From contig PLYM01000081.1 of the NCBI GenBank assembly GCA_003153375.1, positions 1-35,153 on the forward strand: 35,153 nucleotides of DNA. The letters run 5' to 3'. This document shows, in pieces, positions 1 to 35,153 of the stretch. How positions within the stretch are numbered: the stretch's first letter is position 1; each line of letters starts with the position of its first letter. Under the pieces are notes generated by a model that was not told the origin of the DNA, ran no database searches, and saw nothing but the letters and a program-made list of their open reading frames with translations. Both the position numbers and the translations under genes were made by a program. Source of the stretch: Planctomycetaceae bacterium (GTDB taxonomy: Bacteria; Planctomycetota; Planctomycetia; Pirellulales; PALSA-1355).

Positions 1-17
1 CCCACGAATTCCACTGA

Positions 18-375
18 CGAGGCCTAATTTTTAATCCAGACTTCAGACCGTTCGAGCCAACCGTGGTCGAGCGCGCGTTTCGCTCGTGCCCTGAGTTTAC
101 AGCTTTGCGGTTCGAGGAACCCGGCGGAGCGCTGCTCGAATGCAATTATATTGAGCCCCAGGACTGGACGATCATCAGGCTCAATCGTGACGCCACGACC
201 ATTTCCTTGAATCAAACCTTGGGGGGCCGCGCTCCGTGCGGTGCTCCTAATTCAAAAGGCGCTCGGAGTACCCTTTCGAATGGTCAACGACGACTTTTCG
301 TTCGACCTCATATTCTCTGATATCGCGACCGTTGAAGCACTCGAGTCCGCGATGGAAAACGCCCGAACGAATTAG
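18..375 (+). pseudogene. Small hypothetical protein, broken by a frameshift at a G6 tract
   Basis: I do not recognise this gene. Two adjacent plus-strand frames each read like ordinary protein and join into one chain of about 115 residues. The first frame runs from about 18 to the 220s (NPDFRPFEPTVVERAF, then EEPGGALLECNYIEPQDW). The second continues as AALRAVLLIQKALG, then FSFDLIFSDIATVEALESAM, ending at a TAG at 373-375. The switch can be placed at the run of six G at 221-226: removing one G gives NQTLGAALRAV with no break. The start is unclear; a GTG at 63 is possible, but the codons before it also look coding. The size and acidic, mixed alpha/beta character resemble many small immunity-like or orphan proteins, but nothing assigns a function. 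It may be a decayed gene, a programmed slip or a sequencing error. Confidence 0.5.
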
Positions 376-809
376 AGTCTCGAATCAGGCGCATCGTCGC
401 CGCATTGGCGAAACCATGTATCGAGGCCAAAAAGTCAACCGGCGGTTCATAATGATGGTAAATCGTCGTTGATACCAAGTCGAACTGATCGGGCGTGTAT
501 TGTGCCAAAACGTCATTCCGCACACCGTTTGGGTGCCATTCATCCGTGCAGCGATTGCGGCGAAATGTTCGGTCCGTTCTTGCCTCCCACACTCGCGCCC
601 AAGCCGCGGGCTCCGCCGGTGACGGAGTTGCCCGGGATTGTTGAGCCCTCGCGACCCACCAAACGGCGCGAAGTGGGGTTAGCAATACGTTTGACAAGTC
701 GCTCTCGAAAAACAAACGCAGTGTTATCCGCAAGGACGGACAACCGCATAGGTCCGCCGCAAGGACAACCAAGCGATGCGAATTGCCGAGGCGGCAGAAA
801 AAATACCGA
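376..809. other. Stretch without a confident gene
   Basis: No reading frame here is convincing. On the minus strand a frame open from 772 to 308 contains a protein-like piece (TDEWHPNGVRNDVLAQYTPD, then TTIYHHYEPPVDF) at about 545-380. A second minus frame from 749 to 540 has a Gly/Ser-rich piece (TIPGNSVTGGARGLGASVGG). Neither has a recognisable domain or ribosome-binding site, and the first would run antisense into the small gene to its left. They may be remnants of a decayed gene downstream of the sigma factor. Confidence 0.3.
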
Positions 810-1430
810 CTAGGTTTGCGACTGAAGCGGTTCGTGAAACCGCTCCCAGGTAGTCTTCAGTTCCTCGCGGAGTTGACTAATCCGGGCCGAGCTCAAGTTG
901 AATTGCCGGCTTACGCTACGGGTTGACTCGCCCATCGCTAGCATCGTGGCAATCCGGCGACTTCTGTCAGGAAGCGAACGAAGCCAGGCCGCCACATCAA
1001 TTCGTGCCGCAGCAGTGTCCGCCGGTGTGGCCCGTCGGTCTTCCAGCAGTGCCGCGCGCCAGTCGCCTTGATCGTGATCAAATTCGTCGAGTCGTTCGAC
1101 AATAATCTCACCGGCGGCACGAGCCCGCGGCGACAGCACGTCGCGACGGTTCAGCTTGGTGCCGACTTTCCGACCGCCAATGACTTGCAAAATCGCAAAT
1201 GTGGCCAGCGGCGTGGCGTACGCGACATCGGCTTTGCCCCGACCGACCAACCGGACAAACGCGCAGTACGCATTGGCGATTACCTCCTGAACGACGTCCT
1301 CCTTGAGTTCGGGTCGCAAGCGGCGAAATGCCCGACGCGCGAGTTGGCGGATTCGTGGCAGCATCGCGACAAATCGCTCATTCTGGTGAACCTCAATATC
1401 CTGGTCAAGCGGTTTGGTGATCGTGATCAT
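810..1430 (-). CDS. Sigma-70-like (ECF-type) RNA polymerase sigma factor
   Basis: The 206-residue product looks like a short sigma factor with only regions 2 and 4. Residues 18-60 are basic and helical and carry LKEDVVQEVIANAYCAF, matching the D-x-x-Q-E core of region 2 that binds the RNA polymerase clamp and the -10 element. Residues 150-195 (RSLPDRSRRIATMLAMGEST, then FNLSSARISQLREEL) form a region 4 helix-turn-helix that would contact the -35 element. The ATG at 1430 is chosen over the one at 1490 because AGGAGG lies 8 bases before it. The segment between (residues 60-110) is unusual for an ECF factor, so the regulon cannot be guessed. No anti-sigma gene is adjacent. The upstream region is hairpin-rich (1457-1593). 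It could also be a phage- or element-type sigma-like regulator. Confidence 0.7.
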   Translation of the reverse strand: MITITKPLDQDIEVHQNERFVAMLPRIRQLARRAFRRLRPELKEDVVQEVIANAYCAFVRLVGRGKADVAYATPLATFAILQVIGGRKVGTKLNRRDVLSPRARAAGEIIVERLDEFDHDQGDWRAALLEDRRATPADTAAARIDVAAWLRSLPDRSRRIATMLAMGESTRSVSRQFNLSSARISQLREELKTTWERFHEPLQSQT

Positions 1431-1438
1431 CAATGCGA

Positions 1439-1444
1439 CCTCCT
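1439..1444 (-). promoter_or_regulatory. Shine-Dalgarno AGGAGG deciding the sigma factor start
   Basis: On the minus strand AGGAGG sits 8 bases before the ATG at 1430. The in-frame ATG at 1490 has no such site and would put coding sequence through the GC hairpins, so 1430 is the likely start. Confidence 0.75.
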
Positions 1445-1456
1445 CTGAAAGTGAGT

Positions 1457-1499
1457 CCGCCCCCAGCGGGGCGGTCGTGTAGAGAAACACAACCGCCCC
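1457..1499 (-). promoter_or_regulatory. Alternative GC-rich hairpins in the sigma factor leader
   Basis: Three segments are mutually complementary: CCGCCCC at 1457-1463, GGGGCGG at 1468-1474 and CCGCCCC at 1493-1499. The middle segment can pair with the first (7 bp, 4-base loop) or with the third. The second option extends to 12 pairs with one mismatch, from GGGGCGGT (1468-1475) and GTGT (1477-1480) to ACAC (1487-1490) and ACCGCCCC (1492-1499), with the loop AGAGAA. The two hairpins exclude each other and end about 13 bases before the Shine-Dalgarno site. Further complementary segments lie just upstream: GGGCG at 1512-1516, CGCCC at 1525-1529 and GGGCG at 1537-1541. The layout resembles an attenuator or structured leader; a regulatory role is inference. 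Confidence 0.45.
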
Positions 1500-1550
1500 G
1501 GCACCATGCCTGGGCGAACAGAGACGCCCGTCACAGGGGCGTCACGAGCG

Positions 1551-1593
1551 CAAGAAAAAGGCCCTCAAGTCAGTGCATGACCTGAAGGCCTTT
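1551..1593 (-). terminator. Intrinsic terminator-like hairpin
   Basis: Positions 1557-1593 form a 16-bp stem with only wobble imperfections: AAGGCC...TCA pairs with TGA...GGCCTT around the loop at 1573-1577. Read on the minus strand, the stem is followed by TTTTTCTTG, typical of a rho-independent terminator; on the plus strand only TTTC follows. No gene is evident on the minus strand just upstream, so it either ends an unseen transcript or acts as an attenuator before the sigma factor gene. Confidence 0.55.
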
Positions 1594-2124
1594 CGAGCGA
1601 CGGGCATCCGCTAAATGCTAGATGGGACAGTCTATAGATGTGCCACGTATTTGGCCGTTGTTAAGGGGTATGACCAAGATGGCGGCGTCGCGAGGTGCAC
1701 ACCGTCCGCCGTTGCTTGCCTGGAAGGTCTTGTCAGCACTCCGGAGATTTGTTTCGCTGACGAGAGTGACCGGGTGGAGGGCGATTGCAATAAGAACCAT
1801 GGCATCGATGGAATGTGAGCACGCTGGGACATGCCATTCCTACGCGCCACGCCTCCTGCGAGAAGCGTTCGGCGATTCCCTTCGCCGACCAGGGTGCTCA
1901 TCGCCGCCCCCTGGACTCCGGCTAGCCCCTTCTCGTGTTTCAGAAATCTTCGCGCACCACGTTGACACGGTCAGATGTAGCTCGTCCGGATTCGGGACTG
2001 ATGAGCGGAAATCAAGGCTTTCAGACTCACACACCAACCACTGCTGCAGAATTTGCCAAAGCCTCCGCCCTGCGGTAAGCTGATACCCGCTTTCGACCCC
2101 GCCCCCATCGTCCCGCCTGAGCGA
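1594..2124. other. Intergenic stretch, no supported gene
   Basis: Several short frames are open on both strands (for example 1615-1818 plus and 1632-1901 minus), but none has a recognisable domain, coding character or ribosome-binding site. It presumably holds the promoter of the DUF1501 gene; no clear -35/-10 pair was found. Confidence 0.4.
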
Positions 2125-3531
2125 ATGGTGATGTCCGACCAACGTCCGCCATCCAGCGCCCGTGCTTTTAGCGCTCGCTTCAATCGGCGGCAGTTGTTGT
2201 CGGCGGGGAGCTTGGGGTTTCTGGGGCTGAATCTGGCGCAGTTGCTCGAGGGCGAGGCGCTGGCAAAAACGGCGCCGGCGGCGGGCAGGGGGCTGGCGCC
2301 GATCAAGTCGTGCGTCTTGATGTTCTACTACGGCGGGCCCAGCCATCACGACACCTGGGACATGAAACCCGACGCGCCGCTGGAAGTGCGCGGGCAGTTT
2401 CAGAGCATCGCGACCAGCGTGCCGGGCGTGCGGGTATCGGAACACTTGCCGCGGTCGGCCAAGATCATGGATCGGCTGGCCGTGATTCGCAGCGCGCACC
2501 ACAAGATGAGCAATCACAACGCGGCCGCGGTCGAGGCCCTCTGCGGACGCACGCCGGCCAAGGGCGACCTGGAACTGTTGGCCAACGATCCGACGACCGA
2601 TTTTCCCTGCTTCGGCGCCGCGGTCAGCTATTTCACCAAGCGGCCCACGGGCGGATCGCTGGTGCCGGCGCACGTCGCGCTGCCGCACGTGATGTACAAC
2701 GTGGTCAAGCTGCCCGGTCAGACGGCCGGCTTCCTGGGTCCGGCCTACGAGCCGCTGCAAGTGACGCAGGACCCGAACCGGCCGGACTTCCGCGTCAGCG
2801 AGATCGAACTGCCCGCCGGGCTGACGCTGGCCGAGCTGGAAAATCGTCAGGCGTTGCTCTCGCGGCTGAATTCGCAAATGACCGCCGAGCCGGCCGATCA
2901 GGGCAGCATGAGCGCGTTCTACCGTCGCGCCTTTGACCTGCTGCGGTCCGATGCCGTGCGGCGCAGCTTTGACATCAACCAGGAAGACCCTCGCGTCCGC
3001 GAGCGCTATGGCCGCAACGTCCACGGGCAGAGCGCGCTATTGGCACGGCGGCTGGTCGAGTCGGGCGTGCGGTTCGTCAACGTTCACGACAAGATCACCA
3101 ATGGTCTGGACAACTGGGATACGCACGTCAACAACTTCGGCCGCCTGAAGGACCAGTTGCTGCCGCCGTGTGACATGGCCTTCTCGGCCCTGGTCGAGGA
3201 CCTGACCGAGCGGGGGCTGCTCGATTCGACGCTGGTGATCATGCTGGGCGAGTTCGGCCGCACCCCCAAGATCAACAAGGACGGCGGCCGCGACCACTGG
3301 CCCAACTGCTATAGCGTGGTGATGGCCGGCGGCGGCGTAACTGGCGGCCTGCAATATGGCACCAGCGACAAGCTGGGGGCCTATCCCGATCAAAACCCCG
3401 TCACGCCCGGCGACATCGCCGCCACGATCTTCTGGCGTTTCGGCCTCGACCTGAACGTCGAACTGCACGACGCCACCGGCCGCCCCCTGCGGCTGGCCAC
3501 GGGCGAGCCGATTTACGGGCTGTTTGCCTAG
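2125..3531 (+). CDS. DUF1501 family protein, Tat-exported
   Basis: The product is about 468 residues. Near the N-terminus FNRRQLLSAG followed by a hydrophobic stretch is a twin-arginine signal, so folded export to the periplasm is expected. The body carries DUF1501 hallmarks: FYYGGPSHHDTWDMKP, an S-N-H-N segment with AVEALCG, GEFGRTPKIN, and GGRDHWPNCYSVVMAGGG, ending in a short region that closes with GEPIYGLFA. DUF1501 proteins belong to the alkaline phosphatase/sulfatase-like superfamily and are greatly expanded in planctomycetes, usually next to a DUF1549/DUF1553 cytochrome-domain gene. Here no such partner is adjacent. The substrate is unknown. The start is uncertain: ATG at 2125 or 2131 keeps a normal Tat leader, an ATG at 2053 would add 24 residues, and none has a strong Shine-Dalgarno site. 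Confidence 0.9.
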   Translation: MVMSDQRPPSSARAFSARFNRRQLLSAGSLGFLGLNLAQLLEGEALAKTAPAAGRGLAPIKSCVLMFYYGGPSHHDTWDMKPDAPLEVRGQFQSIATSVPGVRVSEHLPRSAKIMDRLAVIRSAHHKMSNHNAAAVEALCGRTPAKGDLELLANDPTTDFPCFGAAVSYFTKRPTGGSLVPAHVALPHVMYNVVKLPGQTAGFLGPAYEPLQVTQDPNRPDFRVSEIELPAGLTLAELENRQALLSRLNSQMTAEPADQGSMSAFYRRAFDLLRSDAVRRSFDINQEDPRVRERYGRNVHGQSALLARRLVESGVRFVNVHDKITNGLDNWDTHVNNFGRLKDQLLPPCDMAFSALVEDLTERGLLDSTLVIMLGEFGRTPKINKDGGRDHWPNCYSVVMAGGGVTGGLQYGTSDKLGAYPDQNPVTPGDIAATIFWRFGLDLNVELHDATGRPLRLATGEPIYGLFA

Positions 3532-3564
3532 TGGACCCGTCCCGGCCGCTTTTTCTTGTGCGGC

Positions 3565-3610
3565 CGCCCAAATCTAGTAATAATGTTTCAAATATCGTAG
3601 AATTTGGGCG
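3565..3610. repeat. Perfect 9-bp inverted repeat around an AT-rich core
   Basis: CGCCCAAAT at 3565-3573 is repeated inverted as ATTTGGGCG at 3602-3610, separated by a 28-base AT-rich core. It lies 34 bases after the DUF1501 stop in the gap 3532-3850, where no gene is supported. It could be an operator or promoter region for the next gene, or a stem closing the DUF1501 transcript; there is no T-run. The rest of the gap shows nothing recognisable except the ribosome-binding site at 3837. Confidence 0.45.
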
Positions 3611-3836
3611 TTCGAGGGTGTGTTGCCCGCCTGCCGGTCCTCCCGGGTTGCGTGTGGTGGTGGCTAGAATTCTGATCGCGCGCTGACGGCGATGGCGCCT
3701 CCAGCGATTCGGTGCGCGCGGTGGTCTGCTACTTGCCCTGCTGGTGCTGCGCCTGCTTTGGTTTCCGCCACGTTGGGTTCGACCACTTTGGGTTTCGACG
3801 GCGTTTTGGTTTCGATTGGGTCTCTGGGTCTCTTGC

Positions 3837-3842
3837 AAGGAG
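3837..3842 (+). promoter_or_regulatory. Shine-Dalgarno AAGGAG deciding the start at 3851
   Basis: AAGGAG lies 8 bases before the ATG at 3851. The frame is open upstream to 3692, but only the 3851 start gives a normal signal peptide. Confidence 0.7.
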
Positions 3843-3850
3843 TGTGGATC

Positions 3851-4537
3851 ATGTTTCGCCTTTCGTTGTTCGCCGCGGTGGCACTAGCGTTGGCAGCAGT
3901 GATGTCGGCTCCGGCACAGGCCCAGTTTGGCCGCGGCTTCCAGATGCCGCCGGCCGTGCAGACGATCATTCTGCTGCGCACCGAAGCCGTACAAAAAGAA
4001 ATCAAGCTCAGCGACGAACAGACCAATGACATCAACGACCTGGCCGTGCAGATGCAATCCGAGGCGATGGAGATCATGTCGGGTTTGCAGGATCTGACGG
4101 AGGAGGAGCGGAAGGAAGAATTGCCGAATTTGATGAAGACAATGAATGAGAAGGGCAAGGAACTTCAAGGGAAGGTCGATAAATTACTCAATCCGGCGCA
4201 AACGGCTCGCATCAAGGAGCTTTCGTTGCAGCGACGGGGCATGCAAGCCCTGGGCGACGAAGAGGTGATCGCCGCGCTGAAGCTGACCGACGACCAGAAG
4301 AAGCAACTGACCGCCATTCGCGATAGCGCCGGCAAGGCCCAGGAAGAGATCATGAAGGCCGTCATCTCCGGCGGCGGCGGTGCCGATCGCTCGGCGATTC
4401 AGGGCAAGATGGAAGCCATGCGGAAAGAGTTGGGCGACAAGGCTTTAGCCGTGCTCACTCCCGAGCAGCGCGAGCAGTTCGAGAAGATGAAAGGGGCCAA
4501 GTTCACCTTCCCACAAATGCGTGGAATCGGATTTTAG
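3851..4537 (+). CDS. Small exported Spy/CpxP-like helical protein
   Basis: The 228-residue product begins with a classical signal peptide (FRLSLFAAVALALAAVMSAP, cleavage near AQA), so it is secreted or periplasmic. The mature part is almost entirely charged helix. The pattern IKLSDEQTNDIND near residue 50 recurs as ALKLTDDQKKQLTAI near residue 145, and LTPEQREQFEKMKGAKF near the end is a third version. This L-(S/T)-x-x-Q signature resembles the LTXXQ motif of Spy/CpxP periplasmic chaperones and metal-sensing relatives; planctomycetes have many such proteins of unknown role. Function as a chaperone or stress protein is inference. It stands alone, with a weak terminator directly at its stop codon. 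Confidence 0.75.
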   Translation: MFRLSLFAAVALALAAVMSAPAQAQFGRGFQMPPAVQTIILLRTEAVQKEIKLSDEQTNDINDLAVQMQSEAMEIMSGLQDLTEEERKEELPNLMKTMNEKGKELQGKVDKLLNPAQTARIKELSLQRRGMQALGDEEVIAALKLTDDQKKQLTAIRDSAGKAQEEIMKAVISGGGGADRSAIQGKMEAMRKELGDKALAVLTPEQREQFEKMKGAKFTFPQMRGIGF

Positions 4538-4556
4538 AACGCACGTTCTGTTTTTT
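4536..4556 (+). terminator. Weak intrinsic terminator after the Spy-like gene
   Basis: AGAAC (4536-4540) pairs with GTTCT (4545-4549) around GCAC and is followed by G and six T. The stem is short (5 bp) and overlaps the TAG stop codon. Confidence 0.5.
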
Positions 4557-4714
4557 GAAACTCCCGGCCCTCGGCGGGGGGTAGATTATCTGTCAGAGCG
4601 GGGCAGCGGCGGGCACAGAGTCGGCGGCAGATACAGTGACGTCGGGGGCGATACGGACGGCGACGGGCATCCAATTAGCTAGCATTCAGCCAACCAATCA
4701 ATCGAGGTATGAAG

Positions 4715-6568
4715 ATGGGACGTATTTGCACGGGCGCGCTGGCGGCGGCGATCGTTTGCTGGGCCTCGCTCGGCCACGCTGCCGACACGGCGAAAACTCC
4801 GATCGGCAAGAAGGTCGAGAACTTCTCATTGCCCGACGTTCATGGCAAGTCGTGCTCGCTCGACGACTACAAAAAAGACAAGGTCGTCGTGCTGGCCTTC
4901 CTGGGCACCGAATGCCCGCTGGCCAAAAGCTATGCCCCGCGCCTGCGTGACTTGGCCGCCGAGTTCGAGAAGCAGGGCGTGGCCTTCATCGGCATCGACG
5001 CCAATCAGCAGGATTCGCTGACCGAGATCGGCGCATTCGCCCGCACCAGCGAAGTCAAGTTCCCGATGCTCAAAGATAATAACAACCAGGTCGCCGACCT
5101 CGTTGGCGCGGTGCGCACGCCCGAAGTGTTCGTGCTCGATCGCGACCGCGTGGTCCGCTATTGGGGCCGCATCGATGATCAATATGGTCTGAGCACCGGC
5201 TCGGGCTATGCCAAGCCCAAGCTTTCGGAGCGCAACCTGGCCGACGCCCTGACCGAAGTGCTGGCCGGCAAGCCGGTGAGCCATCCGGTGGTCAAGGCCG
5301 ACGGCTGCTTTATCGGCCGCGTCTCGAAGGTCGATCCGCACGGCGACGTCACGTATACCAAGCACGTGGCCCGCATCATGCAAGACCGCTGTGTCGAATG
5401 CCATCGCAAGGGCGAAATCGCGCCGTTCTCGCTAACCTCGTTCGACGAGGTGGTGGGCTGGGCCGAGACGATTCGCGAGGTGACCTCGGAAGGCCGCATG
5501 CCGCCTTGGTTCGCCAATCCCGAGCACGGCCACTTCAGCAACGACGCGCGGTTGAGCAAGGACGAAAAGCAACTGCTCAACACCTGGGTCGACAATGGCT
5601 GCCCCAAGGGGGACGCCAAGGACATGCCGCCGGCCAAGCACTATGTCGAAGGTTGGCAGATCGGCCAGCCCGACCAGGTGTTCTACATGCGTGACAAGCC
5701 GTTCACCGTGCCCGCCGAGGGCGTGGTCGACTATCAGTTCTACACCGTCGACCCGGGTTGGACTGAAGACAAGTGGATTCAGGCCACCGAGTCGCGTCCG
5801 GGCAACCGCGCGGTCGTACACCACATCATCGTGTTCGTGCAGCCCAAGGAGGGCGGCGACGTGTTCGCTCGCGGCGGCATCGGCGGCTATGCCCCCGGCA
5901 CTCCGCCGAACATCAGCCCGCCGGGCACGGCCATCAAGGTGCCGGCCAATTCGCGGCTGGTGTTTCAATTGCACTACACGCCCAACGGCACCGAGCAGGA
6001 TGACCGCAGCATGATCGGCGTGAAGTTCGCCGATCCCAAGACGGTGAAGCAGGCCGTGCGCGGCGCCTTGGTGGGCGACATGGCCTTCAAGATTCCGCCC
6101 GGCGATGCGAACTACGAAGTGAAAGCCAAGCATCTGTTTCTGAAGGACACGCTGCTCTTGAACCTGACGCCGCACATGCACCTGCGCGGCAAGGATTTCA
6201 AGTATGAGGCCGAGTATCCGGACGGCACCCGCGAGGTGCTGCTCGACGTGCCCAACTACGACTTCAACTGGCAAATTCGCTACATGTTCACCGAGCCGAA
6301 GCTGATGCCCAAGGGCACCCGCATGTATTGCACGGCCCACTTCAACAACTCGGCCGACAACCTGGCGAATCCGGATCCGAAGGATACCGTGACCTTTGGC
6401 GAGCAGACCTGGGAAGAGATGATGTTTGGGTTCTACACCTCGATCGACCCCAAGCAGGATCTCACCGCCGGCAAACTGGCCGGCAGCGAGCTCGACAAGG
6501 GTGAAATTAACGGCTTCGCGGGCGAAGGCACCGTGACCAACGCCGACGCCGCGAAGGAAAAGAATTAG
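4715..6568 (+). CDS. Exported redoxin - cytochrome c-like - copper monooxygenase-like fusion
   Basis: The product is about 617 residues with three parts. After a signal peptide (cleavage near GHA), residues 30-190 are a thioredoxin-fold redoxin domain with one candidate peroxidatic cysteine (GTECPLAKSY, C67) and no second active-site cysteine. Residues 205-300 carry C-V-E-C-H (226-230), a c-type haem site. Residues 310-600 resemble the two-domain fold of copper type II ascorbate-dependent monooxygenases such as PHM: VVHHIIVF (His369-370), LHYTPNG (His420), PHMHLRGKDF (His487, His489) and a Met near 569 match the two copper sites in order. GAGGT at 4704 lies 6 bases before the ATG at 4715 but directly abuts an ATG at 4709, so 4715 is preferred. 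Such fusions are frequent in planctomycetes; substrate and reaction are unknown. Confidence 0.85.
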   Translation: MGRICTGALAAAIVCWASLGHAADTAKTPIGKKVENFSLPDVHGKSCSLDDYKKDKVVVLAFLGTECPLAKSYAPRLRDLAAEFEKQGVAFIGIDANQQDSLTEIGAFARTSEVKFPMLKDNNNQVADLVGAVRTPEVFVLDRDRVVRYWGRIDDQYGLSTGSGYAKPKLSERNLADALTEVLAGKPVSHPVVKADGCFIGRVSKVDPHGDVTYTKHVARIMQDRCVECHRKGEIAPFSLTSFDEVVGWAETIREVTSEGRMPPWFANPEHGHFSNDARLSKDEKQLLNTWVDNGCPKGDAKDMPPAKHYVEGWQIGQPDQVFYMRDKPFTVPAEGVVDYQFYTVDPGWTEDKWIQATESRPGNRAVVHHIIVFVQPKEGGDVFARGGIGGYAPGTPPNISPPGTAIKVPANSRLVFQLHYTPNGTEQDDRSMIGVKFADPKTVKQAVRGALVGDMAFKIPPGDANYEVKAKHLFLKDTLLLNLTPHMHLRGKDFKYEAEYPDGTREVLLDVPNYDFNWQIRYMFTEPKLMPKGTRMYCTAHFNNSADNLANPDPKDTVTFGEQTWEEMMFGFYTSIDPKQDLTAGKLAGSELDKGEINGFAGEGTVTNADAAKEKN

Positions 6569-6599
6569 AGGTACGGGGCAAGGTAATCGTCACCTCGAA

Positions 6600-6630
6600 G
6601 AGGCCGCCCGCAAAGGCGGTCTCTTTTTTT
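6600..6630 (+). terminator. Rho-independent terminator
   Basis: GAGGCCGCC (6600-6608) pairs with GGCGGTCTC (6615-6623), nine pairs with one G-T, around CGCAAA, followed by seven T. It closes the redoxin fusion gene 32 bases after its stop. Confidence 0.9.
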
Positions 6631-6717
6631 GCGCGCCAAACCCTCAAACACGAACCAACCCGACTCCACGTCCCTTCCCCAGCGTCAAAGCCCCGTGCCC
6701 CGCACCTCCCTTGTTTT

Positions 6718-6745
6718 CATCCTTCATCCTTCCGCCTTCATCCTT
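6718..6745 (+). repeat. Heptamer tandem repeat CATCCTT
   Basis: CATCCTT occurs at 6718-6724 and 6725-6731, a variant CCGCCTT at 6732-6738 and CATCCTT again at 6739-6745, in a pyrimidine-rich stretch. It lies between the terminator at 6630 and the first Hint gene. Similar ATCCTTC-type tracts turn up in intergenic DNA of many bacteria; no function is apparent. Confidence 0.7.
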
Positions 6746-6860
6746 CCCTTCCCCCTATGCCGTTTGGCCTATCTGCCGAAAAAACATTGACTTGCAGCGT
6801 GAGAAAGGAGGACAATGCGCGTGCTGCAAACGGCACTTCTTGGAACGGAGGCACGTTGTC

Positions 6861-8609
6861 ATGCGATTCGCTCGAACGGGCTGCTCGGCTGCGCTGTTCG
6901 CGCTGTCCGTCGTCGCACTTCCCGTTGTCACGCGCGCCGCCGAAGCTCGCTTGCCGGTTGATACGAATTCGCCCGCTGGGCTGGTGCGCGCCGCGCTCGA
7001 ATCCGAATTGCTCGGCCCCTCGGAAGTGCGCGGCGAACTGCTCAAGCAGGCAATCGCCCGCGACCCCAACTTCGCCCCAGCCCGTTGGCAAAGTGGCTTC
7101 GTCCGTTGGGATGGCCAGTGGCTGACGCCCAGCGAAGTGGCTCAGCGCGCCGCCAGCGATCCGCTGTTGGCCGAGTATCGGAAGCGGCGCGACGCGATGG
7201 TGGACAAGGCCGACGATCATCGCGAGCTGGCCATCTGGTGTCACGACAGCAAGCTAATCGACCTCGAGCGCGTCCATTGGGTCAAGGTGCTCGAGTTTGA
7301 ATCAACTGATGAGCAAGCGCTGTCCGCTCTCGATTTACAGTGGCACGATGGTTACTTGCTCACACATCCGCAAATCGAACGCGCGACGGCGGCAGCTTTC
7401 GATCAGCGGAAGGCCAATAAATATTGGCAGCCTCGGGTGGCCAAATGGCGTACGGCGATCGATCGTGGAACGCCGTCGCAACGTGACAAGGCCATCGCCG
7501 AGATGGCCGCGATCTCCGATCACCACATTTTGCCGGCGTTTGAGGCCGTCTGTAGCGTTAATGGACAAGATACGTCGCCGGAGCTGCGGCAACTCGTGAT
7601 CGAAACCGTAAGTCGCATGCCCGAATTTGAGGCCACGCTGTTTCTCGTGCGGTACGCACTATTCACCGACTCACCGGAATTGCGTCAGGTTTGTGTGGCT
7701 GCCTTGAAGAAGCGGTCGCCACACATTTATGTGCCGCTTCTGCTTGCGGTTGTCCCAAAACAAATTGAGTCGCGGCATGCCTGGACGTACCTGGTCGACG
7801 GGACCTTTGTCCGAGATCACCAGTTTCTCCTTAAGGATGCCTATGGGTATCGTTTTTTCCGTCTTATCGACGAAGACGTGCCGATTAACCCTCGAGCGCG
7901 CCTAAGCGCAACCTGGATTGGTCTTCGACCCGCGGTGGCTCAGCAAGAAACCGCGGCGTTCACCAGTGAACTGGAGGACCGGCGCACCGAGCTGACCAGA
8001 CGACTGGGTGTGATTTGTTCTCAATTGGAGTTCCTGAAGAAGTCTCCCGAAGGCGATTGGCAAGAGGCCTGGGAACGTTACTGCGAGAGTTATAGCCCGC
8101 CGTCCGCGAGTCTTATCCGGTACAGCATTTCGCACCAAACGCGAAAAACTTTTTCGTGTTTTCCAGCCGGAACCCCCATTGGCACGATCGCCGGCCTCAG
8201 GCCGATTGAACGCCTCCGACCGGGAGATTTCGTCCTCGCGCAGAGCCCGCAATCGGGCGAGTTGGCCTACAAGCCCGTGCAGCGAGTCACGCTGCGGCCC
8301 GCGAGCCAACAGATCAGAATTCGCACCGGCGGCGAGACCTTGTCGGCCACGCGAGGGCATCTGTTTTGGTTGAACGACAAAGGCTGGGCCTTGGCCAAGC
8401 AATTAAAGGTTGGCGACCTGCTGCACACACCGAATGGATCGGTCGTGATCGACGAGCTGGCGGAGGCGCCCGCCCGCGAGGCCTATAACCTGGTCGTCGG
8501 CGACTTCAATTCTTACTTCGTCGGCGATCGGCAGTTGTTGGTCCACGATAATTCGCCCTTATTGGAGAGCAACGTGCGCGTGCCGGGATTGGTGGCGGAG
8601 AATCATTGA
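6861..8609 (+). CDS. Exported protein with C-terminal Hint (hedgehog/intein-type) domain, copy 1
   Basis: The 582-residue product has a signal peptide (residues 1-27), a helical region of TPR/HEAT-like character (30-290), a linker region, and a Hint domain from Cys433 (SCFPAGTPI) to about 564. Hint landmarks are Cys433 in the position of the self-splicing nucleophile, RPGDFVLAQ, the T-x-x-H motif Thr497-His500 (ATRGHLFW), and LLVHDNS (His562-Asp563-Asn564). Such domains can shift an N-S acyl bond and cleave the chain. Only 18 residues follow, ending VPGLVAENH, so no toxin is attached as in polymorphic toxins. GGAGG lies 9 bases before the ATG at 6861; a longer frame from 6711 lacks this and would bury the signal peptide. 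The next gene is a paralogue. Self-processing is inference from motifs. Confidence 0.8.
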   Translation: MRFARTGCSAALFALSVVALPVVTRAAEARLPVDTNSPAGLVRAALESELLGPSEVRGELLKQAIARDPNFAPARWQSGFVRWDGQWLTPSEVAQRAASDPLLAEYRKRRDAMVDKADDHRELAIWCHDSKLIDLERVHWVKVLEFESTDEQALSALDLQWHDGYLLTHPQIERATAAAFDQRKANKYWQPRVAKWRTAIDRGTPSQRDKAIAEMAAISDHHILPAFEAVCSVNGQDTSPELRQLVIETVSRMPEFEATLFLVRYALFTDSPELRQVCVAALKKRSPHIYVPLLLAVVPKQIESRHAWTYLVDGTFVRDHQFLLKDAYGYRFFRLIDEDVPINPRARLSATWIGLRPAVAQQETAAFTSELEDRRTELTRRLGVICSQLEFLKKSPEGDWQEAWERYCESYSPPSASLIRYSISHQTRKTFSCFPAGTPIGTIAGLRPIERLRPGDFVLAQSPQSGELAYKPVQRVTLRPASQQIRIRTGGETLSATRGHLFWLNDKGWALAKQLKVGDLLHTPNGSVVIDELAEAPAREAYNLVVGDFNSYFVGDRQLLVHDNSPLLESNVRVPGLVAENH

Positions 8610-8707
8610 TCGTCGAGGCTTCGATCGGCCGAACGCGAACGCGAGGAAACCGGGCGACGCCATCAGGGAACAAAAAAACAGGCAACGTAATTTTGGAGAT
8701 CCATCTC

Positions 8708-10558
8708 ATGCGACGCCATCGAATTGCAACTGTGGCCGCGCTCGTCGTGCTGGGTGGCATGATGCCCGCTGCTGTCGAGGCCGCCGAAGCACGCTTGCCG
8801 GTCGACAACGGCTCGCCCGCGGCCCTGGTGCGCGCGGCGCTCGAGTCGGAATTGGGCGGTCCCTCGGAAGTGCGCAGCGAGCTGCTCAAACAGGCGTTGG
8901 CCCGCGACCCCGATTATGCTCCGGCCCGCTGGCAAAGTGGCTTCGTCCGTTGGGACGGCAAGTGGCTCTCGCCCAGCGAAGTGGCGAGTCGCACGGCGCG
9001 TGATCCGCTGCTGGCGGAATATCGCAAGCGTCGCGACGCGATGGTGGACAAGGCCGACGACCATCGCGAGCTGGCCGCCTGGTGCCACAAGAACAAGCTT
9101 CTCGAGCAAGCGCGCCTGCACTGGCTGAAGGTGCTCGAATTCGAGCCGGCCGATGAACAAGCCCTGTCGGGCCTGGGGTTGCAGTGGTACGACGGTCGCT
9201 TGCTCACGGCCGCGCAGATCGAGCAGGGAAAAAAGGCGGCCATCGAACAGCGACGTGCCCACAAAGCCTGGCAGGCCCGGGCGACCAAATGGCGGGGAGC
9301 CATCGACCATGGCCCCGCGGGTCAGCGCGAGGCGGCGCTCGCCGAACTCAAAAAGGTTTCCGACGTCTCGGCGTTGCCGGCCTTGGAAGCCGCCTTCGGC
9401 ATCGGCGGCACGACGCAAAAAGCGATGGAGTTGAACCATCTGTTGATGCAAACGGTCAGCCGCATTCCAGGAGCCGAGTCGACGCGCGTCCTGCTGCGCC
9501 GCGCGCTAACGGCCGATTCCGAAGACGTTCGCGCCGCGGCCGCCGACGAGTTGAAAAAGCGACCGATGCACGCCTACGTGCCGCAATTGATCGCGGCCCT
9601 GCCGGGCACGCTGTCGACCCGGTTTCAAATCTCGATTCTGCCCAACGGCGCGTTGGTCTACGAGCACGAAGTGCTCATCGAGGGGCGCTCGGCGAATATC
9701 TCGCTCCGCTACGAATCGGCGGTAAATGCCGGCGATCCCTTGACCCTGATGGCGAGTTTGTCTGGCGATGCGGCCAGCGACGTGCGAACCGCCGCGCGCA
9801 TCGAATCGAGCGCCCGCGCGACCCAATCGCAGCTCGACGCATGGCGCGAGCGGGTTCAATGGGTGCTCGTGCGAACGACGGGGTTCGCCAATATCAGCGA
9901 TCCGGGTTTGTGGGAAAAACAATATAACGATTACAACGGCTGGCAAACGTCGCCGAAATACAAGCCGACCCTGTATCAAACTGCGTCCAATCAGCGAGGC
10001 TATGCGACTTCGCCGACCGACACGTATTTGAGCAGCGCCCCAAAGCCCGTCCCTATTTCTCCTTCTCTTCGCGCTTTTCCGTTGACCGCCTTTCCGCACA
10101 GCTCTTGCTTTGCCGCCGGCACGCCGATTCTCACCCAGTTCGGACCGCAGGCGATCGAAACGATCAAAGTGGGGGATCTCGTTTTGGCGCAGGATGGCGA
10201 AACCGGCGAACTGGCCTACAAGCCCGTTCAGGCCACGACCCTGTTGCCAGCGATTCCATTGTTGAAGATCACGAGCGGGTCCGACTCACTGGTAACAACG
10301 CCTGGACATCCCTTTTGGGTGAATGGCGCCGGCTGGCGAACCGCGAAGCAATTGACAACCGGTGAGCGTTTGCACGGTCTGAACGGCGCTATCGCGATCG
10401 ACCAGATCGAGCCGGTCAGGCCCTCGGAGGTCTACAATCTCGTCGTCGATGGTTACCACGACTACTTCGCCGGGTCGGCGCGTTTGCTGGCGCACGACTA
10501 TTCGTCGCCGTTGGAGAATACCGCCAGCGTGCCAGGACTCGTGGCTGACGGTCGGTGA
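8708..10558 (+). CDS. Exported protein with C-terminal Hint domain, copy 2
   Basis: This 616-residue paralogue starts 98 bases after the first copy's stop, with GGAG before the ATG at 8708 and a signal peptide ending near residue 26. Residues 28-170 match copy 1 almost position for position (LPVD, ALESELGGPSEVR, ARWQSGFVRWDG, YRKRRDAMVDKADDHREL). Residues 200-295 look like HEAT-type helical pairs (ADELKKRPMHAYVPQLIAAL). Residues 300-460 diverge and include a Tyr/Ser/Pro-rich linker. The Hint domain runs from Cys467 (SCFAAGTPI) through IKVGDLVLAQ and the T-x-x-H motif Thr531-His534 (TTPGHPFW) to LLAHDYS (His596-Asp597-Tyr598). The usual final Asn is absent, replaced by Asp-Tyr. The tail SVPGLVADGR echoes copy 1. 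Location should be periplasm or surface. Confidence 0.8.
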   Translation: MRRHRIATVAALVVLGGMMPAAVEAAEARLPVDNGSPAALVRAALESELGGPSEVRSELLKQALARDPDYAPARWQSGFVRWDGKWLSPSEVASRTARDPLLAEYRKRRDAMVDKADDHRELAAWCHKNKLLEQARLHWLKVLEFEPADEQALSGLGLQWYDGRLLTAAQIEQGKKAAIEQRRAHKAWQARATKWRGAIDHGPAGQREAALAELKKVSDVSALPALEAAFGIGGTTQKAMELNHLLMQTVSRIPGAESTRVLLRRALTADSEDVRAAAADELKKRPMHAYVPQLIAALPGTLSTRFQISILPNGALVYEHEVLIEGRSANISLRYESAVNAGDPLTLMASLSGDAASDVRTAARIESSARATQSQLDAWRERVQWVLVRTTGFANISDPGLWEKQYNDYNGWQTSPKYKPTLYQTASNQRGYATSPTDTYLSSAPKPVPISPSLRAFPLTAFPHSSCFAAGTPILTQFGPQAIETIKVGDLVLAQDGETGELAYKPVQATTLLPAIPLLKITSGSDSLVTTPGHPFWVNGAGWRTAKQLTTGERLHGLNGAIAIDQIEPVRPSEVYNLVVDGYHDYFAGSARLLAHDYSSPLENTASVPGLVADGR

Positions 10559-10589
10559 TAGCGCGGACCCTGGGGAGAATCGTCGCGTC

Positions 10590-11879
10590 GTGAAGAGCGG
10601 GAAGCGGACATTCCGAACGACCCTGTGGCTGGCGGGCGGCTGCGCGCTCGCCGTGTGGACCGAGCCGGTGTTGGCTGGCGGTCTGGACTTGCCAACCGGG
10701 ATTTCGCGACTCCTCGATCCGATATCCGAGGAGGCAAAATCCTTCGAGTCGTCGGCACCCCAACAATACGAGCAACTGAAACAGCGTTTTCCCAACGATC
10801 GACGTCTTGACTACGCGTATTCCCTGGCGCTGATCGGCCAGCGCAAATACCGCGAAGCTCTTCCGTTGGTTTCACGCTATCTGGAGGGGGGTCGCGGCGA
10901 GCCGCACGCTTATTGCACGAAGATTTGGGTGCTGTTGCAGGACCGCCGCTACCAGGACGCCTTGAATGAAGCGGTCACGCTCAGCAGCCGATTTCCGCAA
11001 GGCGCACCGTCGCCCGAAAGCCGCTATTACGAAGCCGCGGAATTCTTAGGCACTGTCTTTGCTTTTCTCGAGTTGGCGCGCCCCGGTGCCATCGCTCCCG
11101 CGCGACGACTGGAGTATAAGAACCGCGTGCTGGCCCGCCTGGGCAAAGCTTATAGGCCGGCTTTCGACCAGGCCCGTAGCGCCGTCGTGGGTCAGCTTGC
11201 CGAGATGCAAGATAAGAATGAATCGATTCAGCGCGGGCTTGCCGCCAAGAGCGAAGAGCGTAAAGGCCGGGCGCAGGCCAGTCTGGACGCCGACCGCCAA
11301 CGGCTTCTGGACGCCGAGGAAACCCAGCAAGCGAGCACGTCTCAGTTGCTCGACGCGCAGCGATCATTGCAGCAGACTCAGCAAGAGCTGGTCACGCTGA
11401 ATCACGACCGCGCACAGCTCGGAGCCAAAATCGCCATGCTCCAAGCACAAATTTCAATGATCCTGACTCCGGTGACATACGACCAGCGCACGGACCCCAC
11501 CTTACCTACCATTCAAGTCACGGCGCCGCCACCGGCGGGCGACACCCGCACGCTGCGGGCCACGGCCTTGGCGATGACCATGGCCGGTCTGAGCAGGCAG
11601 GCGCTCGGAATGGACCGTAAGATCCTTGCCTATCAGGCTCGCATCGCGGAGCTAGCCGGTAAGGGAGAGCAGGAACTGGATTCGCTCGCCGAGAGCGAAG
11701 CGGAGTTGGAATCGACGCAACGCCGCGCGAAGAAGGCCGAATATCAACTTAATCGCGGCAACAAGCCCACGGCCGTCCGATCCGGCGTGCTCTCGGAAAA
11801 AATGTCCACCTTCTCCACCTACTCGCCGTTTCCTTACTCGCAGGAGCGGAAACGGGTCTTGAGCTGGTTCGCGAAGTGA
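10590..11879 (+). CDS. Exported TPR and coiled-coil protein
   Basis: The 429-residue product is not a known family to me. The GTG at 10590 is chosen because GGGGAGA lies about 11 bases upstream and a signal peptide follows directly (TTLWLAGGCALAVWTEPVLA). An open frame from 10449 would instead overlap the preceding gene's end. Residues 45-135 have TPR-like helix pairs (DYAYSLALIGQRKYREALPL, KIWVLLQDRRYQDALNEAV). Residues 195-305 are a long Gln/Glu/Arg-rich coiled coil (LDADRQRLLDAEETQQASTS), then a Pro/Thr break and a second coiled coil at about 365-395. It lies 31 bases after the second Hint gene, so co-transcription is likely. It could be a scaffold or envelope-stress protein; function unknown. 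Confidence 0.7.
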   Translation: MKSGKRTFRTTLWLAGGCALAVWTEPVLAGGLDLPTGISRLLDPISEEAKSFESSAPQQYEQLKQRFPNDRRLDYAYSLALIGQRKYREALPLVSRYLEGGRGEPHAYCTKIWVLLQDRRYQDALNEAVTLSSRFPQGAPSPESRYYEAAEFLGTVFAFLELARPGAIAPARRLEYKNRVLARLGKAYRPAFDQARSAVVGQLAEMQDKNESIQRGLAAKSEERKGRAQASLDADRQRLLDAEETQQASTSQLLDAQRSLQQTQQELVTLNHDRAQLGAKIAMLQAQISMILTPVTYDQRTDPTLPTIQVTAPPPAGDTRTLRATALAMTMAGLSRQALGMDRKILAYQARIAELAGKGEQELDSLAESEAELESTQRRAKKAEYQLNRGNKPTAVRSGVLSEKMSTFSTYSPFPYSQERKRVLSWFAK

Positions 11880-12065
11880 CAATGGCGAGCCTGCTGGCTT
11901 GATTCGCTCCTGATCCAGCCGCGCGCTTGGCGGCCAGGGGCCAGGGCATCATAATGGTGCCTTCAAGGGCCAGGCGATCCGCGCCGCTTGCACCGCCGCC
12001 GGCCGTGTGGGGCGCTGTGCGGGGCGCTGGCTTCGCCGCACACTGTATCTGGAGTACACGCCATC

Positions 12066-12512
12066 ATGACCGATCGCGAACGTTGGACTGTTTATCCGTT
12101 GCTGTTTCTGGCCTTGGGCATCACGGTCAAGGACAAAATCGTGCGCTCGGTCGACCTCGAAACTGTTCGCTGTAACACGCTGAAGGTCACGGACCGCGGC
12201 GGCAAGGAGCGGGTCGAGATCAGTTCGAACCCCGCCGGCGGCTTCATCCAGTTTGATGGCGATCGCGACGTCCGCAGATTGTTTGTCGGTTATGTGAACA
12301 ACCTGGCCGGGATGATCTTTCTCGACCCCCAAGGCAGGGCCCGCCCCTGGGTCGTGATTCCCACCGTCGGGCCGCACAACGTCTTGCCAAATGTGCCGGC
12401 CGAACTGAAACCCACCGAGCCCGAGCCGTCAATCGATCCCACGTCGGCCAGTCCGCCCCCCGGCACTCCTCAGCCCGAAGCGAGCGCGCCCGGGCCGGAA
12501 GAGAAAAAATAG
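12066..12512 (+). CDS. Small membrane-anchored hypothetical protein
   Basis: The 148-residue product starts at the ATG at 12066, preceded by TGGAG; an earlier in-frame ATG at 11988 lacks a ribosome-binding site. Residues 6-22 (RWTVYPLLFLALGITVKDK) are a signal-anchor helix. The exposed part is short beta segments with DRGGKERVEISSNPAGGFIQ and YVNNLAGMIFLDPQGR, resembling the repeated D-x-x-G-K-x-R beta motifs of other planctomycete anchored proteins. The last 35 residues are a Pro/Glu/Ser-rich tail. It follows the TPR gene after 186 bases on the same strand. No function can be assigned. Confidence 0.65.
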   Translation: MTDRERWTVYPLLFLALGITVKDKIVRSVDLETVRCNTLKVTDRGGKERVEISSNPAGGFIQFDGDRDVRRLFVGYVNNLAGMIFLDPQGRARPWVVIPTVGPHNVLPNVPAELKPTEPEPSIDPTSASPPPGTPQPEASAPGPEEKK

Positions 12513-12584
12513 TAGCCGGCGGCGCCCAGGCAAGGTTCACAACGCTCTCGTCCCGCGAGCGAATGGATTCTCGCGCGAATCGGC

Positions 12585-13793
12585 CTATTGGCCCGCTTCG
12601 CCCGGGGCCGGTTGGGCGGCTTCGGCGGCTGGAGCGGGTTCGCCGGTCGGCTTGAGCACTTCGATACGGACGGCCTCGGTCGAGCCTGGCAGCGGTTGTG
12701 CGCTCGACGGTCCGATCGGCCGCTCGCCAAAACGGCGCGTGCGATAGAGACTCAAGCCGTGGGCCGCGTGATAGAGCGCGCCGCACTCCAGATCGAACTT
12801 CTCGGTCATCTCGAAACAGCCGACCAAGTGGGCCGCGGCTCGCGTGACCCAGGGCTCTTGCAACTCCTTGTCGTCCATGGCCAGCACCAGGAACTCGAGC
12901 ACGTGGCCCGTCGTGCTGATTCGCTTGTCGATTTCGGCCGAACTGGCGGGGCGCTCGAAGTAGTTGGTCGAAAAACTGCCGTCGGGCTGCTGATTTTGGT
13001 GAGCGGCCTCGATGGCGTCGCGAATTTTCTTATGGGCTCGATCCCAGGTGCCATCGCCGTTTTCCGCCAGCTTGCCGCCGGCGGCCAGATAGCGATTCAT
13101 CGCCACGGTCAGGGCGAACATGCGATGGGTGCCGCCGCAGGAGCTATCGCCCAACGGCTGCGCGGCTTCCATGCGAACGATCCGCTCGATGTTCCACTTG
13201 CTGCCGTCTTTGGCCGTCCATTCGGCGTCGAGCGGCAGATACGTGCTCAGGGCCATGAGCGTCCACGTCGACTCCATGCCGTCGTAGATATCCCATTGGG
13301 CCTGCGTCAACAGGTCGCGAACGTGGTAGGTCGTGCCCGCGACGACAATCGGCTCATCGAGCGAGACGTTGCACTGCGACAGATAGCCCAGCCACTGGTC
13401 TTCATGACCCTGACCCATCTTCGAGCCGGCTTCGAGCACCGCTTCCAGGCCATGGTCGCCCTTGTGCATCGTCCAGCCGCGCAGTTGGCCGCCGCCCAAC
13501 AGATAGGCAAGCGCCGGCACCAGCTTTTGATCGTGATAGATCTGAAAATCGCGACCATACATCAGCACGCCGTGCACGATCTGCCAGGCGGCCTGGTCCT
13601 TGGTGTTCAAGTGCCGATTGGCGAACGTGAAATCGAGCACGTTGTCGATCCGGTCGCGCAACTGCTCGTCGCTGGGCAGTTCGACCTGGGCGGTCGTCGT
13701 GGGAGCGGGTTTCTGACAGCCGCAGAGGAGTGCCGTCAAACCCAAGCTCAAACCTGCCGCCAGACGACCCGCGCGAAACGTCGCGTAGTCCAT
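12585..13793 (-). CDS. Lipoprotein with alpha/alpha-toroid-like domain
   Basis: The 402-residue product has a lipoprotein signal (SLGLTALLCGC, lipid Cys probably Cys26; the Cys at -2 is unusual). The mature part is helical with regularly spaced Trp, His and Gly: AWQIVHGVLMYGRDF, GGQLRGWTMHKGDHGLEAVL, WTLMALSTYLPLD, DSSCGGTHRMFALTVAM, NQQPDGSFSTNYF and TGHVLEFLVLAMDDKELQEP. The QQPDGSFSTNYF segment resembles the Q-x-x-D-G-S-W repeats of squalene-cyclase/prenyltransferase-type toroids, though catalytic aspartate motifs are not evident. A Pro/Ala-rich C-tail ends the protein. Homologues are widespread in planctomycetes with misleading names. AAGGA lies about 12 bases before the ATG. It is divergent from the metallopeptidase gene. 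Function unknown. Confidence 0.75.
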   Translation of the reverse strand: MDYATFRAGRLAAGLSLGLTALLCGCQKPAPTTTAQVELPSDEQLRDRIDNVLDFTFANRHLNTKDQAAWQIVHGVLMYGRDFQIYHDQKLVPALAYLLGGGQLRGWTMHKGDHGLEAVLEAGSKMGQGHEDQWLGYLSQCNVSLDEPIVVAGTTYHVRDLLTQAQWDIYDGMESTWTLMALSTYLPLDAEWTAKDGSKWNIERIVRMEAAQPLGDSSCGGTHRMFALTVAMNRYLAAGGKLAENGDGTWDRAHKKIRDAIEAAHQNQQPDGSFSTNYFERPASSAEIDKRISTTGHVLEFLVLAMDDKELQEPWVTRAAAHLVGCFEMTEKFDLECGALYHAAHGLSLYRTRRFGERPIGPSSAQPLPGSTEAVRIEVLKPTGEPAPAAEAAQPAPGEAGQ

Positions 13794-14158
13794 AGTTCGC
13801 CAATCCTTAAGAACTCAAACGCCGTGTCGGTCGCCGCGACACAACCTGGGTGATTCACGCTATTTTTGCCGATTATATCGACTGCCGGCACAGCTTGCCC
13901 AATGAGGACGTTTTAAGCTTTTCGGCATTCTGCGCCAATGCTTTGGATAAAAACCGCAAGATACGCGAGATACGAAGAATTATACGGCCGACTCGCCAGA
14001 TTTGGTCGCGCAGGGCTCCCGCGCCGCCAATCCGGCAGAACTGCAAGCGAATAGAACCGTAGAAACAGGAAGCAATGGCGTTCCATGGTCAGCCGCCCGG
14101 CAAACGCCTAGAGTGACTCGGGCGCGTCAGGCCCGGAAACCAGCTTGCGGGAGGCACC
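13794..14158. other. Divergent intergenic region with a possible -10 element
   Basis: This gap separates the lipoprotein gene (leftward) from the metallopeptidase gene (rightward) and is more AT-rich than its surroundings. On the minus strand TATAAT occurs at 13872-13877, but the best -35 candidate (TTGGGC at 13897-13902) is poor and its 19-base spacing long. No gene is supported here; GGGAGG at 14149-14154 is the ribosome-binding site of the metallopeptidase. Confidence 0.35.
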
Positions 14159-14863
14159 ATGTTCGGCATGTTCGGCGGTCCGATGTTCTTCGATTGGCAC
14201 TATTTCCTCTGGCTCGCGCCGGCACTGCTGCTGGCCTTTTGGGCCCAGATGCGGGTCAAGGCGACCTACGCCGAAGCCCAGCAAGAGCCTGCCCCGCTGA
14301 GCGGCGCGGCCGCGGCCCGCCATATTCTCGACTCGGCCGGCTTGCAGAACGTCGAGATCGAGCAGATTCCCGGCGAATTGACCGACCACTACGATTCGCA
14401 GGCCAAGGTGCTGCGGCTCAGCACCGACGTCTACCAGAACCGCTCGGTGGCCGCCGTGGGAATTGCCGCCCACGAATCAGGTCACGCGCTGCAAGACGCC
14501 GAAGGGTATCCGGCTCTTGTGATTCGCAATGCGGCGGTCCCCGCGGCGACCTTCGGCAGCAGCATCAGCTACGTGCTGATCCTGGCCGGGTTCTTTCTGC
14601 AGGCCGGCGTCTTGATTTGGGCCGGCATCGGATTGTTCGCCTGCGTCGTGTTCTTTCAATTGGTGAACTTGCCCGTCGAGTTCAATGCTAGCTCGCGCGC
14701 CAAGGCACAATTGGTAGCGCTCGGCATCGTCGATCAGCAACAGTTGCAGTACGTCAACAAGGTGCTCGATGCCGCCGCCTGGACCTACGTGGCCGCGACG
14801 CTGCAATCGGTGCTGACCTTGCTCTACTACGTCTCCCGCTTCAGCGGGCAGGGCCGCGACTGA
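14159..14863 (+). CDS. Membrane zinc metallopeptidase, YugP/Zn_peptidase_2 family
   Basis: The 234-residue product matches the YugP-type membrane zinc peptidase family in length and order of parts. An N-terminal membrane helix (FLWLAPALLLAFWAQM) is followed by a cytosolic segment (ARHILDSAGLQNVEIEQIPG) that precedes AAVGIAAHESGHALQDAEGY. His105-Glu106-x-x-His109 is the HExxH zinc and catalytic motif. Two membrane helices follow (about 127-165), then LPVEFNASSRAK with a conserved Glu that likely supplies the third zinc ligand, and a last helix near 205-225. GGGAGG lies just before the ATG. The physiological substrate is unknown; the family is thought to act in membrane protein turnover. Confidence 0.9.
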   Translation: MFGMFGGPMFFDWHYFLWLAPALLLAFWAQMRVKATYAEAQQEPAPLSGAAAARHILDSAGLQNVEIEQIPGELTDHYDSQAKVLRLSTDVYQNRSVAAVGIAAHESGHALQDAEGYPALVIRNAAVPAATFGSSISYVLILAGFFLQAGVLIWAGIGLFACVVFFQLVNLPVEFNASSRAKAQLVALGIVDQQQLQYVNKVLDAAAWTYVAATLQSVLTLLYYVSRFSGQGRD

Positions 14864-14908
14864 TCTACCCCTGCCGCGTGCCATGCTGCCGGTTTCGATC
14901 CTGCCATC

Positions 14909-16102
14909 TCACCGCACGCGCGGATGCTTCATCGGCAGCCAGGCGCCGTCGGCGGCGCTGCTGGCGACGCATTGCTGGATGAACAGCATGCCTTCGACGC
15001 CGTCGTTCACGTTCGGATAGACGGTGTTCTTGGCGTCGAACTTCTGACCGGTCGCCCGCAGGGCCATGTTGTCGTAGGCGGCGCGGTAGATATTGGCAAA
15101 GGCCTCGAAGAACGCTTCGGGGTGCCCGCTGGGCAACCGGCAAGCGGCTTTGCCCGCGTCGTTCGTGTAGGGCGCGTTGGGGTCGCGGGTGTAGATGGCG
15201 TGGGGATGGCCATTGCGGCGCACGATCATGTGGTTCGGCTCTTCTTGCCGCCATTGCAGCGAGCCCTTGGTGCCGTCGATCTCGATCGACAGGTCGTTCT
15301 CGCGGCCGTGGCTGATCTGCGAAGCCGTGACGCTGCCCACCGCGCCGTTCTCGAAGCGGATGATGGCCTGGCCATAGTCGTCGAGCTTCCGCCCGCTTTC
15401 GAAGATTTTCAGGTGACAACTGATGGACTCGCTTTTCAGCCCGCTCATGTAGCGGGCCAGGTTGTAGGCGTGCGTGCCGATGTCGCCGAAAGCACCGGCG
15501 GCGCCACTCTTCGACGGGTCGGTGCGCCAGGCGGCTTGCTTGTGCTCGTCCTTTTCCAGCCGGGTGCGCAGCCAGCCTTGCATATAGCAGGCGCGCACCG
15601 CATTGATCTCGCCCAGCTCGCCCGAGAGGATCATCTGCCGCGCCTGACGCACCAGCGGATAGCCGGTGTAGTTGTGCGAGACAGCCATCACGCAGCCCGA
15701 CTCGTCGACAATCTTGCCCAGTTCTTCGGCCTGCTTGAGGTCGAAGGTCATCGGCTTGTCGCAAATGACATTGAAGCCCGCCTGCAGGGCGGCCTTGGCA
15801 ATTTCGAAGTGCGTGTAGTTGGGCGTGGCAACCGTGACGAAGTCGATCCGCTCTTCGGCCGGCAGCTTCAACTCGCCGGCGAGCAACTCAGCGTACGATC
15901 CATAAGCCCGCGCGGCGGGAATGTCGTAGTCGGGCGCCGAGGCTTTGGCCCGCGCGGGATCGGACGAAAGGGCCCCGGCCACCAGCGTTGCCCGGTTGTC
16001 GAGCACGGCCGCCGTGGCGTGTACGCGGCCGATGAAGGCGCCCTGGCCGCCGCCGACGAGGGCCATGCGCAGTTTTCGTTGTAAGGGACCGTTGGTGGAC
16101 AT
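14909..16102 (-). CDS. Gfo/Idh/MocA family NAD(P)-dependent oxidoreductase
   Basis: The 397-residue product has a Rossmann fold at the N-terminus ([19 protein letters not shown], glycine-rich loop at 17-25), [18 protein letters not shown], and [10 protein letters not shown], in which Lys116 of the D-K-P motif is the usual catalytic lysine. The C-terminal domain carries [20 protein letters not shown] with His211, the expected catalytic or substrate-binding histidine, and a beta-sheet dimer region. Such enzymes oxidise or reduce sugars, inositols or related polyols; planctomycetes have dozens of them. The start at 16102 is preferred over one at 16147 because CAGGAG lies 10 bases upstream. No sugar genes flank it, so the substrate is open. 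Confidence 0.9.
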
Positions 16103-16313
16103 CTGCGAGTTGCTCCTGGCCGCGAAAAGTTGCCCCCGTTTTAGCACATGCGCGGGCGACGCGCCAGCAGTTTTTGCCAGAATTCACAACGCCCATGGCG
16201 AGGGTTAACTTCATCTGGCCGGGCGCCGGCGAGCGCGGTACGATTGACCGTTACTCCCGGAAGGCCGGTGACGCGAAAACACGAGGACTGGCAAGATCCC
16301 GAGGGCTGGCAAA

Positions 16314-16838
16314 ATGATGACCAACTCGAAAACGGCCTGGCTGGCCCTGGGCGCCGTGGCGGGGCTGGTCGTGGGCCTGAACGTCGCCGGCATCTGGCCG
16401 CAAGTGCCGCTGCACGCCGTTGCCACGCACGGCCAGGACACGTTCGCGATCTGCACGGTCCCACTGGACGAAGACATCGAGGCCGTGTTCATTCTCGACG
16501 ACGTAACCGGCGACCTGAAGGGCGCCGCGCTCAACGTGCAGATGCGCCGCTTCAATACCTTCTTCGAATACAACGTGATTCGCGACCTGCCAGCCGCCAC
16601 AAGCAAAAACCCCCACTATCGCATCGTCAGCGGACACGCCAACATGCGGCAGAACGTGCAAGCCGGCCAGGTGGCCCGCTCGGCCATCTATGTGGCCGAA
16701 GTCAGCAGCGGCCAACTCGTGGCCTATGCCGTGCCCTGGGTTCCGGGCCGTGCCAACAGCGGCGCCATTCCCGTGCAGGCGGCGATCCTGCCGATCGATC
16801 GCTGGCAATTCCGCACCACGCCCATTCGCGACCCCTGA
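16314..16838 (+). CDS. Membrane-anchored hypothetical protein
   Basis: The 174-residue product has a signal-anchor helix at residues 8-28 (AWLALGAVAGLVVGLNVAGI) and an exposed domain of short beta strands: DTFAICTVPLDEDIEAVFIL, DDVTGDLKGAALNVQMRRF, then ARSAIYVAEVSSGQLVAYAV. The two strand-turn-strand units containing V-T-G-D-L-K-G and V-S-S-G-Q-L-V look like repeats of one motif. GAGGG precedes the tandem ATGs at 16314 and 16317. I recognise no family with a known role; similar anchored proteins are common in planctomycetes. It lies 30 bases before thiS and could share its transcript. Confidence 0.65.
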   Translation: MMTNSKTAWLALGAVAGLVVGLNVAGIWPQVPLHAVATHGQDTFAICTVPLDEDIEAVFILDDVTGDLKGAALNVQMRRFNTFFEYNVIRDLPAATSKNPHYRIVSGHANMRQNVQAGQVARSAIYVAEVSSGQLVAYAVPWVPGRANSGAIPVQAAILPIDRWQFRTTPIRDP

Positions 16839-16868
16839 TCCGCCCTCCCACGCCCCCGCGGTACTATC

Positions 16869-17069
16869 GTGAACATTCTGGTCAATGGCGTGCCGCGCGA
16901 AGTGGCTGACGGAACGACGATCGCCGCATTGCTGGCCCAGCTCGAGATGCCTGCACGGCAGGTGGCGGTTGAGGTAAACTTGGAGCTTGTGCCGCGAGCC
17001 GAGCACCAGCGCCATGCGCTTTGCGAAGCCGACCGGCTAGAGATCGTGACCTTGGTGGGAGGGGGATGA
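16869..17069 (+). CDS. thiS: Sulfur carrier protein ThiS
   Basis: The 66-residue product has the size and beta-grasp pattern of ThiS ([20 protein letters not shown] at the start) and ends in VTLVGGG, the Gly-Gly tail that is adenylated and carries the thiocarboxylate sulfur for the thiamine thiazole ring. The start codon is GTG with only a weak ribosome-binding site. It is followed after 4 bases by thiG, its acceptor enzyme. No thiF, thiH/thiO or thiC lies in the window, and no TPP riboswitch was recognised upstream. Confidence 0.93.
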
Positions 17070-17073
17070 ACCG

Positions 17074-17925
17074 ATGGCCGCCGGCACGCACGCTTCCGAC
17101 GCTCGACTGGACGACCGACTGCGCGTCGGCACCCACACGCTGGCCAGCCGGTTGATCGTGGGCACGGGAAAGTATGCCAGCTACGAGTTGATGGGCGAAG
17201 CGCTAGCTCTTTCGGGCACCGATTGCATCACCGTGGCCGTGCGCCGCGAGCGGCTGATCGACAAACAGGGCCAGAACATTCTGGACTTCATCGATACCGA
17301 CCGCTACACGCTGCTGCCAAACACGGCGGGCTGCTTCACGGCCGAGGACGCCGTGCGCGTGGCGCGATTGGGGCGCGAGATTCTGCTGGGCCTGGAAAAC
17401 CCAGGCGCCGATTGGGTCAAACTCGAGGTGCTGGCCGATACGAAGACGCTGCTGCCCGACCCCGTGGCCACGCTCGCCGCCACGGAGTTACTTGTGGCCG
17501 AGGGTTTTCAGGTGCTGTGCTATACGAGCGACGATCCGATCATGGCGCGGCGGCTGAAGCAAGCTGGCGCCGTCAGCGTCATGCCGGCGGGCAGCCCCAT
17601 TGGATCGGGGCAGGGCGTTCTGAATCCCAACAACATCCGCATCTGCCTTGAGTATCTCAAGGAAGGCGATCCGGATTATCCGGTGATCGTCGACGCCGGC
17701 GTGGGCACCGCCAGCGACGTGACGATTGCCATGGAGTTGGGCGTCGATGGCGTGCTGCTCAACACCGGCATCGCGCATGCGGGCGATCCGCTGCAAATGG
17801 CCCAAGCCATGCGTGCCGCCACCGAAGCCGGACGCCGCGCCTACCTCGCCGGGCGCATTCCCAAAAAACTCTACGCCACGGCCAGCAGCCCCGAGACCGG
17901 CACCATCGCGCCGAAGCCTCGGTAA
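17074..17925 (+). CDS. thiG: Thiazole synthase ThiG
   Basis: The 283-residue product is a full-length ThiG. It forms the thiazole phosphate of thiamine from deoxyxylulose phosphate, dehydroglycine and ThiS thiocarboxylate in the cytosol. Visible marks are [39 protein letters not shown] with Lys116 as the Schiff-base lysine, [13 protein letters not shown], and the phosphate-binding loop [18 protein letters not shown] plus [14 protein letters not shown]. The first 15 residues extend beyond the usual start. It follows thiS after 4 bases, so the two are surely co-transcribed. Confidence 0.96.
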
Positions 17926-18009
17926 CAAACTTGGCTGACGTACTATCTCATTCGCTCAACACGCCAGCGATCCAGAGCGACTCACGGACTGGTGGCTTGA
18001 TTCATTTTT

Positions 18010-18134
18010 GCCACGGAGTTCACAGAGAACACAGAGTGAAGAGGAAGGAATATAGACAAGGAAAGCGGAACAATGAAAGACATTGATTCGCCATATTCTC
18101 TGGCTCTCTCTGTGTCCTCTGTGAACTCCGTGGC
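18010..18134. repeat. Long inverted repeat (27-bp arms), interspersed-repeat type
   Basis: The arm GCCACGGAGTTCACAGAGAA... at 18010-18036 is repeated inverted at 18108-18134 with one mismatch in 27, around a 71-base AT-richer loop. It sits between the convergent thiG and zinc-ribbon genes. Closely similar ACGGAGTTCACAGAG sequences occur as dispersed repeats in many planctomycete and other genomes, so this is probably a copy of a small non-autonomous element. It could also form a bidirectional stem between the converging transcripts, but lacks T-runs. Confidence 0.8.
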
Positions 18135-18158
18135 TAAATCCTCTCTCCCGTCCGCGAT

Positions 18159-19640
18159 TCACTCGCCAGCGCGCTGCTCCGTGACGCGCAGAAACGTGAC
18201 TGCGTAGAGCAGCGTGAAGAATGGCACGAAGATGGGCGCGCCGATACCGAAGGTGATGAAGCAAGTGAGTGCCAGGCCGACGACGCCGAGCGGAAACAGG
18301 GCGCCGACGGGCAGGATGTTGCTGGCGGCCAGCCGCGCGGCCGAGGCCACGGCGTCGATGACGCCCGTATCACGATCGAGAAGCACCAGCTTGGCCGGCT
18401 CGAGCAGCAGCGCCGCCACGACTCCCGGAAGGTAGAGGATCGGCGCCGAGAGTTCCGCCGCGCCGAATGCGCAGCCCGCGATCAGGCCGGCTTGCAGTGC
18501 CGAGAGCATCAACGCCTGAACCCACACCACGCCGGCGCTGAACAGATCGGAAATCTGCGATTTCTCACCCCGCGCGATATTGAGCATGTAAGCCAGGAAT
18601 CCGACGTGCAGCCAAACCACGAGCGCGAACAACAGCACGTAGACGCCATAGGTCATGATCCGTTTCGTTTCGGGATCGCTGATCGCCGGCGACGAGAGGC
18701 CCAGCACGGCGGCCATGGCAACGCCCACGGCAACGCCGGCGCACACGGCCAGCAGGACCGCCCCGATCAGGCACGCAACGATGTTCTTGAAGTAGATGCG
18801 GCACGTGGTTTCGATGACTTCGACCACGCCGATCCCAGCGGCATTGCCAGGCACCCGTGCGCCGCGGTGATACCGTTGGGGTGCTAGATCTTCATCATCA
18901 AAGCGGTCCTCGAAGTCTTCGACCAGCGGCGCCGTGGTTGCAGCCGCCGACGAAGACGGCGTCAACGGCATCGCCGCGGGCGATGCTGCCGGCGCAAGTG
19001 GCGATGATGACGGTGCGTCCCCCGGGGCCGCGGAGGAGGGCCCAAGCGGAATGGGCTGTGCCGCATGCGACGTGGCCACCGCTGCCACCGGCGCCGCAAC
19101 GGGGGCGGCAACGGGAGCCGCCATCGGCGCGGCATTGGCTTGGACACCGGATAGCGAGCTACTGGAGGGCGCCTTGGCAGCTTGTGAGATGCCCGAGCCT
19201 CCGGGCGGCGAAACCGCCTCGGCCGGGTTGACCGGCGCGGCCCTCGGTGCGTTGGGCGCCAGTGGAGCGTTTGTCGATATGCCCGACCGCGACGCCGGCG
19301 CCGCGGGCGCAGCCGGATTGACCGGGGCCGCTCGGGGCGCGGCTGGCGCCGGCGGAGTGTTCTGCGAAATGCCGGAGCGCGAGGCATTGCCTGTTGGCAG
19401 CGCCGTCGAGCGAACGGGCGGAACCCACGGCATGTTGGCTCCGCCGCTGGTGACCTGCGTGGTGGTGGACGGCGGAACGGCAGGCTGCGGAGGTTTGAGG
19501 CCCGGCGGCCAGAGATGTTCGGGCAGTTGCGGGACGACGAGCGTCACGCCGCAATGCTCGCAAGTCGACTTCGTGCCCGCCAGTTCGCTCGCGGCGTGCA
19601 ACGGCTTGTCACACGAAGGGCATTGGAAGTCAATCTTCAT
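18159..19640 (-). CDS. Zinc-ribbon multipass membrane protein with Pro/Ala-rich linker (paralogue A)
   Basis: The 493-residue product starts with a zinc ribbon (Cys7, Cys10, Cys27, Cys30; FQCPSCDKPLH and TCEHCGVTLV). Residues 40-240 are a low-complexity Pro/Ala/Ser linker with 30-residue repeats. An acidic patch (DFEDRFDDEDLAPQ) leads into a membrane domain from about 265 with some six hydrophobic segments. Landmarks are VVEVIETTCRIYFKNI, NIARGEKSQISDLFSAG and LLLEPAKLVLLDRDTG. The membrane part and the A-R-G-E...D-L-F-S-A-G motif match the neighbour at 19805-20740, so the two are paralogues. The membrane domain recalls DUF975-type or glycerophosphodiester-phosphodiesterase-associated membrane domains. 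Role unknown. Confidence 0.75.
   Translation of the reverse strand: MKIDFQCPSCDKPLHAASELAGTKSTCEHCGVTLVVPQLPEHLWPPGLKPPQPAVPPSTTTQVTSGGANMPWVPPVRSTALPTGNASRSGISQNTPPAPAAPRAAPVNPAAPAAPASRSGISTNAPLAPNAPRAAPVNPAEAVSPPGGSGISQAAKAPSSSSLSGVQANAAPMAAPVAAPVAAPVAAVATSHAAQPIPLGPSSAAPGDAPSSSPLAPAASPAAMPLTPSSSAAATTAPLVEDFEDRFDDEDLAPQRYHRGARVPGNAAGIGVVEVIETTCRIYFKNIVACLIGAVLLAVCAGVAVGVAMAAVLGLSSPAISDPETKRIMTYGVYVLLFALVVWLHVGFLAYMLNIARGEKSQISDLFSAGVVWVQALMLSALQAGLIAGCAFGAAELSAPILYLPGVVAALLLEPAKLVLLDRDTGVIDAVASAARLAASNILPVGALFPLGVVGLALTCFITFGIGAPIFVPFFTLLYAVTFLRVTEQRAGE
19167..19382 (-). repeat. Tandem 30-residue repeats in the linker of paralogue A
   Basis: Residues 87-116 and 117-146 are near copies (S-R-S-G-I-S, then APRAAPVNPA), and a third truncated copy (GGSGISQAAKAP) follows. 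In DNA this is a 90-base tandem repeat. Directly after it comes a short AAPV repeat (residues 173-188). Such repeats change copy number easily and suggest a flexible spacer. Confidence 0.7.
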
Positions 19641-19804
19641 CGACCGTACTTGCGGATTGGACGGGGTGAAATGTTTCCGCAGCGCTAAGCAGTCACCGTA
19701 ACATACTACACCAGCCCCTTTGTATGGGGGTAGCTTGTTGCCGGATTTTCGAGGGCCAAAAAGCCGCCGCGAGCGAGAATCGCACCGGATCTCAGGGGCA
19801 CTCG

Positions 19805-20740
19805 TTAGCCGAATTGGCGCTCACTCTCGACGCGGGGCTCGGCGGCCGTTCGCTGACCCGTCATGACCAAATAGGCGACGCACAGCATCAGCAGATTGAA
19901 GGGCTGGACCGCGATCGCAGCCAGTCCGCACGTTACCATGCCCGTGACGCTGCCGATGGCCGAAGTCAGCAGGAAGATCAACAGCAGCGACACTTTGTTG
20001 CCGCGCGTAATCTGCATCGAGAGACGCAACGCTTCGATCGGCCCGCAGCCCCGATCGATGACCAGGTTGAGGCATTGCGAGAACATCAAGGACACGATCA
20101 CGCCGGGAACGATGCACAGGCCGAGGCCGATCATCGTGGCGATGCCGGCCAGCAGGGCGGCGACAAACCCCGGCAGCACGAAGGAGTTGCCCGCCAGCAG
20201 ATCGTCCATCGCGACCTCTTCGCCGCGCGCGATCTTGAGCAGCATCAGCTCGACCACCACGGTCCACCACCAGATGGCCGGCACCATGAGCAGCCAGAAG
20301 AGTGCCATCTCGGGCCGCGGCTCTTTGTTATCGATGCCCATGACGCCCACCATCACGCCAGCCAGGATGGCAAAGTAAACGACCACGATCGCGGCGGTTC
20401 CCCAGACGACGGCCAGGCAGGCCGGCCAGTGCACTTTGAAGATCGTCCAGGTGCGCGATAAGACGTCGCTGATGTCGATCGTCGTGGGTTTGAAGGTGGA
20501 ATGGTAATCGGTAGGCGCAGGGGGGATGTCGAGGTCCGGTCGAAAAGGGGCCACGTACGGGCTGGTCTCGGCCAGTGCTCGAGGCACGACGGGCGCCGAT
20601 GGCGGTGGCGGCGCCTCGGGTGCTGGCGCGGGAATCTTGACGATCGTGCCACACTCAGGGCACTTGGCGTCGCGTCCCGACGTGCCGTCGGGCGTGCGCA
20701 GCAATCGATTACATTGAGTGCAACGGAATTCGATAGGCAC
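19805..20740 (-). CDS. Zinc-ribbon multipass membrane protein (paralogue B)
   Basis: The 311-residue product has the same plan as its neighbour downstream: a zinc ribbon with Cys7, Cys10, Cys27 and Cys30 at identical spacing (FRCTQCNRLL, KCPECGTIV), a short Pro-rich linker (35-85), and a membrane domain with about six hydrophobic segments. Shared landmarks are SDVLSRTWTIFKVHW, LKIARGEEVAMDDLLAGN and VPGVIVSLMFSQCLNLVIDR. The last resembles DUF975-type proteins, where such a segment precedes an amphipathic A-L-R-L-S region (ALRLSMQITRGNK). Membrane location is clear; the role is not. It is divergent from the helicase gene, with 135 bases between. Confidence 0.75.
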   Translation of the reverse strand: MPIEFRCTQCNRLLRTPDGTSGRDAKCPECGTIVKIPAPAPEAPPPPSAPVVPRALAETSPYVAPFRPDLDIPPAPTDYHSTFKPTTIDISDVLSRTWTIFKVHWPACLAVVWGTAAIVVVYFAILAGVMVGVMGIDNKEPRPEMALFWLLMVPAIWWWTVVVELMLLKIARGEEVAMDDLLAGNSFVLPGFVAALLAGIATMIGLGLCIVPGVIVSLMFSQCLNLVIDRGCGPIEALRLSMQITRGNKVSLLLIFLLTSAIGSVTGMVTCGLAAIAVQPFNLLMLCVAYLVMTGQRTAAEPRVESERQFG

Positions 20741-20875
20741 GCCAGCGGATCCTCGAAGTCGTGAAGCCGGTCCGTCGATCGCGCACCGTGCGACGGCCAG
20801 AATACCATAGGGAGGTCGTCCGGCCCAAGTGCGGTCGCTCGCCTATCCGCCCGTCAGGCAACTTGTTAGCTTGAA

Positions 20876-22927
20876 ATGCAGCACGAGGCGAGGCATCTGT
20901 TTCCAACCGCGACGACGGGCATGCTGACTCCGGCCGAAATCCTGGGACCCGAGGGGCGCATCGCCGCCCGGCTGGCCCATTACGAGCGGCGTGGCGAGCA
21001 GTTGGCCATGGCCGAAGCCGTGGCACGGGCAATCGACCAGCGGCACCATCTGATCGCCGAGGCCGGCACCGGCGTAGGTAAAAGCTTTGCCTACCTGGTG
21101 CCCGCGATCCTGGCGGTTGCCCAGCCGCAAAGCCCCTCGGGCAACTCGCCGCCGCGGCGGGTGATCATTTCGACCCACACGATCAGTTTGCAAGAGCAAC
21201 TCATGCAGAAGGATCTGCCGCTGCTCAACAGCGTGATTCCATTGGAATTCGCGGCCGTGCTGGTCAAGGGGCGGCACAACTATGTCAGCTTGAGACGGCT
21301 CGAGTTGGCCGCGTCGCGGGCCGCGAGCCTCTTTCATCGCGACGACGAGTTCGCCCTGTTGCGGGCGTTGGCCGATTGGTCGCGCGAAACGGCCGACGGG
21401 TCGCTGTCCGACTTGGACTATCAACCGCTGGCCAACGTGTGGGACGAGGTGGCCAGCGACAGCATCAATTGCCTGGGTCGCAATTGCCCGACGCACAAAG
21501 AGTGCTACTACTACCAGGCCCGTCGCCGGGTGCAAAACGCCCAGATCCTGATCGTCAACCACGCCCTGTTCTTCAGCGACCTGGCCCTGCGCCGCGCCGG
21601 GGCCAGCATTCTGCCCGATTATGACGTCGTGATCTTCGACGAGGCTCACAATTTGGAAGCCGTGGCCAGCGACCACCTGGGTGTCAACCTGTCGTCGGGG
21701 CAGATCGAGTATGTGCTGAACAAGCTCTACAACGAGCGCACCAACCGCGGGCTGCTGGTACACCACAAGCTGGCCGAGGCCCAGCAGCAGGTGCAGACTT
21801 GCCGGTTTCGCGGCGAGGAGTTCTTTGCCGACGTGGCCGATTGGCTGGCCGAGCGCGGCAAGAACACGGTGCGGGTGGCGTCGCCCGAGATCGTGGAGAA
21901 TCGGCTCAGCCCGGCGCTAACTCAATTGGCCAGCACGCTGAAGCTGTGCGCCTCGAGCGTGCCGGAGGAGGAGCGGCACGATTTTGCCTCGGCGGCCGAG
22001 CGCTTACAGTCACTGTCGATGCTGATCGAGGATTGGCGCTGCCAGCGCGAAGAGGAAGCCGTGTTCTGGGTCGATTCGACCCGCAGCCGTCGCGGACGCC
22101 AGCGCGTGAGCCTGGCCGCCGCTCCGCTCGACGTGGGACCGGCACTGCGCGAGCAATTGTTCGACAAGATCTCGACGGTCATCATGACTAGCGCCACGTT
22201 GACCGTGGGCAAAAACGCGTCGTTCGATTACTTCAAAGCACGGATCGGGCTGACGCAGGCCGAAAGCCAAAGCTGGGGCAGTCCCTTCGACTATCCCCGC
22301 CAGGCGAAGCTGGTGTTGCTCGACGGCATGCCCGACCCGACGACGGACAAGGATGCCTATGAGCGCGCGGCGATGGCCATGATTCGCCGCTACGTGGCGC
22401 GCACCGACGGCCACGCGTTCGTGCTGTTTACCAACTACGAGATGATGATCCGCGTGGCAGCCGAGTTGACGCCGTGGCTGGCCGGGCGGAACCTGGCCCT
22501 CTATTCGCAGGCCGAGGGCCTGCCGCGCACGCAGATGGTCGACCGCTTTCGCGCCAACCCGCGGGCCGTGCTGCTGGGCACCGACAGTTTCTGGCAGGGG
22601 GTCGACGTGCCCGGCGATGCGTTGCAGAACGTGATCATCACGAAGCTGCCCTTCAGCGTGCCCGATCGCCCGCTGCTCGACGCCCGGTTGCAGGCCATCC
22701 GCGCCGCCGGCGGCAATCCCTTCAACGACTATCAACTGCCCGAGGCGGTGTTGAAACTGAAGCAGGGCTTCGGCCGTCTGATCCGCTCGAAGCTGGATCA
22801 CGGCCAGGTCGTGATTCTCGACCCCCGCGTGCGCAGCAAACCCTACGGCCGATTGTTTCTCGATTCACTGCCCCCCTGCGAGCGCGTGATCGAAGCGGTC
22901 GACGGAGATCGGGTAGGGCAGGGTTGA
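20876..22927 (+). CDS. dinG: DinG/YoaA-like XPD-family ATP-dependent DNA helicase
   Basis: The 683-residue product is a superfamily 2 helicase of the XPD/DinG type, which unwinds DNA 5' to 3' in repair and conflict resolution. Motifs in order: Walker [11 protein letters not shown] (61-70), [11 protein letters not shown], the DEAH box [10 protein letters not shown] (255-258), [26 protein letters not shown] and the arginine-finger motif QGFGRLIRS. The iron-sulfur region holds Cys199, Cys204 and Cys210 ([14 protein letters not shown]), but the first ligand expected after KGRHNY is Ser138 instead of Cys. The start is uncertain: ATG at 20876 or at 20921 ([12 protein letters not shown]), neither with a good ribosome-binding site. 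The 3' end overlaps the convergent gene by 63 bases. Confidence 0.92.
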
Positions 22928-23653
22928 GCGGCGCGGCGTGACGCGGGCCTGTGGCTCGCGCGAAGCTTCGCCCACGGCCGGTTTGGTAACCGCCTCGTCG
23001 GGCACCAGTTCGTACGTCAGAGCTCCCAGTAGCTCACCCCGTCGGACGGCGTGGCAATTGAGGCATTCTTTCGAGGCCCGAAGCGAACCGACCATGTGGA
23101 TGCGGTCGCCTTCTTCATCGATCACGACATCTTCTTCGGATCGTAAGCGGGCTACAGCTTTGATCTCACGCGCGTTCAACGGGCGCGTCGGTGCGTTGCG
23201 CAGCTCGTCCATGCGGGGGAGATTCGGCGATTCGTAGGCGACTGGTGTTTCGTGTCTGAGCAGGCTGACCAACTCCAACCGCGCGACTTGCCAGCCCGTT
23301 CGAGTCTGTTCACGAATCGCCACTGGACGCTGACTGAACTGGTGGGGTTGAAAGTCGACCACGTGGTCGCGGTCGCGCGCATAGCCAATGCGGTCCTTGT
23401 TGAGAAAATCGGCCACGCCACTGAAGTGCATCGCGTGCAAGGTGTCGGGGGTTGGCCGCTGATCCGGCGCTCGAGGGATATCGACGAGCGGTAGACCTTG
23501 CCCCGTTGAGTATTCAGGTGGTGTCATCTGAGGCACGGGCTGCGGCTCGGGCAGATCGATTTTGTGCAGCGGAATGCCCGGCATCCGCGTCAACCCAAAT
23601 CCCCGCGCAGTGACGAATTCGTCGGCCGTGCGGTCGTGCAGGCTGGCTAGCAC
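22865..23653 (-). CDS. C-terminal half of a CxxCH (haem c-like) protein, split by an in-frame stop
   Basis: The readable frame gives 262 residues from a GTG at 23653, ending in the 3' end of the helicase gene. Residues 190-216 ([20 protein letters not shown], then [11 protein letters not shown]) contain C197-x-x-C200-H201, a c-type haem site. The frame continues upstream without shift to a TGA at 23669-23671, beyond which lies the membrane protein at 23669-24130. There is no ribosome-binding site before the GTG, and [20 protein letters not shown] reads like the interior of a longer planctomycete protein. I therefore think the two parts were one gene of about 420 residues. Whether this half is still made is unknown. 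Confidence 0.65.
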
Positions 23654-23668
23654 CGAGCTGCGCGAACG

Positions 23669-24130
23669 TCAAGACTCGATATCGTCCTCGGAGTGTTGGA
23701 GTTGTTGTTCCACCGCGCTCGCGAGCGGACGCTGCTCGGAGTTGGCCCTTGAATCGCGCGCGGAGGTTTTTTCATCCTCGTAGCTCAGCCGCTCCGCAAG
23801 CGAGACCACCGGATAGTCTTGCCGCATCCTCGCGAGCTCGTGCAATCCCGGCAGCGCAAGCAATACCATGGCAACATAACCCAAGGCCACGGCGACCAAC
23901 GCCCCACGAACCACAAACCCCGGCTTGCGCCCGCGCACGGACGCATAGGCCGCTATCAATACAGTCAGCAGAGACTGAAAAAACAACGCCGGGCTGATGC
24001 ACAGAAAAAAGACCATCGCGGCCGCCGCAGCAATCAAAACGCCCGAACTACCGGCGCGACTGTGAGCTAACGCGGCAAACACCGCGAGCAGAATCGCGGA
24101 TACGACCAAGCTGGCGATGATGAACGACAT
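23669..24130 (-). CDS. N-terminal membrane half of the interrupted CxxCH protein
   Basis: The 153-residue product starts at the ATG at 24130, preceded by GGGGGTG; an ATG at 24181 would add 17 residues of poor character. Three membrane helices (IIASLVVSAILLAVFAALA, then VLIAAAAAMVFFLCISPALF, and ALVAVALGYVAMVLLAL) are followed by a charged segment, RMRQDYPVVSLAERLSYEDE, and a Gln/Glu-rich end. The frame stops at TGA 23669-23671 and then runs on into the CxxCH part. The stop falls in the charged linker, not at a domain end that would be expected for a complete protein. It would anchor a periplasmic haem domain if the whole were read. Confidence 0.6.
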   Translation of the reverse strand: MSFIIASLVVSAILLAVFAALAHSRAGSSGVLIAAAAAMVFFLCISPALFFQSLLTVLIAAYASVRGRKPGFVVRGALVAVALGYVAMVLLALPGLHELARMRQDYPVVSLAERLSYEDEKTSARDSRANSEQRPLASAVEQQLQHSEDDIES

Positions 24131-24434
24131 GCGACACCCCCGTCTCTGTTGCCCTGCCTCAATTGTCCGCCTTTTGGCCAAGGTTGGTCAAACAACTCAT
24201 ATCGCCGAACGACAACGCTTCGAAAAGTGCTGCTTGGATTACCCTGAAACGGCGAATTCCGAACGAGTGCCCTCCGACACCCGCTCCGTAGGGCCAATGG
24301 GGCTCCCGCCCGCCGGTTGACCCTCTCGACAGGGGAGCTTAAATTGGAATGTTAGGCAAACGGGTCGCCCTGCGCGTGTAGCGGCAACCGGTTCTTCCGG
24401 AACGATTTAGGCTCTTCTCACTGGGTTGGTTTTC
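24131..24434. other. Divergent intergenic region before hisF
   Basis: This region separates the leftward membrane gene from hisF. No gene, terminator or convincing promoter was seen. hisF itself has only a weak ribosome-binding site. Confidence 0.35.
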
Positions 24435-25205
24435 ATGCTTGCGAAGCGCGTGATTCCCTGCCTGGATGTTCATCGGGGGAGGGTCGTCAAGGGAACGAAC
24501 TTTCTCAACTTGCGCGATGCCGGCGATCCGGTCGCCGTGGCGGCCCGCTATGAAGAGGAAGGGGCCGATGAGTTGGTCTTCCTGGACATCACGGCCAGCC
24601 ACGAGGATCGCGACATCATGCTCGACGTGGTGCGGCGGACGGCCGAGATGGTCTTCATGCCCCTGTGCGTCGGCGGCGGCATCCGCACCTTGGAAGATAT
24701 TCGCCAGTTGCTGCTGGCCGGCAGCGACAAGGTCTCGATCAACACGGCCGCTTCCAGCAATCCCGAGTTCGTGCGCGAGGCGGCCAAGCGGTTCGGCAAT
24801 CAGTGCATCGTGGTCAATATCGACCCCAAGCGGGTGCAAAAAGACGGCCGCGAGGTCTGGGAAGTCCACACCCACGGCGGACGGAGGCCGACCGGACTGG
24901 AGGCCGTGGCCTGGGCTCGCGAGGTCGAGCAACTGGGCGCCGGCGAGATTGTGCTCACGAGCATGGATGCCGACGGGACGAAGAACGGTTACGATCTGGA
25001 GATCACCCGCGCGGTGAGCGACGCGGTGACCATTCCGGTGGTGGCCAGCGGCGGTGCCGGCAAGCCCGAGCACCTGGCCGACGCCATCCTGGAAGGCAAG
25101 GCCGACGCGGCCCTGGCGGCCAGCATCTTTCATTTTGGCGAGTACACGATCAGCGAAACCAAACGAGTCATGCGAGAGCGAGGCATTCCCGTGCGGGAGG
25201 TCTAG
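24435..25205 (+). CDS. hisF: Imidazole glycerol phosphate synthase cyclase subunit HisF
   Basis: The 256-residue product is a complete HisF, the TIM-barrel subunit that uses ammonia from HisH to turn PRFAR into imidazole glycerol phosphate and AICAR in histidine synthesis. [20 protein letters not shown] contains Asp11, the catalytic acid. [12 protein letters not shown] and the second catalytic aspartate in [13 protein letters not shown] are present, as is [13 protein letters not shown] for phosphate binding. The ATG at 24435 is preferred; a TTG three codons earlier is the only alternative. No other his gene is adjacent, so the pathway is scattered as is common in planctomycetes. Confidence 0.97.
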
Positions 25206-25289
25206 ACGTCGACCCGATGGCGACGGTCTGGGCCGAAACGGCGGAACGCGGGAATCTTCGAGGAACCAGAGACCTAGCGAGGAGGCACG

Positions 25290-26441
25290 ATGGCTACCAC
25301 TGTTGATCCACGAGCGGCGAAACCGAACGTGCGAAAACGACCCGAACTCGAAGTCGACAAGCTGTTCACGGCGCTGGTGAAGCTCGAGGGGAGCGACTTG
25401 CACCTGAAGGCCGAGTGCCCGCCCCACGTGCGCGTCAAAGGCAGCCTGCGCCCGTTGAACCGCGGCCCGATCGATGACGAGGAGATGGAACGGCTGCTGA
25501 TGCCGATGCTGGACGAGCGCAACCGCAAGATCTACGCCGAGACCGGCGGGGCCGACTTCGCCCACTCGATGGAAGTCGACGGCGTCCGCTGGCGGTTCCG
25601 CGTCAACATGCTCAGGCAAATGGGGCACATGGGCCTGGTAGCTCGTCGCGTGAGCAACTGGATTCCGAACTTCGAGGGTTTGTATCTGCCGCCGCAGATG
25701 GTCGAGCTGTGCAAGTTCGACCAGGGCATGGTGCTCTTGGCCGGCGTCACCGGATCGGGCAAGACGACCACGATCGCCTCGATGCTCAACTGGGTCAACG
25801 CCAACTATCGCAAGCACATCCTGACGCTCGAAGACCCGATCGAATTCATCTACACCGAGGATAAGTGCCTGATCAACCAGCGCGAAATCGGGCTGGACGT
25901 GAAGGACTTCGAAATCGGCATGAAGCACGCCGTCCGCGAAGATCCGGACGTGATGCTGGTGGGCGAAATGCGCGATCGGGAAACGTTCATGACCGCCATT
26001 CACGCGGCCGAAACGGGCCACTTGGTGTTCGGCACGATTCACGCCTCGAGCGCCGCCACCACGATCGGCCGTATTCTCGACTTGTTCCCGGCCGACATGC
26101 ACGCGGCCCTGCGCAGCGCCATCGCCTTCAACATGCGCGGCATCGTGGCCCAGAAGCTCTTGCCCTCGATCAAGCCGGGCGTCAGCCGCGTGCCCACGGT
26201 CGAGATCATGACCTTCAGCCCCACGGTGCGCAAGCTGATCCTCGAGGAAAAGGACAGCAAGTTGCCCGACGCGATCCGTATGTCGGCTCGCGAGGGGATG
26301 CAGGATTTCACGATGAGCCTGATCGACCTGGTGAACAAGGATCTGGTCGATCGCACCGTCGCATTGGAAGTTGCGCCAAACACCGAAGCCCTGAAAATGG
26401 CGCTCAAGGGCATCGCCGTTTCGCAACCTGGAATTCTCTAA
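25290..26441 (+). CDS. pilT: PilT-like type IV pilus/type II secretion ATPase
   Basis: The 383-residue product is a PilT/GspE-superfamily hexameric ATPase of PilT length. The N-terminal PAS-like part has SDLHLKAECPPHVRVKGSLR. The ATPase part has Walker A GVTGSGKTT (152-160), the Asp box TLEDPIEFIY, Walker B DVMLVGEMRDRETF and the His box TGHLVFGTIHA. PilT usually powers pilus retraction. GAGGAGG lies just before the ATG. Its stop codon overlaps the next gene's start (TAATG), so translation is coupled with the degenerate GspE relative. No pilin genes are here except the DUF1559 protein downstream, whose link to PilT is doubtful. It might serve another envelope machine. Confidence 0.9.
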   Translation: MATTVDPRAAKPNVRKRPELEVDKLFTALVKLEGSDLHLKAECPPHVRVKGSLRPLNRGPIDDEEMERLLMPMLDERNRKIYAETGGADFAHSMEVDGVRWRFRVNMLRQMGHMGLVARRVSNWIPNFEGLYLPPQMVELCKFDQGMVLLAGVTGSGKTTTIASMLNWVNANYRKHILTLEDPIEFIYTEDKCLINQREIGLDVKDFEIGMKHAVREDPDVMLVGEMRDRETFMTAIHAAETGHLVFGTIHASSAATTIGRILDLFPADMHAALRSAIAFNMRGIVAQKLLPSIKPGVSRVPTVEIMTFSPTVRKLILEEKDSKLPDAIRMSAREGMQDFTMSLIDLVNKDLVDRTVALEVAPNTEALKMALKGIAVSQPGIL

Positions 26442-28207
26442 TGCTGCGCTGGTTGATCGTGTTGGCCGCGGCGGTGACCATTTGCGCCGTCGACGCGCAA
26501 TGGTTGTTGGCCGCCGAAGACGATGGCGACTGGGTGTCGCTGGGCGTGCCCTTCAAGCGCGGGCCGGGCGGATACTTCAGCATTTGGAAGCTGCTGGGCT
26601 TCTGGCTGCTGTTCCTGCTCTGGGTGCGCACCACCGACTGGGTCAGCCAGGACGGCCAGAAGCTCAAAGTGCGCCATGGGCTGTGGAACGGAATCGTCTT
26701 CTTCTCGTTCTTCGTCGCCATTCTGTTGTTCTTCATCGTCCCCTGGTTTGCCCTGGGCTTCAGCCTGATGGCCGTGGCCTACATCGCGCCGTTGGCCAGC
26801 TATGTCGTCTATCGCAACAAGCAGGTGACGGCCTCTTCCGACAAGGTGATGACCCGCAAGCACATTCGCCGCTGGATGGCGCGACGCGTCAGCCTGGTGG
26901 GCATCAAGATGGCTGGGGCCGAAGTCGATCCCGACGAACAAGGCCCCGACGTGCAGTTCAAAGCCCTGGGCGGCGCGACGGATCGCGACAACAGCATGAA
27001 TCTGATCACGGCCCGCCAGTCGCCGGGCTTTCTGCCGGCGCGCGAACTGTTCGACGACGCCTTTCACCAGCGGGCCACCCACGTGATGCTCGACTATACC
27101 CCCGAGACAGTCGGCGTGCGCTACCAGGTCGACGGCGTCTGGCACGACCGCGCCGCGCTGGAGCGCGAGAGCGGCGATGCGATACTGGAAGTGTTCAAGC
27201 GTCTGGCCGCGCTCAAGGTCGAGAATCGCCGCGCCCGGCAGTCGGGGTCGTTCGGTGTCGAGATCGGCAAGGAAAAATTCGGTTCCAAGATCGTCAGCCA
27301 GGGAACGCAGACCGGCGAGCGCGTGCTGCTGCAACTGGAGCAATCGAAGCTCTCGTTCAAGTCGCCCGACGACATCGGCATGCGCACGAAGACCCAGGAG
27401 CAGCTGACCGAGCTGCTGGCGCAGAACGGCCTGCTGATTTTCTCGGCCATGCCCGGCGGCGGTTTGAGCACGACGATCGACGTCGTGCTGACCAACACCG
27501 ATCGATTCATCCGCAACTACGTGGCGGTGATCGATACCGCCAAGAACGAGCGCGAGATCGAAAACGTGCAGGTCACGACATTTTCGTCCGCCGATGGCGA
27601 GACGCCCGCCACGGTGTTGCCCAAGCTGCTGCGCACGTATCCCGACGTGGTCCTGGTGCGCGACGTGGCCGACCTGGAAACGCTGACCATTCTCTGCGAG
27701 CAAAAGGCCGACAAGCGGCTGGCGATCACCAGCGTGCGTGCCAAGGAAGCCGTGGAAGCGCTGTTGCGGTTGATGATGCTCAAGATTCCGCCGGCCGACT
27801 TCGCCGAAGTCGCCCTAGGCGTGGTGAACACCCGGCTCATTCGCAAGCTGTGCGAAAAGTGCAAGGAAGCCTATCCGCCGCCGGCCGAGGTCCTCAAGCA
27901 GCTGGGTCTGCCGGCCGGGCGCATCGAGTCGCTCTATCGCACCCCCACGCAACCCATCGATCCCAAAAAGCCGGAAGTGGTCTGCGACCAGTGCCAGGGC
28001 ATCGGCTATCTCGGGCGGACCGCCATTTTCGAGCTGCTGGTGGTCGACGACACGATTCGACACGTGCTGACCACGGCGCCCAAGCTCGAGAACCTGCGGG
28101 CCGCGGCACGCAAGGGCAAGCAACGTAGCTTGCAGGATGAGGGCGTGTTGCTCGTCGCCCGTGGCGTGACGTCGATCCAAGAACTGCTGCGCGTGCTCAA
28201 ACAATAG
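26441..28207 (+). CDS. Membrane-anchored GspE/PilB-like pseudo-ATPase
   Basis: The 588-residue product overlaps the pilT stop by one base. Hydrophobic segments at about 1-24, 50-65 and 85-122 place it in the inner membrane, which normal GspE/PilB ATPases are not. Residues 195-540 align in order with the GspE/PilB core: THVMLDYTPETVGVRYQVDG, a block resembling the region before Walker A, then FSAMPGGGLSTTID (335-347) where GPTGSGKTTT is expected, and PDVVLVRDVADLETL (401-415) where Walker B would read P-D-x-x-x-x-G-E-x-R-D. The P-loop lysine and Walker B glutamate are gone. The zinc motif Cys471/Cys474 and Cys515/Cys518 (CEKCKEAY, CDQCQGIGYLGRTAIFELL) is intact. It is probably a non-hydrolysing partner of the PilT-like ATPase. 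Confidence 0.8.
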   Translation: MLRWLIVLAAAVTICAVDAQWLLAAEDDGDWVSLGVPFKRGPGGYFSIWKLLGFWLLFLLWVRTTDWVSQDGQKLKVRHGLWNGIVFFSFFVAILLFFIVPWFALGFSLMAVAYIAPLASYVVYRNKQVTASSDKVMTRKHIRRWMARRVSLVGIKMAGAEVDPDEQGPDVQFKALGGATDRDNSMNLITARQSPGFLPARELFDDAFHQRATHVMLDYTPETVGVRYQVDGVWHDRAALERESGDAILEVFKRLAALKVENRRARQSGSFGVEIGKEKFGSKIVSQGTQTGERVLLQLEQSKLSFKSPDDIGMRTKTQEQLTELLAQNGLLIFSAMPGGGLSTTIDVVLTNTDRFIRNYVAVIDTAKNEREIENVQVTTFSSADGETPATVLPKLLRTYPDVVLVRDVADLETLTILCEQKADKRLAITSVRAKEAVEALLRLMMLKIPPADFAEVALGVVNTRLIRKLCEKCKEAYPPPAEVLKQLGLPAGRIESLYRTPTQPIDPKKPEVVCDQCQGIGYLGRTAIFELLVVDDTIRHVLTTAPKLENLRAAARKGKQRSLQDEGVLLVARGVTSIQELLRVLKQ

Positions 28208-28220
28208 GAGAGCTCAGGCG

Positions 28221-28832
28221 ATGTTTCTCGGCATTATCCTCATCTTGCTCTTTGTCTCGGTGTTCGCCGGTCTGATGACTAGCGGGCTGTGGAGCAACAC
28301 GATCACGCTAATCAACGTGCTGCTGGCCGGGACGATCGCGACCTGCTACTTCGAGCCGGTGGCCGACTTCTTCGAAACGCAGGAGCCTAGCTACACGTAC
28401 CTTTGGGACTTCTTCGCCATCTGGCTGATCTTTTGCCTGGTGATGATCTTTCTGCGTTTTGCCACCGACTTCGTGTCGCGCATCAAGGTCAAGTTCTTCA
28501 TGCCGGTCGAACGCGTCGGAAACATCGTCATGGCCTTGTGGGTCAGCTGGGTGATGGTCTGTTTCACGTTGGCCACGTTCCACACCGCTCCCTTGGCGCG
28601 CAATTTTCTGGGAGGCGCGTTTCAGCCCAAGCCGAACTCGCGGATGCTGTTCAACATCGGCCCCGATCAGTTTTGGCTCGGTTGGGTGCATCGCGAGACC
28701 GGCGGCCCGCTGAGCCGCATTGGCACCGTTTCGCAGTTCGACCCCAGCGGCGAATTCATCCTCAAATACGGCAGCCGCCGCGATGAATTCGATCATCAAA
28801 TCGGGCTCACCAAGAGCAAGACGGGCGGCTAA
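28221..28832 (+). CDS. CvpA-like inner membrane protein
   Basis: The 203-residue product has four membrane helices in about 125 residues (GIILILLFVSVFAGLMTSGL; TLINVLLAGTIATCYFEPVA; FFAIWLIFCLVMIFLRFATD; VGNIVMALWVSWVMVCFTLA), matching the plan of CvpA-family proteins, followed by a soluble tail of about 75 residues with FNIGPDQFWLGWVHRETG. CvpA is linked to envelope robustness and colicin V release in proteobacteria; the role here is open. AGGAG lies before the ATG, 13 bases after the pseudo-ATPase stop, so it is the third gene of the pilT operon. Confidence 0.75.
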   Translation: MFLGIILILLFVSVFAGLMTSGLWSNTITLINVLLAGTIATCYFEPVADFFETQEPSYTYLWDFFAIWLIFCLVMIFLRFATDFVSRIKVKFFMPVERVGNIVMALWVSWVMVCFTLATFHTAPLARNFLGGAFQPKPNSRMLFNIGPDQFWLGWVHRETGGPLSRIGTVSQFDPSGEFILKYGSRRDEFDHQIGLTKSKTGG

Positions 28833-29120
28833 GCAGCCGTCCCCTCGCCCCCCGAGGAGCCGCGTTCGCAAGCTCGCGGGATGCGCATTGAATGCGACCA
28901 TTCTGCCCTCCTCTCCGTGGCCTTCGCCGACGCGGCGCGCGTGTCTTTCGGCAGGACAAGTGAAGTCGCGCAGACTGGCGAAACTTTGACGCAGCATTCG
29001 CGTTTCCTCATCGAGAAATCACAGGATCCAAACTCGACGCTCACGGATCGCTAATGATTCGCACCTAAAAACATAGCTGCCTATCCCTTCAAGGAATCGA
29101 ACCGCCTGGACGCACGCAGC
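28833..29120. other. Intergenic region after the pilT operon
   Basis: No gene or clear terminator is visible. A short minus-strand frame (28829-29044) lacks any coding sign. The promoter of the DUF1559 gene presumably lies in the AT-richer part near 29020-29090. Confidence 0.35.
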
Positions 29121-30155
29121 ATGTTCTCCGTAAGACGTCGTGACCCCCTCGGACAACGCAGCTTTTCGCGGGTTTCGCAAGGGTTTACGTTGGTCGAACT
29201 GCTAGTCGTGATCGCCATCATCGGCGTGCTGGTGGCCCTGCTGTTACCGGCAATTCAATCGGCCCGCGAAAGTGCCCGCCGCACAACCTGCTCCAATAAC
29301 TTGAAGCAGGTCGGCCTGGCGCTCAACGAGCACGCCTCGGTCAAGAAGGCCTATCCTCCGGGTCAAAAGGTGACATGCACGAATTGCGACCCCTGGGCCT
29401 GGTCGGCCATGATCCTGCCCTACATGGAACAGGCGGAAATCTTCGGTCTGCTCAACTTCACCCGCCAGCCCAACGATCCGCTGTTTTCGGTCGCCATGAC
29501 GGGCCGGGTCATCAACACCTACCTTTGCCCGACCACCGGCGGTCAATTGGATCCCTCGCGCGATGATTCGGCGCACATCGTCAACTTCTACGGTCAGACC
29601 GCCACCAAGGCCGGCACCGGCATGGCCTGCAGCGACTACGGCGGAATCGAAGGACCGCACAACGCGACTCCAGTTGTCAACCCAGCGACGAACCAAGTCT
29701 ATGCCGCCAATATGGGCGTGCTGCTCAAGGCCACGGCGAACGTCATATCGACCGCGCCCATGATCCGGCCCAAGGACATCACCGACGGATTGACGTACAC
29801 GATGGCGGTCGGCGAGATGGCGGGCCGGGGATTCAACGCGAAATCCTCGAAGCTCAAACTCAGCGGCACGTGGGCCGATGGGTTCAACACGGCAAATCTC
29901 CAGCTACCGTTCAGCGCCCCGCCGGGGCCGCCCCCCTTCGGTTCGGGGGCGCTGCCCAACTCCACGAATTATGCCAACTGGTGCCCGGCGTTCGCTTCCG
30001 ACGAATTGATCTCCTATCACACCGGCGGTGGCCAGATCTTGATGTGCGATGGGTCGGTACACTTCATGGGCTCGGACGTCTCGCAGGTTATCTTGTGGTC
30101 GATGTGCTCGCGCAAGGGGAACGAGACGATTCCCGAGCGCTGGGCCGGCGATTGA
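29121..30155 (+). CDS. DUF1559 protein with prepilin-type N-terminus
   Basis: The 344-residue product has a type IV prepilin leader: basic residues, then G21 and FTLVELLVVIAIIGVLVALL with Glu at mature position 5, which a prepilin peptidase would cut and methylate. The body carries DUF1559 marks: PAIQSARESARRTTCSNNLK, WSAMILPYMEQAEIFGLLNF, ITDGLTYTMAVGEMAGR and the C-terminal H-x9-D-G sequence HTGGGQILMCDGSVHFM. Planctomycetes hold dozens to hundreds of such proteins; they are thought to be envelope or pseudopilin-like, with unknown function. It lies in the same direction as the giant adhesin-like gene that follows after 221 bases. Confidence 0.93.
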   Translation: MFSVRRRDPLGQRSFSRVSQGFTLVELLVVIAIIGVLVALLLPAIQSARESARRTTCSNNLKQVGLALNEHASVKKAYPPGQKVTCTNCDPWAWSAMILPYMEQAEIFGLLNFTRQPNDPLFSVAMTGRVINTYLCPTTGGQLDPSRDDSAHIVNFYGQTATKAGTGMACSDYGGIEGPHNATPVVNPATNQVYAANMGVLLKATANVISTAPMIRPKDITDGLTYTMAVGEMAGRGFNAKSSKLKLSGTWADGFNTANLQLPFSAPPGPPPFGSGALPNSTNYANWCPAFASDELISYHTGGGQILMCDGSVHFMGSDVSQVILWSMCSRKGNETIPERWAGD

Positions 30156-30376
30156 CCACCCGTTGCTTGTCGCGAGCGGCCGATACTTCGACGCGAGCGG
30201 GTACGGCGAGAGTTCGTCGACGCATGTCGACTTCTAATCGGACCCTAACGCTCCGCTAACTTTTGACGACTAGACTCTGCCGCAAGTCAAGCTATCTCGA
30301 CGTCGCCATCTTGCTCGCTTGCGGATGTCGTCGCGCGTCGCCGCAGTCAGTGCGCCATACCAGGAGTCCCTCGCAG

Positions 30377-33300
30377 ATGTCCAAGAATCCCAGGCAACGG
30401 TCTTCCTCGAAAAAGTCCCTTTCTTCCTCGCGCCAGCGCCAGCGACTCGAACGCGCGCGGCCTCGCGGGCTGAACATCTTCGAGGAACTGGAAGCGCGAC
30501 GCATGCTCTCGGCATTCACGCCCGGTGATTTGGCGGTTGTACGCATGGGCACCGGCGCCAGCAGCCTGACGAGCGCCAGCACGGCGGTCTTTATCGACGA
30601 ATACACTCCGGCGGGCGTGCTGGTGCAGTCGATTGCCATGCCCACGGCCGACAGCGGCCCGCAGCACGCGTTGACCAACAGCGGCAGCGGCACCTCGGAA
30701 GGCGAGCTCAACCTGTCGAGCAACGGTCAGTATCTGACCTTGGTCGGCTACGACAGCGTTCCCGGCGTCGCGTCGATTTCTGGCACCTTGTCGACGGCGG
30801 TGCCGCGCACCGTCGGCGTGGTCGGCGTCAGCGGCTCGGTCGACACCACCACGGCCCTGACTGACTTTGCCAGCGCCAACAATCCCCGCGCCGCGGTCAC
30901 CTCCGACGGCACGAACATCTGGGTGGCCGGCGCCGACGCCAGCGCCGGCGGCGTCCGCTATGCGACCATCGGAAGTACGACATCGACCGATCTGACCGGC
31001 ACGGCGCCCAAGAACGCGCGCGACGTGGAAATCTTCAACGGTCAGCTTTACGCTGCCTCGGACAAAACCACGCAAATCATCGGCACGGTCGGCACCGGCC
31101 TACCCACGGTCGCGGCCGGCACATTTTTCACGGGATTGAGCGGCGCGGCCCTGGCGCCCGGCACAAACAGCGCCACCAACTCGTTCTACTTCGCTCGCCT
31201 GGGTAGCGGACCGGCCCAGAACGGCTACGACACGTTGTATGTCGCCGACTCGTCGGGCACCGTCACCGCCGCCACGCCCGGCGTGACCAAATACTCTTAC
31301 GACGGCACGAATTGGAACTCCAACGGTTCGGTCGGCGGAATTGGGGCCTTTCAAGGACTGACGGGCTCGGTCAGCGGTGGCGTCGTCAAACTCTACGTCA
31401 CGCAGACCACGGGCATTTCGTCGATCACCGACAGCTCGGGCTTCAACGGAACGTTGACCGCGTCGGTGACGGCTGTGGCCTCGGCCGCGAGCAACGAGGC
31501 GTTCCGCGGAATCGCCTTCGTTCCACAGTTGCCGGCGATTCACTTCAGCGTGACGGCCAGTCCGCCCACGGACACGGCCGGCACGTCGTTCAGCGTGACG
31601 GTCACGGCACGCGATAGCTCGAACAACGTCGTGCCCGGATACACCGGAACCGTCCACTTCACGACCAGCGATGGCGGCGCGGTCACCCTGCCCAGCAACT
31701 ACACGTTCACCGGCGGGGACGCGGGCGTTCACACGTTCACCGGTGCGTCGGGCGTGACGCTGGTCACGGCCGGCAGTCAAACGGTCACCGCCACCGACAC
31801 CGTGAACGGCGGCTTTGGCACGGCCAACGTTACGATCACCGCGGCGGCCCTCTCGAAGTTGGGCGTCACGGCGCCGGTCGATTCAACCGCGGGCACCGCC
31901 TTCGCGATCACCGTCGCTGCCCAGGATCAATATGGCAACACGGTCACCAACTATACGGGCACGGTCCACTTCACCGGCGGCGGCGCCGGCGCCACGCGGC
32001 CAGCCGATTACACCTTCGTGGCTGGCGACAACGGCGTACACACGTTCACCGGCGGAGTCACGCTGTTGGCCGCGGGTAACCAGACGATCACCGCGACGGA
32101 TGCCGCCCACGCGGTGAACGGCAGCGCGACCGTGCAGAACTTCGTCGTCGCGCCATTCACGCCGGGTGACGTCGTGGTCTATCGCGTCGGCCTGGGCGGA
32201 GCCAACGTTCTCTCGGGAGCGTCGGCCCCCGTGTTCCTCGACGAATATACTCCGGCGGGCGCGCTGGTACAGTCGGTACCCATGCCGGTGCTTTCGGTCG
32301 CCGGGGGCAATCAAACACTGACCGGTACCGGCAACGCCGAGTCAGAGGGGCAACTCACGATCTCGCCGAGTGGCGCCTACGTGTCCGTAACCGGCTACAA
32401 CGCGCCGGTCGGCACCGGATTGGTTTCAGCCACCTCGAGCGCCACCAATCCGCGTACCGTCGCTCTGGTCGACTATACCGGCCACGTCAATAGCACCACG
32501 TCGTTGACGGATTTCTCCACGGGCAACAATTTCCGCAGCGCCATTACGTCCGACGGAGTGAACATCTGGGTTGCGGGCGCCAACGGAGGAGTCGGGTACA
32601 CGACCGTCGGCGCAACGACGACAACCGATATCGATCCCAGCGGCGAACAAAACTTGCGCTCTTTGGCGATCACTGACGGCCAGCTCTATGCCTCGTCGCA
32701 AAAGTCAGTCCGCTTGGCCACCGTCGGCAACGGCGTGCCCACTACGCCCGACCAACCGGTGACGAATCTGCCGGCCAACGTGCCCGGCAACGGCAGCATG
32801 GAAACACCCAACGGCTTTTTCCTCGCCGACCTGAATTCCAGCGGGAGCGCCGACACGCTCTACTTGACTGACGACACGGCCGGCGACATCGAAAAGTTTT
32901 CCTTGAGCAGCGGCGTGTGGAATTTCGACGGCGCGATCACGGCGCCCTTGATTTGCGGTCTGACTGGCGTCGTCAGCGGTTCGACCGTCACGCTCTATGG
33001 CACGGCCAGCGGCGCCGTCAGCCAATCGGGCACGCTCTATTCGTTTACCGATGCCAGTGGATTCGGCGGTGTTGTCTCGGGCGGCATGAACACGATCGCC
33101 ACGGCCGCCAGCAACGAGGCGTTTCGCGGCGTGGCCCCGGTGCCACAACTGGTCACGGCCACGCACTTCGCCGTTTCCGCGCCTACCAGCTCGACCGCTG
33201 GCACGGCCTTCAGCATCACCGTGTCGGCTCGCGACGCCAGCAACAACGTGGTGACGAGTTTTACCGGCACGGTCCACTTCACCACCTCGGATGCCGCGGC

Positions 33301-35153
33301 CCTGGCCATTCCGGCCGACTACACGTTCGTGGCCGGAGATCACGGCTCGCACACGTTCACGAATCTGACGAACCTGGTCACAGCGGGCACGCAAACCATC
33401 AACGCCGGCGGTTCGATCTTTGGCAGCGCCAACCTGACGATCAATCCGGCGGCGGCCAACCATCTGGTCATCACTCCGCCGGCCGCCGCCAACGCGGGCA
33501 CGCCGTTCAGCTTCACCGTCACGGCCACCGATCCGTACGGCAACACCGCGACCAGCTACACCGGAACCGTGCAGCTCAGCAAGAGCGACAGCGGCGTGGG
33601 GTCGGCCATTGCCGGCAACTACCATTTCGTGGCCGGCGACAACGGCGCGCACACCTTTGTGAACGGTGCCACGCTCGTCACCGGATACAGTCAAACCATC
33701 TCGGCCGCCGACACGGTCACGCCGTCGATCAACGGCAGCGTCAACGTGCCGGTCATCCAACCATTCGTCGGCGGCGACGTCGTCGTCTACCGCGTGGGCG
33801 ACGGCGGCAGCGCGCTGGTCGGCGACGGCACCGCGGTGTTTCTCGACGAGTACTCGCCGAGCGGAACCCTGGTGCAGTCCATTCCCATGCCCACCGCCTC
33901 GGTCGGCGGCGGAAACCAGGCCCTGGTTGCCAGCGGCTCCGCCACCTCGGAAGGTCAATTGACCCTCTCGGCCAACAATGCCTACTTGGTGCTCACCGGC
34001 TACGACGCCGCGCTGGGAACAGCGAGCGTCTCGGGCACGACCAGCGCCTCAGTTCCGCGCACTGTGGGATTGGTCAGCGCCGCGGGCGTGGTCAATACCA
34101 CGACGGCTTTGACCAACGCCTCTTCCGGAAACAACGTGCGCACCGCCACCAGCACCGACGGCACAAGCCTCTGGGTGGCCGGCGGCGCCGGCGGCGTTGT
34201 CTATGCCACCGTGGGCAGCAGCACCGGGACGGCCATCGCTCCTGCCGGCGAGCAAAATCTCCGCGAGCTTGGCGTCTTCAATGGGCAGCTTTACGTCTCG
34301 TCGCAAAAAACGCTCACGCTGGGCACCGTGGGAACCGGCACTCCAACCACGAGCCCGCAATCGCTGACCAATCTCCCGGGACTGCCGGCGACCGGCAGCA
34401 CGTTGGCCCCCAACAGCTTCTTCCTGGCGCACCTGAACGGCGCCGGCACGAGCGTCGATACGCTCTACATCACCGACACGGCTACGAACCCAGCTCTGGG
34501 GCAGATCGACAAATACTCGCTCGTCGGCGGCACCTGGATCGCGTCCGGATCGATCACTGTCGACGCCGGGCTCACCGGCGTCACGGGTGTCGTCAACGGC
34601 GGCAACGTCAAGCTCTACGCGACATCGAGCGGCACGGCCGGCTCCGCGGGCTCGCTGTTTACGTTCACCGACACGACGGGATATAACGCCTCGGTGTCGG
34701 GCGGAGCGGCGGCCCTCAGTTCGGCAACCGCCAACGAAGCCTTCCGCGGCGTCGCGCTGGTCCCCACCGTCACCATCACTCCCAACACCGCTCCGACCGT
34801 CGACCTGAACGGCGCCGCGGCGGGCACGAGCTTCACGGCGTCGTGGAGCGGCAGCGCTGCGGTGGCGATCACCGATGCGGCCAACGCCACGGTGACGGAC
34901 AACGGGACAACGCTGGCTTCGATGACGGTCACGCTCACCAGCCCACACACGGGCGACGTGTTGGCTGCCAACACCAGCGGCACCAGCATTACGCAGAGCT
35001 TCACCGGTGGCGCACTCACGTTGACCGGCAGCGACACCGTTGCCGATTACCAGCAAGTGTTGCGAACGGTCACCTACAACAACACCACGGGTGGTCCGGG
35101 TGTGGCAGTCGAAACGGCCACGGTGGTTGCCAACGATGGCTTCCTCAACAGCA
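30377..35153 (+). CDS. Giant modular surface protein with LEPR-XLL-like motif (3' end outside window)
   Basis: The frame is open from the ATG at 30377 (AGGAG 10 bases upstream) to the window end, at least 1592 codons. The first 36 residues are very basic and Ser/Arg-rich, then FEELEARRMLSA (35-46) matches the LEPR-XLL motif near the N-terminus of large planctomycete extracellular proteins. From residue 47 it consists of modules of about 540 residues, starting at 47, 594 and 1130. Each begins with PGD-x-x-V-x-R-x-G and VF(I/L)DEY(T/S)P and forms a beta-rich, propeller-like region of some 340 residues ending near NEAFRG. Modules 1 and 2 then have two Ig-like (Big-type) domains with T-A-G-T-x-F and Y-T-G-T-V-x-x. 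The third instead continues with NTAPTVDLNGAAAGT, a cadherin/VCBS-like region. Likely a surface adhesin; the end is not seen. Confidence 0.88.
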   Translation, partial: MSKNPRQRSSSKKSLSSSRQRQRLERARPRGLNIFEELEARRMLSAFTPGDLAVVRMGTGASSLTSASTAVFIDEYTPAGVLVQSIAMPTADSGPQHALTNSGSGTSEGELNLSSNGQYLTLVGYDSVPGVASISGTLSTAVPRTVGVVGVSGSVDTTTALTDFASANNPRAAVTSDGTNIWVAGADASAGGVRYATIGSTTSTDLTGTAPKNARDVEIFNGQLYAASDKTTQIIGTVGTGLPTVAAGTFFTGLSGAALAPGTNSATNSFYFARLGSGPAQNGYDTLYVADSSGTVTAATPGVTKYSYDGTNWNSNGSVGGIGAFQGLTGSVSGGVVKLYVTQTTGISSITDSSGFNGTLTASVTAVASAASNEAFRGIAFVPQLPAIHFSVTASPPTDTAGTSFSVTVTARDSSNNVVPGYTGTVHFTTSDGGAVTLPSNYTFTGGDAGVHTFTGASGVTLVTAGSQTVTATDTVNGGFGTANVTITAAALSKLGVTAPVDSTAGTAFAITVAAQDQYGNTVTNYTGTVHFTGGGAGATRPADYTFVAGDNGVHTFTGGVTLLAAGNQTITATDAAHAVNGSATVQNFVVAPFTPGDVVVYRVGLGGANVLSGASAPVFLDEYTPAGALVQSVPMPVLSVAGGNQTLTGTGNAESEGQLTISPSGAYVSVTGYNAPVGTGLVSATSSATNPRTVALVDYTGHVNSTTSLTDFSTGNNFRSAITSDGVNIWVAGANGGVGYTTVGATTTTDIDPSGEQNLRSLAITDGQLYASSQKSVRLATVGNGVPTTPDQPVTNLPANVPGNGSMETPNGFFLADLNSSGSADTLYLTDDTAGDIEKFSLSSGVWNFDGAITAPLICGLTGVVSGSTVTLYGTASGAVSQSGTLYSFTDASGFGGVVSGGMNTIATAASNEAFRGVAPVPQLVTATHFAVSAPTSSTAGTAFSITVSARDASNNVVTSFTGTVHFTTSDAAALAIPADYTFVAGDHGSHTFTNLTNLVTAGTQTINAGGSIFGSANLTINPAAANHLVITPPAAANAGTPFSFTVTATDPYGNTATSYTGTVQLSKSDSGVGSAIAGNYHFVAGDNGAHTFVNGATLVTGYSQTISAADTVTPSINGSVNVPVIQPFVGGDVVVYRVGDGGSALVGDGTAVFLDEYSPSGTLVQSIPMPTASVGGGNQALVASGSATSEGQLTLSANNAYLVLTGYDAALGTASVSGTTSASVPRTVGLVSAAGVVNTTTALTNASSGNNVRTATSTDGTSLWVAGGAGGVVYATVGSSTGTAIAPAGEQNLRELGVFNGQLYVSSQKTLTLGTVGTGTPTTSPQSLTNLPGLPATGSTLAPNSFFLAHLNGAGTSVDTLYITDTATNPALGQIDKYSLVGGTWIASGSITVDAGLTGVTGVVNGGNVKLYATSSGTAGSAGSLFTFTDTTGYNASVSGGAAALSSATANEAFRGVALVPTVTITPNTAPTVDLNGAAAGTSFTASWSGSAAVAITDAANATVTDNGTTLASMTVTLTSPHTGDVLAANTSGTSITQSFTGGALTLTGSDTVADYQQVLRTVTYNNTTGGPGVAVETATVVANDGFLNS
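30515..32155 (+). repeat. Module 1 of the giant protein (547 residues)
   Basis: It starts with FTPGDLAVVRMG and VFIDEYTPAGVLVQSIAMP, includes ASNEAFRGIAFVPQ, and closes with two Ig-like domains from about 31541 and 31850. Confidence 0.8.
32156..33763 (+). repeat. Module 2 of the giant protein (536 residues)
   Basis: It starts with FTPGDVVVYRVG and VFLDEYTPAGALVQSVPMP, includes ASNEAFRGVAPVPQ, and closes with two Ig-like domains from about 33158 and 33458. Confidence 0.8.
33764..34784 (+). repeat. Module 3 of the giant protein, propeller-like part only
   Basis: It starts with FVGGDVVVYRVG and VFLDEYSPSGTLVQSIPMP and ends at TANEAFRGVALVP. The two Ig-like domains are missing; a different domain (NTAPTVDLNG onward) follows to the window end. 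Confidence 0.8.

Follow-up and report, generated by a model that had tools for sequence, protein, structure and literature searches.

Organization of the tandem Hint genes

The window, i.e., the whole 35,153-nucleotide stretch analyzed here, contains two adjacent genes that each encode an exported protein ending in a Hint domain; both genes, their domains, and the gene downstream of them lie on the forward strand. Gene 1 (6861–8609) encodes P0001 (582 residues) and gene 2 (8708–10558) encodes P0003 (616 residues). Both are open reading frames with a signal-peptide-like N-terminus, and they match the Pfam family PT-HINT with E-values of 6.8e-17 and 2.5e-18, respectively. The two genes are separated by 98 bases, and their products are 46% identical along their length; in a tree of 42 relatives, the two group as sisters (ultrafast bootstrap 93, SH-aLRT 98). 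An earlier note on this DNA had described tandem exported paralogues with signal peptides, helical-repeat bodies, and C-terminal Hint domains carrying the catalytic Cys and a T-x-x-H motif, and the present analysis bears out each of these elements. A third gene (10590–11879), 31 bases downstream of gene 2, encodes a TPR/coiled-coil-like exported protein of 429 residues. Elsewhere in the window, the protein encoded at 4709–6568 contains an AhpC/TSA redoxin domain and, behind it, a long additional region whose haem-binding and cytochrome-like matches are weak.

In both Hint proteins, a signal-peptide-like N-terminus leads into a helical-repeat body, which a linker joins to the Hint domain, and a tail of 19 residues ends the chain. 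The body of P0003 spans approximately residues 36–429 (8813–9994). The Hint domain of P0001, delimited by the blocks of the family alignment, runs from Cys433 to His562-Asp563 (8157–8549), with a Pfam match over residues 441–557, and its block B reads Thr-Arg-Gly-His (residues 497–500; 8349–8360). In P0003, the domain extends from Cys467 to His596-Asp597 (10106–10498), and block B is Thr-Pro-Gly-His (residues 531–534; 10298–10309). The terminal Hint residue is Asp in both proteins, not Asn, a feature that the earlier note had overlooked. The tails are NSPLLESNVRVPGLVAENH in P0001 (8550–8606) and YSSPLENTASVPGLVADGR in P0003 (10499–10555). The previous observation that few residues follow the Hint domain holds insofar as there is no cargo and exactly 19 residues are present in each protein, but the tail is conserved and motif-bearing rather than meaningless.

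Predicted structure of the Hint domain

The scores of P0001 and P0003 against PT-HINT (PF07591), 62.4 and 67.1 bits, far exceed the Pfam gathering cut-off of 27.7, and the matches are therefore not due to chance. Among proteins of solved structure, the nearest in sequence is the bacterial intein-like (BIL) domain 2LWY (E 2.8e-19), which we take to be a type A BIL. Structure prediction, named beforehand as the refuting test, gave a Hint fold. An AF2 model of the Hint part, built from five sequences (the window pair and three from other loci), has a horseshoe β-fold with core pLDDT values of ~90–97, and it superimposes on 2LWY with a Z-score of 22.2 and a deviation of 1.3 Å over 134 residues at 37% identity. 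The second-best structural match is BIL2 of Tetrahymena BUBL1 (Z 21.0), followed by many inteins at Z ~20 and the hedgehog domain 1AT0 at Z 18.9. The Hint fold in the window proteins is thus secure. Residues 145–160 of the model, which make up nearly the whole tail, have pLDDT values below 50, and the tail of P0003 is probably disordered for nearly all its length. The full-length model, based on the two window sequences only, was poor and left the Hint domain unfolded; in a fold search with this model, the body had no significant relative.

The body and its Hint-less relatives

The body shows sub-threshold Pfam matches of the TPR/HEAT type and is predicted to be mostly helical, with pLDDT values of ~75–88 over residues 180–300. 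In an hhalign comparison, 24 homologues without a Hint domain aligned with it over family profile positions 47–433 (E 3.5e-38). These homologues are ~400 residues long, occur in most genomes of the order, and mostly have signal-peptide-like starts, and their alignment ends where the linker to the Hint domain begins. Since the body aligns with whole exported proteins that have no Hint domain, the latter is an add-on behind a complete protein, and release at the Cys would therefore yield a normal stand-alone product. Many of the Hint-less homologues (L051:2079–3332, L053:1991–3292, and L131–L149) end in a conserved Arg-Arg-Asp stretch.

Extent of the family

Within the window's order, 57 genomes, including that of the window, were searched, and reading of the loci yielded 42 full-length relatives, often in tandem; their tree points to repeated lineage-specific duplication. 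A signal-peptide-like stretch lies behind the start codon in all 42, as judged by a simple hydrophobicity score. A Hint-profile scan covering 297 genomes of the class found strong matches in families f21 and f22 as well (up to nine per genome in f22), and nearly all loci read there encode the same body and Hint domain as the window proteins. The profile recovered more candidates than an earlier phylum scan, which scored few per genome and therefore undercounted the family. The same architecture, for which the earlier note had proposed a search, is thus found in 96 distinct homologues across the window's order and the class, often in multiple copies; this set comprises the 42 relatives from the order, six more from the class, and the loci read from the profile scan.

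In family f118 of the class, most Hint domains end in His-Asn and precede a cargo, whereas one protein, L210, has the body, the Hint domain, and His-Asp. One f118 genome (G454) contains 28 Hint matches, many of them within 60 kb of contig 1 (~259–318 kb); the few that were read are His-Asn domains with cargo. A single-protein scan of genome contigs and a scan of viral contigs each returned one distant Hint domain only. Plasmid matches cover the Hint part only and belong mostly to proteins annotated as toxin-type, and NCBIfam contains no model for the window's Hint proteins. A further tandem copy in genome G046 (L063:14378–16224) is divided into two overlapping frames inside the Hint domain, which reflects either a sequencing error or a frameshift that made the copy a pseudogene.

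Conservation of the active site and of the tail

The N-side catalytic residues are nearly invariant among the 96 members. Cys1 is kept in 95 and is Ser in one, block-B His is present in 94, block-B Thr or Ser in 95, and block-F Asn in 95. The Hint domain averages 48% pairwise identity, whereas the body reaches 33%, the middle part 23%, and the linker 19%; as the best-conserved region of the protein, the Hint domain is not decaying. One f22 protein (L127:5809–7800), in which Cys1 is aligned with Ser and block-B His is also missing while His-Asp is kept, is probably a natural inactive variant and illustrates how a decayed member would appear.

The C-side differs markedly from that of other Hint domains. 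The last Hint residue is Asp in 94 of the 96 members and Gly in two, and it is never the Asn on which inteins, type A BIL domains, and toxin Hint domains rely; the penultimate His is kept in 93, and one member ends in Gly-Asp. Block-F His, thought to aid C-side cleavage in inteins, is variable (33/96), in contrast to the cargo-bearing Hint domains compared, in which His is found mostly. The +1 residue is Asn or hydrophobic (Ile, Val, etc.) in nearly all members and Thr once, and never Cys or Ser among those counted. For comparison, 60 other Hint matches were read, drawn from the same genomes or from related ones. Of these, 59 terminate in His-Asn and a single one in His-Asp, and at least 80 residues follow in all but three of the 59. 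The pattern behind these counts overlooks some unusual domains, and its hits on unrelated stretches were set aside by eye. A Fisher test of terminal Asn between the family and the cargo-bearing Hint domains gives p ~1e-42, a value that is descriptive only because related sequences are not independent. The only cargo-bearing comparison domain that ends in His-Asp (L101:1–1878) is followed by 124 residues. The Asn-to-Asp switch provides a simple, testable sequence mark separating two uses of the Hint domain.

The tail comprises 14–46 residues in the 96 members. In the window's order and f21, it carries Pro-Gly at a nearly fixed distance (61/65), and in f22, Pro-Phe-Asp or Ala-Phe-Asp (28/31). 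Both members ending in His-Gly retain the Pro-Gly tail, which argues that its purpose is not removal by cleavage. The tail is thus maintained although Asn cyclization cannot remove it, and such a short conserved element is probably involved in recognition or control.

These patterns bear on two alternative explanations. The Hint domain could be folded and have lost catalysis, providing an exported scaffold protein with a rigid terminal module for binding or anchoring. This would account for the C-side residue changed throughout, the variable block-F His, the existence of a protein without Cys1 and block-B His, and a tail conserved in the manner of a binding motif. However, a pure scaffold role leaves unexplained why Cys1 and block-B His persist across diverged groups and why the Hint domain is the best-conserved region, and this explanation is considered rather unlikely. 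Alternatively, the C-side could be active, with the terminal Asp cyclizing or hydrolyzing to free the tail as a peptide of 14–46 residues. Its probability is low, though it keeps some weight because inteins ending in Asp can still process the C-side, according to a passage in the review PMC4031507 that cites Amitai 2004; the retained penultimate His and the conserved Pro-Gly or Pro-Phe-Asp motif fit it as well. Yet the two His-Gly members and the Gly-Asp member retain the tail motif, and the variability of block-F His also speaks against it, so that an active C-side is distinctly unlikely.

Neighboring genes

A family-level comparison of 33 loci revealed no neighbor family common to most of them. 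Genes of the 10590–11879 type directly adjoin a Hint gene, on either side, in six of the 33 loci, and homologues occur in 16 of the 57 genomes; this TPR/coiled-coil protein is thus rejected as an obligatory partner, but it could act as one in certain lineages. In genome G000 (contig 8, 2280–2873), a homologue lies inside an 877-residue frame, so the TPR/coiled-coil part may additionally exist as a section of a longer protein. Sulfatase genes were likewise rejected as a shared neighbor, since their cluster joins only seven of the 33 loci, at varying places.

That the family represents a polymorphic toxin minus its toxin, or that its tail is a very short toxin, is highly improbable: the domain does belong to the PT-HINT family, is C-terminal in exported proteins, and has cargo-bearing counterparts in the same genomes, yet all 96 members are cargo-less and without the Asn, their tails are uniform rather than polymorphic, and the family-level comparison of neighbors shows no candidate immunity gene shared by most loci. 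Splicing was rejected for lack of both a +1 nucleophile and a C-extein.

Proposed mechanism

The preferred reading, held to be probable though by no means assured, is that the Hint domain has kept only its N-terminal chemistry: the body would be released or covalently attached, C-terminal cleavage would be disabled, and the tail would be retained. The nearly fixed N-side catalytic residues and the absence of the C-side Asn from all 96 members provide comparative support for self-processing, which is the best reading of these sequences. There are precedents for such partial chemistry. Hedgehog proteins use the acyl shift only, with cholesterol as the nucleophile (PMC7664689; PMC7242414), and the Hint domain of BIL2 conjugates its N-flank to lysine (PMC8616854).

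The cleavage, the resolving nucleophile, and the role of the tail are parts of the scheme that we infer. After export and folding, Cys433 or Cys467 would attack the preceding peptide bond, and an N–S acyl shift, aided by block-B Thr and His, would produce a thioester to the body. Either hydrolysis or attack by the amine or hydroxyl group of a surface partner could then resolve this thioester, whereby the body (~400–440 residues) would be released or covalently attached. C-terminal cleavage through Asn cyclization should not occur, given that Asp (rarely Gly) stands in place of the terminal Asn and that the +1 position has no conserved nucleophile; the tail would therefore remain on the Hint domain. 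Three points count against N-side chemistry alone. No partner or nucleophile common to all members was found. The residue before Cys1 varies (Ser in 29 of 42), unlike that of hedgehog, which is a fixed Gly. In addition, some C-side chemistry may persist, since Asp-ending inteins can process and the penultimate His is kept.

A more specific form of N-side chemistry is the conjugation of planctomycete surface proteins, in which the body thioester would pass to an amine or hydroxyl of a surface partner under direction of the tail, with the fixed Asp as the activating base. In its entirety, this form is considered rather improbable, and the action of Asp as a base for the nucleophile is speculation. 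If true, bacteria would possess a counterpart to the cholesterolysis of hedgehog or the lysine conjugation of BUBL, and placing the body onto a surface molecule would constitute a new bacterial way of building the envelope. If only hydrolysis takes place, the Hint domain would serve as a compact release device.

Comparison with known Hint systems

Bacterial Hint domains are usually viewed as inteins or toxin-release devices. The window proteins belong to the Hint superfamily, as they combine the horseshoe β-fold with an N-terminal Cys and the block-B TxxH motif. Members of their family are not inteins, for there is no C-extein domain and the +1 position is occupied by Asn, Ile, Val, etc., with a single Thr. 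Type A BIL domains are closest by both structure and sequence, with the same fold and active-site blocks and without a +1 nucleophile. However, type A domains terminate in His-Asn and are able to cleave or splice on the C-side (PMC4031507), whereas the Hint domains of the present family terminate in His-Asp or His-Gly without a following domain, and none of the 96 has a terminal Asn. With type B BIL domains, the family would be expected to share cleavage uncoupled from splicing. Type B domains are without similarity to intein block G (PMC4031507), yet most members of the present family keep a recognizable block G, ending in His-Asp. The PT-HINT domains of polymorphic toxins belong to the same Pfam family and are also C-terminal in exported proteins; they are thought to free a C-terminal toxin (PMC3482391), whereas the present family has neither the Asn required for that cut nor a toxin domain in the 14–46 residues that follow.

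Bacterial proteins described by Burglin 2008 have a C-terminal Hint domain in all cases and a signal peptide in some, but the members listed come from other bacterial groups, and their domain is described as quite divergent from those of inteins, Hog, and BIL (PMC2362128). The present family is close to BIL and PT-HINT and, judged from that description, appears distinct from the group. Exported Hint proteins that carry no cargo are therefore not a new concept in general. The literature searched, mainly open-access articles without the original BIL papers, contains no description of the family, and a cargo-less exported Hint family with the Asp and the tail appears to be new.

BIL2 of BUBL1 is a near structural match and conjugates its N-flank to lysine (PMC8616854). 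It sits between two ubiquitin-like domains, unlike the Hint domain of the window's family, and it ends in Asn, judged from the name of the N143A mutant of the crystal construct. Hedgehog/Hog proteins likewise combine an exported N-terminal part with a Hint domain, and the use of the initial acyl shift only is what would be expected in both cases. Hedgehog has a sterol recognition region with a helix-loop-helix (PMC7242414), whereas the window proteins have only a 19-residue tail, modeled mostly at low confidence and without a helix. Collectively, these comparisons describe a widespread, repeatedly duplicated bacterial family whose Hint domain looks specialized for the protein in front of it, like that of animal hedgehog.

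Follow-up and report, generated by a model that had tools for sequence, protein, structure and literature searches.

Conservation of a membrane-anchored, catalytically dead PilB-type protein (here mPilB) together with a PilT-family ATPase (PilTx) and a CvpA-like membrane protein suggests that the phylum Planctomycetota holds a largely unstudied membrane machine. We analysed this trio in a 35,153-nucleotide stretch of DNA (the window; contig PLYM01000081.1, assembly GCA_003153375.1) from a Planctomycetaceae bacterium of the order Pirellulales, and followed it through genomes of the order and the phylum. In the window three plus-strand genes, PilT-type, PilB/GspE-type and CvpA-like, form a tight operon behind hisF at positions 25290-28832 (Table 1). 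PilB- and PilT-type ATPases are usually treated as hydrolysing motors working through PilC. A dead, anchored mPilB beside a live PilT, with intact versions in sister lineages, would be a natural experiment on what such rings do beyond hydrolysis.

Table 1. Features of the trio locus in the window (residue numbers are those of mPilB)
Feature	Position	Strand	Length or residues	Basis or remark
hisF (imidazole glycerol phosphate synthase subunit)	24426..25205	+		TIGR00735, 396 bits
PilTx, PilT-family ATPase of the trio, catalytic motifs intact	25290..26441	+	383 aa	TIGR01420
PilTx, intact Walker A GVTGSGKTT	25743..25769	+		
mPilB, membrane-anchored PilB/GspE-type pseudo-ATPase	26441..28207	+	588 aa	PF00437, AF2, alignment
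mPilB, signal-peptide-like N-terminus (end approximate)	26441..26512	+	1-24	hydrophobicity, AF2
mPilB, RGPGxYLS-type stretch, predicted periplasmic	26558..26581	+	40-47	alignment
mPilB, membrane anchor, three predicted helices	26582..26824	+	48-75, 79-99, 103-128	AF2, hydropathy
mPilB, degenerate Walker A SAMPGGGLST, Lys replaced by Leu342	27443..27472	+	335-344	alignment
mPilB, degenerate Walker B YPDVVLVRDVAD, Gly replaced by Arg407, Glu by Asp408	27638..27673	+	400-411	
mPilB, His box replaced by conserved RAKEA, His position R433	27737..27751	+	433-437	
mPilB, zinc-site cysteines C471, C474, C515, C518	27851..27994	+		alignment; hallmark of assembly-type ATPases
CvpA-like membrane protein, four long helices and C-terminal domain	28221..28832	+		PF02674, AF2

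Locus layout and the nucleotide site of mPilB

The genes are closely packed, with a hisF-to-pilT gap of 84 bases, an mPilB start codon (ATG, 26441) that shares one base with the PilT stop codon (TAATG), and 13 bases between the mPilB stop codon and the CvpA-like gene. The coupling of mPilB to an intact PilT, which an initial annotation of the window had proposed, is thus borne out. Across the order a PilT gene lies upstream of mPilB in 28 of 30 loci (L029 and L036 being the exceptions), and stop and start overlap in 23 of these 28, with mPilB starts set by a start-choice rule and, for four loci, by hand. A frameshift or wrong start in the window mPilB is ruled out, as its ATG overlaps the PilT stop codon and the alignment runs through. 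The hisF gene, a conserved upstream neighbour found in 45 of 64 neighbourhoods, is probably context outside the machine; since it, too, is conserved next door, gene order alone is no proof of joint function. A scan of the locus for promoters and terminators gave results no better than those for shuffled sequences.

PilTx is a full member of the PilT family, scoring 382 bits against a TIGR01420 cut-off of 319, and its Walker A motif, Asp box, Walker B motif and His box are all intact, as are the catalytic motifs of every trio-type PilT among the sequences listed. A copy is present in 38 of the 39 order genomes examined, with 65-92% identity where full length; among these 39 it is absent from G024, which has a dead mPilB and a CvpA-like gene. 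PilTx forms a clade of its own, and its identity to most of the order's other PilT copies is 36-46%. It thus resembles PilT and PilU in family membership and intact motifs, but differs from them by its separate clade and by an operon shared with PilB-type and CvpA-like genes rather than type IV pilus (T4P) genes.

The C-terminal 385 residues of mPilB match PF00437 (150 bits), and the protein stays below the NCBIfam equivalog cut-offs for PilB/GspE (TIGR02533, 173 versus 630 bits; TIGR02538, 140 versus 676 bits). In an AlphaFold2 (AF2) model built with 29 orthologues (pLDDT 81.7, pTM 0.65) the core superimposes on Thermus thermophilus PilF/PilB with a Foldseek TM-score, normalised by target, of 0.86 (26% identity, E 6e-34). 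The zinc cysteines are invariant in the 29 aligned orthologues, and each site holds Cys in 77-79 of 81 order sequences, the remainder being mostly gaps; a tetracysteine zinc motif of this kind is described as a mark of assembly rather than retraction ATPases (PMC5061722). The likeness to PilB/GspE thus comprises the N2D-CTD fold, the tetracysteine zinc domain and PF00437, whereas the cytoplasmic N1 domains of PilB/GspE are replaced by a membrane anchor, the nucleotide site is dead in this order, the clade is separate and no PilC adjoins.

Loss of the Walker A Lys is universal among the order's orthologues: the position is occupied by Leu in 70, Met in 7, Phe in 2, Tyr in 1, Thr in 1 and Lys in none of 81 distinct sequences (91 aligned rows minus one off-family row and nine duplicates). 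Replacement of the Walker B Glu by Asp is common and not universal (Asp in 51 and Glu in 21 of 80 sequences), the Walker B Gly and the His box are replaced in most sequences, and the His-box position is Arg in 64 of 79 tallied. The lost residues correspond to ones that matter in PilT, where E204 and the His-box histidine are reported to be important (PMC6858323). The loss of the P-loop Lys and Walker B Glu alongside retained zinc cysteines, as first described for the window protein, is confirmed at the residues given in Table 1. Judged from these losses, mPilB of this order would neither bind nor hydrolyse ATP in the normal way. Hydrolysis through an unusual site is very improbable: a preserved fold and the Glu kept in 21 of 80 sequences would speak for it, but the Lys is missing in 81 of 81, and the His box and Walker B Gly are mostly gone as well.

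Still harder to credit is that mPilB is a decaying relic or an annotation artefact, as its lost catalytic residues might suggest; this reading is refuted by conservation, with dN/dS of 0.05-0.37 in seven mPilB pairs, a maintained zinc site and a dead member in all 39 order genomes examined, a distribution that also rules out lineage-local decay. Low dN/dS and coupled gene order indicate that mPilB is functional and, at the level of sequence, a pseudo-enzyme under purifying selection.

mPilB is not the only PilB of its genome: contig C121 carries three more members of the T2SSE family, and C152, C223 and C39 carry one each. We interpret those on C121 as two PilB proteins and a PilT, and the others as a GspE-like protein (C152), a CpaF-like protein (C223) and a fragmentary match (C39).

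The membrane anchor and the CvpA-like protein

At its N-terminus mPilB has a signal-peptide-like helix (residues 2-23 in the AF2 model) followed by three predicted membrane helices. A hydrophobic segment with an AxA-like site starts the protein in 28 of 29 orthologues, and the protein then runs through the conserved RGPGxYLS stretch into a first membrane helix. A conserved loop (TDWV-QD...WN) leads on to a helical hairpin, after which the cytoplasmic part opens with a basic segment. W82, Y121 and N126 are invariant in the 29 members, and W82 and Y121 are also kept in a 22-member alignment spanning the phylum. The signal peptide was absent from the feature list of the initial annotation.

The CvpA-like protein of the window scores 35.3 bits with PF02674 against a gathering score of 29.3, which upholds its earlier assignment as the CvpA partner. 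Its AF2 model (pLDDT 89.4, pTM 0.86) consists of four long helices and a C-terminal part, and a Foldseek search of this model against the PDB gave no match at E <= 0.001. The protein shares with CvpA the four membrane helices and the curated Pfam match, but its C-terminal part extends further, in some classes by a great deal, and its gene lies in an operon with those of PilT and PilB. Escherichia coli CvpA is linked to bile salt resistance, its own role being described as unclear (PMC6705877).

CvpA-like genes were found in 36 of the 39 order genomes. In one of the others, G034, the contig ends where the gene would lie; G012 and G029 have no CvpA-like gene anywhere in the genome, and these two are exactly the order genomes whose mPilB copies have no anchor. 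Among the 37 genomes with an anchored mPilB the gene is therefore present in 36, the 37th being G034. Four further loci (L108, L120, L124 and L125), whose copies cluster in the tree, are likewise without anchor and CvpA; the co-loss represents few events, as it is restricted to family f10 and to these four loci of one tree cluster. In the gene content of the order genomes anchor and CvpA-like protein go together, being jointly present and jointly lost. Against this pattern, in the neighbourhoods of four rumen Thermoguttaceae loci (L115, L119, L122 and L129) no CvpA-like gene adjoins the anchored mPilB.

Distribution and history

The survey of the trio that the initial annotation had called for supports a conserved set in the order. 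A cultured species of the order, Bythopirellula polymerisocia, carries the trio as well (L098). Two of the 39 genomes, G010 and G027 of one family, have extra anchored copies that are intact; a CvpA-like gene comes after each of them, and no PilT lies beside them in the stretches examined. These copies, together with the lack of PilTx in G024, make PilTx the loosest member of the trio.

In the phylum, a broad profile detected the anchored protein at >= 496 bits in at least 32 of 246 genomes; these genomes were drawn evenly from the phylum, five candidates per genome were scored and the best rows were listed, so the count is a lower bound. Ordinary PilB/GspE matches begin after the anchor and mostly reach <= 400 bits; among the matches listed, two rows of family f69 fall between, and in f69, too, the N-terminus of the protein has a hydrophobic part. 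Two more proteins (f23) score lower, yet have the anchor and a PilT neighbour.

In a sister order (f21), which we guess to be Planctomycetales, the anchored homologues have an intact Walker A in 12 of 12 genomes. All 12 also contain one CvpA-like gene and a PilTx at 60-67% identity. In each genome PilTx or the CvpA-like gene lies away from mPilB, so that the co-occurrence of the three does not depend on linkage. In the four of these genomes examined a second copy is soluble and dead. Among other classes the site is intact in f51, f65 and f69, and dead with different residues in f94, f67, f89, f83, f76 and f23. PilT adjoins the anchored gene in all 14 other-class loci read, and the order hisF-pilT-mPilB-CvpA recurs there. 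With PF02674, the CvpA-like proteins of other lineages lie over the gathering score at L141, L137 and L145 and below it at L140, L142 and L144, with no match at L133.

The anchored family forms one clade apart from pilus PilB (tree support 100). When all columns are used, a single branch (support 95) has the 55 dead rows together on the same side, an arrangement at odds with the expected species tree. After removal of the catalytic columns, placing the anchored copies of the order and of the sister order together was not rejected (AU p 0.249 and 0.182), a result that long branches make unsafe. The anchored PilB-like protein belongs to a family that is old in Planctomycetota and distinct from pilus PilB. 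Since sister-order and some other-class members have an intact Walker A, the loss of catalysis took place within a system that already existed, and the pair or trio predates it. The initial view that mPilB had gained membrane helices and lost catalysis holds for the anchor and the dead site, but the two did not arise together, as intact anchored homologues exist in the sister order, in other classes and in G010 and G027. Intact homologues, whose existence had been named as evidence against that view, do occur in the wider family and are lacking among the trio copies of the order (Lys in 0 of 81).

This history bears on whether the dead PilB-type domain acts as a membrane sensor or regulator outside any motor, comparable to Myxococcus PilB acting on exopolysaccharide. 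The conserved replacement motifs GGL and RAKE at the dead site suggest a binding surface, and PilB Walker mutants are reported to signal in Myxococcus (PMC11656802), but the pairing with an intact ATPase and the intact anchored relatives in sister lineages point to an origin in a machine, and we regard such a signalling scaffold as rather unlikely.

A candidate inner-membrane machine

We give about an even chance to the reading that the trio constitutes one inner-membrane machine, in which a PilB-type ring, fixed in the membrane and not hydrolysing ATP, joins with CvpA to dock a dedicated PilT. The three-helix anchor would fix mPilB in the membrane, where the CvpA-like protein would be its partner, and the cytoplasmic part of mPilB, with PilB fold and zinc domain kept and no normal ATP use, could form a fixed ring or docking scaffold. 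A soluble PilTx hexamer would then be the source of ATP-driven movement, and the mPilB scaffold would take the place of the PilC-type platform and the GspL/PilM-type tether of type IV filament machines. The cargo, at a first guess, may be a pilin-family filament, of which these genomes have many. The sequences themselves establish the gene set and its conservation, the lost catalytic residues, the intact PilTx, the anchor, and its joint presence and loss with CvpA; that the proteins touch and form a ring, which way force acts and what is moved are what we infer.

No PilC platform gene was found in any of 64 trio clusters, which sets the locus apart from the ordinary T4P locus located elsewhere in its genome, in line with the distinction first suggested for the window. 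PilC-family proteins are nevertheless encoded elsewhere in all 39 order genomes, together with further PilB-type and mostly also further PilT-type copies. The main rival explanation builds on these: PilTx and mPilB would be an accessory retraction or regulatory module that docks on the resident PilC and modulates ordinary T4P or T2SS-like filaments in trans, in keeping with extra retraction ATPases such as PilU, which are described as accessories (PMC11656802). Against it stand the 0 of 64 clusters with PilC, an anchor and CvpA that would duplicate PilC/PilM-type tethers, and the separate, divergent clade of PilTx; we consider it possible but doubtful.

A precedent for a dead member at work beside a live one comes from Vibrio cholerae, where Walker mutants of PilT are reported to retract still with PilU (PMC11656802). 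In both cases a dead member would work beside a live one, but that example stems from mutants, whereas mPilB is naturally dead, PilB-type and anchored. The GspF/PilC platform, for which an ion-channel model of PulF has been put forward (PMC10790770), can be likened to the CvpA-like protein as the membrane partner of a PilB-type ring, a likeness that is functional only.

More tentatively, the trio might represent a motor of the inner membrane that is specific to Planctomycetota, works without PilC and stems from type IV filament machines, with the anchored PilB-type ring and CvpA as platform, the dedicated PilT as drive and a ring that has become purely structural in whole lineages. Planctomycete cells are known for unusual macromolecule uptake, and such a motor, if real, could power envelope traffic. 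Planctomycete appendages and crateriform structures have been tied to macromolecule uptake (PMC8303584, PMC11958385); nothing ties these structures to the trio genes.

Among the open-access papers listed we found none on the trio or on a naturally dead, anchored PilB, and none joining CvpA, PilT and type II secretion. PilT, CvpA and type IV genes go unmentioned in the main text of the essential-gene paper on Planctopirus limnophila. P. limnophila, assigned to the Planctomycetales (PMC8303584), is genetically tractable, with tools for gene deletion (PMC11958385), and the machine to which the trio points would be testable there; insertion data for this organism exist (PMC10632474).

Additional dead copies and variation at the zinc site

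A second PilB/GspE-type protein, catalytically dead, soluble and about 440 aa long, is encoded separately from the trio at four loci of the sister order (L147, L148, L149 and L191), with PilC-family and DUF1559 genes near it at L148. At L116 and L127 two dead copies, one anchored and the other soluble, stand in tandem, flanked by PilT and CvpA. In the alignment of the order's sequences two relatives of mPilB, at L110 and L124, have also lost one zinc cysteine, the first site being S and N.

The CvpA-like gene and its downstream neighbour

In other classes of Planctomycetota (L139-L144) the CvpA-like gene is extended by fusion to a sizeable additional C-terminal part (group F12, 351-581 aa). 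The place after CvpA is occupied in many relatives by a gene of about 250 aa (group F3, held by 34 of the 64 neighbourhoods compared), whose product shows a weak likeness to DUF4190. This gene is absent after CvpA in the window, where a DUF1559 pilin-like gene is found instead.

Other genes of the window

For the frame that runs past the contig end the family search gave no convincing match; its product is possibly a large repetitive surface protein.

Further features of the window and the basis of their assignment
Feature	Position	Basis
Two neighbouring proteins, 632 and 650 aa	6711-10558	Pretoxin HINT domain (PF07591), C-terminal in both, 62 and 67 bits
DUF1559 pilin-like gene, next after the CvpA-like gene	29121-30155	PF07596 and N-methylation motif
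Open frame, 1630 aa, continuing past the contig end	30263-35152
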